From NCBI RefSeq assembly GCF_010672525.1, contig NZ_JAAHGH010000035.1, positions 1 to 64,000 of the forward strand: a DNA stretch of 64,000 nt, read 5' to 3'. The translations under genes were made by a program, and so were the position numbers. The notes beneath the pieces are model-generated. The model searched no databases, was not told the origin of the DNA, and saw nothing but the letters and a program-made list of their open reading frames with translations. Each line of letters starts with the position of its first letter. The stretch's first letter is position 1. Below, piece by piece: positions 1 through 64,000 of this stretch. The stretch is from Okeania sp. SIO2B3 (GTDB lineage: Bacteria; Cyanobacteriota; Cyanobacteriia; Cyanobacteriales; Microcoleaceae).

Positions 1-70
1 GGGGAAGAGGGGGAAGAGGGGGAAGAGGGGGAAGAGGGGGAAGAGGGGGAAGAGGGGGAAGAGGGGGAAG
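1..70. repeat. 9-bp tandem repeat (GGGGAAGAG)n
   Basis: About 7.8 perfect copies of the 9-mer GGGGAAGAG run from the first base of the window, so the array may continue outside it. One strand is purely purine, and the G runs could form unusual DNA structure. No gene spans it. It is a microsatellite, not a CRISPR array, because there are no spacers. Confidence 0.95.
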
Positions 71-249
71 TAAGAATTTTGTCTACAGTCCTCACACTTG
101 CGTGTATTTTTCAATACAATTTTCTCCCGAAAAAGCCGCTCTTAGACTTACCCATAACTTGTCTTTTTTGTCTACGTTTTATGTTAAGAAAGATGTTTAT
201 AAAGCATAGGTGTTTTAACCGGGGGATGAAAACAAGCGAGTTGTTTAGA

Positions 250-280
250 CTAGACAACTTTAGTTGTCCTGTGCTATAAT
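250..280 (+). promoter_or_regulatory. Putative promoter of the structured RNA region
   Basis: TGCTATAAT at 272-280 is an extended -10 consensus. TAGACA at 250-255 is a weak -35 candidate with a 19-nt spacer. A small perfect hairpin (GACAAC, loop TTTA, GTTGTC) overlaps this spacer and could be an operator. Transcription would begin near 287 and run into the series of hairpins at 347-525. Inferred from sequence only. Confidence 0.4.
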
Positions 281-286
281 CTGAAT

Positions 287-530
287 GTACAAATGTTTAG
301 ACAAAAGTAAACAAAAAGCTAAGTTTAGACTTAAGCTGACTGTGTAGGGGCACAATGAAATTGTCCCCAGAGAATATATCTTTGGTCAGCTAAGTAGAAA
401 ACGAAGCAACAAGGATTTATCCTGTTGCGTAGTATCAACTTAGAATCCCCTCGGCAACAGCTGCGGGGAGTAGTCAAAATGTCGCGTAATGGTATACAAC
501 AACGAGGGACAGCTGGCTGTTCTCGTAACA
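287..530 (+). ncRNA. Candidate structured RNA, possibly an orphan HEARO/omega-RNA-like element
   Basis: Four stems follow one another on the plus strand: 347-367 (GGGGCACAAT with ATTGTCCCC), 406-428 (GCAACA-GGAT with ATCCTGTTGC), 447-468 (CCCC and GCA with TGC and GGGG) and 503-525 (CGAG-ACAGC with GCTGT-CTCG). A good extended -10 box lies just upstream. No ORF over 90 codons is convincing here. The layout of promoter then compact multi-stem RNA resembles the RNAs found upstream of IscB genes in IS200/IS605-type elements, but no IscB gene follows in the next 240 bases. The RNA class is a guess; the stems are directly visible. Confidence 0.4.
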
Positions 531-580
531 AAAATAATCATAATAGACATCTCCATCAAAAGAGGCAACAGGGAATAGGG

Positions 581-760
581 AACCCACCCCTAACCCCTCC
601 CAGGAGGGGAATAATTGATAATTTATGGATAATAATTGATTTTATTTTTCATTTTTGGAGAATTCTAATGCACGACCAATGAAAATGTACCACCACTGAA
701 AAATTCTCCCATCTCCCCTACTCCCCATCTCCCCTACTCTCCTACTTCATAAATTAGGTG
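581..760. repeat. Dispersed CCCCTCC palindrome repeat and C-rich tract
   Basis: Bases 581-611 carry one copy of a dispersed repeat (ACCCACCCCTAACCCCTCC followed by AGGAGGGG) that recurs about eight times in this window. The end of the block (708-744) is a CTCCCCATCT-type simple repeat. No gene is supported between the RNA candidate and the hydrolase gene. Confidence 0.7.
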
Positions 761-769
761 GATAGTTCA

Positions 770-2101
770 TCATCTATACGAGAGCAAATCATCATTATCC
801 ATTAGATATTTTGCCACCTGATTAATAGAGGTGCGAATTTGGGGGTCGCGCCCACCACGACTATCAATTACAGTTATTACATACACTTCACCATTAATAC
901 TTAATCCTAAAGTAGTACCCAGAGCGCGAGAATTTTCTCCCGTCTTTTCACCCAACCACTTAACTTCAGGTAATTCTTCTAGGGCAGCATATCCTAATAA
1001 TCTATCCTTCTGACGGGCTAAAGCTTCTATCAATACATCAGAATTTGGATACTCATAATTATATATTGAGACCATCATGTCTGTCAGTTCGTTGCTAGTC
1101 AGGGTATTGCGACCTTTACCAGGATTTTTGGGCATGATCCGGTTCCCCATCAGTTTGTAGTTGACACTCATCACTTTGTAGCCATCGTCTTTGAGAACTT
1201 TATTAATATAAGGCTGTCCTAAATAATCAATAAGTTGATTTGTGGCAATATTGCTACTATGGTCAATCATTTGCCCAACCAGAGTTTTGAGGGGATAGGG
1301 TTTTCTTGCTCTAATTTCTGAGGCATCTTCAGTAAAGTTTCCCCTACTTACATATATAGGAGTATCTAAACTGATATTTTCTTGGGACGCTTTCTGCATT
1401 GCTGCTACAGCAACAGGAACTTTAATTAAACTAGCAGGACTGGCAGGTGGTTTATTGCCGTTTAGGTCTAAACATTTTCGCCGGAGGTTACAAATAGCGA
1501 TCGTTGCTCTGCTAGATAGACCACTGTCTTTACGAATTTTCTCTAAAAAGTTTGATTTTGTTAGGTTTAACTGATAATAAGAATCATTCAGACTACGCTG
1601 GTATTCTTTAATCTTTTTAGTAGTTTTTTCTGCTATAATTGAATCAGTAGGAATTGCTTCTAAATTAGAAAGAGCTTGTTGCCAGAGGTGTTTTTCTGTT
1701 TCTCTAGTTTTGACAGTTGCATTTGGCGTTTCTCCTACTTCTGATGCTTGAGCGCCAAGGGTTAATGCTTGACGCCAGTTATCATTTGCTCGTTGTTCAA
1801 TTAATATTTGAACATCAATTTCTTGTAATTTCTGTAGCAAGTTTTCTTGCTTTTTTAATACAGTGTCATCGTTATCAGAAAAGAATAATTGCTTTCTGGG
1901 AGTAGGTAGAGATTCTAATTGTGCAACTGTGCGATCGCGCAGATCATAGAGTTCTTGTAAAGACTGGGTGTAAGATTCTTCTGCCCAGGAACTCTCTATA
2001 CTCCCAATTGAAATTATAGTAATACTAGCTACTGTCGTTAAAGTGCTAGTTAGAATTTGTCTAATTTTTAGTCTTCTGTACATTGAATTTGCCTCACACA
2101 A
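770..2101 (-). CDS. Secreted class A beta-lactamase-like serine hydrolase
   Basis: The 443-aa product has an N-terminal hydrophobic segment (about residues 12-40, ending near SSWAEE) that looks like a Sec signal or membrane anchor. A charged, probably helical region follows, then a penicillin-binding/beta-lactamase catalytic domain from about residue 200. The active-site triad of motifs is visible: SLIK (nucleophile S224, K227), HSSNIATN in the position of the SDN loop, and KTG in EKTGEN. The N-terminal half (40-200) is longer than in true beta-lactamases. Cyanobacterial members of this beta-lactamase-2 type family are mostly uncharacterised, and a cell-wall peptidase or esterase role is as likely as drug resistance. 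The start could also be the Met at residue 7. The gene is isolated, with repeats on both sides. Confidence 0.8.
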   Translation of the reverse strand: MCEANSMYRRLKIRQILTSTLTTVASITIISIGSIESSWAEESYTQSLQELYDLRDRTVAQLESLPTPRKQLFFSDNDDTVLKKQENLLQKLQEIDVQILIEQRANDNWRQALTLGAQASEVGETPNATVKTRETEKHLWQQALSNLEAIPTDSIIAEKTTKKIKEYQRSLNDSYYQLNLTKSNFLEKIRKDSGLSSRATIAICNLRRKCLDLNGNKPPASPASLIKVPVAVAAMQKASQENISLDTPIYVSRGNFTEDASEIRARKPYPLKTLVGQMIDHSSNIATNQLIDYLGQPYINKVLKDDGYKVMSVNYKLMGNRIMPKNPGKGRNTLTSNELTDMMVSIYNYEYPNSDVLIEALARQKDRLLGYAALEELPEVKWLGEKTGENSRALGTTLGLSINGEVYVITVIDSRGGRDPQIRTSINQVAKYLMDNDDLLSYR

Positions 2102-2241
2102 ATAAATAATTTTCTGCCGACCAATAAAAATATAATTTTTTCATCTTTACTGTATCAACTTGTCTAACTAAATACACATATTATAGTCTTTCTTATTATA
2201 TTTTGGTTATTTTGTCAACTACTATTAATCTATGAACAAAG

Positions 2242-2398
2242 GTAAGCATTTAGCCGTCAGCTATCAGCTATTGCTTTTAGTTTTAGATAAAAGCTTTACT
2301 AATTGAGGCCGAATTTACACTTACTACTAAAGTCGTTAAAGTCTATATTCATTTAAACCCTATCCTGATTGCTGAGAGCTGACAGCTAATAGCTGAAT
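2242..2398. mobile_element. MITE-like repeat, GTAAGCATT...GCTGAAT family (copy A)
   Basis: The element begins GTAAGCATTTAGCCGTCAGC and ends GACAGCTAATAGCTGAAT, so the ends are imperfect inverted repeats built from AGCTATCAGC-type units. Related copies lie at 26826-27046 and 37693-37943. There is no ORF inside. It abuts the next element directly. Confidence 0.55.
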
Positions 2399-2489
2399 CA
2401 GGACTTACGCAGAAACTCTACTTATGGTGAGGGCGAATGGTATTCGCCCCTACAAATGCTGGTTTAAAAGTGAATTTGCGTAAGTCCTG
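2399..2489. mobile_element. MITE with CAGGACTTACGCA terminal inverted repeats (copy 1)
   Basis: The 91-bp element starts CAGGACTTACGCA and ends TGCGTAAGTCCTG, perfect 13-bp terminal inverted repeats. Its core contains the hairpin GGGCGAATGGTATTCGCCC. Other copies are at 9709-9838 and 19481-19717. It is too short to encode a transposase, so movement would need one supplied in trans. Confidence 0.75.
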
Positions 2490-2662
2490 TGAATGTTTAC
2501 TAACAACGACGGAGTCCTCAGGAGTCATATAGAATCCGGAATATATAATAAGTGTTCAACCGGATTTGATATAAAGCCATTCATTCCGACTCCTGAGGAG
2601 TGACTCCTGACTCCTGTGAAATCACACATTTATTCAGCAACGTCAAAATTATGTACGTCCTA
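2490..2662. repeat. Inverted repeats in the spacer before the minus-strand fusion gene
   Basis: GGAGTCCTCAGGAGTC near 2510 is repeated inverted near 2588 (GACTCCTGAGGAGT), framing a copy of the recurrent motif AACCGGATTTGATATAA. The block lies 3' of the converging minus-strand gene. The imperfect hairpin could limit read-through, but there is no clean U-tract. Confidence 0.4.
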
Positions 2663-4795
2663 CTACCTAAACAATGGCAAACTATTCCAAGGGTCAAAAG
2701 AAATCAACTTCTGGGATGGAAAATGGGGGCGACAGAAAAATTTGCCCTGTTGGTTGAGCATGGAAGCAGCAAAAGAGAAAGTGCTATTCGATATTGCTAC
2801 AGCATCAGCGTGACTCAATACATAAAAATCTGGATAAAACTCTGCCTCTGGTAACTCAACTCCTAAATCTTGTGCTGTTATCGGTTGATACTGGGCAAAA
2901 CACCCTAACACTTTTTCTACATCGTCGCTGGCAACATAAAGTATTGGATCTTCTAGAGTTTCCCAAAAACCCCGCAACCACTCGCCATACCATTCCCAAG
3001 GAGCTATCCAATGAGGGTAGAGATCAAAATAATCTCCCAGTCGCAAATGTATTGCCACTATTGTCTTACCTTTTGCCCTCAGACCTTCCCAGGCAACCTG
3101 CATTTTTCCTTGAATTTCCTCAACTGGTTGAAATAGTGATCGCCAATATTCTTGATGTTTGGCATAGTAAGCAGTGTGATATTGGAAGTATCCCCAAAAA
3201 TCAACGTTGCTTAAAGTTTTTGAGGAATTGACAATATTAGAAATTGACACATTGCTTTCTATATTTTCGGGAATAACCGGGAGCTGTCGTCTAATTAGTG
3301 GGTCATCTAACCCAAAAATCTTTTTTCCGATCCACTCTGGGGTTTCTACTCGCAAATTATGTTCTTTGGCATAAATTTTTAAGAAACCGTACTGGAAAAG
3401 TTGATTGGCAAATCCGCCATTTTTGCCCAGAGTTGACATAATAATAGTTGGTTTCTTGACATAAAAAGCATCGCCCCAAGAATGGTGATAAGGTGTGGTC
3501 GTTGCTACCCGATCAAAACCTACTTTTTCTAGAAATTCGTCGATATCGTCAATTAAGGGGCAACCTTGATAAATTTCCTCATAATTGACTTCAATATTAA
3601 TCCCATCCACAAACTGCAACGCATTAGTTGCCCCTTGCAATGCTAATAATTCAGCTCCTTGAATGTCGATATTGAGCAGATTAAAATCCTCCGGTGGCAA
3701 TTCTAATTCTGCCAGGAGACTATCCAGAGTTTTTGCCTCTACAGTTACTTTGGATATTTCTCTGGTATAAATACTCTGGTCGCTATCATCTTTTGGTGAT
3801 AAAATCGAACTGCTTTGCTCGTTAGCAGCAATGTGCAAATCCACCAAACCATTTCGCTCGCATAAAGCATAATTAGCTACTCGCACCTCTGGCATTCCTG
3901 CCATCTTTTTCTGGAGGCGATCGAATACTTGGGGGTTAGCTTCCACAAACAAGACCTTTGCCATCCCCATCTCTCGATATGCTTTAATTTCTTCCCCTTC
4001 ATAAGCACCAATATGAATTACACCCCTTGGTTGAATCGAATTTTGCGAACAAAGTTTTGCCAAATCAAACATCTGGGGAAACTGCCCCAAAACTCCAGAA
4101 ATAAAACGCTCGTTAACAGCTAAAAAGTTACACCATTGCCAGTCTTCATCTGCGGGCAAAAATTCCGGTTTGTAATCTAATTGATTAGGTAAAATCTTAA
4201 ACAAAGAATAGCGATATTGTTGCAGGAATTCAAAAACAGCTTTCAAGGAAATTCCTGCATCTTTAAAAGTATTGCCATATTCAAATTGCAGATAATCTAT
4301 TTTGCCCGACTGCAACATTTTTGTTGCTCCTTTTAAGACATCCAACTCGCTGCCTTCAACATCAATTTTGAGGAAATTAATCCGTTTAATTTGCCACCGT
4401 TGACAATAAGCATCAAGGGTGGTAAGCAAAATCGGAAACTGCCTGGGCGTTCCCATCTGAAACAATTTTTCATCTTCGGAGTTACGGCGATATAAAGTAT
4501 TCAGGAAGCGAGTATCCTGATAATCGTAAAGGATTTTTATTTCTTCCGAGTTAGACAGGGCAAAATTATTGGAAACAACTTGCCCGAGACTAATTGCTTG
4601 GGCGAGATTGCCTACTAATTTTTGATGGTTTTGTGGGTGAGGTTCAAAACTATGTATCTGGAGGCGATCGCTTCCACATTTGAAAACTTCATCAGTCCAC
4701 TGACCGATATACGCACCGACATCAAACACAACATTTCCAGAACGAATAAATCTGGCAATGACATTTAATTCTCCAAGGTCAAGGGTAGCTTTCAT
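2663..4795 (-). CDS. FkbM methyltransferase x2 fused to a GT11-like (alpha-1,2-fucosyltransferase) domain
   Basis: The 710-aa product has three modules. Residues 1-225 form an FkbM-type SAM-dependent methyltransferase (NVVFDVGAYIGQW as SAM motif I, then KIDVEGSELDVLKGA). Residues about 240-440 form a second FkbM domain (GVIHIGAYEGEE, then LNIDIQGAELLALQGA). From about 450 the protein resembles glycosyltransferase family 11: GGFANQLFQYGFL, the nucleotide-sugar motif HLRLGDY at 583-589 and a late ISNSTFSFAASML motif. Such enzymes act on surface glycans or secondary metabolites, adding and O-methylating deoxysugars; the substrate is unknown. Two methyltransferase domains plus a transferase in one chain is unusual. 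The Met at 4795 gives a full first domain. The neighbouring GT1 gene has the same orientation. Confidence 0.8.
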   Translation of the reverse strand: MKATLDLGELNVIARFIRSGNVVFDVGAYIGQWTDEVFKCGSDRLQIHSFEPHPQNHQKLVGNLAQAISLGQVVSNNFALSNSEEIKILYDYQDTRFLNTLYRRNSEDEKLFQMGTPRQFPILLTTLDAYCQRWQIKRINFLKIDVEGSELDVLKGATKMLQSGKIDYLQFEYGNTFKDAGISLKAVFEFLQQYRYSLFKILPNQLDYKPEFLPADEDWQWCNFLAVNERFISGVLGQFPQMFDLAKLCSQNSIQPRGVIHIGAYEGEEIKAYREMGMAKVLFVEANPQVFDRLQKKMAGMPEVRVANYALCERNGLVDLHIAANEQSSSILSPKDDSDQSIYTREISKVTVEAKTLDSLLAELELPPEDFNLLNIDIQGAELLALQGATNALQFVDGINIEVNYEEIYQGCPLIDDIDEFLEKVGFDRVATTTPYHHSWGDAFYVKKPTIIMSTLGKNGGFANQLFQYGFLKIYAKEHNLRVETPEWIGKKIFGLDDPLIRRQLPVIPENIESNVSISNIVNSSKTLSNVDFWGYFQYHTAYYAKHQEYWRSLFQPVEEIQGKMQVAWEGLRAKGKTIVAIHLRLGDYFDLYPHWIAPWEWYGEWLRGFWETLEDPILYVASDDVEKVLGCFAQYQPITAQDLGVELPEAEFYPDFYVLSHADAVAISNSTFSFAASMLNQQGKFFCRPHFPSQKLISFDPWNSLPLFR

Positions 4796-4857
4796 TATAA
4801 AAAAAGAGGACGCAAATCAAATCGATCTTTAATTTTTTTGTCAACCAAAGATATGAT

Positions 4858-4974
4858 GGTGTTGCTGATTCTGGGTATGATGCCAGCCCCCCTAGCCCCT
4901 CAATGCGCGGGGATGCGCGGGGGCGAAGGCGAGAACCAAACAATCGCGCATTCATACTTCAATTAAGCAACGCC
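4858..4974. mobile_element. MITE-like GGCGTTGCTGA element (copy 1, inverted)
   Basis: The 117-bp block starts GGTGTTGCTGATT and ends AATTAAGCAACGCC, inverted ends flanking a core with GGGTATGATGCCAG and a palindromic GCGCGGGGATGCGCGGGG stretch. The same sequence appears in the other orientation at 24740-24891, with a partial copy ending at 16905. It fills part of the 386-bp gap between two minus-strand glycan genes. The rest of the gap is AT-rich with no ORF. Confidence 0.65.
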
Positions 4975-5181
4975 GATATGATATATACTTAGATATTGCT
5001 TAGTATATCACTTTGTGGATCAAAAATTTATCTCCAATCCAAATATTAAAATTATATCATGTCCGGATAATCAACGATAAAAAAACCTTCTCCCTTTGAA
5101 CCTTTCTTTCCCTTCAGCATAGTTGCCTTCTTCCCTCTGCCTTCCTTCCACCAAAGTGTTAGTATTCAAGCGAACATGATA

Positions 5182-6543
5182 TTAGTTATGAATTCCCACT
5201 CCTAACAAACCTTCGATCGCATCCACAGCTACCCCAACACCATCTTCTGCTTGTAGCAGGCTACCCACACTAGCTGCTCGCTCCTGATAAACTGGGTCGA
5301 ACAACAACTGCTTTAACTCCGCAGCTAATACAGCAGCAGAATAGCGATCGCGATTCACTTGCCGAGCTATACCTAAACTCACCACCCGCGCTGCATTATC
5401 ATAACGGTCAAAATCATCAGGTACTATCAACATTGGACGACCTGACAACATTGCCTCCCCAGTAGTACCCACTCCTCCATGATGTACGATCGCCATTGAC
5501 CGGGGGAAAAGTTCTGAGTGTGGAGCGTAATCAACTGCAATTGTTCCCTCTGGAAGCAACTCTGACGACACTTGTCCCGCTTCCTTTCCCATCAACAAAA
5601 CAGCTCTATAACCCAACTCTTTCAAGGCAGTGGCAGCCTCAACGTAAAAGTTGCCCGGACTCATAACCGCTAATGAACCCAAAGTAAAAGTAATGGGAGG
5701 CTCCCCACTATCTAAAAACTGCATCAACTCCGCAGATAAACCCTCTGAATTTTGAGGACGATAAAAAGGAAAACCCGCGATCATATTGGGCGATGGCCAG
5801 TCTTGTTGTGGAGCTGCCAACAACTCTGAAAACAAGGCTAAAACTAAATATGGCGATTGCAAGTCACTAACTAGAGGATTACAACTGGGTGCTAAACCGA
5901 GTTCCTTTCGCAGTTGTCGCCAAGGGGCGAAAAAAAAACGTGATTGCCACTGAAAATGCCGTGTTATGCCATCTTGCATCCCTGTTACTTGTATTTTTTC
6001 GTAATCAGAGAGGGGAATATTTCCGCTCCAAAGATAACTTTGAAGATCGTAAGCAGATAAGAAAGAGTAAGGTGACAGGATACTAGATACCCAAGGAATG
6101 CCAATTTTTTCTGCCACCAGAGAACCCGCGACAGTGAGGGGATGAGTTATTAGTAAATCTGCTCCGGCGGTAGCTGCCATGAGATCGGCGTAACTAGCGC
6201 GTAAATGGGGCATTAACATATAACAGATGACATACTCGATCGCTCGCCCTTGGGGGATCATCAGACTCAGAAATTCCCCCTCTCTTTCAAAATCTGGCAA
6301 ACTATCTGGCCTGACTGGATAAAATTCAATACCTTGAGCTTCCACTGGTTTACGGTATCTCTCGCTAGTGGCGATCAAGGGTAAATGACCTCGTTTTTTT
6401 AAACCTTGAGCGATCGCCAGATAGGGATATAAGTCACCTAATGACCCGAAAGTAGTAAGTACAATGCGTTTACTTTGAGTTGTTTTAGGTTGTATTAGAG
6501 ACAGGTTTTCTTCGGGATTGAGTTGTGTATTATGATCGGTCAT
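5182..6543 (-). CDS. Family 1 glycosyltransferase (UGT/MGT-like)
   Basis: The 453-aa product has the GT-B fold signature of sterol, macrolide and flavonoid glycosyltransferases. The N-terminal domain opens KRIVLTTFGSLGDLYPYLAI at about residue 26, and the C-terminal donor-binding block reads VHHGGVGTTGEAMLSGRPML followed by the P-D-D-F-D-R-Y-D-N-A loop. No signal peptide or membrane span is seen, so it should work in the cytosol, moving a sugar from an NDP-sugar to a small hydrophobic acceptor. Next to it (170 bp, same strand) is an SCP2-like gene, and beyond that, divergently, a polyprenyl synthase, so a terpenoid or polar lipid is a reasonable acceptor. That link is inference. Confidence 0.85.
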   Translation of the reverse strand: MTDHNTQLNPEENLSLIQPKTTQSKRIVLTTFGSLGDLYPYLAIAQGLKKRGHLPLIATSERYRKPVEAQGIEFYPVRPDSLPDFEREGEFLSLMIPQGRAIEYVICYMLMPHLRASYADLMAATAGADLLITHPLTVAGSLVAEKIGIPWVSSILSPYSFLSAYDLQSYLWSGNIPLSDYEKIQVTGMQDGITRHFQWQSRFFFAPWRQLRKELGLAPSCNPLVSDLQSPYLVLALFSELLAAPQQDWPSPNMIAGFPFYRPQNSEGLSAELMQFLDSGEPPITFTLGSLAVMSPGNFYVEAATALKELGYRAVLLMGKEAGQVSSELLPEGTIAVDYAPHSELFPRSMAIVHHGGVGTTGEAMLSGRPMLIVPDDFDRYDNAARVVSLGIARQVNRDRYSAAVLAAELKQLLFDPVYQERAASVGSLLQAEDGVGVAVDAIEGLLGVGIHN

Positions 6544-6713
6544 ATCTAAAATTTTAGAATTATATCAATTTCTATTAAACATCTGGTAAAAATCAAAAAT
6601 CAAATCAATTCTTATCCATAAATTATCAATTATTTCTCCCTTTTCCCTATTCACTGTTTCCTATTCCCTATTTTCTGGAGATATCTATTATACTTAATCA
6701 TCTGGACATGGTA

Positions 6714-7268
6714 TTAGTTGTCTACCAGATATGGTTCGACCTCGATCTCTAATACATCTTCTGGGACATTATTGATGAAGTAGCCGTAAGTAGGTTTCTG
6801 TATTTCGAGGGGCGATGGCAAATTACCAGTAGAAGCAGGCCAGGATTGGTCAAACTCCATCCACAGTTCCTGCAATTGAGAGTTAGTAGCGCTGTCGGCT
6901 AAAATCCGCGTTACCACTTCATAGATACCCAACAATTCATCAAAACCTCTACGGGCATAAATTCTGCCATTGGCCAGTCCTCCATCCATAGTTAATTTTC
7001 CTGCTACAATATCTCTGAAAGTACGGACATCGCAACAGAAATCTATTGAGTTTGGTGATGCTACATACTTAAAGTTAAGTTGGAGGAGTTCGCCTCCTTC
7101 AGCACTTACTTGTAATATAGTATCATCAATAGCGATTGTCACAGTTTTTCCAGAGACAATATGCACCAATGTTTTCCATGTCTCCCCACCTTGAAGGCGG
7201 AGAGTTTCTATCAAGCGACGTAACCATGTTGCTAATTGTTTCTGACGTTCTGTGCTAGTATTTGTCAT
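6714..7268 (-). CDS. SCP2-like lipid-binding protein (tentative)
   Basis: The 184-aa soluble protein has no signal peptide. Residues 35-125 show an alternating strand/helix pattern like the sterol carrier protein 2 fold, with a stretch DVRTFRDIVAGKLTMDGG near residues 80-97 that resembles the SCP2 segment ahead of its last helix. Such domains bind hydrophobic ligands. The last 45 residues (acidic, proline-containing) are not part of that fold. It sits between a GT1 gene and a divergent prenyl synthase, fitting a ligand-carrier role in a lipid or isoprenoid pathway. The family call is by pattern only and could be wrong; conserved hypothetical is the safe label. Confidence 0.5.
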   Translation of the reverse strand: MTNTSTERQKQLATWLRRLIETLRLQGGETWKTLVHIVSGKTVTIAIDDTILQVSAEGGELLQLNFKYVASPNSIDFCCDVRTFRDIVAGKLTMDGGLANGRIYARRGFDELLGIYEVVTRILADSATNSQLQELWMEFDQSWPASTGNLPSPLEIQKPTYGYFINNVPEDVLEIEVEPYLVDN

Positions 7269-7527
7269 ACTTATCCATTCCCACGGTTTCTTGATGCACT
7301 ATAGCAAACAAAGGGCTGCTTCAGAAATCATCCGGTTATTATAGGGCACTTATCTCGCATCCCCAAATTCTATCTAGGCAAAGACTTTGACTTTTTTGAA
7401 TATAACCTTACTCAAGCGGATCTGATATTAGATGGGGGAAAGCTTTTTCCCATTATTATGGCTTTGTTGCCTATTATACAAAAAATTGCGTTTCATCTAA
7501 GTGATAAAATGCTTGTATTGAAGAGTA

Positions 7528-9483
7528 TTGAACTATAAAAAATTTATGTTTGCCATATTTTTATTTTGTATAACGTTCTGTTTTTTTTATTTGTTAACAG
7601 GCCAATCTGATATTCAAAACAGCAAGTTTGCTTCTAAGCTAAAAATGGCCATTTCCTCTAACGGTAAGGCAGATATCCATTGTGACCAGCAGCTTACTTC
7701 TAATCAAGCAAAAAGCGATCGCTATTCCTCCAATAGTAAACATGATTCAGTCTCATTGACAGTTTCCATAGAAATGCCAAAAGGACAGAGAGCTGAAAAA
7801 ATAGAGTTCCAAGGAAATGAAGGAACTGTTGTATTAGCAAATGAAAGCTATTCTAATGGTCATAGTAATGGTCATAGTAATGGTCATAGTAATGGTCATA
7901 GTAATGGTCAAGCTGATTCAGTCTTGGTGAAAATTTTTATAGAATTACCCAAGGAACAGGAAGCCAAAAAAAACAATCTTCAAAGCAACCAAGAAACTAC
8001 TCTAGTAGCTAATGGGAATCAATCTAGCACTAATGGTAACAGTCACAATGAGGATCTAAGTAGTAATGGTAATGGTCACATTGAAGCTAGCACTAATGGT
8101 AATGGTCACAATGAAGATCTAAGTAGTAATGGTAATGGTCACATTGAAGCTAGCACTAATGGTAATGGTCACAATGAAGATCTAAGTAGCAATAGTAAAA
8201 GCCAATTGGTAATGGTGAAAACTGCTCCAGAAGTTAAGGTTGAGCAAACTCAAGTTAACCAACCAAAACAAGATGATAGTAATGGTTGGTCTGGGGGTAA
8301 AGCAACTAATATACCATTGCCCAACGGAGGTAGCATACAACTACCAGATGAAGCGGAGAGTATTGTAAATCCTCCAGATGCAGAGAAACCCCAGTTTGAT
8401 AAGACTATTATTAATGAGACATTGCAACAATCTCGACAAGCAATTACTGGCAGAATTATGCAGTTTATTGATTTTAAGCGCGATATATCCGGAGGTTATG
8501 CTCCGCTATACGAAATGCTGAAAGATTACCCATTTCGTAAGGGGAAGATGTTGCGACCCACAATGTGTATTAGTGCAGCAAGGGCAATGGGAGGAATGGG
8601 AGATCGGGCCTTGACAACAGCAGCAGCTCTGGAGCTATATCATAATGCTTTTTTAATACATGATGATATAGAAGATGGTTCTGAATCTCGGCGGGGCAAG
8701 GAAACTCTGCATCACGCCATTGGGGTAGCTCGGGCCATTAATGTTGGTGATGCTACTAATGTTTTAGCCGTTGGTCTATTGCTGGAAAACCTATCGGCGA
8801 TTGGGATACAAAAAACTCTTAATGTCTTGCACGAGATCGAATTTATGGCACAGCAATCTGTGGAAGGGCAAGCAATGGAGTTGGACTGGGTAGCTAATAA
8901 TACAGGCCAGCTTACAGACCAAGATTATTTTACTATGTGTGTCAAGAAAACTTGTTGGTACACCTTTATGACTCCTTTGCGGATTGGTCTAATTATTGGA
9001 CACCCTACGGCAAATTTGACGGAGCTAGTTAAACCTCTGGCAGATATAACTCGGTTTGGGATGATTTTGGGGATTGCTTTTCAGATTCAAGACGATCTGC
9101 TGAATATCTTGGGAGACCTGAAAACCTATGGTAAAGAAATAGGGGGAGATATTTATGAAGGTAAACGCACAATTATGTTGAATCATGTTATTGCTAACAG
9201 CAACGCCGCGGATCGGATTTTAGAAATTTTGGCCCTGCCACGAGAACAGAAAAAAGCAGAACAAATTGAGTTTATTTTAGAAGAAATGAAGCGTTGCGGT
9301 AGTATTGACCATGGTTGGTATTTAGCTCGAACTCTCGCCAACCAAGCTGACAATATCTTTGAGTCGATGGATTTTCTCAAACCTGAATCTCCCTTGCAAC
9401 CAGGAGAAAATTGGGGTTCGTCTCTGCAAGACCGTCGCTTTCTCAAACAATTGATTAATTATGTGATTTATCGAAATTTGTAA
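7528..9483 (+). CDS. Membrane-anchored polyprenyl diphosphate synthase with long repeat linker
   Basis: The 651-aa product contains a trans-isoprenyl diphosphate synthase domain at about 295-645. The first Asp-rich motif is HDDIED (D379, D380, D383); the second is FQIQDD (D522, D523) followed by LLN, with Asn where Asp is usual. KGKMLRP matches the conserved K-x-R substrate-binding block. It is fused behind one N-terminal hydrophobic span (about residues 6-26) and a 260-residue hydrophilic linker rich in Asn, Gly, His and Ser. Free enzymes of this family are about 300-350 aa. The first codon is TTG at 7528; an ATG at 7546 (MFAIFLF) is the likelier start. It should make a C15-C20 or longer diphosphate at the membrane; chain length cannot be read. 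Confidence 0.85.
   Translation: MNYKKFMFAIFLFCITFCFFYLLTGQSDIQNSKFASKLKMAISSNGKADIHCDQQLTSNQAKSDRYSSNSKHDSVSLTVSIEMPKGQRAEKIEFQGNEGTVVLANESYSNGHSNGHSNGHSNGHSNGQADSVLVKIFIELPKEQEAKKNNLQSNQETTLVANGNQSSTNGNSHNEDLSSNGNGHIEASTNGNGHNEDLSSNGNGHIEASTNGNGHNEDLSSNSKSQLVMVKTAPEVKVEQTQVNQPKQDDSNGWSGGKATNIPLPNGGSIQLPDEAESIVNPPDAEKPQFDKTIINETLQQSRQAITGRIMQFIDFKRDISGGYAPLYEMLKDYPFRKGKMLRPTMCISAARAMGGMGDRALTTAAALELYHNAFLIHDDIEDGSESRRGKETLHHAIGVARAINVGDATNVLAVGLLLENLSAIGIQKTLNVLHEIEFMAQQSVEGQAMELDWVANNTGQLTDQDYFTMCVKKTCWYTFMTPLRIGLIIGHPTANLTELVKPLADITRFGMILGIAFQIQDDLLNILGDLKTYGKEIGGDIYEGKRTIMLNHVIANSNAADRILEILALPREQKKAEQIEFILEEMKRCGSIDHGWYLARTLANQADNIFESMDFLKPESPLQPGENWGSSLQDRRFLKQLINYVIYRNL
7856..8190 (+). 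repeat. Tandem coding repeats in the prenyl synthase linker
   Basis: Two nested arrays lie inside the synthase gene. The first (7856-7909) has five units of the 12-mer GGTCATAGTAAT, encoding GHSN. The second (about 8047-8190) has just over two units of a 63-bp repeat encoding DLSSNGNGHIEASTNGNGHNE-type segments (21 residues). Both keep the frame. Copy number is likely to vary between strains. Confidence 0.85.
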
Positions 9484-9529
9484 AATTGGTAGTCCTGTAG
9501 AAGTAGTGATTTAGACTGTAGGAAGGGAA

Positions 9530-9660
9530 TAGGGAACAAAAGAGATGGGGAGATGGGGGGAGATGGGGAGATAGGAACCCACCCCTGACCCCTCCCAGGA
9601 GGGGGATTTGGGGAGATGGGGAGATGGGGAGATGAGGAGTATTTTTCAACCTTTTTCCCT
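9530..9660. repeat. G-rich simple repeat block with dispersed palindrome
   Basis: GATGGGGA-type units (9543-9576 and 9608-9635) flank one copy of the ACCCACCCCTGACCCCTCC / AGGAGGGGG dispersed repeat. No ORF is credible. Runs of four or more G at short spacing could form G-quadruplexes on the plus strand. Confidence 0.7.
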
Positions 9661-9708
9661 TTTCCCTTATACCTTCCCTCTACCTCCTGACTCCTGTGAA
9701 ATCATACA

Positions 9709-9838
9709 CAGGACTTACGCAAAACGTGAAATTATACACCATCAGTAGGGGCGTTTTGCTCGGCAACATATAAAGCGGAAGCTCTACGTTAGCAAATGGC
9801 CATTCGTCACTGGATATGGTGGTTTTGCGTAAGTCCTG
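9709..9838. mobile_element. MITE with CAGGACTTACGC terminal repeats (copy 2)
   Basis: The 130-bp element has the same ends as 2399-2489 (CAGGACTTACGCAAAAC and GTTTTGCGTAAGTCCTG, 17 bp inverted). Its core differs, so this is a family sharing ends rather than one exact sequence. The following 260 bp hold another CCCCTCC palindrome copy (9931-9960) and the recurrent AACCGGATTTGATAT motif. Confidence 0.75.
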
Positions 9839-10099
9839 ATATCAAATCCGTTTTATTGAACATAAAAAAATTCTCCAATCGTCATAACTACGCTCATCTT
9901 TGTAATTCTCTCTCCTCCTGACTCGGTCGTTCCCCTCCTGGGAGGGGTTAGGGGTGGGTTGACTCCTGACTCCTCCTGACTTAACCATTCTATGGCTGTT
10001 TAACCGGATTTGATATGATACATTTATTCAGCAACGCCTTGCTCCAAATATCACTACTTGTACACTACTACCCAAAAAATTGACAAAATTTAGGCAAAT

Positions 10100-11632
10100 A
10101 TGAACTCATTCCAACTTCCGCAACTTCAATTCCAACTGCAACCTGGTTCGACTCTGGTGCTACAAATGTCTTTTCAAAACTGGATGAAGGAGGCTATACT
10201 GTTACGTCCTACTTTAGATGATTGGGTAGTAGATAATGGCAATTTAATTATTACGGCATCCCAAAAACTCGAACCGCCTTATATTTATTTATTCTCTGGC
10301 AGTGATGCTAGTGAGACAATAACAGCTTCCATTCCTGGGAATGTATTGCCTGGACAAAGGTTAAAAACTTGGTTGCGATTTCCTGGCATTCAAGAAGAAG
10401 CTATTCCTATTGATGTTGAAATTATGCCTGTCGTGCAACCTCATCCTCAAGTTGTAGAGTTTCCCCTTACTGTTACCTTTCCTGTTTCTGGAGAAACTAA
10501 TTCTGGCTTTTCTCATACCTTAGACCCTACTATGGCGGGTATTTTTGGCTTAATCTCAGGGGTTATCGATCTGGATAAAATTCCTACTCGTTGGTTGGTG
10601 GCAGAACTTTTAATCGTTATTGCTCAAAAAGGAGAAGAATATGCTCAAACTTTACCTGGTAGTAGGTTGCTGGAACAACTTAAACACACTGTTTTTTATC
10701 AAAATGGAATAGTTGCTCTTACCTCTGCTCAACTCCCTGGTTGGATATCTGAAAGTTTGACGATCGCTAATACTATTTTAGGGGGCAGCAGTCAGACACC
10801 GGGAACTCAAAGATTGCTTTATATCTGGGAACAATGGTTGTTGAGTTTGGTAGAAACAGATGTGGAAGCAGAGGAGGTTGGCAAGCAAATTTTTGTTCCA
10901 CCATTTTTGGCAGAAGCAATGGTTGCTAAATTGGAAATGGATGCCGACCGCTGGTGGGGTAATATTCTCTTGGGGTTGTCAGTGTTGTCGCCTCGTGTTG
11001 GTCAGATTTTGGCCACTATTTCTGAACTTGTAACCCCCATAGCTATTGCTGATGCTAAGGCAGCTGAGGCAGGTTATGTTTTGGCAACAGCATTGCCTGG
11101 ATTAAATTTCTTGCCGGTACGGTGGTTAGTAGTGGAACTTCTGGTAATTCTTGCCCAAGTAGGAAACGAGTATGCTGGGAGTGCAGCGGGAAAGCAATTA
11201 AGCGATCGCCTAAGTCGGACTCGCTTCTTTAAAAATGGTGTAGTGGCTTTAGCATCGGCAAAAGTGCTTCGGTGGTTACAAATTAGTCAGTCGTCTGCTA
11301 CTGCTTTTGCTAATTCCATTGGTGCTACAACAGGAATGGGAGGAATGTTGGTCTTTTGGGAATTGTGGTTGTGGAGTTTGCTGCCAGATAACAGCAATAT
11401 TCAGAGATCAGTTCCCAATAATTCCGCTAGGGAAGCTTTGAGCGCCGAACTCGGAATAAATGGCGATCTCTGGTTTGAGGCAATTATTTTAGGGTTGGCA
11501 GTTATGTCCCCCAGAATAGCAGCCATATTAGAAGCGATCGCTACTTTAGCACCAGAACCTATAACTCGGCCCCCCAAACCCCAAACTGCTGTTGAAGATA
11601 TAATTGGGGAATCTAAATCTATTCAACTTTGA
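10100..11632 (+). CDS. Internally duplicated protein of unknown family
   Basis: The 510-aa product matches no family I recognise. Residues 1-145 look like a beta-rich domain (PQLQFQLQPGSTLVLQM, then VEFPLTVTFPV). Residues about 150-320 and 330-495 are two copies of one alpha-rich unit. Each has TRWLVAELLIVIAQKGEEYA or PVRWLVVELLVILAQVGNEY, then F(Y)xNGxVALxSA, W-E-x-W-L, and a closing DRWWGNILLGLSVLSPR or DLWFEAIILGLAVMSPR block. Hydrophobic helices are amphipathic rather than clear spans. It sits between the prenyl synthase and a CrtC/AttH-like gene on the same strand, so a role with them is possible but unproven. Confidence 0.7.
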   Translation: MNSFQLPQLQFQLQPGSTLVLQMSFQNWMKEAILLRPTLDDWVVDNGNLIITASQKLEPPYIYLFSGSDASETITASIPGNVLPGQRLKTWLRFPGIQEEAIPIDVEIMPVVQPHPQVVEFPLTVTFPVSGETNSGFSHTLDPTMAGIFGLISGVIDLDKIPTRWLVAELLIVIAQKGEEYAQTLPGSRLLEQLKHTVFYQNGIVALTSAQLPGWISESLTIANTILGGSSQTPGTQRLLYIWEQWLLSLVETDVEAEEVGKQIFVPPFLAEAMVAKLEMDADRWWGNILLGLSVLSPRVGQILATISELVTPIAIADAKAAEAGYVLATALPGLNFLPVRWLVVELLVILAQVGNEYAGSAAGKQLSDRLSRTRFFKNGVVALASAKVLRWLQISQSSATAFANSIGATTGMGGMLVFWELWLWSLLPDNSNIQRSVPNNSAREALSAELGINGDLWFEAIILGLAVMSPRIAAILEAIATLAPEPITRPPKPQTAVEDIIGESKSIQL

Positions 11633-11636
11633 CCAG

Positions 11637-11870
11637 GAGGAGATGGGGAGATGGGGAGATGGGGGGATGAAGAGATGGGGGAATGGGGAGATGAGGAGAT
11701 GGGGAGATGAGGAGATGGGGGGATGGGTAGATGGGGGGATGGGGGTTTCTTCTTATTTCTTCCCTCCTGACTCGGTCGCTCCCCTCCCCTCCTGGGAGGG
11801 GTTAGGGGTGGGTTGGGAGAGGTTAGGGGTGGGTTGACTCCTAAAAAATTAAGATTAATATCATACACGC
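11637..11870. repeat. GATGGGGA simple repeat followed by dispersed palindrome
   Basis: Bases 11639-11746 are a degenerate GGGGAGAT array. It is followed at 11779-11840 by two truncated copies of the CCCCTCCTGGGAGGGG / TTAGGGGTGGGTT repeat. Apparent ORFs through it on both strands are compositional artefacts. The rest of this 358-bp gap to the next gene has no other visible feature. Confidence 0.75.
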
Positions 11871-11990
11871 GCTTTACCAACGGCGAATATTGAAGTGTGG
11901 ATAAAATTATAAACATATACTGTATAACCGGATTCTATATTAATGGCAAATACATTTTTGCCTTCTTCCTTCTTTTAACTGATAACTGAA

Positions 11991-13058
11991 ATGACTATGG
12001 ATGAACGAACATTAGCTAGTGTAGAACAGTTACGCATTCCTACTAATGACGAATTAGCACCTTTAGACTGGAAAGACTGGTATCATTTTATTTTAATGGA
12101 ACCCAAAAGTGGGGTGAGAGTTTTGGTGAATTTAACTCTTAGTGGTAGACTTACTGGGGGCGAACTACAATTAAGTTTTATTGCCACTATACCGAAGGAA
12201 TTTTTGAGCGCTGAACTTCATCAGGAAAATAATTTGGCAACATTCGGCACTGCCTACCCCCAGAGATGGGTAGCGGGAACGGTGAGTCGCGAACCCTTGC
12301 GGTTGCAGGGTCAGAATGTTTCTTTGGAAATAGATGGTAGAAATTCACAAGTAGCAGTACGAGATGAAGAGTCTGGGTTGGCGATCGCCTTTACAGCTTC
12401 TGCGGAGGCCACACCACTGCTAGTAACAGAAGAATCTCCTTTCGGTAGCGGTTTTATTGGTTGGGGTTTGGTACCTGGTTTGCAAGTGGCCGGGGAGTTG
12501 TCTGTTGGGGACACCAAATTTCCCATCCGTCAAGATTGGTTTTGCTACCATGACCGCAACTTCGGTAGGTTTCGTTGGGGGGAGGATATTGGTTGGGAGT
12601 GGTTTGTCGCTTTTGCAACTTGTGCCGATGGTAGAACTTTAACTCTGGTTTTAGATAGACGTACTAACAGAGACCATTCTGAATGGGGGTTGTCCTATAT
12701 ATTTGTTTATTTGGGGAATCAGTTGCGGAAGATTTTTCTTGGGTCAACTCTGGCGATCGACTGGGAATGGTCTGCGACCGGGGTGTTACCGATCCGGTTG
12801 CCGGGAGTTATGGCCAGCGTGTTTGCCCATCGCAGTGTGCCCATGCCGGAGAGTTTGCGAGTAGAGGCAGCAGATGAACGCGATAGTTTGTCGGTGGCCG
12901 TGAATTTTGATAGTGCCATGGAATTGGTGGTGGCGGATAACAGAGCGTGTCAATATAGTTTTATTGAGGAGGTGAGTGGTAATGTGGAGGTGAAGCTCTT
13001 GCTAGATGGCGAGATGCTCCATGGTTGGGGCCTGATTTATGCCGAATATGTTGTCTAG
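11991..13058 (+). CDS. CrtC/AttH-like lipocalin-type protein
   Basis: The 355-aa product has no signal peptide or membrane span. It is beta-rich, and its central block DWFCYHDRNFGRFRWGED then GWEWFVAFATCADGRTLTL resembles the YHDxNxG...W-x-W signature of the CrtC/AttH family, double-lipocalin proteins that include carotenoid 1,2-hydratase. A hydratase or cyclase acting on an isoprenoid double bond would fit the prenyl synthase 2.5 kb upstream. Overall similarity outside this block is weak, so substrate and activity are unknown. The ATG at 11991 starts MTMDERTL; the second Met (11997) is an equally good start. Confidence 0.55.
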   Translation: MTMDERTLASVEQLRIPTNDELAPLDWKDWYHFILMEPKSGVRVLVNLTLSGRLTGGELQLSFIATIPKEFLSAELHQENNLATFGTAYPQRWVAGTVSREPLRLQGQNVSLEIDGRNSQVAVRDEESGLAIAFTASAEATPLLVTEESPFGSGFIGWGLVPGLQVAGELSVGDTKFPIRQDWFCYHDRNFGRFRWGEDIGWEWFVAFATCADGRTLTLVLDRRTNRDHSEWGLSYIFVYLGNQLRKIFLGSTLAIDWEWSATGVLPIRLPGVMASVFAHRSVPMPESLRVEAADERDSLSVAVNFDSAMELVVADNRACQYSFIEEVSGNVEVKLLLDGEMLHGWGLIYAEYVV

Positions 13059-13086
13059 ATATCCTTAGTTAACAAAAAGTTATCGC

Positions 13087-13220
13087 GGTTGATTTTTTTG
13101 TCTCAAATTACTGCTACAGGGACAACAAAGTGAAAAAAAATGTGTCTCGGTATTGACACTGAGCTTTTTCTGAAGTTACGCTGGAAACTGTAAACTTTTT
13201 GACAATTCATCTCATCAGAT
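13087..13220 (+). promoter_or_regulatory. Shared leader/promoter copy 1 of the NGSFE gene family
   Basis: This is the first of four near-identical leaders. TTGACA at 13153-13158 and TACGCT at 13177-13182 (18-nt spacer) form a plausible promoter. Upstream is ATTACTGCTACAGGGACAAC and a poly-A stretch; downstream the match continues to the ATG. Strong identity up to and across the start codon shows recent duplication and probably common regulation. Confidence 0.6.
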
Positions 13221-14600
13221 ATGAAACGAATATTACCGTGGATGATGTCAGTGCTACTGGCATTTACCTTTTTTAATATCAGTCCTTCATCAGCGATCGC
13301 TGCCGATAATATAGTAGTCAATGGCAGCTTTGAAACACCCGAAGTCGAATTTGTCGATTTCAAACATTCAATTGAAGGGTGGGATTTATCTGATGGACTG
13401 GCAATTGAAATTGATAGTAAATGGGTAAGCAAGCCCTTTGAGGGGTCACAGCTTGTGGAAATGGACAGTTATAGTGTGACTGGAATTTATCAGGATATTC
13501 CCACTGAAGCGGGTAAGACCTATAAACTTACCTTTGCATTTAAGGGTAACCCTAACACTCCTGAGAGCAAGCTGAATGTAGGTTGGGGAGAGAGCGTAGT
13601 TGCCAATCTCAGTAAAACAGCAGCGGATACCGAATGGGAAACTTATACCTACGATCTCAAAGCAACTAGCACCAGCACTCGTCTGAGCTTTGACAATCTT
13701 GATGAGATATCAGATGGTATGGGTAGCTATATTGATGCAGTAAGCGTGGTGGAGAAGTCTCTTGCAGTCATTGGCGAATTTGGCCGTATTTCCAACCTGA
13801 ACCATGAAATACAAACGGTTAGTCTCAGCCATAACTTTACTGCTCCAGTCGTCTTAGCCTTACCTCCTTCCTTCCTCGGCGCAGACCCTGTAGCAGTACG
13901 CTTGAGCAACATCACCAGCAATAGCTTTGATGTCCGACTGCAGGAACCTAGTAATTTTGATGGCACCCATACAACAGAAACCCTCAGTTTCATAGTCCTA
14001 GAAGCTGGACAATGGAAACTTGATGATGGCACTGTTCTGGAAGTGGGAGTCCATAATACATCAACAACCGTTGGCTGGAACTTGGGCAGTAGCAGTTTCG
14101 ATACAGTGAACTTCAGCAGCGGGTTTGGTGCTTCTCCAGTAGTATTTACAGAGCTACAGACCAGCAACGGTCCTGATTTTGTTTACACTCGCCAACAACC
14201 AGCCACTACTGATAGCTTCCAAGTGGCCATGCAAGAAGAGGAGATCAAAACTGATGGTCACACTGAGGAAACCATTGGTTGGTTAGCTATTGAAGCAAGT
14301 GATGCCGGCAATTGGTCAGGTCATAAGTATCAAGCTCAAATTGTCAGCGGTATTGAGGAAAATTTTGTCAATATCGGCTTGAGCGGTTATGAGGAAGGGC
14401 CACAGTTGATTGCGGCCATCGCCACGTACAACGGTGCAGATAGTGCTGGACTGCGGTATCAAAACTTAACTAATAACGGTGTTGAAATCAAAATAGAGGA
14501 AGAGACCAGTTTTGATGAAGAAACCGATCACACTACGGAAGATGTCAACATTTTGACGATCGAGGGAAGTGGGGAACTCCAAGCTGCCCCTGCAAGCTAA
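13221..14600 (+). CDS. Secreted NGSFE-domain protein with three lectin-like repeats
   Basis: The 459-aa product has a Sec signal peptide (residues 1-28, MKRILPWMMSVLLAF...SSAIAA). Residues 30-178 form a beta-sandwich domain of the CBM4_9/DUF642 style: VVNGSFETPE, GSQLVEMDSY, IYQDIPTEAGKTYKLTFAF and SYIDAVSVVE. Residues 183-455 hold three diverged repeats of about 85-90 aa with the pattern PVVxA...(R)xxNxTxxxFxVxLQE...HTTETLxxxxLEAG, which recall H-type-lectin-like beta-sandwich repeats of cyanobacterial surface proteins. The protein should be exported and may bind glycans or matrix. It is the first of four tandem paralogues sharing leader, signal and N-terminal domain. No anchoring motif is seen at the C terminus. 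Confidence 0.7.
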   Translation: MKRILPWMMSVLLAFTFFNISPSSAIAADNIVVNGSFETPEVEFVDFKHSIEGWDLSDGLAIEIDSKWVSKPFEGSQLVEMDSYSVTGIYQDIPTEAGKTYKLTFAFKGNPNTPESKLNVGWGESVVANLSKTAADTEWETYTYDLKATSTSTRLSFDNLDEISDGMGSYIDAVSVVEKSLAVIGEFGRISNLNHEIQTVSLSHNFTAPVVLALPPSFLGADPVAVRLSNITSNSFDVRLQEPSNFDGTHTTETLSFIVLEAGQWKLDDGTVLEVGVHNTSTTVGWNLGSSSFDTVNFSSGFGASPVVFTELQTSNGPDFVYTRQQPATTDSFQVAMQEEEIKTDGHTEETIGWLAIEASDAGNWSGHKYQAQIVSGIEENFVNIGLSGYEEGPQLIAAIATYNGADSAGLRYQNLTNNGVEIKIEEETSFDEETDHTTEDVNILTIEGSGELQAAPAS

Positions 14601-14653
14601 TTGCTTCCTATAGTTTTATTAGCAAGCAATGCTAACTTCCTTCCAGCAAAGTC

Positions 14654-14949
14654 TAATTAGGGTGTGCTGAAAAAGTCTTTTTGCTGGGGTAGGAGACAAC
14701 CCACCCCTCGCCCCTCCCCCTCCCAGGAGGGGAAGACAACCCACCCCTGACCCCTCCTAGGAGGGGAGTTAGGGGAATGTAGAAAAGGTAGGAGCGGGCG
14801 TTTTTCCCAAAATTGTTCTGCCCAACTCTTGCACAAAATGCTAGTTTTTTGAGCAATCTTTACCGAAAACAGGCGCACCCCTTTCAACCTAAAACAGCTA
14901 AAACCTTTATCTATCAATGCTTTGATATTTAATCAGCAAGCCCTAATTA
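14654..14949. mobile_element. MITE-like element, TAATTAGGG ends (copy 1)
   Basis: The 296-bp element starts TAATTAGGGTGTGCTGAAAAA and ends TTAATCAGCAAGCCCTAATTA, imperfect inverted ends. It carries two copies of the CCCCTCC dispersed palindrome inside, then CTGCCCAACT and ACAGGCGCAC blocks. A second copy with the same order is at 51048-51322. No transposase is encoded. Confidence 0.75.
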
Positions 14950-15055
14950 TTCAACCGGACATGATATAATGGGTAACCTTAAACTTAGGCAGAAAACTAC
15001 TTGAATTATAAATTGTCCATTCCTAGAAAGCACAATCTCTTCCGTTCTACTAAAC

Positions 15056-15266
15056 TTACCCAAACTTACCCATGACTGATTGCATGAGCTTTGGAGCTAG
15101 CTTCCTGTCTCCCAGAAGACCACTGACCGCAGTCTGTAACTTATCTTCTCCACAGGCTTAAAATCGGTGAGAACTCCACCTACTAACGTGCATAATTTTC
15201 TAAGTTCACAGCAGAATTAAAATCTCTGTCTGCCTTGAAACCGCAGTTCTCACATTCATATTGTCT
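15056..15266 (-). pseudogene. tnpB (IS200/IS605 OrfB) C-terminal remnant
   Basis: Read on the minus strand, 15266-15183 encodes QYECENCGFKADRDFNSAVN and a few more residues, the zinc-ribbon and RuvC-III end of TnpB, then a stop. After a frameshift, 15140-15056 reads on as ACGEDKLQTAVSGLLG and a tail ending at TAA. Only the last 15% of a normal gene remains, so it is dead. It lies directly before the leader of the second NGSFE gene. Confidence 0.75.
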
Positions 15267-15274
15267 GATATTCA

Positions 15275-15412
15275 GCGGTTAATTTTTTTGTCTAAAATTA
15301 CTGCTACAGGGACAACACAGTGAAAAAAAAATGTGTCTCGGTATTGACACTGAGCTTTTTCTGAAGTTACGCTGGAAACGGTAAACTTTTCCACAACTCA
15401 TCTTATTCAGAT
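15275..15412 (+). promoter_or_regulatory. Shared leader/promoter copy 2
   Basis: Nearly identical to 13087-13220, with TTGACA at 15344-15349 and TACGCT at 15368-15373 (18-nt spacer). The duplicated block begins immediately at the edge of the tnpB remnant, which may mark a recombination junction. Confidence 0.6.
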
Positions 15413-16456
15413 ATGAAACGAATATTATCGTGGATGATGTCAGTGCTACTGGTATTTACCTTTTTGAATATCAGTCCTTCATCAGCGATTGCTGCCGAGA
15501 GCAACTTAGTAGTCAATGGCAGCTTTGAAAACCCAGAGGTCACTAAAGATTGGAAGTTAGCCCAAGGCCCCAGTATCGAAGTTCAAACAGGAAATGCGGG
15601 CAAACCCTACGATGGGCAAAAACTTGTGGAACTAGATAGTTATGCTGTGACTAAAATTTATCAAGATATTCCCACCGAAGTAGGCAAAACATACACACTC
15701 ACCTTTGCCTTCTCACCACGCCCAGATGTCACAGACAACAAACTGAACGTGTATTGGGGAGATACTTCGTTAGTCCAACTTAGTAAAAGTGGCAGTGGTC
15801 TCTCGGATACGAAATGGGAAGTTTATACCTACAAAAATCTGAAAGCGACAAGCACTACTACTCGTCTGAGCTTTGACAATCTTAATGAAAAGTCTGATAG
15901 TGTAGGAAGTTACATTGATGCCATCAGCTTAGTGGCAAATTTATCCGGTTGCGCAGCTAACACAAATTTGGTAGAGAATGGCAGCTTTGAAACTCCAGAA
16001 GTCGAAAGTCCAACAGGAGTAGATTTTGTACGTTCATTTAACGGTTGGAATTTATCCAAGGGTTACTTGATGGAAGTTGATCGCGATATCTTTGGAGCTA
16101 GCAATGCTAAAGATGGGAAACAATATGTAGAACTGGACAGTTTGGATCAAGTAACTCAAATCTATCAGGATATTCCCACTGAAGCAGGTCAGACTTACAA
16201 ACTCAACTTTGCATTTTCGCCACGTCCTGATGTTTCAGAAAACAAGCTGAACGTGCGTTGGGGAGAAACTTTAGTCTGCCAAGAAGAAAAAAGTGGTGAA
16301 GGTCTTACTAAGAATGAGTGGGATGTTTATACCTACGACCTCGAAGCCACAAGTGCTACCACTCGTTTGAGCTTTGATAATCTCAACGAAACACCCGATA
16401 GTTTGGGTACTTACATTGATGAAATAAGCGTGTGTGGTGAAACTACCTCGCCTTAG
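15413..16456 (+). CDS. Secreted protein with two NGSFE beta-sandwich domains
   Basis: The 347-aa product has the same signal peptide as its neighbours (residues 1-28), followed by two copies of the domain at about 31-182 and 187-345. Each has NGSFExPE, a Trp in KDW or NGW, DGQKLVELDS or DGKQYVELDS, IYQDIPTE(A/V)G, FSPRPDV, KLNVxWG and the ending YIDAIS or YIDEIS. There is no further domain, so this may be the minimal secreted form. The second copy is closer to the domains of the two integrin-like neighbours (DRDIFGASNAKDG) than to the first copy, suggesting domain shuffling within the array. Binding partner or enzymatic activity is unknown. Confidence 0.7.
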   Translation: MKRILSWMMSVLLVFTFLNISPSSAIAAESNLVVNGSFENPEVTKDWKLAQGPSIEVQTGNAGKPYDGQKLVELDSYAVTKIYQDIPTEVGKTYTLTFAFSPRPDVTDNKLNVYWGDTSLVQLSKSGSGLSDTKWEVYTYKNLKATSTTTRLSFDNLNEKSDSVGSYIDAISLVANLSGCAANTNLVENGSFETPEVESPTGVDFVRSFNGWNLSKGYLMEVDRDIFGASNAKDGKQYVELDSLDQVTQIYQDIPTEAGQTYKLNFAFSPRPDVSENKLNVRWGETLVCQEEKSGEGLTKNEWDVYTYDLEATSATTRLSFDNLNETPDSLGTYIDEISVCGETTSP

Positions 16457-16470
16457 TTAACCGCGTCCAG

Positions 16471-16760
16471 CTAGAGCTTGAATATAAATGCCAGTGGTAC
16501 GGTTCTGAGTTAGTAGTAGTTGACAGGTTTTTTCCATCATCAAAAACTTGCTCAAACTGTGGTCACGTCCAAGATATGCCCTTAAATCTAAGGACTTATA
16601 ATTGCTCTGATTGTGGGTTGTCAATCTTATTGAGATTTAAACGCCAGTATAAATTTAAGAAATGCGGTCGGCTCGACCGTGAATGCCTGTGCATGAATGC
16701 CTGTGGATGAGTAACCGCCAACGGCCTCACAAGAAGCAGGAAGTAAACATCGGGTTGTTA
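16471..16760 (+). pseudogene. tnpB C-terminal fragment
   Basis: 16471-16624 reads through LEYKCQWYGSELVVVDRFFP then SSKTCSNCGHVQDMPLNLR and YNCSDCG, the zinc-ribbon end of TnpB, 15 bp after the preceding stop codon. It then degenerates. 16643-16750 is repeated at 21519-21611 apart from a 14-bp internal duplication. There is no start and no catalytic core, so it is inactive. Confidence 0.75.
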
Positions 16761-17120
16761 CTTTATGTAAAGCTTTGTATCAGTTGGCTTCCCCCTTTCT
16801 AAGGGGGACGGGAGGGGGATAAAATCGGGGGACTTTTAGAGTTTTATTCCCCCCGCGCATTGGCTTGCTCGGGGGGCTTGCATCATACCCAGAATCAGCA
16901 ACGCCCTTTTTTTCCATATTCTCGTTCCTGAATTTTCACAACTTGTGAGGACTGAAGACTGCAGCCAAAAGTACATACCCCCCTGCAAAGATACGATTGG
17001 GGATTCTATAGAAAAGCGATCGCCATTCTTAAGTGCCGCAGTGGCGATCGCCCCTGGCCTCAAGTCCAACTTCCAAAACGCGACCGCTCTCTACCTCAGT
17101 CGAATTTGACAGGTTGATCG
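16761..17120. repeat. Spacer with partial MITE copy
   Basis: 16810-16905 matches the right half of the GGCGTTGCTGA element (GACTTTTAGAGTTTTATTCC, CTTGCATCATACCCAGAA, CAGCAACGCC) seen complete at 24740-24891. The rest carries two GCGATCGC sites and no credible gene. Confidence 0.6.
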
Positions 17121-17254
17121 TGGTTAATTTTTTTGTCTCAAATTACTGCTACAGGGACAACACAGTGAAAAAAAATGTGTATCGGTATTGACACTGAGCT
17201 TTTCTGAAGTTACGCTGGAAACAGAAAACAGTTCGACAACTCATCTCATCAGAT
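17121..17254 (+). promoter_or_regulatory. Shared leader/promoter copy 3
   Basis: Same sequence family as at 13087 and 15275. TTGACA at 17188-17193 and TACGCT at 17211-17216 have a 17-nt spacer here, because the T run between them is one base shorter. Confidence 0.6.
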
Positions 17255-18760
17255 ATGCAACGAATATTACCTTGGGTGATGTCAGTGCTACTGGCATTTA
17301 CCTGCTTGAATATCAGTCCGTCATCGGCAGCTGCCGAGAACTTAGTAGTCAATGGCAGTTTTGAAGAGCCAGTGATCGAAAGTCCAGCAGGAGTAACTTA
17401 CGAAACTTCATTTAATGGCTGGAGAGTGTCCAAGGGTTTCTTGATGGAAATAGACCGCGACCTTTATGGAGCGAGCAATGCCAAAGATGGGAAACAATAT
17501 GTGGAACTCGATAGTTTAAATCAAGTAACTCAAATCTATCAGGATGTTCCCACTGAGGCAGGTAAGACTTACAAATTAACCTTTGGATTCAGCCCCCGTG
17601 CAGACAACTTAGACAACAAGCTGAACGTCCATTGGGGAAATACCACGATTGCTGAACTGGAAGCAAGTGGGGAAGGTTTATCTAAAAGCGATTGGCAGGC
17701 TTATAGCTATGGCGTTCAAGCAGCTGGCACTGAAACTCGCATTAGCTTTGATAATCTCAACGAGATAGCTGATGGTTTTGGTTCCTTAATTGACGCGATT
17801 GGCCTAGAAAATCTAAATTGTGATTTGGGGGATGAAGATTGTACGATTATCATTCCTCCCGATGGAACATTTGTGATGCCAGTCACAATTCCGATTCCAG
17901 AAGATGCAGGGGCACTGCCTGTGGATTTAATCCTCACCCAAGACTTGACCAGTTCCTTCTCAGATGATTTGCCAACTCTCAAGACAGTGATTCCTGACTT
18001 AGTGACAGAATTGAAAGCTGTCCAACCTGATACAAACTTCGGTCTGGCAAGTTTCACAGACAAGAAGGTTTATGGAACTCCTGATTATTATGTGTACAAG
18101 ACGGAGTTGCCTCTGACGAGCGACAGTAGCGTATTTGAGGAAGCAGTTGCAGGGTTAGCCACTCTTGCAGGAGGATATGACTTCCCCGAGTCATCCTTGT
18201 CAGCTCTGATGCAAGTTGGTTTACGGGCTGATGGCGAATTAGGATTCCGAGATGAGACTCGTCGGATTGCTATTATCTCTACAGATGATGCTTACAAGCA
18301 GGCAGGGGATTATCCACAAGGTACGCCAAACAATGGAGATACAGTTCTGGATGAGGCAGAAGACTATCCTTCTGTGGCTCAGACGAAGGACGCAATCAAT
18401 AATGCTAATATCCTTCCTATCTTCCTAGTAACCAGCCCTTTCATACCCACCTATAATGACTTGGTGAGTCAGTTAGGGGTAGGAGCTGTAGTCGAACTGG
18501 AGCCTGACAGTTCAAATTTGGTTGAGGCTGTACTGGAAGCAATAGAGATATTAAACCAAACTGTGACTGTTGTGGCCGTAGATGATGAGTACGGTTATGT
18601 GCAAAGCATCGACCCGGACTACTTTGAAGATGTTGTTCCTGGCTCGGAATTAACAACTTATGTCACCTTCAAAGATACTGGACTAGGTAGCGGAGATGAT
18701 GTGACAATTCGCGCTCTAGGAATTGGGGATTTGGTCGTTGATGTTCAAGTCTCTTTGTAA
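17255..18760 (+). CDS. Secreted integrin-beta-headpiece-like protein (paralogue 1)
   Basis: The 501-aa product has a signal peptide (1-27), an NGSFE sandwich domain (28-190), then a module colinear with animal integrin beta. A hybrid-domain half (about 195-222, ending ALPVDL) leads into an I-like domain (about 223-435) and the second hybrid half (about 436-501, ending TIRALGIGDLVVDVQ). Metal-site residues are kept: MIDAS D230-x-T232-x-S234, E312 in DFPES and D344 in STDD; ADMIDAS D237 and D238. Hallmarks such as ALMQV, DYPSVAQ, VTSPF and DSSN also match. PSI, EGF and transmembrane parts are absent. Integrin-like domains in cyanobacteria are known from the literature; the exact family call here is by eye. 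A calcium/magnesium-dependent adhesion role is inferred. Confidence 0.8.
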   Translation: MQRILPWVMSVLLAFTCLNISPSSAAAENLVVNGSFEEPVIESPAGVTYETSFNGWRVSKGFLMEIDRDLYGASNAKDGKQYVELDSLNQVTQIYQDVPTEAGKTYKLTFGFSPRADNLDNKLNVHWGNTTIAELEASGEGLSKSDWQAYSYGVQAAGTETRISFDNLNEIADGFGSLIDAIGLENLNCDLGDEDCTIIIPPDGTFVMPVTIPIPEDAGALPVDLILTQDLTSSFSDDLPTLKTVIPDLVTELKAVQPDTNFGLASFTDKKVYGTPDYYVYKTELPLTSDSSVFEEAVAGLATLAGGYDFPESSLSALMQVGLRADGELGFRDETRRIAIISTDDAYKQAGDYPQGTPNNGDTVLDEAEDYPSVAQTKDAINNANILPIFLVTSPFIPTYNDLVSQLGVGAVVELEPDSSNLVEAVLEAIEILNQTVTVVAVDDEYGYVQSIDPDYFEDVVPGSELTTYVTFKDTGLGSGDDVTIRALGIGDLVVDVQVSL

Positions 18761-18883
18761 TCTCTATCCGTTGAGCGATCGCGGAGCGTGGCATCAGCCG
18801 TATCGCCTGTCTGAGAATCTGTAGGGCTTGTAACTGTTGGCTCAAATCTGGTTTTATCTATAAAAATCTGGTATTATCTGTTT

Positions 18884-19360
18884 ATGCTACTTGGATTCAA
18901 AACTGAATTACACCCAAATAAGCAGCAAAAAACATTACTGGCTAAACACGCAGGTGTAGTTCGTCATGCTTGGAATTGGGGATTATGGTTAACTAGAAAT
19001 ATCCTTAGTCATAATTCCAATAATCCTTCAGGTAAACTTAAATTTCCCACATCTATCGACCTGCATAAGCTTTTAGTAGCAATGGTTAAACCTAAGAACT
19101 TTTGGTACTACGAAGTGTCTAAATGTGCACCTCAATATGCTTTAAGATATTTATCTCTAGCTTGGAAGTGTTGCTTTAACAAAATTTCTGGTCAACCTAG
19201 TTAAATTTAGCTATGGCGGGCAGTTTGCTCCGCAACGCTAACGCGTTTCGCGCCAGCGTTGCGTTACGCCAGTTTTGCGAAGCAAAAGCAAACGTCCGTG
19301 TCAGCCTGTGGACTGGATAACGCCGACGTTGCCAGGTAGAAGCAGGAATGGAACAGATAA
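18884..19360 (+). pseudogene. tnpB internal-deletion remnant
   Basis: 18884-19204 encodes the first 106 residues of an IS200/IS605 TnpB (MLLGFKTELHPNKQQKTLLA, HAGVVRHAWNWGL). The middle is missing. 19215-19290 is a palindromic GC-rich dispersed repeat (CGCAACGCTAACGCG type), after which 19310-19360 retains CGLDNADVAR from the normal C-terminal tail. The catalytic core is lost. It separates the two integrin-beta-like genes. Confidence 0.75.
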
Positions 19361-19450
19361 TCATAGATTTTTATAGATTATCGTAGGTTTCTAAGAACGG
19401 ACAGAGAAGCGATCGCCAGAGTTAGGACAGTCGGTAAAGTCAACATTAAA

Positions 19451-19480
19451 CCCTTTCCAGAAACGGAAGGGTGTATTTTT
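19451..19480 (+). terminator. Hairpin with T run, probable IS right end
   Basis: CCCTTTCC pairs with GGAAGGG around an AGAAAC loop, followed by GTGTATTTTT. It probably comes from the right end of the tnpB remnant and could act as a rho-independent terminator. Confidence 0.45.
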
Positions 19481-19717
19481 CAGGACTTAGGCACTGGCAA
19501 TAGATGTAGGGTTTTGTGCGTTACGCTAACGCTAACACACCCTACTGGACTGACACAAAAATGTAGGTTGGGTAGAACGGAGTGTTAGCGGAGCTTCCCG
19601 AAGGGAAATCCAACAAAGCCTCGCTATTGTTGGGTTCCGTTCCTCAAGCCAACCTACGCTTATTGCACCATTTTAGCAGTGTCGGTCTACTACCAATAGC
19701 GTTCATGCGTAAGTCCT
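19481..19717. mobile_element. MITE with CAGGACTTA...TGCGTAAGTCCT ends (copy 3)
   Basis: The 237-bp element is longer than the other two copies. It starts CAGGACTTAGGCA and ends TGCGTAAGTCCT. The interior contains GTAGGGTTTTGTGCG / CACACCCTAC and GTAGGTTGGG / CCAACCTAC inverted segments. No ORF. Confidence 0.65.
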
Positions 19718-19722
19718 ATTTT

Positions 19723-19847
19723 TATCTCAAATGACTGTACACTCACAATACAGCAGCGATCAAAAAAATGTGTATCGGTATTGACACTGAGCTTTTCTGA
19801 AGTTACGCTGGAAACAGAAAACTGTTCGACAACTCATCTCATCAGAT
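19723..19847 (+). promoter_or_regulatory. Shared leader/promoter copy 4 (5' part diverged)
   Basis: TTGACA at 19781-19786 and TACGCT at 19804-19809 (17-nt spacer) are in the conserved 3' half. The 5' half has drifted or been replaced near the MITE end at 19717, leaving only TCTCAAAT-ACTG recognisable. The part kept in all four copies therefore begins around AAAAAAATGTGT. Confidence 0.6.
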
Positions 19848-21374
19848 ATGAAACGAATATTACCTTGGGTGATGTCAGTGCTACTGGCATTTACCTGCTT
19901 GAATATCAGTCCGTCATCGGCCGCTGCCGAGAACTTAGTAGTCAATGGCAGTTTTGAAGAGCCAGTCCTTAATGGTGACTATGGTACAGCAGATTTTCAA
20001 CCCTCATTTAAAGGGTGGGACTTATCCAAGGGTTACTTGATGGAAATCGATCGTGAAACCAGAGAGGATCTGATCCCTTATCTCCCCCCAGAATCAGTAA
20101 TTCCCAAAGCCAAAGATGGGAAGCAATATGTGCAGCTTGACAGCATTCAGCAAGTAACTCAAATTTATCAGGATATCACGACGGAAGCGGGTCAGACCTA
20201 CGAACTCACTTTTTCATTCTCCCCCCGTCCTTATGTCTCAGACAACAAGCTGAATGTTAAGTGGGGAGATACAGAGATAGTTAAACTGGAGGCAAGTGGT
20301 GAAGGTTTATCTCAAAGCAATTGGCAGGATTATAGCTATGGTGTTCAAGCTGACAGTTCTACGACTCGCCTGAGCTTTGATAATATAGGAGAGTTTCCTG
20401 ATAGCAAGGGTTCCTACGTTGATGCTATCGGTCTCGAACCACTCGTTTGCAAGTTGGGCGATGAGAAATGCCAAATCATCATTACCCCTGACGAAAAATT
20501 CCTTCTGCCAGTCACAATTCCGATTCCTGAAGATTCAGGCACGTTGCCTCTAGATCTAATGTTGACCCAAGATGTGACTGGCTCCTACCGAGATGATTTG
20601 CCAGTTCTGCGAGCACTAATTCCTGACTTGGTGGAAGAACTGCGCGCTCTCCAACCTGATACAACTTTTGGTCTAGCAACTTTTCAAGATAATAATCCAG
20701 GTGAGTATGTGTATCGAACCGAGTTACCTTTGACCACAGACTCGGCTGCATTCGAGGCAGCGGTTGACAAGTTGACGGCTAATGGTGGAGGTGACTATCC
20801 AGAGTCATCGTTGACAGCTCTAATGCAAGTTGCTGTACGGGCAGAAAGTGAGTTAAATTTCCGACAGAATACTCGTCGGGTAGCAATTGTATCCACAGAT
20901 GCTACCTATAAAAAGGCAGGGGACCCACCCGGAGGTACTCCCAACAATGGAGACGCAGTTTTAGACCCTGGTGAGGACTTTCCCTCTGTCCCTCAGGTGA
21001 AGCAGGCAATCAATGAAGCTAATGTAGTGCCTATCTTCCTGGCAACCACCAATGTGGTAAGCACATATAATGACTTGGTGAGTCAGTTAGGGGTAGGAGC
21101 TGTAGTTGAGCTAGAGGCTGATAGTTCAAATTTGATTGAGGCTCTCAAGGAAGCATTAGAGGTAATCAACCAAAACTTGACTATTGTAGCGGTAAACGAT
21201 GACTACGGTTATGTGGAAAGCATCGAGCCAGACCGTTTTGAAGATGTAGCCCCAGGCTCGGAAGTAACAACCAACATTACCTTCAAATACTCGGGACTCG
21301 GCACCGGTGATGAAGTCACCATTCGTGCTCTAGGAATTGGGGATTTGGTTGTTGATGTTCAAGTCTCTTTGTAA
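19848..21374 (+). CDS. Secreted integrin-beta-headpiece-like protein (paralogue 2)
   Basis: The 508-aa product has the same plan as its upstream paralogue: signal peptide 1-27, NGSFE domain 28-200 with a short insertion (ETREDLIPYLPPES), split hybrid domain around an I-like domain (about 235-443), and the end TIRALGIGDLVVDVQVSL. Metal-site residues are again kept: D242-x-T244-x-S246, D249, D250, E319 in DYPES and D351 in STD. The two genes also share about 25 bp just after their stop codons. Sequence differences are spread through the I-like face (KKVYG loop replaced by NNPGE), which would be expected if they bind different ligands. No anchor is visible, so the protein is released or held by partners. 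Confidence 0.8.
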   Translation: MKRILPWVMSVLLAFTCLNISPSSAAAENLVVNGSFEEPVLNGDYGTADFQPSFKGWDLSKGYLMEIDRETREDLIPYLPPESVIPKAKDGKQYVQLDSIQQVTQIYQDITTEAGQTYELTFSFSPRPYVSDNKLNVKWGDTEIVKLEASGEGLSQSNWQDYSYGVQADSSTTRLSFDNIGEFPDSKGSYVDAIGLEPLVCKLGDEKCQIIITPDEKFLLPVTIPIPEDSGTLPLDLMLTQDVTGSYRDDLPVLRALIPDLVEELRALQPDTTFGLATFQDNNPGEYVYRTELPLTTDSAAFEAAVDKLTANGGGDYPESSLTALMQVAVRAESELNFRQNTRRVAIVSTDATYKKAGDPPGGTPNNGDAVLDPGEDFPSVPQVKQAINEANVVPIFLATTNVVSTYNDLVSQLGVGAVVELEADSSNLIEALKEALEVINQNLTIVAVNDDYGYVESIEPDRFEDVAPGSEVTTNITFKYSGLGTGDEVTIRALGIGDLVVDVQVSL

Positions 21375-21518
21375 TCTCTATCCGTTGAGCGATCGCGGAG
21401 CGTGACCAACGGTTGGGTAAGTTGGGATAAGTTCAGTAGAACGGAAATTGACTGATGGCCGAATGGCGATCGCTCTTTTGCCAGAAAGGTGGGATATCTA
21501 TAGACCGGGATCTGAATG

Positions 21519-21620
21519 CCAGTATAAATTTGAGAGATGCGGTCGGCTTGACCGTGAATGCCTGTGGATGAGTAGCCGCCGACGGTCTCACAAGAAGCAG
21601 GAAGTAAACATTAAAATATC
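21519..21620 (+). pseudogene. Short tnpB tail fragment
   Basis: About 93 bp (CCAGTATAAATTTGAGAGAT to GAAGCAGGAAGTAAAC) duplicates 16643-16750 and carries the degenerate TnpB C terminus. The 101-codon reading frame through it is not a real gene. The following 380 bp to the terminator show no gene, only two GCGATCGC sites and a GAACATGATATAAT motif at 21968-21981. Confidence 0.65.
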
Positions 21621-22002
21621 ACGCTATGTGACGTTTTATATCAGTTTTATGAAGCAGGAACGTAAAGTTTGCAACGCTTTTGGCGCAACAGGTCCGGATA
21701 CTTTAACTCCCCTAGAAGTCACAGTATCTCTGATTGGTGCACACCAACCTTAATAAGTTATCGGTACTGTTAGAAGAATAAGGGGCGATCGCTTTGATTA
21801 ATCCCAAAAGGAAAACTGTGAAAAAAGGCGATCGCCTGCCTGAAAAAAGTGCATTGACAAGACCTTGAAAGAACGAAAACTCTGGATGGGTTATTAATAT
21901 CTGCCCACTCAAAAACAATTTGAATACTTCTACTGTAATGATTCTGGCTTTATTATCAGTGATCATCCGAACATGATATAATTCTTATTCATTTCTCAGT
22001 AG

Positions 22003-22035
22003 AAAAAGCGATTAAACTAAGTTTAATCGCTTTTT
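22003..22035. terminator. Strong bidirectional rho-independent terminator
   Basis: AAAAAGCGATTAAAC pairs perfectly with GTTTAATCGCTTTTT (15 bp) around a TAA loop, giving A and T runs on both sides so it can act in both directions. It separates the integrin-beta-like genes from the ILEI/FG-GAP gene. Confidence 0.85.
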
Positions 22036-22037
22036 TG

Positions 22038-22075
22038 AGTTTGCGGGGGAGCGCGATCGCGCTCCCCCGCAAACT
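22038..22075. repeat. 38-bp perfect palindrome centred on GCGATCGC
   Basis: The half-site AGTTTGCGGGGGAGCGCGA is followed exactly by its reverse complement. It begins two bases after the terminator. As RNA it would form a very stable stem with no natural loop; as DNA it could extrude a cruciform. The HIP1 octamer forms the centre. Confidence 0.9.
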
Positions 22076-22280
22076 ACTATTGGGACTCGATCAAAAACAA
22101 AACCTACAGTCAAGACTCAAATGACAAACAAAAATTAAATATTTAATATGACTTTTTCATCTCGACATATATACATTTAACTGCTATAATTGTCTCCGTT
22201 AAACTTTAGCTCTATTTCTTTCTAGTAAAAGTTCCAGATCGACTAAAAAGCATTGTTCCTTTTAATAGCAGTAAATCCCC

Positions 22281-22305
22281 GTTTGCGGAGCATTCCGTAG
22301 GAAAG
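22281..22305 (+). repeat. Small dispersed repeat (GTTTGCGnAGCATTCCGnAGGAAA family)
   Basis: One clear copy of a 24-26-bp element, in the leader region of the ILEI/FG-GAP gene. Other copies occur at 26834, 31975, 37860, 37893, 43044 and 43361. The family resembles the small dispersed repeats described in Nostoc genomes. Confidence 0.75.
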
Positions 22306-22457
22306 GCGGGTGCTATATTAGCGCAGCTCCTCTGTCAATAGGCAATAGAAAGCCTCTATCCGCGATGGAGCAGGAATCCCGCCCTGTCTCGTAGAGCAGC
22401 GTCGGGAGGATGTCAATATCAGACAAAATCAACCAATAAAGCAGACATAAAATTAAC

Positions 22458-24617
22458 ATGGCAATAAAAAAAATCACTATAACTGCTACATCCAATGGCT
22501 ATACAGCCAAATATTATGGAGGAGGAGAACCTAAAGCAAAAATTTATATCGATGGCCAAGAAATTAATTTCGGCAGCTATAGTCGGGGTATCAATGTGGC
22601 CGTATTCGATGAAATCACAGGTAAACTACTATTTTGTAACAGATTTGATACTCCTATTGGCAACAGCGACATCTTTGCTGATTTCATCAATAACCTGCCA
22701 GAAGGAAAGATAGTTGCCCTAACAATCAAAGGTGATGCCGTATCTACTCCTCTAACAGATAAAGCCAAAGCTGCTTTTAAAACCATAGGCAGCGCTGAAA
22801 TAGACAACCTGAAAGTTGGCCAATCCTACACCCTCATAGGTATCAAAGGCCATGAACCAGGTACTGCCCATGAATCTATGTTTTGGTTAGAAACCAGCAG
22901 TAGCTACACCCAAGAGGTAGAAGTAGTAGAAAATCTAGGAACTTTTGCAGTAGAAGCTGTATCAAAACCATCAATATTGGCTGCAGCACCATACTATCTC
23001 CCCCAAGGAGGAGAAGCACAAATTCACCTCAACGGAAAAATTCTAGCTATAGAAGGAGGATATAAATCTGGCTGGAATCTGATAGTATTAGACGGCAAAG
23101 ATGGGCAAGTGAAAAGCTCTGGTAGTTTTAATCCTGGGATACCAGAGGAGGTAGATAGGTTCGTTGAAATCATCGAAGATTTACAAGCAGGAGAAATAGT
23201 TGCCATAGCTACCAAAGATTATACAGGCACGGAAGTAGAACAGAACATGAAAACAGCTTGTTCTTCTATTGGTTCGACAATGGTAGGTAATCTCGAGTAT
23301 GGAGGTAGTTGGGCGATCGTTGGTTATAAAGGAGCTAAACCAGGTCAAGCAGTAGAAAACCTAGATAATTTCTGTCTCTACTGCTCTCAATATAAACCCG
23401 AGGGAGTCAATGTCAAATATTGGGCGCAGCAAACTGCTCCTCTTTTGAACAAAAAATTAAAACCCAGGCAAAAACTGTCCAAGAAGAGTGCTAGCGAATA
23501 TTTTGCTTTTAAGCAAGCTGTGGGTATTGATGGTGACTATGCATTAGTGGGGGATGATGGTAAAGGCAATGCCTATATTTATCATTGGCAAAACAGTCAG
23601 TGGAAGTTAAAACAGCAGCTCAAACCTCAAGGTCAGAAAATGGCTGGGTATGGTCACTCTTTGGATATCAGCGGTAACTTCGCAATTGTCGGCCAGCATT
23701 CTGCTAGTGCTTTGGACAAAAATAATGCGGGTGCAGCTCACATTTATGAATTAAAAGATGGTCAGTGGCAGCACAAACAAATTATACAACCTTCGGACTT
23801 AAAAGCTAGCGACTATTTCGGTTATTCGGTGGCAATTGATGGCAAACTTGCGATCGTGGGAGCATATTTAGCTGATGCTCCAGGCAAAAATTATTGTGGT
23901 GCTGCTTATGTTTTCCAATTAGAAGGTGGTCAGTGGGTACAAAAAGGCAAAAAATTGCAACCAGACGACCTTGAAGCTGGCAATTGTTTTGGTTACTCAG
24001 TCTGTATTGAGGGTAATGTAGCAATGGTGGGAGCATATTTAGCTGATGCTCCAGGCAAAAAAAATTGTGGTGCTGCTTATGTTTTTCGATTAGAAGGTGG
24101 CAATTGGCAGCAGCAGCTACTTCAACCTCCAGACTTAGGTTCTGGCGATAATTGTGGTTGGTCGTTAGCTGTTAGCGGCAATCGGGCAATTGTAGGGGCA
24201 CATCTTTCTGGTGTACAAGGAAAAGCAGATACGGGTGCGGCCTATATTTATGAATTACACAACGGTGTATGGTACTTACATCAGAAGATTCAAGCTAATG
24301 ACCAAAAGCAACACGATGGTTTCGGATGTTCCGTAGCTATTAAAGGCAATGTAGCAGTTGTGGGAGCATCTCAGGCTAGTGTTAATGGTATGTGGGATTA
24401 CGGTGCTGTCTATCTGTTTCAGTTGGAAAATGGCAAATGGGAGCAAAAACAGAAGTTGCACCCCTCAGATTTGCCAAAAAATCTGGGATGGGGTTATGGT
24501 GTTGCTTTCGATGGTAGTCGGGCTATTATCAGCGGTAATGGTGACTTGTTAGGCTCTAAAACTGGTTTTGCCTATATTTGCGATGTTGACACTGAGGCAT
24601 CATATCAAATTGGGTAG
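22458..24617 (+). CDS. Two ILEI/FAM3-type domains plus seven-bladed FG-GAP (integrin-alpha-like) propeller
   Basis: The 719-aa product begins with two domains resembling the ILEI/PANDER fold of animal FAM3 cytokines, at about 25-150 and 180-315. The first reads SRGINVAVFDEITGKLL, then FD, then F-x-x-F-I, LPEGKIVAL, IGSAEIDNL and LIGIKGHEPG. From about 345 there are seven repeats of about 50 aa, (Y/C)FGYSVAIDGKLAIVGAY ... GAAYVFQLEGGQW, the pattern of FG-GAP_2 blades; seven matches the integrin alpha propeller. The calcium-loop DxDxDG signature is missing in most blades. No signal peptide is visible from this ATG, which is odd for such domains. It lies 1.1 kb after the integrin-beta-like pair but behind a terminator. 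Confidence 0.75.
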   Translation: MAIKKITITATSNGYTAKYYGGGEPKAKIYIDGQEINFGSYSRGINVAVFDEITGKLLFCNRFDTPIGNSDIFADFINNLPEGKIVALTIKGDAVSTPLTDKAKAAFKTIGSAEIDNLKVGQSYTLIGIKGHEPGTAHESMFWLETSSSYTQEVEVVENLGTFAVEAVSKPSILAAAPYYLPQGGEAQIHLNGKILAIEGGYKSGWNLIVLDGKDGQVKSSGSFNPGIPEEVDRFVEIIEDLQAGEIVAIATKDYTGTEVEQNMKTACSSIGSTMVGNLEYGGSWAIVGYKGAKPGQAVENLDNFCLYCSQYKPEGVNVKYWAQQTAPLLNKKLKPRQKLSKKSASEYFAFKQAVGIDGDYALVGDDGKGNAYIYHWQNSQWKLKQQLKPQGQKMAGYGHSLDISGNFAIVGQHSASALDKNNAGAAHIYELKDGQWQHKQIIQPSDLKASDYFGYSVAIDGKLAIVGAYLADAPGKNYCGAAYVFQLEGGQWVQKGKKLQPDDLEAGNCFGYSVCIEGNVAMVGAYLADAPGKKNCGAAYVFRLEGGNWQQQLLQPPDLGSGDNCGWSLAVSGNRAIVGAHLSGVQGKADTGAAYIYELHNGVWYLHQKIQANDQKQHDGFGCSVAIKGNVAVVGASQASVNGMWDYGAVYLFQLENGKWEQKQKLHPSDLPKNLGWGYGVAFDGSRAIISGNGDLLGSKTGFAYICDVDTEASYQIG

Positions 24618-24739
24618 CATTAGATAAAGAGTGTGGGGAGGGTGGGGACTCACCCCTACTGCTCCCAGGAAGCAGGGCTGTTTCATTCTCGATAGACACG
24701 GGAACGCGGAGACGCGGAGACACGGGGATAGAGGCTTTT

Positions 24740-24891
24740 GGCGTTGCTGAATTGAAGTATGAATGTGCGATTGTTTGGTTCTGGTCAAGCCCCCGCTGGT
24801 CCCCCAACTTTGGGGGACTTTTAGAGTTTTATTCCCCCCGCGCATTGGGGGGCTAGGGGGGGCTTGCATCATACCCAGAACCAGCAACGCC
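24740..24891. mobile_element. MITE-like GGCGTTGCTGA element (copy 3, complete)
   Basis: The 152-bp element starts GGCGTTGCTGAATTG and ends ACCAGCAACGCC. It is related to 4858-4974 in the opposite orientation and to the half copy ending at 16905. It ends seven bases before the stop codon of the converging ABC transporter, and 122 bp of simple spacer separate it from the propeller gene. Confidence 0.7.
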
Positions 24892-24897
24892 AGGCTT

Positions 24898-26727
24898 TTA
24901 AGTTCCTAACATTTGTAATTTATACAAACCAGCATAAAGACCTTCTTTTTGTAATAATTCTTCGTGAGTACCAGACTCAATTAATTCTCCTCGCTTCAAT
25001 ACAAAAACCCGGTTAACATTTCTAATAGTTGAAAGTCGGTGAGCAATAATAATAGCTGTTCTTTCTACTAAAAGTTTTTCTAATGCTGATTGAATTAAAG
25101 CTTCTGTTACGACATCTAAACTAGCAGTTGCTTCGTCAAGTACTAAAATTCTCGGTTTACGAATAGCAGCACGAGCAAATGCTAATAATTGCTTTTGACC
25201 ACCAGAAAGATTAGCTCCTCTTTCTCGTAGTTGAGTATTGTATCCTTGGGGTAATTCTGCAATAAATTTATCTATATTTGTATTTTTTGCTGAGGTTTGA
25301 ATCTCCTCTAATGAATAATTTTCTCCCAAAGTAATATTGCTTTTCACATCTCCAGCGAATAAAAAACCATCTTGTAAAATTACTCCAATATGTTTTCTTA
25401 ATTCTGCTTGAGGTAAGTCTTTAATATTAATTCCATCAACTAAAATTCTGCCTTTATTGACATCATATAAACGACACAGTAAGCGAATTACAGAACTTTT
25501 TCCTGCACCAGTAGGCCCGACCAAAGCAACTTTTTCCCCTGGTTTAATAGTAAAGTTGAGATTTTTCAGAACATATTCATTTGGTTTATAGCCAAACCAG
25601 ACATTTTCAAATCTAATTTCACCAATTTTAGAATTGTTAACTTGAAGAGTAGGTAATTTTTTAATTTCTCCTTCTGGGTCTAGAATTTCAACTTCTTCAT
25701 TGAGAAGATTAATAATACGTTCCACTGCAGTTAAACCTGCTTGAATAGCTGTAAATTTTTCGGCAAATTGTCGCAGAGGATCGAATAAACGTTGAGCATA
25801 TAAAATGAAGGAAGATAAAGTGCCAAAATCTATATTTTCTGCTAAAACAAATTGCCCTCCCAAGAATAATACCGCAGCGATCGCAACTAAAGAAATCCAT
25901 TCTAAAATACCAGAGATAGCTGAGTCATAAAAAATAGTTTTATCTAGTGCTTTGATATAATCAATATTATTAACTCTAAATAACTCCGAATTAAATTTTT
26001 CTCGGCGAAATAATTGTACTACTCCTATACCAATTAAGTTTTCTTGTAATTGAGCATTTAAACCAGAAAGTTCATCTCTAGCTATATAATTAGCTTGCCG
26101 ATATCTTTGCTGAAAATAAATAATAATTGCTGTGACTGGTAACATCATTAATGTCAGGATTAAACCCAGTTGCCATTGCAAACTAAACATAGTAATAGCA
26201 ATTATTAAAATCGAAAATAAATCGCTCAAAATACCAATAGCTCCTGTGGAAAATACATCTCCTAAAGCTTCAACATCACTGGTAAGACGAGTAATTAATT
26301 TTCCCACAGGGGTACTATCAAAAAATCTAACTCCTAAAGAAAGAACGTGCTTAAATAAGTCATTTCTAATATCAGCAGTAATTTGTTGTCCGACTTTTTG
26401 TACTAAGAAGCCTTGTAAAGATTGAAATATTAGTCGTATAATAATACTCAACATTAATATAGAACCTAAAATATTCAATCCTTGAGATAATGATATTTGT
26501 TGGAGAAATGACCAGGTTTTTTCTCCTAAAATTAGAGAAATTGCTTGCCCGATTAATAGTGGTTGAATTGCTCCAGAAATTGATAGTGGCAACAATAATA
26601 TCAGTGAGGCAAATACTAATTTTTTGTGGCCTAGACCATAGCCGATTATTCTTTTAATTAGTTGCCAGTCTGTTTTATTATTATTTCTCTCTTTATTCCT
26701 ATTGGCTTTTGGTGAGATGCTTCTCAT
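24898..26727 (-). CDS. ABC exporter, fused permease-ATPase (MsbA/MDR type)
   Basis: The 609-aa half-transporter has about six transmembrane segments in residues 38-330 (ABC type 1 exporter domain) and an ATPase domain in 365-600. Walker A is GPTGAGKSS, the signature is LSGGQKQL, Walker B is ILVLDEATASLD, and the H-loop is IIIAHRLS. It would work as a homodimer moving lipids, peptides or drugs outward; the substrate cannot be told. It is alone on the minus strand with no accessory gene, so it is not obviously part of the secretion of the nearby adhesin-like proteins. The N-terminal 30 residues are basic and cytosolic. Confidence 0.9.
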   Translation of the reverse strand: MRSISPKANRNKERNNNKTDWQLIKRIIGYGLGHKKLVFASLILLLPLSISGAIQPLLIGQAISLILGEKTWSFLQQISLSQGLNILGSILMLSIIIRLIFQSLQGFLVQKVGQQITADIRNDLFKHVLSLGVRFFDSTPVGKLITRLTSDVEALGDVFSTGAIGILSDLFSILIIAITMFSLQWQLGLILTLMMLPVTAIIIYFQQRYRQANYIARDELSGLNAQLQENLIGIGVVQLFRREKFNSELFRVNNIDYIKALDKTIFYDSAISGILEWISLVAIAAVLFLGGQFVLAENIDFGTLSSFILYAQRLFDPLRQFAEKFTAIQAGLTAVERIINLLNEEVEILDPEGEIKKLPTLQVNNSKIGEIRFENVWFGYKPNEYVLKNLNFTIKPGEKVALVGPTGAGKSSVIRLLCRLYDVNKGRILVDGINIKDLPQAELRKHIGVILQDGFLFAGDVKSNITLGENYSLEEIQTSAKNTNIDKFIAELPQGYNTQLRERGANLSGGQKQLLAFARAAIRKPRILVLDEATASLDVVTEALIQSALEKLLVERTAIIIAHRLSTIRNVNRVFVLKRGELIESGTHEELLQKEGLYAGLYKLQMLGT

Positions 26728-26825
26728 AGATGTTTTTTGGTTAAACTCTAGGTAGTCTAATGTTTTTATAAGGTAGCATATCAGCTAAATATTCACAATT
26801 AATGGCTCATAAATAATTCTAATTA

Positions 26826-27046
26826 TGTAAGCATTTCCTCCGGAATGCTGCGCAAACAGCGGTCAGCTATCAGCTATCAGCTCATAAAGGAGAAAAAAGC
26901 AATTGAGAGACTTCAAATAATTAAAAATATGGTTAAAAGCCTATTATTTAACTTTAGCAGTAAGCACGAGCCACATCTACATTTCCCTCCATAGAAAAGT
27001 TAAACGAATGCTTGCTTCATCCATTAAAAAGCTAATAGCTGAATGC
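26826..27046. mobile_element. MITE-like GTAAGCATT...GCTGAATGC family (copy B) with nested small repeat
   Basis: The element begins GTAAGCAT and ends AGCTAATAGCTGAATGC. Just inside its left end, 26834-26857 is a copy of the TTTCCnCGGAATGCTGCGCAAAC small dispersed repeat. A degenerate copy (GCAAATTCCGCAGGAAAT) follows its right end, overlapping the false upstream start of the next gene. The rest is AT-rich with no ORF. Confidence 0.55.
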
Positions 27047-27078
27047 GAGCAAATTCCGCAGGAAATTCTTACCTAATT

Positions 27079-27600
27079 ATGATGGTTGAAATTGAAACAA
27101 AAAGATTAAAATTAAGACAATTTATTCTTGATGATTTGGATGAATTATACAATCTGTATCATAATCCAAAGGTAATGAAGTATGTGGGAAAAGACATTCT
27201 CACTAAGCCAGAAACAGAAGCAAGAATATTCAGTATAATTAAAAGTTGGGAAAAAAATAATTTTGGAATGTGGGCTGTAGTTCATAAAAGAGATCATAAA
27301 ATGATTGGTCGTTGCGGACTTTGTTTTCTCGACAATACTCCAGAAATTGAGCTTGGCTATTTATTAAATCCTGCATATTGGTATCAAGGATTAGCAACAG
27401 AAGCAGCAAAAGCAAGTTTAAGATACGGATTTGAAGAGTTGAAGTTAGAGCAAATTGTAGCAGTTGCTCAACCTGAAAATATTGCCTCCCGACGAGTAAT
27501 GGAAAAAGTAGGAATGAAATACGAAAAAGATGCTAATTATTATCAGACTAACGTGGTATACTATACTATCTTAAGCAAAGAATATCGGCCTATCAGTTAG
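27079..27600 (+). CDS. GNAT family N-acetyltransferase (RimJ/RimL-like)
   Basis: About 173 aa from the ATG at 27079 (MMVEIETKRLKLRQF); ATG 27082 is also possible. The reading frame is open upstream to 27043, but that part comes from a dispersed repeat and is not credible coding sequence. The fold signature is clear: ETKRLKLRQFILDDLDEL at the start, GRCGLCFLDNTPEIELGYLL as the central strands, YWYQGLATEAAKASLRYGF as the acetyl-CoA pyrophosphate loop and NIASRRVMEKVGM near the end. It would acetylate a protein N terminus or a small amine using acetyl-CoA. The gene is followed 31 bp later by a GST gene on the same strand. Confidence 0.9.
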   Translation: MMVEIETKRLKLRQFILDDLDELYNLYHNPKVMKYVGKDILTKPETEARIFSIIKSWEKNNFGMWAVVHKRDHKMIGRCGLCFLDNTPEIELGYLLNPAYWYQGLATEAAKASLRYGFEELKLEQIVAVAQPENIASRRVMEKVGMKYEKDANYYQTNVVYYTILSKEYRPIS

Positions 27601-27631
27601 TTGTATGTTCTACTTATAAAAATCTGAAAAA

Positions 27632-28285
27632 ATGATGAGTAAATTGACTCTAGTTATCGGCAATAAAAACTATTCTTCTTGGTCGTTGCGAGCGTGGTTA
27701 ACTATGAAACAAGCAGGAGTGAAATTTACTGAAATTAAAATTCCTCTGGATACACATATTACCCATCAAGAAATTTTAAAATATTCTCCTACTGGTCTAG
27801 TACCAGTTTTGTTAGACGGGGATATTAAGATATGGGAATCTCTAGCTATTTGTGAGTATGTAGCGGAGAAATTTGCCAATTATTTGTGGCCAAAAGACCG
27901 CGAAGCACGAGCAGTAGCGCGGGCAATTAGTGCGGAGATGCACTCAGGATTCCCAAATTTACGCCAATATATGCCAATGGACTGTCGAGGTCGTTATCCA
28001 GAAGTAGGTATAATTCCAGAAGTTAGACCTGAAATTGAGAGGGTCGGAAGAATGTGGCGAGAGTGTCGCGAAAAATTTGGAGCAGAAGGTGATATGCTGT
28101 TTGGTAAGTTTACAATTGCTGATGCTATGTATGCTCCGGTAGTTTCTCGCTTTGCCACTTATCACGTGAAACTTGAACCAGTAGCACAAGCTTATGCTGA
28201 AGCGGTTTGGGCGCTAGCTGATATGCAAGAATGGTTAGCAGCAGCAGAAGTTGAGTCAGAAACTATTTTTGATTCAAAATTTTAA
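27632..28285 (+). CDS. Glutathione S-transferase family protein
   Basis: The 217-aa protein has a thioredoxin-fold N-terminal domain (residues 4-78, LVIGNKNYSSWSLRAWLTMK with the Tyr/Ser region expected near the active site, then GLVPVLLDGDIKIWESLAIC). An all-helical C-terminal domain follows (about 90-215, FTIADAMYAPVVSRF). GSTs conjugate or reduce electrophiles with glutathione. It lies between a GNAT gene (31 bp) and an OmpR regulator (24 bp) on the same strand, so the three may be co-transcribed. The substrate is unknown. Confidence 0.9.
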   Translation: MMSKLTLVIGNKNYSSWSLRAWLTMKQAGVKFTEIKIPLDTHITHQEILKYSPTGLVPVLLDGDIKIWESLAICEYVAEKFANYLWPKDREARAVARAISAEMHSGFPNLRQYMPMDCRGRYPEVGIIPEVRPEIERVGRMWRECREKFGAEGDMLFGKFTIADAMYAPVVSRFATYHVKLEPVAQAYAEAVWALADMQEWLAAAEVESETIFDSKF

Positions 28286-28309
28286 CTGACTAATCTTAGA
28301 ATTCATCAA

Positions 28310-29017
28310 ATGCAAATTCTTTTAGTGGATGATGAACCGGAGTTAACTTCTCCTCTAAGTCGTGCTTTGAACCGAGAGGGGTATAGTGTTGATGTTGCTG
28401 ATAATGGAAAAATTGGTAGTCACATGGCAAGTCAGGGTAACTATGATTTGCTGATTTTAGATTGGATGTTACCTCACAAAACAGGATTAGAAATTTGTCA
28501 GGAGTTACGTTCGCGCCACGACTACACACCAGTTTTATTTCTTACTGCCAAAGACACAGTAGACGATCGCGTTACTGGATTAGATGCTGGAGCAGATGAT
28601 TATTTAGTTAAACCTTTTGAGTTGCGAGAGTTATTAGCAAGAGTTCGAGCATTATTACGTCGTCCCCAAAATATTGAAACAAGTACAACTGAGCAACATC
28701 TACAAGTAGCAGGTTTAGAGCTAGACATAGAAAATCAAGTAGCTTATCGCAGTGGACAGATAATTAATTTATCGGAAAAAGAATGTAAATTGCTGGCATA
28801 TTTTATGACCCACCCCGGCCAACTTCTAACTCATCACCAAATCTATGAATATTTGTGGGGAGAAGGAGAAAAACCAAGCAGTAACGTTTTAGCAGCACAA
28901 ATACGTTTATTGCGACGAAAAATAGAAGTAAATGGAGAGTTGCCACTAATTTATACTGTTTATCGAAAAGGTTATCGGTTTGGAGAAAGTAATTATCATC
29001 ACCAATCATCGAAATAA
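28310..29017 (+). CDS. OmpR/PhoB-family response regulator
   Basis: The 235-aa protein has a receiver domain (2-115; acidic pocket DDEPE at 7-11, phosphoacceptor D51 in ILDWMLP, K in DYLVKPFE) and a winged-helix DNA-binding domain (about 130-228, ending LIYTVYRKGYRFGE). It resembles the RppA/NrsR group of cyanobacterial regulators for metal or redox sensing. The histidine kinase expected next to such a gene is absent; upstream are GST and GNAT genes in a possible operon. Downstream is a repeat block. Confidence 0.9.
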   Translation: MQILLVDDEPELTSPLSRALNREGYSVDVADNGKIGSHMASQGNYDLLILDWMLPHKTGLEICQELRSRHDYTPVLFLTAKDTVDDRVTGLDAGADDYLVKPFELRELLARVRALLRRPQNIETSTTEQHLQVAGLELDIENQVAYRSGQIINLSEKECKLLAYFMTHPGQLLTHHQIYEYLWGEGEKPSSNVLAAQIRLLRRKIEVNGELPLIYTVYRKGYRFGESNYHHQSSK

Positions 29018-29038
29018 TTGTTGAAGAAGGCAGCGGGA

Positions 29039-29176
29039 GCTAGTGCCGCTACGCGGAAGTTAAAAGTCAGTAGGGGCGAATGGTATTCGCCCTCGCCATA
29101 AGTAGACTCTCTGCGTAAGTCCTGGTTGCTTTAGGATTTTGTAACGGGTCAGTTATTTCCGCCATCCTGCACTAAG
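29039..29176. mobile_element. MITE-like CTAGTGC...GCACTAA element (copy 1)
   Basis: The element starts GCTAGTGCCGCTACGCGGAA and ends ATTTCCGCCATCCTGCACTAAG. Nested inside is the GGGCGAATGG hairpin and the GCGTAAGTCCTG end of another MITE family. A simpler copy (111 bp) is at 50517-50627. The rest of the gap to psb30 (29177-29421) holds a CCCCTCC palindrome copy (29310-29342) and CTTCTGA repeats, no gene. Confidence 0.6.
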
Positions 29177-29421
29177 AAAGACAGAAGGTCTAATTGCATG
29201 GGAATAGTCTTCGACACGCCACTCCGTGTCTGATCAAAATAATTGGGTCGCGCAACCCCGCCTTTTAAGGCGATCGGGTTTTTGGAGAGTTGCTCAAATC
29301 CCCTATTTCCCCTCCTGGGAGGGGGAGGGGCGAGGGGTGGGTTAACTTCTGACTTCTGACTTCTGACTTCTGACTTCGTTAAAACCCCAAACAATTGACT
29401 TCTGACTTCCGTGAAATGGTA

Positions 29422-29553
29422 TTACAAATCGCCGCCCCGAAGTGCCAGTAGCACAATAACTACAGGGCCAGCAATTACAACCATGGCCAACATTGTTAAC
29501 TGGGCAATAGTTTCAAAGTTAATGTTGCTTAACAAATCAGTTAAAAACCCCAT
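29422..29553 (-). CDS. psb30: Photosystem II protein Psb30 (Ycf12)
   Basis: A 43-aa protein read on the minus strand: MGFLTDLLSNINFETIAQL, a single membrane span rich in V, I and A, then LLALRGGDL. This matches the short Psb30/Ycf12 subunit found at the edge of the PSII core near cytochrome b559, which helps stabilise PSII under high light. Length and the conserved NINFE-IAQL and R-x-G-D/N-L ends fit the family. It is too short for routine ORF lists and overlaps a spurious ORF on the plus strand. No other photosystem gene is nearby. Its own promoter should lie in 29554-29700. Confidence 0.9.
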   Translation of the reverse strand: MGFLTDLLSNINFETIAQLTMLAMVVIAGPVVIVLLALRGGDL

Positions 29554-29711
29554 AATTCCCCTAAGAATAAATCAAATATATATTGAACTGAAAAACCGTC
29601 TTTTATTCTACCAAGCTATCGCTACTTTAATTTAAGATACTTTACAAAACTCAATAATTTAGTTTGCTACAATCAGAAGGCCGTTAATTGATAACTATTG
29701 GCTAAAAAAAA

Positions 29712-30071
29712 ATGGCTAGTTGGCGTTGTATAAAAAATTGTGGTGCTTGTTGTTACTTAGACCCAACAGAGCGTCCAGAGTTAGAGGAATATTTATCTAC
29801 AGAAGAGCTAAAGCATTATATGAGTTTAGTAGGGGCGGATGGATGGTGTATTAATTACGATAGTTTAACGCGAGAATGCCGTATTTACCCTGAGAGGCCC
29901 CGTTTTTGTCGAGTCCAACCAGATACTTTTAGAGAATTGTACGGTATTGAACCAGAAGAACTTAATGAATTTGCCATTGATTGTTGTCAGCAGCACATTG
30001 GAGATATGTACGGCGATCGTAGTCTAGAAATGTTGCGCTTTAATTATGCAGTGGGTATTTTCAATAATTAA
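29712..30071 (+). CDS. YkgJ-type cysteine-cluster protein
   Basis: The 119-aa protein opens MASWRCIKNCGACCYL, with CxxxCxxCC spacing. A further WCINYDSLTRECRIYPERP segment and FCRV add cysteines of the zinc/iron-chelating CxxCxxCC family (UPF0153/YkgJ). Late cysteines DCCQQH complete a likely metal site. The function of the family is not settled. The ATG at 29712 follows an A-rich stretch with no clear Shine-Dalgarno. It is divergent from psb30 (158 bp) and 126 bp before a GDT1-type transporter gene. Confidence 0.85.
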   Translation: MASWRCIKNCGACCYLDPTERPELEEYLSTEELKHYMSLVGADGWCINYDSLTRECRIYPERPRFCRVQPDTFRELYGIEPEELNEFAIDCCQQHIGDMYGDRSLEMLRFNYAVGIFNN

Positions 30072-30197
30072 TAATTAACAATTAATAATTAATAATTAAT
30101 TCTTCGGTAAGTATTTGACATTCAAAGTGATTATCTGAAACAATAAGCCAGATTGAAAAAATCTACATATATTCAGTAATTTAGTAATTTATTATAG

Positions 30198-30659
30198 TTG
30201 CCAGTGAAATTTTTCCAGACCAGAGAAAATACAGATCAAACCCAAATAGATTTAGAACAAAAACAAATATCTGAGAGCTTACCTTTGCAAGTTAGTTCAG
30301 AAAAAGGTGAAATTTTACCTCCTACTAATTCTCAATCAGAACCACAAGAAACAAAGGTACAAAAAACAGGAGCATGGGCAGTATTTGCTTCAACTTTTGT
30401 GACAATACTTTTAGCAGAAATTGGCGATAAAACTCAGCTTACTACTCTGTTAATGACTGCTGAATCTCAATCTCCTTTGATAGTATTTTTAGGTGCAGGT
30501 AGCGCATTAGTAACTACAAGTTTGTTAGGGGTTTTGTTGGGTCAATGGTTAGCCAGTCGTCTCTCTCCTAAAACTGTAGAAAGAGCAGCAGGAATTATTT
30601 TATTACTAATATCTTTGACTTTAATTGTAGAAGTTTTTTATGAAAATTTTCCTGGTTAA
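30198..30659 (+). CDS. GDT1/UPF0016 half-size cation transporter, first half
   Basis: The 153-aa protein has a hydrophilic N-terminal tail of about 55 residues, then three transmembrane segments with the family motif AEIGDKTQLTT (E-x-G-D-K-(S/T)). GDT1/TMEM165/Mnx proteins move Mn2+ or Ca2+ out of the cytosol, and full-size members carry the motif twice. This one has it once, and the second half is a separate gene 257 bp downstream, so the two probably form a heterodimer. The start is TTG at 30198; GTG at 30204 is an alternative, and no ATG fits. Confidence 0.85.
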   Translation: MPVKFFQTRENTDQTQIDLEQKQISESLPLQVSSEKGEILPPTNSQSEPQETKVQKTGAWAVFASTFVTILLAEIGDKTQLTTLLMTAESQSPLIVFLGAGSALVTTSLLGVLLGQWLASRLSPKTVERAAGIILLLISLTLIVEVFYENFPG

Positions 30660-30839
30660 AAAATCAGGAACTAGCTAGGGGAGCTGTTGAATTAGCGACT
30701 TACTAGGAGAAAGAATTAAGAGTATAGCATTCATAGGTCTTAAAGTAAATTATTCTTTTTCATCATAAGCAAGCTACATCTACTCCTATTTATAGAATTT
30801 AATTCTGAATTCTGACTTCTTTCTTGATAAAAGCTTGAC

Positions 30840-30905
30840 TTTATATAAATATTCTTCTTCCTTCTTCCTTCTTCCTTCTTCCTTCTTCCTTCTTACTTCT
30901 TACTT
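30840..30905. repeat. CTTCCTT simple repeat ahead of second GDT1 half
   Basis: CTTCCTT units repeat about seven times just before the start codon of the following gene, placing a variable-length tract in its probable leader. The rest of the gap 30660-30916 shows nothing else. Confidence 0.7.
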
Positions 30906-30916
30906 ATTAACTAACT

Positions 30917-31216
30917 ATGGATTGGCAACTTTTAGGTTTAAGTTTTATCGCAGTTTTTTTCTCCGAATTAGGAGATAAAAGTCAATTAGCAGCGATCGCT
31001 CTTGGTGGGTCTTCAAAATTTCCCCAGGCAGTATTTTTGGGTACTGCATCTGCTCTATTATTAACGAGTTTTTTAGGAGTTTTAGTAGGGCAAGGAGTCG
31101 CAGAAATTTTACCAACAAATATAGTAAAGGTTACTGCTGCTATTGGATTTGCAATTATGGGTTTTCGTCTTTTATTCTCTGGTGAAGAGGAGCCAGAAGA
31201 GTCGGAAAATAGTTAA
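30917..31216 (+). CDS. GDT1/UPF0016 half-size cation transporter, second half
   Basis: The 99-aa protein has three membrane spans and one copy of the signature, SELGDKSQLAA (residues about 17-27). It ends with an acidic tail (GEEEPEESENS). It complements the gene at 30198 to give the two-motif arrangement of full-size Mn2+/Ca2+ exporters. Manganese export matters for cyanobacteria, which carry much Mn for PSII. The spacing is wide for an operon, and a simple repeat sits in the leader. Function is from the family, not shown here. Confidence 0.85.
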   Translation: MDWQLLGLSFIAVFFSELGDKSQLAAIALGGSSKFPQAVFLGTASALLLTSFLGVLVGQGVAEILPTNIVKVTAAIGFAIMGFRLLFSGEEEPEESENS

Positions 31217-31553
31217 GTTTAAATATTGCTTTAACTGATATTTGAAATTGTCTATTTATCAACCCTATCCTGACAACTAAAACTCTGTATGGGCGAATGG
31301 ACATTCGCCCATACCCATTGCATGAATATCCAAGGAAGAAGGAAGAAGGAAGAAGGAAAAATATTGTTTTGTCTGAGTATGCTGCTAGCGAGCAAGATGC
31401 TCGCACTACGGAGATTTGAATATTAATACTTATATCTCACATACTTGGAATCTACTGTAGAAATTTCCAGTAATCAAGAATAAAATCAATTATTGTACAT
31501 AAATTATCAATTATTTCCCCCTACTCCCTACTCCCTACCCCCTCTACCTCTTA
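31217..31553. other. Intergenic region with 12-bp hairpin
   Basis: A perfect inverted repeat at 31287-31314 (GTATGGGCGAAT, loop GGAC, reverse complement) is the same GGGCGAAT hairpin seen inside MITEs. A GGAAGAA simple repeat follows at 31331-31360. No gene is seen. Confidence 0.6.
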
Positions 31554-32172
31554 CTAACTAACAAAACTGGTTAATATTCCTAAAATCTTCGGTAAGTTTT
31601 TGATAGAATATTCCTCTAAATCTAATACTAGAGTTTGAGCTTCTAATTCTAAAAATTGCCAAGCTGTTCCCGTGGTAATAGCTCCATAAATTTTGCTAAT
31701 TTCATTCCCTTTATTTTGATTAAAAATCTGGGCAGCAACCATTTCGGCAATACATTGACCAAAGCCAGATTTAATATTATCATTCTTAGCTTCTACAAGA
31801 GTAACTATTGGTGCTTGAATTATCGTTTGTAATGTGGAACGACTAATAATAAAATCGCAAAAACCATTTAATCCTAGCTCTGGGTTAACATTAAATTCGA
31901 TGCCAGAAAATAAGTCTATTTGATTATTAGATATTTTTTTTACTTCTGCTAATACTGGAGCAATAATACATTCTGTTTGCGGAGCATTCCGTCAGGAAAC
32001 TAGCTTTTTCCGAAGCGTTCGCCACTGCTAATGGTAGATAATATTCTAAAGCTTCTTGAAGAAATTGACTGGGAATAACATCTGGTAATTTATTAAATTT
32101 ACCCAAGTTTTCGACCAGCTGAAGATTAAAATTAGTGAGAACTTACTCTAAGGTAAATTTACTGTAAGGCAT
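31554..32172 (-). pseudogene. Broken conserved cyanobacterial protein (PDDEXK-like nuclease type)
   Basis: On the minus strand the gene starts MPYSKFTLE, then meets an in-frame TAA at codon 10. It continues as VLTNFNLQLVENLGKF and so on until a GTTTGCGGAGCATTCCGTCAGGAAAC small repeat (31975-32000) interrupts it and shifts the frame. The rest reads IIAPVLAEVKK, DLFSGIEFNVNPE, GLNGFCDFIISRS, TLVEAKNDN and on to ILTSFVS. The D(F)...(V)EAKN pattern recalls PD-(D/E)xK nuclease folds in abundant cyanobacterial proteins. Only the last 62 codons remain open from an ATG, so this is a pseudogene with two lesions. Confidence 0.75.
31975..32000 (+). repeat. Small dispersed repeat inserted in a gene
   Basis: GTTTGCGGAGCATTCCGTCA followed by GGAAAC lies inside the broken minus-strand gene. 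Joining the sequences on either side restores the expected continuous reading, so it appears to be a recent insertion. Confidence 0.7.
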
Positions 32173-32483
32173 GAGTTTCTTTAGAGGTCATTTCAGTGAT
32201 CAGTTATACCATTTCTCAAAAGTTTTGCTACATCCCCTTGATAGTAGGCAGTAGGGAGTAGGATTATAAAGATATAATATATTTTGATTTAATACCGATA
32301 ATCTTGACAAACATTACTGAAGCATTATTATTACTTAATAACTGAAGTTGCATCGGAAGTATAGCATTATTTTTGGGAATTGGCATTAGTCAGTTAAGGG
32401 TGGGCAAATATTTACTTAATTGAGATTAATTTTATCTCAACCAAAATTCACTCACCCTACTTTTTTCACCTACAACCTTATTA

Positions 32484-32987
32484 TTAGTTTTTTTGTTGAT
32501 AACACCAACCAAGTAAAGTACCACCAACAACTAATTTAATAATTTCTAATAACCAGTAACCGCCGTGCATTTGATTCATTGCTAAAGGAACTTCTTTAAC
32601 TGACTCAAACAGATTTAGATTTATACCCAAAGCACTCATTTGAGGAGTTAAACCGTAAGTATCAATTAGAGCGATCGCCAATAATGCTATAGAAAATATA
32701 ATTGCTGTTTTACTTTTTTTAATAAAATTATTTGGCGTGGCACTTAATACTAATAAACCTGTTAAACCCAAGCTTGCACAAATTAATTCAACTCGGTTAA
32801 ATAAGGAAAACATTATTGAACCTGCTGCTGTAAAATCTGATGTATTCATCATGCCAGAAGCATACATACTAGGCATAATTACCACGTCTAAAATTATGCA
32901 GGCACTTAACCAGAAACCTAAAGTTAAACAAACTATTGTTTGCCAAAGTTTTTGATTAGATTCCAGATTTGGAGAAATAGTTGCCAT
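32484..32987 (-). CDS. Four-span membrane protein (DUF4149-like)
   Basis: The 167-aa protein has four hydrophobic segments, at about 15-40, 68-85, 92-112 and 143-162. A motif region GFWLSACIILDVVIMPSMYA and a conserved NQMHGGYW before the last span are typical of the DUF4149/TMEM205-like group in cyanobacteria. Function is unknown. The ATG at 32987 follows a short AT-rich leader. It stands alone: downstream (32173-32483) is a 311-bp AT-rich spacer without visible features, and upstream is a 1.3-kb spacer. Confidence 0.7.
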   Translation of the reverse strand: MATISPNLESNQKLWQTIVCLTLGFWLSACIILDVVIMPSMYASGMMNTSDFTAAGSIMFSLFNRVELICASLGLTGLLVLSATPNNFIKKSKTAIIFSIALLAIALIDTYGLTPQMSALGINLNLFESVKEVPLAMNQMHGGYWLLEIIKLVVGGTLLGWCYQQKN

Positions 32988-33855
32988 ATATTTTTACCTA
33001 TTTAGAGTTATATATGAATGAGTTACCTTCAGCTTAACTAAAATTCGCCTCAATTAGTATTAAGTATTTTTACAATCTGATTTTTATAAGAAATGTAAAA
33101 ATCACTAAAATTTCCTAAACAAGAAATCTAAGTTAGTAATTGGTAATTGGTAATTGCTAATTAATCATTGGTAAATTTCTCAAATAACTTGATAGTAATT
33201 TAATATTAGTTTCCATAGAATTAAGGCTTCAAGAATAAATAATTGACTGTAGCTCGAGATTAATAACTTATAAAAGTTGGTAATTATGTGCCGTTTCACA
33301 TAAAATTGGCATCATACCAAATTCAGATGAAGCTGCATAGAATAATATATTAATCAGAGTTGGTTGTAGCTCGAGATAGACAAGTTAATAAATTCCATAA
33401 TTCTGTGCCACTTCACATAAAATTGTTATAGTACCTAACACCTATGAGCTAATACCAATTTGATAAATGTTTGCTACATTTTCGCATTGCGGGTGAGTAG
33501 GGGAGTGGGGGAGAATTCAACAATTAATAATTAATAATTAATAATTAACAATTACCTATCCTTGAAAAGAAGAGGATTGACTCAAAGGAAAAATTTTTCT
33601 TCTCTTGGCCTCAAGGAATTATTTTTTCCTCAACTTTATCCATAACATCTAACCCTAAATAAAGCGTAGGAGAGATAATACAAATTCGATGTCTGAATTT
33701 TAAGCTTTTGATCTATCCTAACCTTTACTTAGACTGCTATATTGCAAATTTAAATTGTGAATATATAGTCATTTAAAATAAGAATTAAACACTTTTTCGC
33801 CTGAAACTATTTCGAGGCAATAAACCATTGTTTCAATCTACACTGAAATAACTAT

Positions 33856-33969
33856 ATAGCGTTTCTCTAGTTACTGAGATACAGTTGTTTTTCTTCTTTT
33901 TTATTCCTTACTCCCTACTCCCTAAAACAAATAAATTTTGTACCTCATGCTTCTTGGGAATTGCTATAT
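33856..33969. mobile_element. MITE-like TATATAGC element (copy 1)
   Basis: The element starts TATAGCGTTTCTC and ends GGGAATTGCTATATA. Related copies are at 39350-39454 (same orientation) and 40074-40260 (inverted), all containing CCCTAAAACAAAT-AATTTTGTACCTC-type core sequence. Confidence 0.6.
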
Positions 33970-33974
33970 AAGTT

Positions 33975-34067
33975 TATAGCAGTTTTCATGTTTCATAGAA
34001 TACAGAGATTTTGGCTTAAAGGCAGAAGGCAGAAGCTTTGTAGTCAACATGAGTGAAAACCGCTATA
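33975..34067. mobile_element. MITE-like TATAGCAGTTTTCA element
   Basis: The 93-bp element starts TATAGCAGTTTTCATG and ends GAGTGAAAACCGCTATA, inverted ends with few mismatches. It abuts the preceding element. Confidence 0.55.
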
Positions 34068-34311
34068 AAGCATCTTTATATGACTGAAAAATCGTGGTCT
34101 AAAATCTCCCCTTTTAAGAGGATAAAAAGCGGTCGAGAGATGGCGAGGTTTCCTCGCCATATCTAATCAACCAAGAGAAAAGAGAATTCCGTATTTTCTT
34201 GCCTCCTTATTGCAGAGGTACTGATAACTGATAACTGAAATGACCTATTTATTTCCAGGTCGGGTGTTCTTTTAATCCATTATCTTAGATTATTCTCAAA
34301 ATCAAAGCATA

Positions 34312-36105
34312 TTAGCTTAAGTCTATGATTTTATCCAAATACCTAAACCAAGTAAAATACAATCCAATCGACAATAAAATAAATATTAATAATAAAATCC
34401 CAAAATTATCCCACTGTTTCATCATCAACATCATTCCCATCAAAAATAAAACCAACTGCCAAGGAATAGCAATCAAAGTTGCCATAATATCTCGTTGATT
34501 TTCTACCTTAATTTTTGCCTGAATATTAGTTGGTAATTTTTTCCTAACTACTTCCCAAAAGCCAAAAGGTCTGGTAACCCGATAAAAATTATCAATCGTT
34601 TCTAAGTTAGTTGCTGGTGTAAAAAATGTCCCCAAAATACATCCTAAAAAAGAACAAATACTTGGCACTAAAAATAAAATATATTCCTGAATTTGAGAAT
34701 TATTCACCACAGGTAAAATTACTCCTTTTGTCAAAATAGCAGCAATTAAACCCGTTCCAGTACCAATGGCAAACCCATAACCATTAAATCTCCACCAATA
34801 CCATCTCAATACTAAAGGAATAAACAGCCCAGTTCCTAATCCTAAAGTTAACCATCCCCAGATATCATTAATATTTGTAATATTAAAACTAAAAATTAAC
34901 CCTAAACCAACAATGACAATAGACGCTAAACGACCTTGATTAACCAATTGTTGATTAGAAGCTTCAGGTTTAAGATAAGCTTGATAAATATCCTTGACCC
35001 AATATGCTGCACTAGCATTAATAATTGAATCAAAAGTTGACATTGCTGCTGCAATAAAACAGGCAATTAATAAACCCTTCATTCCTACCGGAATATATTC
35101 AGCAATTACAGTAGGTAAAACTAACTCAGGGTCAGAAATTACCTGATTTTTTAAGCCATAATCTATTCCTAATATTGCCAAAGCTGTAACTAGAGGCCAC
35201 CGAAAAGATAATAAGAAAATCCAGAATAAAGAAAGTAAACCAGCTTGACGATCACTCTTAGCTGCAAAGTAACGTTGAATCATATACCCACCCCCACCAG
35301 CACCACCTTCTAGAAATACTTTAAAGACGTAAAATAACATCACCCCACCAAACAAATTAAAAATACTATAATCCCCTGGCAAATCAATTTTTATTGGAGG
35401 GATAATACTACTCCATTCTTTCAAACTCCATTCTTGTAATTGTTCGCTACCCGGAAGTGAAATTGAAAAAGTCTCTGGCAAATCTACAGTTTGAAAAGCA
35501 ATAAAGCAGATATATAAAATTGCCACAAAAATCAAAAATCCCTGAAAAACATCTGTCAAAACAACCCCATAAAATCCACTCACAGCAGTATAGATTAAAG
35601 CTAATAAAATTAATAAAATTCCGGCGAGTTTATCATTAATTCCCAGAAAACCACCTAAAAATTTTCCACCCCCAACTGCAAAATAACTCATTGTACCAAT
35701 AGCAAAAATAATATTAGCAACTGCACTAATAATTCTAGCTATATTTCCCTCTCTACCTTTACCAAAACGTAACTTCATCCATTCAGCAATAGTCATTACT
35801 TGAGCACGACGATTCCATTTTCCCATAAACGTCATTAAAAACGCCATTATTAATACTAATCCACCGCGAATTTCGATAAAAAATCCCTTAGTTCCCAAAG
35901 CATAAACTAAAGCAGTTAACACCATAGTACCTGCTAAATCAGTATTAGAAGCCATACCAGAAGCACCCAAAACCCACCAAGGCAAATTCCGATTTCCTAG
36001 AAAGTAAGACTCTATTCCTGTAGAAGCTTTTCTTTGTAGAAAAACACCAAAAACTATAATAAATACTAAATAAATTAGTACAACTATATAATCAATTATT
36101 TCCAT
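34312..36105 (-). CDS. Sodium:solute symporter family transporter
   Basis: A 597-aa protein from the ATG at 36105 (MEIIDYIVVLIYLVFIIVFG); the frame is open to a TTG at 36126, which is less likely. About 13 membrane segments, with family hallmarks ASGMASNTDLAGTMVL in TM2-3, GGGGYMIQRYFAAKSDRQA after TM7 and AAAMSTFDSIINASAAYWV, as in SSS/SglT/PutP transporters. It would import a solute (sugar, amino acid, urea or carboxylate) with Na+; the substrate cannot be read. It is slightly longer than usual because of an extra C-terminal span. No neighbours in the same direction within 1 kb. Confidence 0.85.
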   Translation of the reverse strand: MEIIDYIVVLIYLVFIIVFGVFLQRKASTGIESYFLGNRNLPWWVLGASGMASNTDLAGTMVLTALVYALGTKGFFIEIRGGLVLIMAFLMTFMGKWNRRAQVMTIAEWMKLRFGKGREGNIARIISAVANIIFAIGTMSYFAVGGGKFLGGFLGINDKLAGILLILLALIYTAVSGFYGVVLTDVFQGFLIFVAILYICFIAFQTVDLPETFSISLPGSEQLQEWSLKEWSSIIPPIKIDLPGDYSIFNLFGGVMLFYVFKVFLEGGAGGGGYMIQRYFAAKSDRQAGLLSLFWIFLLSFRWPLVTALAILGIDYGLKNQVISDPELVLPTVIAEYIPVGMKGLLIACFIAAAMSTFDSIINASAAYWVKDIYQAYLKPEASNQQLVNQGRLASIVIVGLGLIFSFNITNINDIWGWLTLGLGTGLFIPLVLRWYWWRFNGYGFAIGTGTGLIAAILTKGVILPVVNNSQIQEYILFLVPSICSFLGCILGTFFTPATNLETIDNFYRVTRPFGFWEVVRKKLPTNIQAKIKVENQRDIMATLIAIPWQLVLFLMGMMLMMKQWDNFGILLLIFILLSIGLYFTWFRYLDKIIDLS

Positions 36106-36126
36106 AAAAGTAAATCCATAAATCAA

Positions 36127-37153
36127 TTATTATTGATAATTTTATATCAAAGATAGCACTATAGCAATTATGAGAGTTTCTGATAATTGTTACGAGCGAG
36201 CCGACAAAATAAACTATCTGTTGATTCTGTTTTTCAATTGTTGTAAATAACATTAATCGATAATCTTCTAGAAGTATAGCAATATGATTTTAGTTGTGAG
36301 ATATTGGAGACTTTTGTTTTAGGTATGGAGGGAACAAACCAATACATAAGAATAAGATAACTGCTATATTCTATGCTTTAAAAACACCTCAAATGAAATA
36401 GTCATTTGACCTAACCTTAGTCATTGTTTGATTCTTTCTTTCATCCATCTGATAGCTGAATTTGAGCTAGCTGAATGCTTATACGCTAATTATTTACAAT
36501 TGGTTGGGGGTGAAAAATAGTCCAGCAATTCAGCAGTCAACATTTAGCTTAAATTTATACTCAAACCGAGATAAATTTCCTTTTAAATTGTCTTTAAACC
36601 CAAGTTTATAACTAAAAACTGTTAGCCCAGAGCTAGTTAAATTTCCAATAATACTGAATCTAAAACCTAGCATCTACTATAGTAATTTAATTTTGTGGTT
36701 TTCGTATCAAAGGAGATATTATTATTGTCTATCCAACTACTTATCTATTATTTGAATTCAAAAAATCCCTAGGATAATTTAGGGTAGATTCTATTCTTCC
36801 ATTCTCTGGCGATCGCTACAAACAAAATGAATAAATTTCATCCCACTCTGAGAAGCTCATTTCAGTTATCAGTTATCAGTTATCAGTACCTCTGCAATAA
36901 GGAGGCTTGAAATCAGGAATTTTGTAACTCACTAGCATGGGAATTGCTATATAAAAATCATAATAACTATTAGATACTCCGCACTAACTTAAATAAATAA
37001 AGGAATTTTGTAACTCACCAGCATGGGAATTGCTATATAAAAAATCTAATAACTATTAGATACTCCGCACTAACTTAAATAAATAGTGGTTAAAATTTTA
37101 AGTGCCGCCAAATTTCGGGGAATTGATATAACACTAAAAATTAATTACTCTAA
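36127..37153. other. 1-kb AT-rich spacer with 86-bp tandem duplication
   Basis: AGGAATTTTGTAACTCAC is the start of an 86-bp unit present twice in tandem (36915-37000 and 37001-37085), each containing GGGAATTGCTATATA and ACTCCGCACTAACTT. TATAGCAAT and TGCTATA inverted ends at about 36277-36370 may mark another short element. A TCAGTTATCAGTTATCAG run is at 36862-36886. No gene is seen. Confidence 0.65.
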
Positions 37154-37627
37154 CTAATTTTCAGAATTAATACGATTCATTTCCCAAGTAGTATAAGTAC
37201 CAATTGGACTCCAAAATGTATAAGGTAACAATAATATTCCAGCCCAACTATTAATTTGCCAGACAGTCAAAATTAGTATCAAACTTAATACAAAACCCGT
37301 TCCTCCAATAATTGTTCCTACCTTCAAATTTTGCATCCAAAACATTACAGGTGTATAAGCTATTGTCACAATTTCTAACAATAAATATAATGCCATTAAT
37401 AACCAAGTTTTTTGAGTTCCTGGTTCCTGTTCCCAGATAATATATGCAGACCAAGCACCACAAATAAAAATTATCGTCCAAATGATGGGAATTCCTCTTT
37501 CAAAAGTTAACCAATGAGGTCGTTGTAGATTTCTAAACCATCGGACACCTCTAGACCGCGTCAAAATGCTACTACTTAATGCTATTAAGAAAGTAACCGC
37601 ACCAATTATCATCCAAGATTTAATCAT
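37154..37627 (-). CDS. TspO/MBR family membrane protein
   Basis: The 157-aa protein has five membrane spans. The stretch WFRNLQRPHWLTFERGIPII followed by WTIIFICGAWSAYIIW matches the P-x-W-x-P region and first loop of TspO/translocator-protein relatives found widely in cyanobacteria. LLPYTFWSPIGTYTTWEMNR ends the last span. TspO proteins bind porphyrins and lipids and affect stress responses; this subgroup is divergent and may differ. It stands alone between repeat-rich spacers. Confidence 0.75.
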   Translation of the reverse strand: MIKSWMIIGAVTFLIALSSSILTRSRGVRWFRNLQRPHWLTFERGIPIIWTIIFICGAWSAYIIWEQEPGTQKTWLLMALYLLLEIVTIAYTPVMFWMQNLKVGTIIGGTGFVLSLILILTVWQINSWAGILLLPYTFWSPIGTYTTWEMNRINSEN

Positions 37628-37692
37628 TTTTTTTATAGTTTATAATTCACAGCAATGCAACATAAAATGATTAGTATTTAGCTAGTTATAAT

Positions 37693-37943
37693 GTAAGCAT
37701 TCAGCTATTAGCGGTCAGCTTTTAGCTGTTTCATAGATAATGTATATACACTGATAAGGTCAAGGTCAGTTTTTTTCCAATACTTTATAATTATCCTTAA
37801 ATTTTTTAATACTAATTCCTGCTCTCAAGGCAATGAATTAATAGCTAATAGCTGTTAGCGTTTGCGCAGCATTCCGATAGGAAAGCTCCTCTGTTTGCGT
37901 AGCATTCCGCAGGAAAAGAGGCTAGCTGACGGCTGAATGCTTA
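37693..37943. mobile_element. MITE-like GTAAGCATTCAGC...GCTGAATGCTTA (copy C) with two nested small repeats
   Basis: The element starts GTAAGCATTCAGCTATTAGC and ends GCTGACGGCTGAATGCTTA, good inverted ends. Inside, two copies of the GTTTGCGnAGCATTCCG small dispersed repeat lie side by side at 37860-37885 and 37893-37918. It fills most of the gap 37628-38069; no gene. Confidence 0.65.
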
Positions 37944-38069
37944 ATTTTTTTTGTGCCTACCTACTTATTTATGAAGAGTATTAGGTTTAACAAAAGATTC
38001 AATCTAAACTCAAAAAACTCTCATGTAAAACCTACCCCCATAACAGTAAATTATTGCGAAACAAATGAA

Positions 38070-38750
38070 CTAACCAAGTCGATGATTTTGTTCTAGTTCA
38101 ATACTAGATTCATCCTCATTATCTTTAGGAACAAGAAAATTACCATTTTGAGGCTGTAAAACAGCTTTAATTGTTTTCAGAAAACGATTTGATGAAACTT
38201 TACCATTAAGTCTTTGACGCTCTTTTACCTTCTTAACAAGATGTCGCATTACAGATAAATCTAATTCATCTATAAAATGGTCAGCAATTTTTTCTCCCAT
38301 TAAATCAATTGCTTCAGAATACTGCTTTTTCAACATCTCTATAGCTGCATACTCTTCATTATTAATTTCTTCTGAAGTATTATTTATTGCGTCATAATCA
38401 TTACAAACAAAATTTTCTGCTCCTTGACCTTTTTCTGCCGAATTACTTACATTTGTATAAATCTTATTTTCCGTCATATTTTTATCATTTTCTTGAGTAG
38501 ATCGTTGTGCTGAAATTTGGTGGCGGTCTATAAAACTTTGATAATCTATAATACTCATGCCAAGATTATAAATATGATGATGTACATGATCTATTAGATC
38601 GACTTCATCTGGATTGTAGTAACCACGATTATTGTCAATACCATGTAATTGTGCCCAACGTTTTAGAATTATTTCATCGTCTAAATTGTATCTCTCTAAC
38701 ATTTGACTGGTAGTTAGATCGCTTTGTGGTGTTACTTTAAAATCACTCAT
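38070..38750 (-). CDS. Conserved hypothetical soluble protein with MerR-like N-terminal pattern
   Basis: The 226-aa protein has no signal or membrane span. Residues 12-40 (LTTSQMLERYNLDDEIILKR) look like a winged-helix or MerR-like recognition unit preceding RGYYNPDEVDLIDHVHHHI. The middle (80-130) is polar and low in complexity. The end (130-226) is charged and probably helical (EEYAAIEMLKKQYSEAIDLM). It could be a DNA-binding or adaptor protein; I do not recognise the family. The start codon at 38750 is preceded by AAGGAGAATT, a good ribosome-binding site. Confidence 0.6.
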   Translation of the reverse strand: MSDFKVTPQSDLTTSQMLERYNLDDEIILKRWAQLHGIDNNRGYYNPDEVDLIDHVHHHIYNLGMSIIDYQSFIDRHQISAQRSTQENDKNMTENKIYTNVSNSAEKGQGAENFVCNDYDAINNTSEEINNEEYAAIEMLKKQYSEAIDLMGEKIADHFIDELDLSVMRHLVKKVKERQRLNGKVSSNRFLKTIKAVLQPQNGNFLVPKDNEDESSIELEQNHRLG

Positions 38751-39601
38751 TAATTAATTCTCCTTAAAATCATTTGGTTCCTGTATATTGAGATTTTATA
38801 TTAACATCAAATGTAGATTTAAACTAATAATAGTTGGATAGCAGCAAAAAAAATCAATTAGTATGATAAAACTCGATAAAGACTCTTAAAAAGAATAATT
38901 AACCTTAATTAATTTACCAAATCAATCTCAGAAAAAAAGTATATATCCTCACATATATCGCTAAGGAATAAGTCAAGAAAGAAAAAGTAAATAGTAATAA
39001 ACAAATCACAACAAAGGAAAAACAATCGAAATAGATGGCTTACAGGATTAGAGGAATTATTTTTAAGCATAATTTTCAGCATTTTTTTTGTAGCATTATT
39101 TTTTTGATTGGTGTAATACCACTTTGAAGAAATAATTTTATGGATAATAAGTGCCATTAAAATACTTTATATGAAATGTCTATTTGACGGCAAAAATAAT
39201 TTACGACATCAAAAATGGTATTAAATCTATTCATTCTGACATCTGACTCCTCAGAACCTCAGAAATAGCCTAGTTATTTGTAGCAAAAGTTCATCAATTT
39301 GATATAACATATAGTCTTTACAGATGAGCTGTAGATATTAGACTATAGCGTTTCTCAGGCTAATGAGGTACATCTATCTTTATTTTTTCTTTCCTGTTCC
39401 CTGTTCCCTAAAACAAATGAATTTTGTACCTCGCGCTTTTTGGGAATTGCTATATAATTTTTTCCTAGCAAAAACTCTCTTTATCCACCGTCACTATTCT
39501 TCATAATCTCTCAAAAATTTGATTTTCTGTTTATACATATGGAAAAACTTTAGCATCATCTATAATTAAAAACTAAGCCTTTTACTGCCAGAAGTATTAC
39601 T
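38751..39601. other. 850-bp AT-rich spacer
   Basis: An 82-codon minus-strand frame (38909-39157) is low-complexity and not believed. 39350-39454 is a copy of the TATAGCGTTTCTC...GGGAATTGCTATATA element. No other structure is seen. Confidence 0.55.
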
Positions 39602-39940
39602 ATGCCTGTATACGATTATTTTTGTCCAACTAATCAGCAAAAACTGGAAGTTTGGCACAGTATAAATGAAAATATTACAACTTGGGGCCAGTTATGCAAA
39701 TTAGCTAAATGCGATCTTGGTGACACCCCAGAAGACACTCCTGTTAAACGTATGATTAGTGCCCCTAGAATAATAGTAGAAACGGGCATCAGCGATTTAA
39801 AAAGTCAAGGATTTAGTAAATTAGTAAAAAGAGACCAAGGAATCTATGAAAATATCACAGCAACAGGCGATGAAAGTCGCATAGTAAATATCAACGACCA
39901 TAGTACCTATCCAAATTTTAAGCAAAAACTAGGAGACTAA
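39602..39940 (+). CDS. FmdB-like small conserved protein lacking zinc-ribbon cysteines
   Basis: The 112-aa protein opens MPVYDYFCPTNQQKLEVWHS, the MP-(I/V)-Y-(E/D)-Y start of FmdB-type zinc-ribbon regulators, and contains TPVKRMISAPRIIVETGISD. The two CxxC knuckles of true FmdB proteins are not present; only single cysteines at residues 8, 32 and 37 remain. It therefore seems a diverged member that no longer binds zinc in the usual way. Common in cyanobacteria as a hypothetical. Monocistronic. Confidence 0.6.
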   Translation: MPVYDYFCPTNQQKLEVWHSINENITTWGQLCKLAKCDLGDTPEDTPVKRMISAPRIIVETGISDLKSQGFSKLVKRDQGIYENITATGDESRIVNINDHSTYPNFKQKLGD

Positions 39941-40470
39941 AATATCACAAAAATCTTTCTAATTTTTACTCCAATAATTTTCTCCAAAAATAAAAATTAG
40001 ACAATCAAAATCATGGTTGATTACATCAACAAGCTGCTCCTGTTATAAAAATTTTGATGGTTGCTTAATATTCATATATAGCAATTCCCAAGAACCGTGA
40101 TATACAAAATTTGCTTGTTTCAGGAAGTAAGAAGTATTAATTAATGCGGGCAACAAGGAATAATGATGCGACCCAGCGTCGGAAACATACGAAAGGGAAT
40201 AGGCATCAAGACAAAAAAGAATAAAAACAACAGTATCTCAGTAACTTGATAAGCACTATATATAGTCGAATAATGTATTAATAAGTAGAATATATTAACA
40301 AGTAGAATATATTAACAAGTGTTTTTTTCTATATTAAACATCTCCAAAAATCAAAAAAAAAATCAATTCTCACACAGCAATTATCAATTATTTCCCCCTA
40401 CTGCTGTATGGGCAATTCGCGAATCGCCCCTACTCCATACTACCTCTTTTCTGGAGATGTCTATTGATTT
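39941..40470. other. Spacer with inverted TATATAGC element
   Basis: 40074-40260 is the inverted, longer copy of the element at 33856 (TATATAGCAATTCCCAAGAA ... CTTGATAAGCACTATATA). An AAGTAGAATATATTAAC direct duplication is at about 40281-40320. No gene. Confidence 0.6.
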
Positions 40471-41907
40471 ATGACTAATTCAAACTCTAGTCTTTTATTC
40501 CTATTAAAGAAACACAATTTCCAGCCTTATATACAACGTTTTTTGCAACTACCAATAGTCAATATTACTATTGGTATCATCATAATTTTGTCTGTTATAT
40601 TAACCATAGTAGAATTATCTATACCTGAAAAATCACCCTATCTATTAATATGTAATACATTTAGTAAAATATTCACTATATTATTTGTTATAGAATTAAG
40701 CTTCCGGTTTATAGTTGCCCCTAATAAAAAAGTTTATTTTAAAGAATACTGGTTAGATATACTAGCTATATTACCATTACTAAGAGTCTTCAGATCCATT
40801 AGAGCTTTACGACTATTACGCCTATTAAGAATACTCAGATTATCTCGTTTTTTCAACCGTTATGCCAGCACCTTTCCCTATATCTTACAAAGAGGAATTA
40901 AAGAATACCTAATCGTTGTTGGACTACTGCTACTAACTATTATGTTTGGTAGTGTTGCTATCCTAGTATTTGAAGGTAGTAGTAACCCAAACTTAACCTC
41001 CCTAGAAGAAGGATTTTGGTTTAGTGTTTATTCTCTATTTGCTGGCGAACCAATTCCGGCTTCACCATCCTCATTAGGAGGAAAAATAGTTGGAGTTTTT
41101 GTCATGTTTATGAATGTTACTATCTTTGCTATGTTCACTGGAACAGTATCAGCATTTATGGTAGATAAAATCCGTAGAGAGGATGATATTGTGGACTGGG
41201 AAAGCTTTAATAATCATACAATTATTTGTGGTTGGAACCGCAAAGCTGAGATTATAGTTCGAGAATATAAAGCTGCTGGTAAAAACGAAGGAATACCAAT
41301 TATTGTCATAGCTGAATTTGATGATGAACCTAATTTTATTGCTCCAGATTTAAAATCTCGAATACAATTTCTCAAAGACGATTTTACCAAAGTTACTGCT
41401 TTAGAAAAAGCGGGTATAAGTCGAGCTGAAACTTGCATTATTTTGTGCGATAAAACTCATAGTCGTAGCGATCAAGATGCAGATGCTAGGACAATTTTAG
41501 CTGCCTTAACAGCCGAAAAATTAAATCCAAATGTTTATACTTGTGCTGAATTACTTAATCGTGAATATGGCTCTCATTTAGATATGGGTCATGTTAATGA
41601 TTATATAGTTAGCCAGGAACAAAGTGGTTTTCTATTAGCTCAAGCTGCTTTGAATAGAGGATTAATGGGTGTATTTTCAGAATTACTAACTTATGAAAGG
41701 GGAAATCAGTTTTATCGGATAACTATTACTGCTGAATGGGTAGGGAAAACTTTTTTAGACTTGTTTATACATATTAAGCAAACTCATAACGCTATTTTAA
41801 TAGCAGTTTCTCAGCCTCAAGGTAAGTTTAAAATTAATCCCGATCGCTATATATTTCAGGAAAAAGACAATTTAATTGTTATTTCTACTAGGGAAATAAA
41901 ATTATAA
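40471..41907 (+). CDS. Voltage-sensor-type ion channel with C-terminal NAD-binding (RCK/TrkA-N) domain
   Basis: The 478-aa protein has six membrane spans in residues 25-235, including an S4-like arginine ladder (RVFRSIRALRLLRLLRILRL). A cytosolic Rossmann/RCK domain runs from about 248 (NHTIICGWNRKAEIIVREY) to 400, then a TrkA-C-like tail. This is the layout of K+ channels gated by ligands. However, the pore loop reads FWFSVYSLFAGEPIP (F190-A191-G192-E193-P194), with no TVGYG filter, so potassium selectivity should not be assumed. Similar pore loops occur, as I recall, in other cyanobacterial members. It stands alone. Confidence 0.85.
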   Translation: MTNSNSSLLFLLKKHNFQPYIQRFLQLPIVNITIGIIIILSVILTIVELSIPEKSPYLLICNTFSKIFTILFVIELSFRFIVAPNKKVYFKEYWLDILAILPLLRVFRSIRALRLLRLLRILRLSRFFNRYASTFPYILQRGIKEYLIVVGLLLLTIMFGSVAILVFEGSSNPNLTSLEEGFWFSVYSLFAGEPIPASPSSLGGKIVGVFVMFMNVTIFAMFTGTVSAFMVDKIRREDDIVDWESFNNHTIICGWNRKAEIIVREYKAAGKNEGIPIIVIAEFDDEPNFIAPDLKSRIQFLKDDFTKVTALEKAGISRAETCIILCDKTHSRSDQDADARTILAALTAEKLNPNVYTCAELLNREYGSHLDMGHVNDYIVSQEQSGFLLAQAALNRGLMGVFSELLTYERGNQFYRITITAEWVGKTFLDLFIHIKQTHNAILIAVSQPQGKFKINPDRYIFQEKDNLIVISTREIKL

Positions 41908-42165
41908 ATTTGATGATTTTAAGCGATGGGTTTAAATTTTTTTTACATTAATCGCAGTCTGATAAAAACAGCTGATAACTTAAGTAAAGCAATCCTGAAT
42001 AAGTTACACTAAAATCAAAAATACAGCATATTTTATATAAGTGCAGTACACCATTAGCGGGCAAGATACTTGCACCATAAAAGCATTATTATTAATGTCT
42101 TTAACTTTATATACTCACAATTTACTATAAATAGAAATAATTGCCATATTTTAAGAATAAATAAT

Positions 42166-42564
42166 TTAAAACTTAACAGCTTTTTCTGGTGTAGCTAAAA
42201 ACTCTCGCAAGCGAAGTAAACTAAAAGTCTGACCTAAATTTAGAGGCAACATAGATATTCCTTCTAAACGAGATTGTATCCAACCATCTCCCCAATACCA
42301 CTCGTGAAATCCATCAATACCTTGACTAAGTAGCAACCTCAAACAATTCGACCCTACTACATCAACATAATGTTTAATTTCTATTACACCAACCATACTT
42401 TTAAACTCTAAACCCTCAGATAATTGTTCTGGTAGTCCAGGAGACAAGCGCTGAGGCCACAACCATATTTGTAACTTGGATGAACGTAGCAAACTCTCTC
42501 TGATAGTAGCTTCAGTAGCTTCAATCTCAATCCGTAAATGGCTTTTTTGGAAAGTACCTAACAT
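42166..42564 (-). CDS. Conserved hypothetical protein
   Basis: The 132-aa soluble protein is of a type often seen in cyanobacteria but without a family I can name. It contains WLWPQRLSPGLPEQLSEGLE, GVIEIKHYVDVVG and LLLSQGIDGFHEWYWGDGWI, suggesting a compact alpha/beta or SRPBCC-like fold with a Trp-rich pocket. The ATG at 42564 is well placed. Spacers on both sides (41908-42165 and 42565-42844) are AT-rich, without features. Function unknown. Confidence 0.6.
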   Translation of the reverse strand: MLGTFQKSHLRIEIEATEATIRESLLRSSKLQIWLWPQRLSPGLPEQLSEGLEFKSMVGVIEIKHYVDVVGSNCLRLLLSQGIDGFHEWYWGDGWIQSRLEGISMLPLNLGQTFSLLRLREFLATPEKAVKF

Positions 42565-42844
42565 AGCAATATAGTAATATAATTTTTGAATTTATACTTA
42601 GTATCTTTTTCTCAAACAAAACTAGAAAATTACAAATATCTAGGCTAACATTATTTTCCAATAATTAGGAATTAAGTTAAGCAAATTTTGGATGCAAATC
42701 GATTAATTTTTATAATTTATGATTATGTATTATAGGAATAAATTTTTTCTAAAAATAATATTCATCGTAAATTTTATAACTAAAGAATACTATCTATAAT
42801 ATATCATTATATCTAAAAGCTTAGACTAACACAATAAACATCAA

Positions 42845-43476
42845 AAAAACTTAGCTCGAAAACAGGCTAAATTAGCCCGTAAGAAGAAAGATAGTATTTC
42901 AAGAGAAAAAGCACGATCGCTAGTAGCTAAAGTTCACGAACGTATAAGTAATGCCCGTCAAGACTTTCTACATAAATTATCAAGAAAAATAGTCAATGAT
43001 AATCAAGTAGTAATTGTTGAGAATCTGAACATCAAGGGTATGGTTTCCTACGGAATGCTGCGCAAACGTAATCACAACCTAGCTCAAACTATCTCTGATG
43101 TGGGTTGGGGAATATTTATCAATTTTGTTGACTATAAACTGCAACAAAAAGGTGGTTTATTAGTAGAGATTAATAGATGGTTTCCTAGCTCTAAAACTTG
43201 CAGTAGGTGTCTGTATCAAATATCAGAAATGCCATTAGATGTGAGAGAGAGAGTGGACTTGTCCGAGTTGTGGTACTCACCACGACCGAGACGAAAATGC
43301 GTCCAAAAATATAAGGGCAGAAGGCATCAGGGAAATATCGGTCTTGGAAGGACTGCTGCTGTTCGCGCAGCGTCCCGTAGGGAAGGAGGGGAAGTAAGAC
43401 CAAAAGGTGGACGTAAGTCTGTCTTGAGGCATTCCCCTTTGAGTTTAGAAACCCCATCCCTCTGTACGGTGGGGTA
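42845..43476 (+). pseudogene. tnpB pseudogene (IS200/IS605 family) with two small-repeat insertions
   Basis: The frame opens at 42845 without a start, reading NLARKQAKLARKKKDSISRE and then VVIVENLNIKGM (second catalytic Glu of RuvC). At 43044-43067 a TTTCCTACGGAATGCTGCGC-type small repeat adds eight residues in frame (SYGMLRKR) before NHNLAQTISDVGWG. FPSSKTCSRC keeps one zinc-ribbon knuckle; the second CxxC is lost after a frameshift. 43361-43386 is another repeat of the family (GTTCGCGCAGCGTCCCGTAG). 43450-43480 keeps the IS right-end hairpin ACCCCATCC / GGTGGGGT. N terminus missing, inactive. Confidence 0.8.
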
Positions 43477-43546
43477 GTTCACCAGGAATATTCCAACAGA
43501 GTTATGATAAAGAAACTCATAATTATTAAGAAATGTAAGGATTTCA

Positions 43547-44482
43547 ATGGCAGATAGACTAATTAGAGCTACAGCAGCAGAAGGTGGCATTCGTGCTGTT
43601 GGTGTAATTACCACCCGTTTAACTGAAGAAGCAAGACAACGACATAAACTTTCTTGGGTGGCCTCTGCTGCTCTTGGCCGCACAATGGCTGCTGGATTAT
43701 TATTAGCCTCTAGTATGAAAACCCCAGAATCAAGAGTCAATATTCACGTCCAAGGCAATGGTCCTCTCGGAGGAGTACTTGTAGATGCAGGACTAGATGG
43801 AACAGTAAGAGGCTATGTAGACAATCCTACAATTGAGCTGTCACCAAATAAAATTGGCAAATTGGACGTCGGAAAAGCTGTAGGCAACCAAGGCTTCTTA
43901 TACATAGTAAAAGATGTAGGTTATGGCTACCCATACTCTAGTACAGTAGAGCTAGTATCTGGAGAAATAGGAGATGATATTGCTCATTACTTAATTACAT
44001 CAGAACAAACACCATCCGCTTTAGTGCTAGGAGTATTTGTAGATAAAGAGGGTATACAAGCAGCAGGAGGACTTTTGTTACAAGTTATGCCCAAAGCAGC
44101 CATAGATGAAGAATTAGTCCAAACCTTAGAATCTCGTATAGCCTCCCTCTCAGGGTTTACTCCATTGCTTCGAGCTGGCAAAACATTACCAGAAATTTTG
44201 CAACAACTTTTGGGAGACATGGACTTAAATATATTTCCCGAAAGTCAAATAGTTCGTTTTCATTGTGGTTGCTCTTTTGAAAAAGTGTTAGGAGCATTAA
44301 AAATGTTTGGTGTTGATGAACTAAAAGATATGATTGAAAAAGACAATGGTGCCCAGGCAGTCTGCGAATTTTGTGGAGAAGTATATCAAGCTAGTCAAAA
44401 AGACCTTATACAACTAATTGAAGACTTACAACAACCATTCACAGAAATTCCAGTTGGACAACTACGCAAATCATCTTCATAA
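43547..44482 (+). CDS. hslO: Redox-regulated chaperone Hsp33
   Basis: The 311-aa protein matches Hsp33 over its full length: MADRLIRATAAEGGIRAVGV at the start, LGRTMAAGLLLASSMK, the GPLGGVLVDAGLDGTVRGYV core, and the C-terminal redox switch with four zinc cysteines C240-x-C242 and C273-x-x-C276. Under oxidative stress these cysteines form disulfides and the protein becomes a holdase for unfolding proteins. Length is usual for cyanobacteria. It begins 64 bp after the tnpB remnant, whose right end now forms its leader. Confidence 0.97.
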   Translation: MADRLIRATAAEGGIRAVGVITTRLTEEARQRHKLSWVASAALGRTMAAGLLLASSMKTPESRVNIHVQGNGPLGGVLVDAGLDGTVRGYVDNPTIELSPNKIGKLDVGKAVGNQGFLYIVKDVGYGYPYSSTVELVSGEIGDDIAHYLITSEQTPSALVLGVFVDKEGIQAAGGLLLQVMPKAAIDEELVQTLESRIASLSGFTPLLRAGKTLPEILQQLLGDMDLNIFPESQIVRFHCGCSFEKVLGALKMFGVDELKDMIEKDNGAQAVCEFCGEVYQASQKDLIQLIEDLQQPFTEIPVGQLRKSSS

Positions 44483-45002
44483 ATTTATTCTAAGAATTCA
44501 GAACACATAATCAATTTTTGTCTTCTGAATTCATAGCTGTATAGAACTAATTTGGTATCTTGTTAACAAGAATAAGAGAGGCATTGGTTCAGTAATGAAA
44601 TATCAAATTTGAGGGCTAATTTTTCTGTTAAAATTCATGCTCAAGATAATTACTATTCATAATTATGAATTATAGATATTAAATAAGTTTGATCTTATTA
44701 TTAAATATGAGTTTTCCAGATTAGCTATCAAATTCAGTTTTAATTTTTTCGACGGGAAAATTTGCCAAAACTCCTGATCTTAACCGTTCTCTCAAATATT
44801 TGATTTTCTGTTCAGAACTAAAATATAATTATTGTATATATCAAGGTTGCATCTTTCGCCAAAATAGTGTATACATAGAAACCGCGAAGAATTGGAGCCT
44901 AAATTTAACTTTGTAGATAAAGGCTTGCTTATTATTAGGTTAAACCAACCGGAAAGTCATTAAACATGAAATATATCTGTTACTTGCTGTTCGGGATAAG
45001 TA
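44483..45002. other. 520-bp spacer with long-loop hairpin
   Basis: GAATTCAGAA at 44494 pairs with TTCTGAATTC near 44522 (10 bp stem, about 19-nt loop), directly after hslO, a possible weak terminator without a U run. The rest is AT-rich; no gene or clear promoter is seen. Confidence 0.5.
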
Positions 45003-47201
45003 GTGTATATGAATGAAAAATACAAAACAATAGGCCGTTGGCGGACACTACGCCAGATGAAGCAAAAAGACCAAGCCCAATGGCAACTACCTGAACGTAG
45101 GAAAAACCGCGAAGAAAGACTGCAACAACTTAGATCGAATGGCAGTCAGATACAAACATACAAACATCCGGCAAAACCTTCCACTCTGCAACAACATTCA
45201 GTTTCTCGAATAGAAAAAACTAAGCAAAAAAGCCCAAAATCTGCAAACAATACTTGGCCGATAAAATGGCTATTTTGGATAGTACTATTGGTAATAGTTC
45301 CAACTGGGGCAGGTATAACAGCCATATCAGCTTTATTCAAATTACCTTCTCAGGCAGATTGTGAAGCAAGTTACTGGCCAACCGCATCAGCAAGCAAACG
45401 TCTTTATTGTGCTCAGATATTAGCTACTTCTCCCACAGTAGATAGTTTACTTCAAGCAATTAATTTAGTAGATGTTTTATCAAATGACCATCCAATGCGT
45501 CCAAATATTGATGGTTACATTGAACGATGGTCGGAAAAAATATTGTCCTTGGGGGAATTAGCTTTTCAAGATGGAAAATTAGAAGAAGCTATTAAAATTG
45601 CCCAAAAAGTACCTCAGAAAGTTTCAGCTTATCCACTTGTAGAAGAACAGATTCAAAATTGGCAAAAAACTTGGACTAAAGCTGAAACAACCTATAAGAA
45701 AGCTCAAGAGCATCTACGTCAGGAAGAATGGAATCAAGCTTCCATGGAAGCTTCTCGTTTATTGTCAGTACCAAATGTACATTGGGAAACGAAAAAATAC
45801 CAGGAACTAATTAACGACATCAAAAGAACTCGCAAAGAAGGTAGCAAATTAAACCAAGCACGAGAGATAGGCGAACAAGGTGGACTAGATAATCTCACGA
45901 ATGCTGTCAAAAAAGCTCAAGCAATTGGAAAAAATAGCTATCTCTATCAGACCGCTCAAAAGTTAATACTAAATTTGGGCGAACAAATAGCAGATATGGC
46001 CTTAGTCGAACTAAATGAAGGAAATTGGCAAGAAGCACTTAAGATAGTAAATAAAGTTCCAGAAAATGATGTCCTAGAGGAAAAAGTAAAAGATCTAGAA
46101 TTATTAGCTCGTGCCCATTCTCCAGCTAACCTGGGTACAATAGCGGGACTTGAAGATGCTATTGCTCAAGCTCAAAAACTCAAAACTGAACGACCTCTTT
46201 ACAGCAAAGCTCAACAGTTAATCAGTATTTGGCAACAAGAAATTGCAGATGTCAAGATTATAGAAGAAGGAAAAAAATTAGCCCAACCAGGAGGAATTAG
46301 CGATTTAAAAGCAGCGATCGCTAAATTGCAGACTGTCCCTCCTTATAACCCTCGTGGACAAGACGCAACTACTTTGATAGGAGCTTGGAGTAGACAACTA
46401 CAGCAGCAGGAAGACCGGCCTTATTTGGAAAAAGCAGAAAAATTAGCAAGTTTTGGTGATATTAGTTCTATACAAGCTGCAATTGATGAAGCAAGTCAAA
46501 TTGGTAGGGGCAGAACTCTATATGAGGAAGCTCAACAGAAAATCCAAAGGTGGACACAAAGAGTTCAACGGTCTCAAGATCAACCAATTCTTGATAATGC
46601 AGAACGCCTAGCATCCTCAGGCAATTTAGAACAGGCAATTCTTATAGCACAACAGATTCGAGAAGGAAGAGTTCTATATTCCCAAGCTAGCTCCAAAATA
46701 CGGCAGTGGCAATCTCAAAAAGAGGCAGAAGAAAATTTAGATAATGCTCGTCAAGCAGCAGCATTAGGTACAGCAGATGGTTATGGTCAAGCTATAAGTT
46801 TAGCACAAAAAGTGCCAACTTACAGTTCCAGGCAGTTTGAAGCTTCCCAGTTGATTAATCAATGGGGTCAACAAATCTTATCGATTGCTATGGACGAAGT
46901 GAATCGAAATGTGCCACTAGCTATTGAGATTGCTAGTAAAATTCCGGTAAGTAGTATTGCCTATAATTCAGCCCAGAATCAAATTAGTATTTGGCGAACC
47001 TGGCTGAGTACAGCTCCATCTGTAGAAAACCAGACTCCATCTGTAGAAAACCAGACTCCAACTCTAGAACCAGTAGAGTATCAAACTATACCTATACCTC
47101 AAGACCAATCTCAGGAATTGAGAGAACAAAATCAAAGGACTATAACAGATGAGAGAGGCAAACCCCTAATATCTGCACCAAAGTTTGTGAATAATAATTA
47201 A
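45003..47201 (+). CDS. Single-pass protein with large repetitive helical domain
   Basis: The 732-aa protein has a basic cytosolic segment (1-80), one membrane span (about 86-110, WLFWIVLLVIVPTGAGITA) and a long outer or luminal part. From about 170 to 660 it consists of 60-85-residue repeats with patterns such as AIAQAQKLKTERPLYSKAQQ and LISIWQQEIADVK, or AAIDEASQIGRGRTLYEEAQ and KIQRWTQRVQ, like tandem TPR/SEL1-style helical hairpins. A direct repeat SVENQTP occurs near 672-685, followed by a Pro/Gln-rich end. Homologues are often mislabelled as chromosome-segregation ATPases; no Walker motif is present. A scaffold role at the cell envelope is likely, but unproven. Confidence 0.75.
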   Translation: MYMNEKYKTIGRWRTLRQMKQKDQAQWQLPERRKNREERLQQLRSNGSQIQTYKHPAKPSTLQQHSVSRIEKTKQKSPKSANNTWPIKWLFWIVLLVIVPTGAGITAISALFKLPSQADCEASYWPTASASKRLYCAQILATSPTVDSLLQAINLVDVLSNDHPMRPNIDGYIERWSEKILSLGELAFQDGKLEEAIKIAQKVPQKVSAYPLVEEQIQNWQKTWTKAETTYKKAQEHLRQEEWNQASMEASRLLSVPNVHWETKKYQELINDIKRTRKEGSKLNQAREIGEQGGLDNLTNAVKKAQAIGKNSYLYQTAQKLILNLGEQIADMALVELNEGNWQEALKIVNKVPENDVLEEKVKDLELLARAHSPANLGTIAGLEDAIAQAQKLKTERPLYSKAQQLISIWQQEIADVKIIEEGKKLAQPGGISDLKAAIAKLQTVPPYNPRGQDATTLIGAWSRQLQQQEDRPYLEKAEKLASFGDISSIQAAIDEASQIGRGRTLYEEAQQKIQRWTQRVQRSQDQPILDNAERLASSGNLEQAILIAQQIREGRVLYSQASSKIRQWQSQKEAEENLDNARQAAALGTADGYGQAISLAQKVPTYSSRQFEASQLINQWGQQILSIAMDEVNRNVPLAIEIASKIPVSSIAYNSAQNQISIWRTWLSTAPSVENQTPSVENQTPTLEPVEYQTIPIPQDQSQELREQNQRTITDERGKPLISAPKFVNNN

Positions 47202-47669
47202 CTCAACTGTCCTGACCAAGATTATTGGCCATTATGGACTAATACAATATAAATAATGGCCATAAATAACAAAGTATAATTTAAAATACCAATAATCAAG
47301 CCAAGTCAATATTCACTGTACTTATGAGGTTGACATATTTCCCAATTTGTCCATGGCACGACATCGCAAGGATGCTTCAACTTCTACAGATAGTTCTTGT
47401 TCATAAACCAGGTGATGCTGTTCCCTGTATTTTGATGATAATATCGGTCTCCATCTCTTACAACATTCTCTAACTAGAGTTTGCTGGACTTCTTACCGTA
47501 TTCTGTTAAAATGGTCAGTGGATTAATGTATAATCTAATTATGACTAAGCATTTATACTGAAAATTCAACTAGAATTGACAGAAATGGAGGTTTTTACCA
47601 AGATTAAGGCCATAGCTACCCAATAAATTACAGTTAGGCTAGGCAATTATTCTAGAAAGTAGGTACATT

Positions 47670-47955
47670 GACATCCTCTCCGGCTGTTAGGCGCGGATAT
47701 TCTTACTGAGCCGTAGCTCTTCGGCGGGTAGACGCTTCTTAGGCTGCTGCACCTACACCTCTTGCTCCACTCCAGGGAGGGGATGGGGGTGGGTTATGCT
47801 TGCCTCCACGTCCGCGCACGAGTTTCCGCAATTCGCAGCTCCTCCGGAGGAGGCGTGCCCCCCGGCAACTAATAACTTTGTATCATATATTCAATCCACT
47901 TGCAAATAAAATAAAAAGTCGCCCTACAACGGCGAGGCTTTAAACCAAATTTGCT
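47670..47955. mobile_element. Stand-alone IS200/IS605 end sequence (PATE-like)
   Basis: TGACATCCTCTCCGGC at 47671 and GTCGCCCTACAACGGCGAGG followed by CTTTAAACC at 47930-47955 are the right-end pieces normally found after tnpB. GCTCCTCCGGAGGAGGC and other palindromes lie between, along with a CTCCAGGGAGGGGATGGGGG repeat. No tnpA or tnpB is present, so it is a decayed or non-autonomous element. Bases 47202-47669 hold no gene. Confidence 0.55.
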
Positions 47956-48020
47956 GGTAAACTATAAGCTAAGTTAAGACCAAATATTTTTCTTTGCCCT
48001 GATAAAGCTATTTTTTGATG

Positions 48021-48036
48021 AGGAGATAACTAACTG
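48021..48036 (+). promoter_or_regulatory. Ribosome-binding site of ado
   Basis: AGGAGA at 48021-48026 lies 10 nt before the ATG at 48037. It is a clear Shine-Dalgarno and fixes the start, showing that the unusual N-terminal repeat of the protein is translated. Confidence 0.75.
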
Positions 48037-48816
48037 ATGCCAAAGCTTGAAGCAATTTCAACCATAGATTCTCAAAGTGAAACTGACAAAACAATATTTG
48101 AAAGTGAAACTGATGAAACAGTAGATTCTCAAAGTGAAGCTGACAAAACAATATTTGAAAGTGAAACTTATAAATATGCCTATAGCCGAATTAATGCAAT
48201 TGTGATTGAAGGAGAGCAAGAGGCATACGAAAATTATATAAGTCTGATCAAAATGCTACCAGACTACGAAGAGCAGCTCAAGAGCCTCTCAAAAATGGAA
48301 AGTCGTCACAAAAAAGGCTTTCAGGCTTGTGGCCGAAATCTGAAGGTGACACCAGATATGGAATTCGCCAAAAGTTTTTTTGAGCCACTACATAAGAACT
48401 TCCAAGCAGCAGCAAAAACAGGTAATTTAGTTACTTGTTTGCTAATTCAATCTCTAATTATTGAATGCTTTGCGATCGCAGCCTACAATATCTATATACC
48501 AGTTGCTGACCCCTTTGCTCGGAAAATTACTGAAGGTGTAGTCAAAGATGAATATACCCACCTCAACTTTGGCGAAGTATGGCTAGAAGAGCATTTTGAA
48601 GACTCCAAAGCAGAACTACAGAAAGCAAATCGCCAGAACTTACCCCTAGTATGGAAAATGCTGAACCAGGTGGAAAAAGATGCGAAGACCCTGGGAATGG
48701 AAAAAGAAGCTTTGATTGAAGATTTTATGATTGCTTATGGCGAAGCTTTGAACAATATTGGCTTTACAACTGGAGAAATCATGCGGATGTCAGCTTATGG
48801 TCTGGTCGCCGTATAG
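48037..48816 (+). CDS. ado: Aldehyde-deformylating oxygenase, long N-terminal form
   Basis: A ferritin-like di-iron enzyme that turns fatty aldehydes into alkanes plus formate. Iron-ligand motifs are all present: [20 protein letters not shown] (Glu and His), [14 protein letters not shown] and [13 protein letters not shown] (Glu and His). The body from [13 protein letters not shown] onward is standard. At 259 aa it is about 28 longer than typical ADO (about 231). The extra part is an in-frame tandem duplication of 19 residues, [19 protein letters not shown] then [19 protein letters not shown], encoded by 57-bp units at 48067-48123 and 48124-48180. The aar gene follows 170 bp downstream, the usual arrangement. 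Confidence 0.97.
48067..48180 (+). repeat. 57-bp in-frame tandem duplication in ado
   Basis: GATTCTCAAAGTGAA starts both units. They differ at only a few positions, and the unit itself has two halves (SQSETDK and FESETDE), pointing to two rounds of duplication. Confidence 0.9.
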
Positions 48817-48986
48817 TTGATTTCAATCAAAATGGAAATTAGGATGAGGAATGAGTAATGGCGTAGCATTTAACAAAAAACTTTTTCATCGTGAAAATAA
48901 TAGTTGCCAACTGCCATATACTAATTTCTGCCTGATTTCCACATATCATCAACAATAACTAACTTACTAATAATAATTACAATTTA

Positions 48987-50006
48987 ATGTTTGGTCTAAT
49001 TGGTCATCTAACTAGCTTAGAACACGCCCAATCAGTAGCAAGAGATTTAGGGTATCCAGAGTATGCAGATCAAGGTCTTGATTTCTGGTGTAGCGCTCCG
49101 CCTCAAATAGTCGATACAATTAAAGTAACAAGTATCACAGGTCAGAAAATTGAAGGCAAGTATGTAGAATCTTGTTTTCTACCGGAAATGCTAGCAGCTC
49201 GCCGAATCAAAGCAGCAACTCGTAAGATAATGAATGCTATGGCTCATGCTCAGAAGCATGGTATTGATATAACTGCTTTGGGAGGGTTCTCGTCAATTAT
49301 TTTTGAGAATTTTAACTTGCAAAAGTTTCAGCAAATCCGCAATATTACATTAGAATTTAAACGTTTTACTACTGGTAATACTCATACAGCCTATATTCTC
49401 TGTCAGCAAGTAGAACAAGCTGCCCAAAAGTTAGGAATTGATTTATCAAAAGCTACAGTAGCAGTATGCGGGGCCACTGGTGATATTGGTAGTGGGGTCT
49501 GTCGCTGGCTGAATAGTAGAACAGAAGTGGCAGAATTATTATTGATAGCTCGCGAGCAAGAGCGGCTAAAAAATCTACAAGGGGAACTAGGACGAGGTAA
49601 AATTTTAGAATTAAATGCAGCTTTACCTCTGGCGGATATTATAGTTTGGGTAGCTAGTATGCCCAAGGGTGTAGCAATTGATCCAAATGTTTTGAAGAAA
49701 CCTTGTTTATTAATTGACGGTGGTTATCCAAAAAACATGGCGACTAAAGTTCAGCAAGAAGGAATCTATGTTCTCAATGGTGGAATAGTAGAACACTCTC
49801 TTGATATTGACTGGAAAATTATGAACATTGTCAATATGGATGTGCCTGGTCGTCAGTTATTTGCTTGTTTTGCAGAGTCAATGCTATTGGAGTTTGAAAA
49901 GTTATATACTAATTTTTCTTGGGGACGTAATTTAATTACTGTAGAAAAAATGGAACTAATTGGTCAGTTATCCATCAAACATGGATTTAGACCTCTAATG
50001 CTTTGA
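48987..50006 (+). CDS. aar: Long-chain acyl-ACP reductase
   Basis: A 339-aa NADPH-dependent reductase that converts fatty acyl-ACP to aldehyde for ADO. It starts [20 protein letters not shown], has the Rossmann dinucleotide motif [18 protein letters not shown] at about 152-170, and the active-site cysteine C294 in LFACFAESM, the same number as in the characterised Synechococcus enzyme. Length is as usual (about 340). The preceding gene is ado. The intergenic 170 bp are AT-rich, and aar may also have its own promoter. Confidence 0.97.
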
Positions 50007-50644
50007 AGAATGCAGAAGAAATATTGAAGTTAGGAACATTTGATTTTCTTCTAGTTCAAAAGTCAAAGAACATAGATAATTTATGTTTTCTGAACAATTA
50101 AATGAAGGGCTTTGTTAAATGGATGTATGATTTTTCTAGATTTTGAATTAAGTTTATAGCTTTCAGCGATCTATTCTGAATCATACCCATGATCAAAAAT
50201 GCCCTTTTTTTCGTTTTACTTCCTCTCTCCAATACTATAATACCATTTCTCAAAAACTTTTCTACATTTTCTTGAGTAGGGGAGTGGGGGAGTTTTAAGC
50301 ATCAGAATAATTAACATTAACTGAGCTGCTAATTAGCAAAAATTGATTTTTTCTGTATTAAATATTTAATAACTGAAGTTTTACTTAAGTATAGCATTAA
50401 TGCATGAGAGTTGGTATCATTAATCCCGAATTAATACAATACCAAATTGTGACCGGAGCGATCGCTACTATATTTCCGGAATTTCCTAATGGCATGAAGG
50501 ATCTAACTAGAAGAACCTAGTGCCGCTACGCGGAAGTCAAAATTCAGAAGTCATAAGTCAGAAGTATTGATTGGTAAGGCTTTTAGGATTTTGTAACTGG
50601 TCAGTTATTTCCGCCATTCTGCACTAGATAACTTTATTCAATGT
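50007..50644. other. 640-bp spacer with second CTAGTGC MITE
   Basis: 50517-50627 starts CTAGTGCCGCTACGCGGAAG and ends CCGCCATTCTGCACTAG, a 111-bp copy of the element at 29039 with perfect 7-bp inverted ends. The rest is AT-rich, with no gene. Confidence 0.6.
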
Positions 50645-50659
50645 TTGGAGTGGGAAGAT

Positions 50660-50956
50660 ATGCCTAATAATTCTACATCAAAATTTCGTCCAAGAAAACA
50701 TATTATTTCTCTTGGTTGGTTTAGCTTTATAATGATTAGTAGTTTTACTGGTATAATTAGAGATGGAAATTTTGGGAGCTTACCAGTAAATTTTTTAATT
50801 GGTAGTATTCCGGTGGCTATTGGTCATAATGTCGATATTCAGAATCAGAAAAAAGAGCAGAAATTGCTCTTAGAAGAACAGGAAAAACGTAAATTAAAAC
50901 TAATGGAAGATTTAGCTCTGAGTCAAACATTGTTGGAAAGAGCAGAAAATTTATAA
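50660..50956 (+). CDS. Small hypothetical membrane protein with charged helical tail
   Basis: From the ATG at 50660 (MPNNSTSKF) the product is 98 aa; an upstream ATG at 50645 is also in frame. Two weak hydrophobic segments (ISLGWFSFIMISSFTGII, then LPVNFLIGSIPVAIG) precede a coiled-coil-like tail rich in E, K and L (KKEQKLLLEEQEKRKLKLME). I do not recognise the family. It begins 17 bp after a MITE end and has no partner genes. It may be real but is not certain. Confidence 0.45.
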   Translation: MPNNSTSKFRPRKHIISLGWFSFIMISSFTGIIRDGNFGSLPVNFLIGSIPVAIGHNVDIQNQKKEQKLLLEEQEKRKLKLMEDLALSQTLLERAENL

Positions 50957-51047
50957 TATTAAACCAATTTCAAAAAATATCGTTCAACCATTGCTACTAA
51001 TTTCTACATTCCAACAAAGAATAATATCAAATCCAGTAGCATTGGTA

Positions 51048-51322
51048 TAATTAGGATTTGCTGAAAAAGTCTTTTAGTAGGGGTAGGAGACAGGAGACAG
51101 GAGACAACCCACCCCTAACCCCTCCCTGGAGGGGAGGAGCGGGTAATTAGCGAGGAGTTAGGAGTAGGAATCGTCAGAATGATTTTTCTGCCCAACTATG
51201 CGCCTAAAATACGCTCCTTTTTAAGCGTTCTATACTGAAACAGGCGCACTGCAATTCGACCCCAAAAAAGCTAAAGTCTTTATATGTCAATGCTTTTAGA
51301 TTTAATCAGCAAGCCCTAATTA
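51048..51322. mobile_element. MITE-like element, TAATTAGG ends (copy 2)
   Basis: The 275-bp element has the same order as 14654-14949: TAATTAGGATTTGCTGAAAAA, a CCCCTCC palindrome, TTCTGCCCAACT, ACAGGCGCAC and the end TTAATCAGCAAGCCCTAATTA. A 7-bp GGACTCA simple repeat (51326-51347) follows. No transposase. The remaining spacer to 51582 has no gene. Confidence 0.75.
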
Positions 51323-51582
51323 GTTAGGACTCAGGACTCAGGACTCAGGAGGGAAGAGAATTTAGGAAGAGTTATGCTCTGGCCTTCAGATGAAACATTT
51401 CTTGATACCGAATTAAGCAGATTTGATATAAAGGGTTTAAAATAAAATTCCATACTACTAGAATTTTTACTTTCAATACCTACATTTTATTGTCTGGAAT
51501 GTAGTATTAAGCAGTTAAATGAATTGACTCGAGAAAGCATAGGATTTCTTCAAAAATATTTGTGAAATTTTCCTCCTTTCAT

Positions 51583-54500
51583 TTAAAATCTGGATTGATA
51601 CTTGAGAGGAGAAAATATTAAATTAACTACTGTACCCTTATGACCATCAAAATCAATTTCAGCTTTCAATTGTTTAGAAAGAATTCGCACTAATTTTAAC
51701 CCTAAAGAAGAATGATTTTTCCACTCAAAATCTGGTGGAATACCAATGCCATTATCTTTAATTGTAATATAAACTTTTTCTTGTTTATCTTGATGTAATT
51801 CAATACATATTTCTCCAGATTGATTATTAGGAAAAGCGTGTTTAAATGAATTAGTAACCAATTCATTAATTAACAAACCACAAGGAATTGCCGTTTCTAA
51901 ATTCAGAGTTATTGCTTCTACATTAATTATAGGTTGAATTAGACTTTCTCTGTCCGCGTAAGAACAAAACAAATTATCTATCAAAGCATGAATATATTCA
52001 CTAAAATCAACTTGCCCTAAGTTTTTTGACTGATAGAGTTGTTCATGGATCAAAGCCATACTTTGAATTCTATTTTGGCTATCAGCAAATAATTCCTGCA
52101 CTTTTTTATTTTCAATATAATCTGACTGTAAATCTAATAAATTAGAAATAATGTGTAGGTTGTTTTTCACTCGATGATGAATTTCTTTGAGCAAAATTTC
52201 TTTTTCTTGAAGAGAATTTTGAATTTGTTCTTCTGCTTTTTTACGATCGCTAATATCAATACAACTACCAATATAACCAGCAAACTTACCATTGAGATTA
52301 AATCTAGGAACCCCTTGATTTAAGACCCAACGGTATTCGCCATCTTCTCTTCTCAAACGATATTCTATGCTAAACGATTGATGGGTATAAAAATTTACCC
52401 GGTAATTTTCCAAATAATGTTGCACATCTTCAGGATGAATTCCCTGTAACCAACCTTTCCCAACTTCTTGTTCTAAGTTACGCCCGGTAAAATCTAGCCA
52501 TCTTTTATTAAAATAGTTAAAAAGACTATTACTTCCAGACATCCAAATGAATACGGGGGCACTATCAGCCATCATCCGAAAACGTTTTTCACTTTCGCGC
52601 AATGCTAATTCTGCCTCTTGATGTTCTAGAGCACTGACAAAAATTTTCCCAATAATTTTTAACAGATTAATTGTAGATTTTGTCCAACTGCATAATTTAC
52701 TTACTGTATCGAAACTGACGAAACCAATTAATTCATCTCCAGAAACCATAGGAATGCACAACAAAGATTGAATTGATTGTGCTGATAATATTCGTTTTTC
52801 TCTGCTTGCTTCCAGAGGTAAATTGGAAACTAATGGTATATGTACGACCTCAAATTGACTGAGTTTTTCCATGATCCATGGTAAATAATCTATAGGAAAA
52901 TTCTGTTGAGCTTCAATTTTAGCTTCTGTTTTTGTAGCTCTCCATTGGTAAGTATTACTAACTTGAATTTTATCGCTACTTACTAAAAACATATAACTAC
53001 GATCTGCACCTATTAACTCACAAAGTTGTTTTAATGCTATTTGGATACTACTATTAATTTCATTAGGATTAAGGTTAATAAAGCTAGTAGAGATATTAGC
53101 AACAAGTTTTTCCAACTCTAGTTGTTGCTTGAGGGTTACTTCTGCTGCTTTGCGATCGCTAATATCTTTATGAGTACCAATCATTCTCACTGGTTTGTCT
53201 GCTTCATCCCTGACTACCACTTTACCGTAAACTGCTATCCACTTCCATTCACCAGATTTAGTTTGTAACCGATAGTCAAAAGCATAGATAAATGAACTAT
53301 CTTCTAAGTGCAAATTTAAAGCATCAATTACCCAAACTTTATCCTCTGGGTGAATTAGCATTTCCCAAGAATTTATCTTCTTAGGAAGATCGCCTGCATC
53401 GTAACCTAGCATTTCTAACCATCGATAACTATAATAACACTCGCCTGTGCTAATATTCCAATCCCATAACCCATCACCTGAAGTTTCTAATACTAATTGT
53501 AATCGTTCTTGAATTAGTTGTAATTTTGTATCTACCAGTTTATCTTCACTAATATCTTGTGCTATTCGAGCTATTTTATCAACTTTCCCTGCCTGATTTT
53601 TGATGGGAAAAGCACGAGTCAAAATCCAACGTATTTCTCCATTAGGTAGCATAATACGATATTCTTGTTTTTCTTCTACTTCCGTAGAATTTGCTAAAGC
53701 TTCCGCTACTTTTGGGCGGTCTTCTGGATAAATCGCATCTAGAAAAGAGTGGGGTGATTTGTATAACTCATCGCGACGATAACCCCATATTCTTTCATAA
53801 CTAGGAGAAATATAAAAAATTTGATTGTTTTGAGGATCATTTACCCAGAAAACGCTATCGATATTTTCTGCTAGTTGATGAAATACATCTTGACTTTCTT
53901 GTAATGCTGCTTCTATTTGTTTGCGTTCGGTAATATTTAATACTGTCCCGAAAAGTTTTATTACTTTACCTTCTTCATTAAAAATAGGTTTTCCTGTAAT
54001 TGATATATATTTTAGTTCACCATCTGGGCATAAAATTCGTTGATCGAGTTGATAGCTTTGACCTTGATTAATTGCTAAATCAATTGCTTTTTGTATTGCT
54101 GAAAAATCATCATAATGAACTAATTGAAAATAATGTTCCATCGTTACAAAAGTCGATTTTTGTTGTATGCCAAAAATTTTGTATACTTCTTCTGAGCATA
54201 TTAATTGACTTGTAGTCAAATCATTTTCCCAACTGCCTATACCAGCAATTTTCTCTGCTTCTATTAATTGTGCTTGACTATGAAGAACACTTTCTAAAGT
54301 TTCTTTTTCATCTGTAATATCTCGTACCACTGCATAGATTAAATTTTCTGTTAAAAAAGGAACACTATTCCAAGCTAACCAACGATACGAACCATCTTTA
54401 GTCCGATAACGGTTCTGAAATTTTATAGCTTTAGCACCATCAGTAATATTTTGGACTTCTGCAAGAGTAGTATCTCTATCTGCTGGATGTACAAACTCAA

Positions 54501-55857
54501 TATAAGCTACTGTTAATAGCTCTTCAGTCGTATAACCTAAAATTCTTGACCAACTTGAATTAAGCTTTTTAAAATAACCATCAGTACCAAAAACTACTAA
54601 TAAGTCAAGAGAAATATCAAAAAAGCGATCGCCTTCTCTACAATTATTTTTCAGACCTTCATTGATTTGATTAAATGATTGTACTAAATTTTCAATTTCC
54701 TTAAACCAAACTATTTTTGAAGCTGAGGAGAAATCTTCTTCATTAATAATATTATTTTGAGATGCTTTTAATAATTTATAGATTGGTTTAGTTATCCAGT
54801 CAGAGATTAACATCCCTAAGTAGATAACCAAAACCATTACTAATAAACATAAAAAGATAGTTACTTTAACTTTTTTATTGATTTGTGGTGCAAATTCTGA
54901 TTCTGGCACAGCCACTACAATTAACCAATCTAAACTATCTTGATTTTTGCTTGGTCTCAATTCTACAAAATATTGCTTATTGGCAACTTTTAATTCTAAA
55001 TATTTTGTATTTTTAACATTATAGTAATTTTCTTTTGTCTCTAATAATTTATTGGCTATTTCTTGAATTAATATCTCACTAGAATTATCTAATGATTGAT
55101 TTGAGTGACTAGCGACAACTATCCCAGATTTTTCTATAAGATAAATTACATTTGATTGAGTCATACTTACTGTCTGAAGTAATTTATCAATTTCTGAAAT
55201 AGGTAACTCAACTGCTAATACTCCGATGAGACTATTATTCCGATCGTAAACTGGATAACTAGCTAAGATTGCTTGTGACTCTGGTGAATATTCTGAATTA
55301 TCAACTTGATTCCAGACTGGTTTACCTGTTTTAATTACATCTCTATACCAACTTTTTGTTTGATAATTATATTCGTGATTTTTAGATATTTCTGTGAGAT
55401 TTTCTGAACTTGACTTAGTCATTAAGTTTGTGACTAAACTATTATCCTTTTTTCTCTTTACTCCCACAAATTCTCCTTTTGTCGTACCAAAATTAATCTG
55501 GCTGACATTGAAGCGTTTTATTTGCTGAAAAAACAAATCCTTGATTTTGATTAAATCATTAGATTTTAACCATTCTAACTTAATTAAATCTTGGTTGATT
55601 GCATGAATTAGACTAGGTATTTCTAAATAATTATCTAAATTATGAGTAACAGAACTACCTGTTTTACTGTTAAGGTGACTGGCTAATTGCTTAACTGCTA
55701 TTCGTTCTTTTTTTAAAGATGTCCTGGCAATAAATAAGACTGTAATTAACGTGGGAGTAATCAAAGATAAAAATATAACTACTCGTAGTGATACCTTAAT
55801 TCTTTTATGAAAAATAGTATCGATCCAAACTATATAATTACTCAGTTTTTTTATCAT
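51583..55857 (-). CDS. Multi-PAS sensor histidine kinase (HisKA_2/HWE type)
   Basis: A 1424-aa membrane kinase. TM1 is about 22-44 and TM2 about 328-350, with a dCache-like outer sensor domain between them (YRDVIKTGKPVWNQ, AILASYPVYDRNNSLIGVLA). HAMP is at 350-405. Several PAS/PAC units follow (about 410-930, including ILGYTTEELLTVAYIEFVHP, YISPSYERIWGYRRDELYKS and GEWKWIAVYGKVVVRD). A GAF domain is at about 935-1085, then a further PAS at 1090-1210. HisKA_2 has LLKEIHHRVKNNL (H1227/H1228), and an HATPase domain ends the protein (NELVTNSFKHAF, DNGIGIPP). It would signal to a receiver-bearing partner such as the two minus-strand genes just upstream. Confidence 0.88.
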   Translation of the reverse strand: MIKKLSNYIVWIDTIFHKRIKVSLRVVIFLSLITPTLITVLFIARTSLKKERIAVKQLASHLNSKTGSSVTHNLDNYLEIPSLIHAINQDLIKLEWLKSNDLIKIKDLFFQQIKRFNVSQINFGTTKGEFVGVKRKKDNSLVTNLMTKSSSENLTEISKNHEYNYQTKSWYRDVIKTGKPVWNQVDNSEYSPESQAILASYPVYDRNNSLIGVLAVELPISEIDKLLQTVSMTQSNVIYLIEKSGIVVASHSNQSLDNSSEILIQEIANKLLETKENYYNVKNTKYLELKVANKQYFVELRPSKNQDSLDWLIVVAVPESEFAPQINKKVKVTIFLCLLVMVLVIYLGMLISDWITKPIYKLLKASQNNIINEEDFSSASKIVWFKEIENLVQSFNQINEGLKNNCREGDRFFDISLDLLVVFGTDGYFKKLNSSWSRILGYTTEELLTVAYIEFVHPADRDTTLAEVQNITDGAKAIKFQNRYRTKDGSYRWLAWNSVPFLTENLIYAVVRDITDEKETLESVLHSQAQLIEAEKIAGIGSWENDLTTSQLICSEEVYKIFGIQQKSTFVTMEHYFQLVHYDDFSAIQKAIDLAINQGQSYQLDQRILCPDGELKYISITGKPIFNEEGKVIKLFGTVLNITERKQIEAALQESQDVFHQLAENIDSVFWVNDPQNNQIFYISPSYERIWGYRRDELYKSPHSFLDAIYPEDRPKVAEALANSTEVEEKQEYRIMLPNGEIRWILTRAFPIKNQAGKVDKIARIAQDISEDKLVDTKLQLIQERLQLVLETSGDGLWDWNISTGECYYSYRWLEMLGYDAGDLPKKINSWEMLIHPEDKVWVIDALNLHLEDSSFIYAFDYRLQTKSGEWKWIAVYGKVVVRDEADKPVRMIGTHKDISDRKAAEVTLKQQLELEKLVANISTSFINLNPNEINSSIQIALKQLCELIGADRSYMFLVSSDKIQVSNTYQWRATKTEAKIEAQQNFPIDYLPWIMEKLSQFEVVHIPLVSNLPLEASREKRILSAQSIQSLLCIPMVSGDELIGFVSFDTVSKLCSWTKSTINLLKIIGKIFVSALEHQEAELALRESEKRFRMMADSAPVFIWMSGSNSLFNYFNKRWLDFTGRNLEQEVGKGWLQGIHPEDVQHYLENYRVNFYTHQSFSIEYRLRREDGEYRWVLNQGVPRFNLNGKFAGYIGSCIDISDRKKAEEQIQNSLQEKEILLKEIHHRVKNNLHIISNLLDLQSDYIENKKVQELFADSQNRIQSMALIHEQLYQSKNLGQVDFSEYIHALIDNLFCSYADRESLIQPIINVEAITLNLETAIPCGLLINELVTNSFKHAFPNNQSGEICIELHQDKQEKVYITIKDNGIGIPPDFEWKNHSSLGLKLVRILSKQLKAEIDFDGHKGTVVNLIFSPLKYQSRF

Positions 55858-55907
55858 TTCTTAAGTTCATCTACTCAGAATAATTATTTTTTTTTAATAA
55901 GAATAAC

Positions 55908-56915
55908 TTAATTTATAGAATAAGAATAAACTCGGTTGCGCCCTTGAGATTTAGCCTCATAAAGTGCTGAATCTGCCTCTTTAATTAAATCACTAGGCTG
56001 AGAGTTAGAGTCAGTGTTCCATGATAATGATGTTCTAGTAGCAACTCCACAACTAACTGTGACACAATTACTAATTTTTGAACCTTGATGAACAATAGCA
56101 GCATCTTTAATACTTTTACAAATTTTTTCTGCTACATAAACAGCTCCTTGTAAATCTGTTTCTGGTAAAACAACTACAAATTCTTCACCTCCATAACGAG
56201 CTACTAAATCAGGAGAACGATTAACATTTTGAACTATAAGATCGGCAATTTTTTTTAAGCAAGTATCTCCTGCTTGATGGCCATAAGTATCATTATAAGC
56301 TTTAAAGAAATCCACATCACACATAATTATGGATAATGGCAAACCATTTTTATAAGAACGTTTCCACTCACTTTCTATAAACTTCTCAAAGTTGCGACGA
56401 TTAGCAATCATTGTTAAACTATCCAAAGAAGCTAAACGCTCCAATTCTTGATTAGCTTTTTCCAGTTTTTCACTCAACATCCGTTCTTTCTCTATTTGTC
56501 GTCTTAGTTCTCTCATTGCCCATTGTGTTTGCAATAAGCGTCGAACTCGTTGACGTAAAACTGCCCAATGAATTGGTTTAGTAATATAATCTGTTGCTCC
56601 TACTTGGAATGCTAAATCAACAGATGCTTGATCGTCAAGAACTGTAATCATTAATACTGGTGGACTATTTTCTCCCAATAACTGATGTAGTTTAGCACAA
56701 CAAGTAAAGCCATCCATTTCGGGCATCATTGCATCAAGTAATACCATATCTGCTAATTGTTTTTGACAAATTTCTAAGCATTGTTCTCCATTATTTGCCT
56801 CAATAACTTGATACCCATCTTTATGTAATATACGACGCAGTATTAGTCGAATAGTCTTTTCATCATCAACTATTAGTATTCGGGGTGCTACAGTCCAACA
56901 ACCTGGTTTAATCAT
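55908..56915 (-). CDS. Response regulator with GGDEF diguanylate cyclase domain
   Basis: A 335-aa PleD-like protein. The receiver domain is at 11-128 (DDE pocket, phosphoacceptor D61 in [12 protein letters not shown] in DYITKPIH). A coiled linker is at 135-165, and the GGDEF domain at 170-330 has an active-site GGEEF (G242-F246) and an RxxD inhibitory site (R233, D236). It should make c-di-GMP when phosphorylated, with product inhibition. Its start overlaps the stop of the hybrid kinase by 4 bp (ATGA), so the two are translationally coupled and the kinase is the likely phosphodonor. The 1424-aa kinase follows 50 bp downstream. Confidence 0.93.
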
Positions 56916-59900
56916 TTTATAGATTTATTTCTATTTTTTGATTGTAATGCTACTTTCACTCTATGATGTTCTTGATTCATTACTTCTGTTAATTGCTCTG
57001 CATTTTCTGTTGTGCCCATACTACCTATTGCTTCTAATTGTCCACATAGTTGAGCTAAATTATTAGCTCCAATGGTTAAGCTAAGAGATTTTAGAGCATG
57101 AGCCGCATTTCTTAATTCAGTCCCATCTTGAGCTAATATTGCTGCTAAAATTGCATCTCGCTTTTGAGGAGCTTCCTCTAAATAACTATTAATTATTTCT
57201 TGTAAAATGCTTTCGTCTCCCCCTGCAGCTTGCTCTTTTAGATATTCAAATACTGATTCATCAATAGCTGGAGTTATAAAGTTTGACATATTTTTATTGA
57301 GAGAATTGACTAAAGATAAATGATCATTCCGGTCTTCATCTTCTAATACTAGATTATTTAGTACAGTAATATTTGATTCTACTGGAACTTGATTTTCCAA
57401 ATTGACAATTTGTTCTGGAATTAACTCTTGATTAAGTTGATTTGATTGTGAATCAACCTCTTTTACTGCTGCAACTATCTTCTCTTCCTTATCTTCTACT
57501 GCAAAACTTTTTGTTGGCAAATCATTTATCTGTTTTGACTTTCTATGACTAATATAATTATTTAATGCTTTGATTAATGATTCTACTCGAACTGGCTTAC
57601 TTATATAGTCATTCATCCCTGCTTCTAAACACTCTTCGCGATCGCCCCGCATCGCATGAGCAGTCATAGCTACTATCCAAGGCCGTTTGACTTCAGAGAA
57701 AATTTGACAAATTCGTTTTGTTGCTTCTAAACCATCCATTTCTGGCATTCGTACATCCATGAAAACTAAATCGTAATTTTGACGGCGCAGTGCTTCTAGA
57801 GCTTCCAATCCATTATTAGCTATATCAGCACGATAACCTAATCTGTTTAAAGAGAGTAAAGCTACTTTTTGATTTACCGTTACATCCTCTACTATCAGGA
57901 TGCGTAATGGTAATCCAACTTCTACTCCATCACTGAATATTGATTTTGCTTTTGAAGTTTCAGGTTTAACTGATACTCGTTGTACTCCTAGCACAGAAAC
58001 TAACATTTCATATAAGTTAGATTGTTTAATTGGTTTACTCACAAAAGCTGCAAACGATGCTCTTCCTGCAATTTCTTCTGATGTCAGTTTGCCTATTGAA
58101 CTTAGCATTACTAAAGGCAATCTTCTATATTCTGCCATGGATTGAATTTTCTCTGCTAAGGTTAAGCCATCCATTTCTGGCATTTGTAAATCTAGTATTG
58201 CAATGTCAAAATTTTCCCCAGAGCGGAGTAAATTTAAAGCTGTTTCTCCTGACTCCACTGCTGTGACATTCATTCCCCAAGATTCTACTTGTAGAGTAAT
58301 AATTTGGCGATTAGTTGCATTATCATCAACTACAAGTACTCGCTTTTGTGTAAGTTCAGGCTGTGATTTTTTGAGCTTAGATTCAGTGTTTGTGTCAGTT
58401 GCCATTGCCATCATGGTAAAGTTAAATGTAGAACCTTTATTTACTTCACTTTCCACCCACATCTGGCCACCCATAGCTTCACTCAACCTTTTACTAATAG
58501 CTAATCCTAAACCTGTACCTCCATAAGTTCTGGTCATTGAAGCATCTATTTGACTAAAAGGTTTAAATAATCTTTCTAATCTATCTGTCGGAATTCCAAT
58601 TCCTGTGTCTTTTACTGCAAATTCAATTTCGTATAGGTTGTCAACAGGTGTGGGATTTCTTTTAACTACTGAGTTTGTACTTGTTTGGTTATTCTCAATA
58701 TCTTCTGAGTGAGATAATTGACTGTTAGCGGACAACCAATTTTTTCCTTTTACTGAGACAATAACTTCTCCACTCTCAGTAAACTTAACAGCATTAGAAA
58801 GTAAGTTGGCAAGTATTTGACGTAACCTTGTCACATCACCTACTATTGCTTCTGGGGTATCTTGATAGATAATATAAGCTAATTCTAAACCTTTAGCACC
58901 AGCTTGGGAGGCGACTAAATCTAAGGCTGATTCTACACAACTTCGGAGATTAAAAGGTTGGTCTTCTAATTCTAGTTTCCCAGATTCAATTTTAGAAAAA
59001 TCAAGAATGTCATTAATAATTGTTAGTAATGAATCACTACTATGACGAATAGTATCTACAAAATCTTGTTGTTGAGAGTCTAATTGTGTATCCAGTAATA
59101 ATCCAGTCATGCCAATTATTGCATTCATAGGAGTCCTAATCTCGTGACTCATCATCGCTAGGAATTCACTTTTAGCTCGATTAGCAAATTCAGCTTCTTG
59201 TCTAGCTGCCTCTAACTCCAAATTTTCAGTTTGTAGTTGTACTTGTCGCCGTTTTTCTTGCTCTACATAATCAGCTTGTGCTAGGGCAATTCCTACTTGT
59301 ACAGCAACTGACTCTAATAAATATATCTCTTCATCGGCCCAATGACGAATGCGATCGCATTGATGTAGAACAATTACTCCGTTCGGTTCTCCTTTGTATG
59401 AGGTGCGAGTTGCTAATACTGACTTTACTCCTAATAAGCAACAAATTTCGGTATCTTTGAATAATAATGGCTCTAAGTTGGTGTTTTCACTACTAATAGC
59501 TTCGTCTTGAGCTAATAATTTTTGCAGATTATCGTTTTCCTCTAATGCTAGTGATAAACCTTGTATTGATTTATAACCTGATTCAAAATATTCTGCTACT
59601 AGAGGAATTTGTGGTGATGGTTTAACAATATAGCAATAAATTAAGCAGCGATTTACTTTAAATGTTTGACCTATTAGTTTAACTGCTGTTTGAAATATTT
59701 GATCGCTATTTAAGCTAGAACGAATTTCTCTAGTTAACCGTTTATGGAGTAAAATGTGTTTTATGTTGTTTTTTAAGGCAGCTTTTGAGGAATAACGTTC
59801 TATTTGATTTCCTACCCATTGTGCCATTAGTTTTAATATCTGGCGATCGCTCTGTTTAAAGGGTTCCAATTTTGGGTATGGACTTGCAAAACTTATAGTA

Positions 59901-62350
59901 CCATACAGGTCACCTTCTACTATTACGCGACAGCCAATGTAAGTTTCTAGCTTAAAAAATGTTTGAGCATAAGCAGGATGATTTTGCCATTCTGAATTTC
60001 CTGCTACTTCAATACTTATTGGTTCATTTTTTTGAATTGTTTCACTACAATAAGTTTGTTTTATATCGGTTGTATCTCCTGCCTTGATCGAAAAAGGAAA
60101 TCCCTGGAGTACTTGAGATGCGACTACTTCATAAGTTTGTCCCTTAATTTTTGCTAAGATACCTATTTCTGTTCCATATTGCTTTTGCCCCATTTCCAGG
60201 ATTTTTTGTAAAAAAGTATCAAGATTTTGGTCTGTTTCTGAAGCTACTCTATACAAACCGCTAAGAATTTTTTCTGCTTCTTTGAGTTTAGTTTCTGTTT
60301 GTTTTTGCTCTGTAATATCAATAGCAGTACTAAGAAATCCAATAATTTTTCCTTGACTATCAAGTTGTGTTCTGATGACTAAACTTACTAATAAATGAGA
60401 GCCATCTTTTCTGATATAATTCCATTCTTGAGATGTAAAAATTCCTTGCCGTGCTGATTCTACTAACGTATCGAAATCTTTTATGGGGCGATTTAATTTC
60501 TGGTTTAATTCTTTGGTGCGTTCTATTAATTGAAGTTTGTCGTGAAATATTGTCAGGTTTTCTTTACCAACTACTTCTTTTCTATCATAACCCAAAAGTT
60601 TCTCGGCACCAGAATTAAATGTGGTAATCTGACCGTCAATATTTGTAGTAATGAGCGCAACTTCTGTTGCAGCATCCACTACCTGTTGTAAGTTAGCATT
60701 TCTATCTACAAGTTCTTGCTGTGATAATTTATAATTTGTGATTATTTCAGTGAAAATAATTATGCCACCTATTTCACCTTTACTATTATACCAAGGGTGT
60801 ATTTCCCATCGTATCCAGTCTAAGAAACCGTCTGGTTTAGAAAACTGATCTTCCTCGCATTTTTGAACCTCTCCTGCAAGACAAGTTGTATAAATTTGCT
60901 TCCAGCGGTCGCTAATGTTGGGAAAAACTTCATAGTGACTATGCCCAATAATATCTTTTTCTGTTAAATTGTAATCAGTTAACCAACGCTTAGATGTCCA
61001 TAAGTAGCACATATCTTGGTCTAAAATAGCTACTGCTATAGGTATATATTCTAGTAAAAGATTTTTAAAGATATCATATTTTCGCGTGTTTTTCTGTTGG
61101 TTTTCAGTAATATCACGAATAGTAATTAAGCCACCAATAAATTGATCTTTTTCATTGTTAACTGGGTAATAATCGAACTCTAATAATTTTTCTTTTTCTG
61201 TATTTATAGGAGTGGATTGTATCCCTTCATTAAAAGCATTCTTACTATTGACTATTTGAGATTTAAAAAAAATTTCAGAAGATAATTTTTTGTAATTTAC
61301 AGTAAATATCAATAACTCGAATATTGACTTCCCAACAGCATCATCTTCACTAATTCCTGATAATTGTTCAAGTTGATAATTCCAATCTATACAATTATAA
61401 TTAATATCAAATTTTACTATTCCATTAGTACTACTTTTTACTATTTCTTTTGTATCAGATAAATCTTGTTTAAGTAAAATATCTTCCCGGTCTAATTTTG
61501 AAATATCGCGACTATATATAATTATTTGCTCAATTTCTGATGTTTTTACAAAAAATTTTGCTCTCAAATCATATAGATTCCAGGAACCATTAATATGATA
61601 AAGTCTTGTTTCAATGTTGACTGTTGATTCTGGATTATGAATAATTTCCGTTAATTTATCTATAACAAATAAAAAATCATCTTGATGAACAAATTTAAGA
61701 AAATTTCTTCCAATTAATTCTTGCCTTTGATAACCGAATACTTTTTCAGTGGCTAAATTATTATATAAAATATTGCCCCCAATATCTATAACCGTGACTG
61801 CATCAGAATTACTTTCTATCATTAGGCGGAAGTAATCTTGATTATCAAGTAGTCTCATTGGATAAGATATATTTGAAACTAATGCTCCTAAGTTGCTGAA
61901 AGAAAATATTAAATCTACTATATTTTGATCGTACTGCCGAATTTCTCTAATATAAAAAATAATAACTGCAACAACAATATTGTTCGCTAAAATTGGAAAT
62001 CCTAAAGCTGTTTGGAGACCCACTTCAGTTGCTTTTTTCGCTCGTACATAAATTGTTTCTGGTAGATTACTAATATCTTTTTCCCACTCTGGTTGTTGAG
62101 AAATCCAAATTCTACCAGCCATATCTACACTAGGTGGAAATGTTATTTCTTCACTGTAACTATGAAATTTTGTTAGTAATTCTTGAATCTCAGGTCGTCC
62201 ATACCAGATTGGACTACACTCCATTCTAGTACCGTTATTATCTGGTATCCATACCTCTACATAATCTCCATCAATACTTAAACAGGCTTTATGGATTAAT
62301 TCTTCTAGAAGTTTATCAAATTTTTGAGATTTGAGCTGGGCGTAAGTCAT
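56912..62350 (-). CDS. Hybrid histidine kinase with GAF, PAS, two receivers and HPt
   Basis: A 1812-aa cytosolic kinase. Order: GAF-like (about 1-165), four PAS/PAC units (170-685, e.g. [19 protein letters not shown] and [14 protein letters not shown]), two GAF domains (690-850 and 860-1030), coiled coil, HisKA with H1069 in [13 protein letters not shown], HATPase ([30 protein letters not shown]), receiver 1 ([11 protein letters not shown]), receiver 2 ([23 protein letters not shown]) and an HPt domain ([14 protein letters not shown]) at the C terminus. No membrane span, so signals are intracellular ligands, redox or light; no bilin-type Cys is evident. It overlaps the GGDEF regulator by 4 bp, forming an operon with it and the next kinase. 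Confidence 0.9.
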
Positions 62351-63946
62351 AGTAGACGAGTTTCTGACTAACAGAAATTCTTAGGTGTACAAGCTACATA
62401 ACCTTTATATTAATTTTCTCTTGTTAAGGATTAATTTAGGATTGAGGATTCAATCAACTCCAGAAGTTCACGAATGGAACTATATCTGTTGAGGATATAC
62501 TACACTTAACTCTTGTAGATAATAAAATCCTCATTCCTTATCTATTAACTAAAAAGTTAAAGTATTGAGAAAGTTTTTGCTTGTAGCATTCTCTCAATTG
62601 ACGAGGGAAAAATGTGAGTTTTAAGCAATAAGGAATCTAGGAATATATAATGTGGTTAACCTGTATTAGATATCCTACTTCTATTGTAGCTATTTTTTGA
62701 AATTCAGTATCGGTACTTAGATTAGTTAGTAGTTATAATTTTAGACAACTTTGCTTTTTTGCTTTATATTTACCTGATAATTACTTGATCTTAATTTTTC
62801 GGAATATTCTGATTTAGTTACTAAGTTAAATTGATGAAAAATACTAAAGTTTTCAAGCAAATAATGGTTCAATATTTAAAGATTTTAATAGAATTAAAAG
62901 TCACTAATATTTAGTAAACGTTGTAAATATTAGTATGATCAAGCTATAATACTAATTTTAATATTCATTTTTTTTGAGCAGAATTTATTAAAATATGGTT
63001 GTGGATTATTTGGACACAAAATTATGGTAGTTTCCACAATTGAATATATAGTTATTAAGATCGGAAAAAGTTGAATTTTCAACTACTATAAAATTTTTAT
63101 CTGGATCATAAACATTCAATAGTCCACAAAAAGCAACAGTGGTGCTACCCTGCGTTGGCTAAGCGCCTTAGCTCCTTTGTCAGAGGATAGACGCAAGCTG
63201 TCGTTTTGCTAGGACACAACTACGTTAATGGCGATCGCCAATATATTTAGCAGCATTCCCTAAGAAAAGACTTAGGGTCTTGTAGTTAAAGAGAAACCTA
63301 CACCATATCCAATCTACCAAGAGAGGGGACGCTTACTCCAGTCAGGGAAAAGAGAATGCAGAAATTTTTTTGTCAAAAAAAAGACTATATAGACTATATA
63401 GATTGACAAATCATTTGAAAAAACTATAGCAATCAGAAACCAGATGTGAGAAGCTAAGTGGACAATCAATCAAGACTTCTTCGTGATTCCCAAAACTATA
63501 AATGTATAGTTCTCTTTTATAAATTATTCCTGATTGCTATATATATTTTTTAAACTTATAATTAGAATTTAAATTCATACTTTACTAGAGAGTAATTTCA
63601 TACAATTAATAACTATCAAACTACTTGATTAGTGAATATAGAATTAATCCATTTCACTGTTGACTTAACTAAGCAATACAAATTTTCATACCTCATATTT
63701 TCTTATTATGATCTATGAAGGAATAGCAATAAAAATCACTCCTTCCTCTCCTTGGACTTTCCCATTCCTCAACTTCTATCCTCTAAGTTCAGTGCAATGG
63801 AATTTTTTTACTTTGAAGTCTCTAATTGAATTGAGCATCGCCAAATTAATTACTTGAATAAAGCATAGTTAAAGTTATGAGTAAACTATGCTTCTATAAT
63901 TTTTATAAATATAGCTATTGATTTATAATTTATGATTACGATTGGT
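62351..63946. other. 1.6-kb AT-rich upstream region of the kinase operon
   Basis: No gene on either strand is convincing. 63150-63270 is a GC-richer repeat-like patch (TTGGCTAAGCGCCTTAGCTC, GCGATCGC and a degenerate AGCATTCCCTAAGAAAA small repeat). 63425-63541 is a MITE-like element. The promoter of the kinase operon should lie in the part near 62360-62700 on the minus strand, but no clear box was picked. Confidence 0.55.
63425..63541. mobile_element. MITE-like TATAGCAATCAG element
   Basis: The 117-bp element has perfect 12-bp terminal inverted repeats: TATAGCAATCAG at 63425-63436 and CTGATTGCTATA at 63530-63541. It shares TATAGC ends with elements at 33856 and 33975. No ORF. Confidence 0.7.
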
Positions 63947-64000
63947 TCAATTTTTTTTCTTTGTTTGTTCTTGGTTTTTCCAATCTGCTAGTGCTTCTTG
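63947..64000 (-). CDS. Possible C-terminal end of a gene running off the window
   Basis: On the minus strand the last 54 bases read QEALADWKNQEQTKKKN followed by TGA. The charged, helical tail looks like a normal protein end, but 17 codons are too few to be sure or to assign a family. Confidence 0.3.
   Translation of the reverse strand, partial: QEALADWKNQEQTKKKN

What the first reader, a model, noticed from the sequence alone, without database searches (positions are those of the whole stretch)
17255..21374. Two secreted proteins with an integrin-beta headpiece-like module
Seen: after an NGSFE domain, both proteins follow the order of animal integrin beta. A hybrid half ends in PVDL, an I-like domain has D-x-T-x-S plus DD, (D)x-P-E-S, STD, ALMQV, DYPS or DFPS and DSSN, and a closing hybrid half has IRALG. 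MIDAS and ADMIDAS acidic residues are all kept (D230/T232/S234/E312/D344 and D242/T244/S246/E319/D351). Known: cyanobacterial integrin-domain homologues have been reported. Inference: divalent-cation-dependent adhesion by secreted, unanchored proteins. The Asn of the synergistic site seems replaced by Gly.
Basis: partly seen in the sequence, partly recalled or inferred. Interest (0 to 1): 0.85.

Follow-up and report, generated by a model that had tools for sequence, protein, structure and literature searches.

The report
Cyanobacterial integrin-beta-like secreted adhesion proteins
A marine filamentous cyanobacterium encodes two apparently secreted proteins that carry the metal-binding, ligand-gripping head of an animal integrin beta chain, without a membrane anchor or the residue that docks a partner chain, which makes them a natural test case for how integrins began.

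Summary
ORFs 17255-18760 and 19848-21374 encode paralogues (67% identical), each with a Sec-type leader, a DUF642 domain, and an integrin-beta I-like domain between two hybrid-domain halves. Pfam Integrin_beta scores 7e-29 and 2e-27; generic VWA 1e-3 and 3e-7. A profile of 20 cyanobacterial modules finds human integrin beta-2 at 4e-52 in one alignment running into both hybrid halves. The closing hybrid half alone ranks integrin beta-2 first, but not significantly (E 0.04). The predicted module (pLDDT 88) matches integrin beta chains over its length. MIDAS and ADMIDAS residues are kept. The synergistic-site Asn is Gly in 67 of 70 bacterial domains, and the basic alpha-docking residue is absent in 67 of 70. 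Such proteins are already reported in cyanobacteria. Not found in print: the DUF642 fusion, seen in two Okeania genomes; and the hybrid split, a closing half in 26 of 36 cyanobacterial rows and 0 of 34 proteobacterial/myxobacterial rows. Best reading: an alpha-independent, divalent-metal-dependent extracellular adhesin, perhaps a sheath crosslinker. Metal and ligand binding are untested.

The parts
17255..18760 (+). itb1: DUF642 + integrin-beta headpiece-like protein with Sec-type leader, 501 aa
   Evidence: ORF; Pfam Integrin_beta 7.3e-29, DUF642 3.1e-10
19848..21374 (+). itb2: paralogue of itb1, 508 aa, 67% identical over full length
   Evidence: ORF; Pfam Integrin_beta 1.9e-27, DUF642 8.2e-10; blastp
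17255..17335 (+). itb1 Sec-type signal peptide, about 27 aa (cleavage site read by eye, inferred)
   Evidence: MQR + hydrophobic core + SPSSAAA; hydropathy peak at residue 4
17342..17800 (+). itb1 DUF642 / choice-of-anchor-C-like domain (aa 30-182)
   Evidence: TIGR04362 below its curated cut-off
17831..17914 (+). itb1 hybrid domain, N-terminal half (aa 193-220; limits approximate)
   Evidence: profile alignment to integrin beta-2 from chain residue 78
17915..18556 (+). itb1 I-like domain with MIDAS/ADMIDAS (aa 221-434; limits approximate)
18557..18757 (+). itb1 hybrid domain, C-terminal half (aa 435-501), contains IRALG
19848..19928 (+). itb2 Sec-type signal peptide, about 27 aa (inferred)
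19941..20396 (+). itb2 DUF642 domain (aa 32-183)
20460..20543 (+). itb2 hybrid domain, N-terminal half (aa 205-232; limits approximate)
   Evidence: strands E5-10 and E15-23 of the model
20544..21170 (+). itb2 I-like domain (aa 233-441; limits approximate)
21171..21371 (+). itb2 hybrid domain, C-terminal half (aa 442-508)
17125..17254 (+). itb1 5' leader (about 130 bp) shared with the 13221, 15413 and 19848 genes
   Evidence: alignment of upstream regions; extent estimated by eye
19718..19847 (+). itb2 5' leader, same shared block
   Evidence: extent estimated by eye
15413..16456 (+). context: protein of two DUF642 domains with a similar leader peptide and the shared 5' leader
13221..14600 (+). 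context: DUF642 protein with a below-cut-off H-type lectin match, same leader

Best explanation
The two proteins are alpha-independent, divalent-cation-dependent extracellular adhesins built on an integrin-beta headpiece module (I-like domain inserted in a hybrid domain). They leave the cytoplasm by the Sec route and are not anchored. The I-like domain holds Mg2+ at the MIDAS and Ca2+ at the ADMIDAS and at an altered synergistic site, and grips an acidic side chain of a partner (another matrix protein, a sibling protein, or another cell). The DUF642 half binds sheath or envelope polysaccharide or another wall protein. The pair, with two sister DUF642 proteins of the same cluster, would crosslink or decorate the sheath of the filament. 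Shown here: domain order, hybrid homology by joint profile and model, conserved metal ligands, lack of the alpha-docking residue, lack of a recognisable anchor, shared 5' leaders. Inferred: secretion, metal binding, ligand gripping, the role of DUF642, sheath location.
For: Integrin_beta above VWA. Profile of 20 modules to integrin beta-2, 4.2e-52, positions 3-313 of 322. Model pLDDT 87.9, pTM 0.87; the 50 PDB matches listed are integrin beta chains. Metal-site residues in 70 bacterial domains: E220 70, D119 69, D158 69, D251 69, D217 68, S123 68, D127 67, D126 62 (beta-3 numbering and site roles recalled). Alpha-docking K/R in 3 of 70, Pro in both window proteins. No transmembrane stretch. 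Several relatives carry other export or anchor parts: RTX repeats, PEP-CTERM, TPS domain. [quoted passage not shown] Dictyostelium SibA and SibC act in cell-substrate adhesion (passages of PMC9453864).
Against: No ligand is known and no metal binding was measured. The synergistic-site Asn is Gly, so Ca2+ binding and activation may differ. The hybrid C-half alone is not significant, so the hybrid claim rests on the joint profile and the model; AlphaFold may have learnt integrins. DUF642 proteins are cell-wall proteins of plants, and one review listed calls the family exclusive to seed plants; I saw only abstract openings, and carbohydrate binding was not tested. The full-length model has no confidence over residues 1-86, so the arrangement of the two halves is unknown. 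The proteins could be periplasmic.
Confidence: 0.6

Rival explanations
1. Half of a bacterial integrin-like heterodimer: the FG-GAP_2 propeller protein encoded 1.1 kb downstream (22458-24617) is the alpha-like partner and caps the I-like domain.
For: The neighbour has seven FG-GAP_2 stretches (six pass in the genome search), i.e. a possible seven-bladed propeller, on the same strand; it also lies near the pair in Okeania sp. SIO1I7 and is 97% identical there.
Against: Of 34 neighbourhoods searched (5.8-19.9 kb each, from 32 genomes), the FG-GAP protein was found in one, that of the same genus (phmmer with the window protein at E 1e-4, so unlike propellers were not sought). The alpha-docking basic residue and part of its loop are missing in both window proteins. 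The propeller protein shows no N-terminal hydrophobic leader, its 40 bases upstream do not resemble the shared 5' leader, and it matches FG-GAP_2, not PF01839 FG-GAP.
Confidence: 0.06
2. Matrix scaffold that self-associates: the MIDAS of one copy binds an acidic residue of another (itb1 with itb2), and no outside ligand is needed.
For: Tandem paralogues with shared leaders; HC1 precedent for MIDAS-dependent homodimers.
Against: No data on oligomerisation; 22 of the 28 genomes with a match have one match only.
Confidence: 0.2
3. Plain VWA proteins whose resemblance to integrin beta is convergent.
For: VWA models also match, and itb2 passes the VWA and VWA_4 cut-offs; the hybrid C-half alone is not significant.
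Against: Hybrid halves on both sides align in order with integrin beta-2, and the model matches integrin beta chains over about 350 alignment columns.
Confidence: 0.04
4. The module came into cyanobacteria by transfer from an animal or other eukaryote.
For: The I-in-hybrid arrangement is shared by integrins and, in this sample, by cyanobacteria alone among bacteria.
Against: The 70 bacterial domains lie on one side of a fully supported branch from the two human rows, with deep diversity over Cyanobacteriota, Pseudomonadota and Myxococcota. But only two vertebrate rows were at hand, on a branch of length 2.12 and with odd letter make-up, so an early transfer in either direction is not excluded.
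Confidence: 0.12

Closest known systems
Metazoan integrin beta chain headpiece (hybrid + I-like domains)
   Same: Domain order hybrid/I-like/hybrid, MIDAS, ADMIDAS, most of the synergistic site, and motifs such as TD, DYPS, DSSN and RALG
   Different: No PSI, EGF, transmembrane or cytoplasmic parts found; specificity loop short and without Cys; synergistic Asn is Gly; alpha-docking residue absent and its loop shortened; DUF642 in front
Integrin-beta-chain-like proteins of cyanobacteria (Yutin et al. 2009, PMC2651865; Trichodesmium sequence of Johnson et al. 2009 as cited by Chouhan et al. 2011, PMC3192720)
   Same: Same kind: cyanobacterial proteins homologous to a long stretch of integrin beta including the I-like domain, without EGF repeats or membrane segment (passages seen)
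   Different: Fusion to DUF642; the 29 other relatives that I scanned with Pfam have RTX, PEP-CTERM, TPS, lipase, Calx-beta or Ig-like parts, or other or no further hits, and none has DUF642
[quoted passage not shown]
   Same: VWA domain inserted in an integrin-like hybrid domain, MIDAS-dependent self-association, matrix role (abstract and passages); secreted and without an alpha partner (recalled)
   Different: Not among the 60 sequence hits or the 50 fold hits listed, which are integrin beta or beta-like chains
Dictyostelium Sib proteins (PF24909)
   Same: Integrin-beta-like VWA adhesin; PF24909 matches itb2 below its cut-off (18.5 bits, cut-off 27) and some relatives above it (up to 63.5 bits)
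   Different: SibA has a transmembrane domain and a talin-binding tail (passages)

Membership tests
Pfam PF00362 Integrin_beta (VWA of integrin beta) | Score over the curated cut-off 24.8 | tested here: met
   101.6 and 97.0 bits
Integrin beta chain | MIDAS and ADMIDAS residues | tested here: met
   present in both; conserved across most of 70 bacterial domains
Integrin beta chain | Synergistic metal site D158, N215, D217, E220 | tested here: inconclusive
   D158, D217, P219, E220 kept in both; N215 is Gly
Integrin beta chain | Hybrid domain around the I-like domain | tested here: met
   joint profile and model; C-half alone ranks integrin first but is not significant, E 0.044
Integrin beta chain | Specificity-determining loop with disulphide | tested here: not met
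   loop shortened, no Cys
Integrin beta chain | Basic residue that docks the alpha propeller (role recalled) | tested here: not met
   Pro in both, loop three columns shorter; 3 of 70 bacterial domains have K/R
Integrin beta chain | PSI, EGF, transmembrane and cytoplasmic parts | tested here: not met
   no such Pfam hits; no hydrophobic stretch
Integrin beta chain | Forms a heterodimer with an alpha chain | not testable with these tools
   needs biochemistry
Bacterial (cyanobacterial) integrin-beta-like proteins | Integrin_beta domain in a bacterial protein, no EGF or TM | tested here: met
DUF642 (PF04862) | Score over the cut-off 27 | tested here: met
   40.5 and 39.1 bits

The most novel reading that the evidence does not exclude
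The integrin-beta headpiece, an I-like domain already inserted in a hybrid domain, existed in multicellular cyanobacteria as a stand-alone, alpha-free, metal-gated matrix adhesin, and this module, rather than a bare VWA domain, was the ancestor from which eukaryotic integrin beta was built, with the alpha-docking loop, specificity loop and membrane parts added later. The Okeania pair is a working relic of that stage, used to knit polysaccharide sheath.
Probability: 0.2. Interest if true: 0.85.

Novelty: new variant of a known kind. Interest (0 to 1): 0.52.

Why it matters
Where integrins came from, and whether a beta headpiece could grip a ligand before there was an alpha chain, is an old open question. 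Here is a small natural module with few cysteines, with the ligand and metal sites kept and the alpha-docking residue gone. It could be made in E. coli and tested directly for metal-dependent adhesion, and its distribution suggests a testable order of domain gains: I-like domain in several bacterial phyla, hybrid insertion (in this sample) in cyanobacteria and eukaryotes.

Tried and rejected
An alpha-type partner next door was tested by neighbourhood. In the 34 neighbourhoods searched (5.8-19.9 kb, from 32 genomes) the FG-GAP protein turned up in one, the same-genus genome, so conserved pairing is not supported beyond the genus. The search was phmmer with the window protein at E 1e-4; unrelated propellers were not sought.

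A viral relative was looked for with itb2: two stretches matched a pattern, none encoded a relative.

The tree does not resolve where human beta chains attach; the root is a midpoint for drawing, and 18 of 69 inner branches are open. The hybrid-bearing cyanobacterial rows are not one clade on it: the label needs 5 changes, of which starred branches force at least 2, and one hybrid-bearing row (L109) falls beside proteobacterial rows at 94/78. This speaks against a simple single gain, or for losses. From 100 aligned segments, 11 covering 150 or fewer of 226 I-domain columns were dropped, so L077-L085 (nine half-matching cyanobacterial proteins) and two loci (L140, L144) are not in the counts; 17 exact duplicates were then removed to give 72 rows, 70 bacterial. 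Near-copies remain, so rows are not independent. L101 is gapped at the MIDAS because its domain is split into two segments.

The full-length model was poor over residues 1-86, so its DUF642 part was not interpreted; the 50 rows of its Foldseek list are integrin chains.

In some Microcoleus/Tychonema relatives the hybrid C-half is clear but the N-half is not recognisable by eye.

Full report
What is there. The window lies in a 10.0 Mb genome of 249 contigs. Its genus relative G389 has a contig of the same length (294,782) as the contig titled Okeania sp. SIO1I7, so the window is taken to be Okeania (Microcoleaceae, Oscillatoriales). Two ORFs, 17255-18760 and 19848-21374, encode 501 and 508 aa that are 67% identical end to end. 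The genome holds these two Integrin_beta matches at E <= 1e-8 and one much weaker stretch elsewhere by protein search (C124, E 9.7e-6). Of the five genomes of the genus examined, two have the DUF642-fused pair (this one and G389); two others (G386, G388) have only a half-matching type and one (G387) has no match.

Domain anatomy. Each protein starts with a Sec-type leader, then DUF642 (40.5 and 39.1 bits, cut-off 27), then Integrin_beta (101.6 and 97.0 bits, cut-off 24.8); VWA scores are 19.8 and 31.2 bits (cut-off 23.8), so itb2 passes the VWA model too. No Pfam domain that would be an anchor, no transmembrane stretch and no RTX tail was found.

The hybrid domain. I gathered 20 cyanobacterial modules (both window proteins, their two SIO1I7 orthologues and 16 others) and aligned them. 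A profile of these finds integrin beta-2 at 4.2e-52, with beta-7, beta-1, beta-6, beta-3 and beta-8 below it, in one alignment from profile position 3 to 313 of 322, that is from before the I-like domain to RALGF in the closing hybrid half. The 60 rows listed are integrin beta or beta-like chains. To remove the I domain from the test I cut out the closing half alone and searched again: 16 sequences at E <= 10, the best two being integrin beta-2 constructs at E 0.044 and 0.058, an unrelated cytokine-receptor-like protein third at 0.082, and 11 of the 16 integrin beta-2. The best stretch puts RALGF in register, but no stretch is significant alone and part of the score comes from another place in the hybrid domain. 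So this is a pointer, not proof. The AlphaFold2 model of the itb2 module (pLDDT 87.9, pTM 0.87) has the flanking strands, and the 50 Foldseek hits listed are integrin beta chains (query TM 0.60-0.85, 348-358 alignment columns, 19-25% identity). The network may have learnt integrins, so the joint profile carries more weight.

Metal and partner sites. Mapped by alignment to beta-2 (beta-3 numbering and site roles recalled), 70 bacterial I-like domains keep E220 in 70, D119, D158 and D251 in 69, D217 and S123 in 68, D127 in 67 and D126 in 62. The synergistic-site Asn215 is Gly in 67 of 70. The basic residue that in animals docks the beta chain on the alpha propeller is K or R in 3 of 70; in both window proteins it is Pro and three columns of the loop are deleted. 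The specificity loop is short and has no Cys. So the ligand site is kept and the alpha dock is not.

Distribution. PF00362 matches at E <= 1e-8 occur in 13 of 386 genomes drawn from the phylum and in 28 of 290 relatives, the own genome counted in both; the 14 control genomes had none. A scan of genome contigs gave 59 loci in Cyanobacteriota, Pseudomonadota and Myxococcota; it used two I-domain peptides taken from cyanobacteria, so it is not a census. After removal of short and identical rows, 36 cyanobacterial and 34 other bacterial rows remained. A closing hybrid half (over 40 of 60 columns) is present in 26 of 36 cyanobacterial rows and in 0 of 34 others. The profile was built from hybrid-bearing cyanobacteria, so a diverged hybrid elsewhere could be missed; two Chromatium rows align 20 of the 60 columns. 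Partner domains in other proteins include RTX repeats, PEP-CTERM (one over its cut-off, three just below), TPS + CHAT, lipase, Calx-beta, Ig-like and cadherin-like domains. I scanned 29 relatives other than the Okeania proteins with Pfam; none had DUF642. In one search the two window proteins that have DUF642 but no integrin part, used as phmmer queries at E 1e-4, matched none of the collected integrin-like relatives outside G389.

Tree. IQ-TREE on 72 rows puts human beta-2 and beta-7 on one long branch (2.12) with the 70 bacterial rows on the other side (100/100). The labels are clustered (proteobacterial and myxobacterial rows 6 changes against 24.2 in shuffles; hybrid-bearing cyanobacterial rows 5 against 21.4) but neither is one clade. 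Recent capture from a vertebrate is disfavoured; older transfer either way is open because only two human rows were at hand.

Cluster context. Upstream of the pair are a protein of two DUF642 domains (15413-16456) and a DUF642 protein with an H-type lectin match below cut-off (13221-14600). All four genes share about 130 bp of 5' leader up to the start codon and similar signal peptides, which suggests common regulation or duplication as units. Downstream is an ILEI + FG-GAP_2 protein (22458-24617) with no leader peptide and, in the 40 bases compared, no such 5' leader. Most genes of the stretch from 10100 to 24617 have counterparts in the same stretch of G389.

What is known. Yutin et al. 2009 list integrin beta chain-like proteins in cyanobacteria (table passage seen). 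Chouhan et al. 2011 cite Johnson et al. [quoted passage not shown] Johnson et al. not read). The listings of my ten paper searches showed no paper on a DUF642-integrin-beta fusion or on the hybrid domain of cyanobacterial integrin-like proteins; the only paper with integrin, hybrid domain and cyanobacteri together has the last word in a reference title on a photosystem. The library is open-access only and most hits were seen as listings.

How it probably works. Most likely an alpha-free, metal-gated extracellular adhesin. A working parallel is human HC1, an integrin-beta-like VWA-in-hybrid protein that self-associates through its MIDAS, proposed to stabilise a hyaluronan matrix (abstract and passages). 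The pair works like an integrin beta headpiece (inferred); it is not an integrin beta chain, since PSI, EGF, membrane and alpha-docking features were tested and not met.

Noticed in passing
window 13221, 15413, 17255, 19848 (upstream ~130 bp each): Four DUF642 genes share a similar 5' leader including ATTGACACTGAGC; a fifth relative on another contig (L004) shares only short stretches of it.
   Followed up: partly
window 22458-24617: Protein of two ILEI domains and seven FG-GAP_2 stretches without signal peptide, 97% identical in Okeania sp. SIO1I7; a second FG-GAP_2 protein lies at G000:C112:567448-568533.
   Followed up: partly
window 18884-19204: Short ORF between the two integrin-like genes that reads like the N-terminal end of a TnpB-type transposon protein (recalled, no search made; sequence).
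   Followed up: no
L077-L085: A second group of cyanobacterial proteins (two of them, L082 and L085, from the genus of the window) matches only the first half of the module profile, up to about position 145.
   Followed up: no
L099:7434-11570: A Methylobacterium RTX protein carries two Integrin_beta domains that sit together on short branches of the tree.
   Followed up: no
L027:7359-12242: A cyanobacterial protein joins a TPS secretion domain, an integrin-beta I-like domain and a CHAT domain.
   Followed up: no
L112:5901-8822: A myxobacterial protein combines Integrin_beta with a Dictyostelium-type repeat (PF00526) match.
   Followed up: no
window 17255-18760, 19848-21374 and 15413-16456, DUF642 part: The DUF642 region also gives partial matches, far below the cut-off, to a segment of the NCBIfam model NF012221; read here as a shared choice-of-anchor-C-like domain, not as a toxin.
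   Followed up: no
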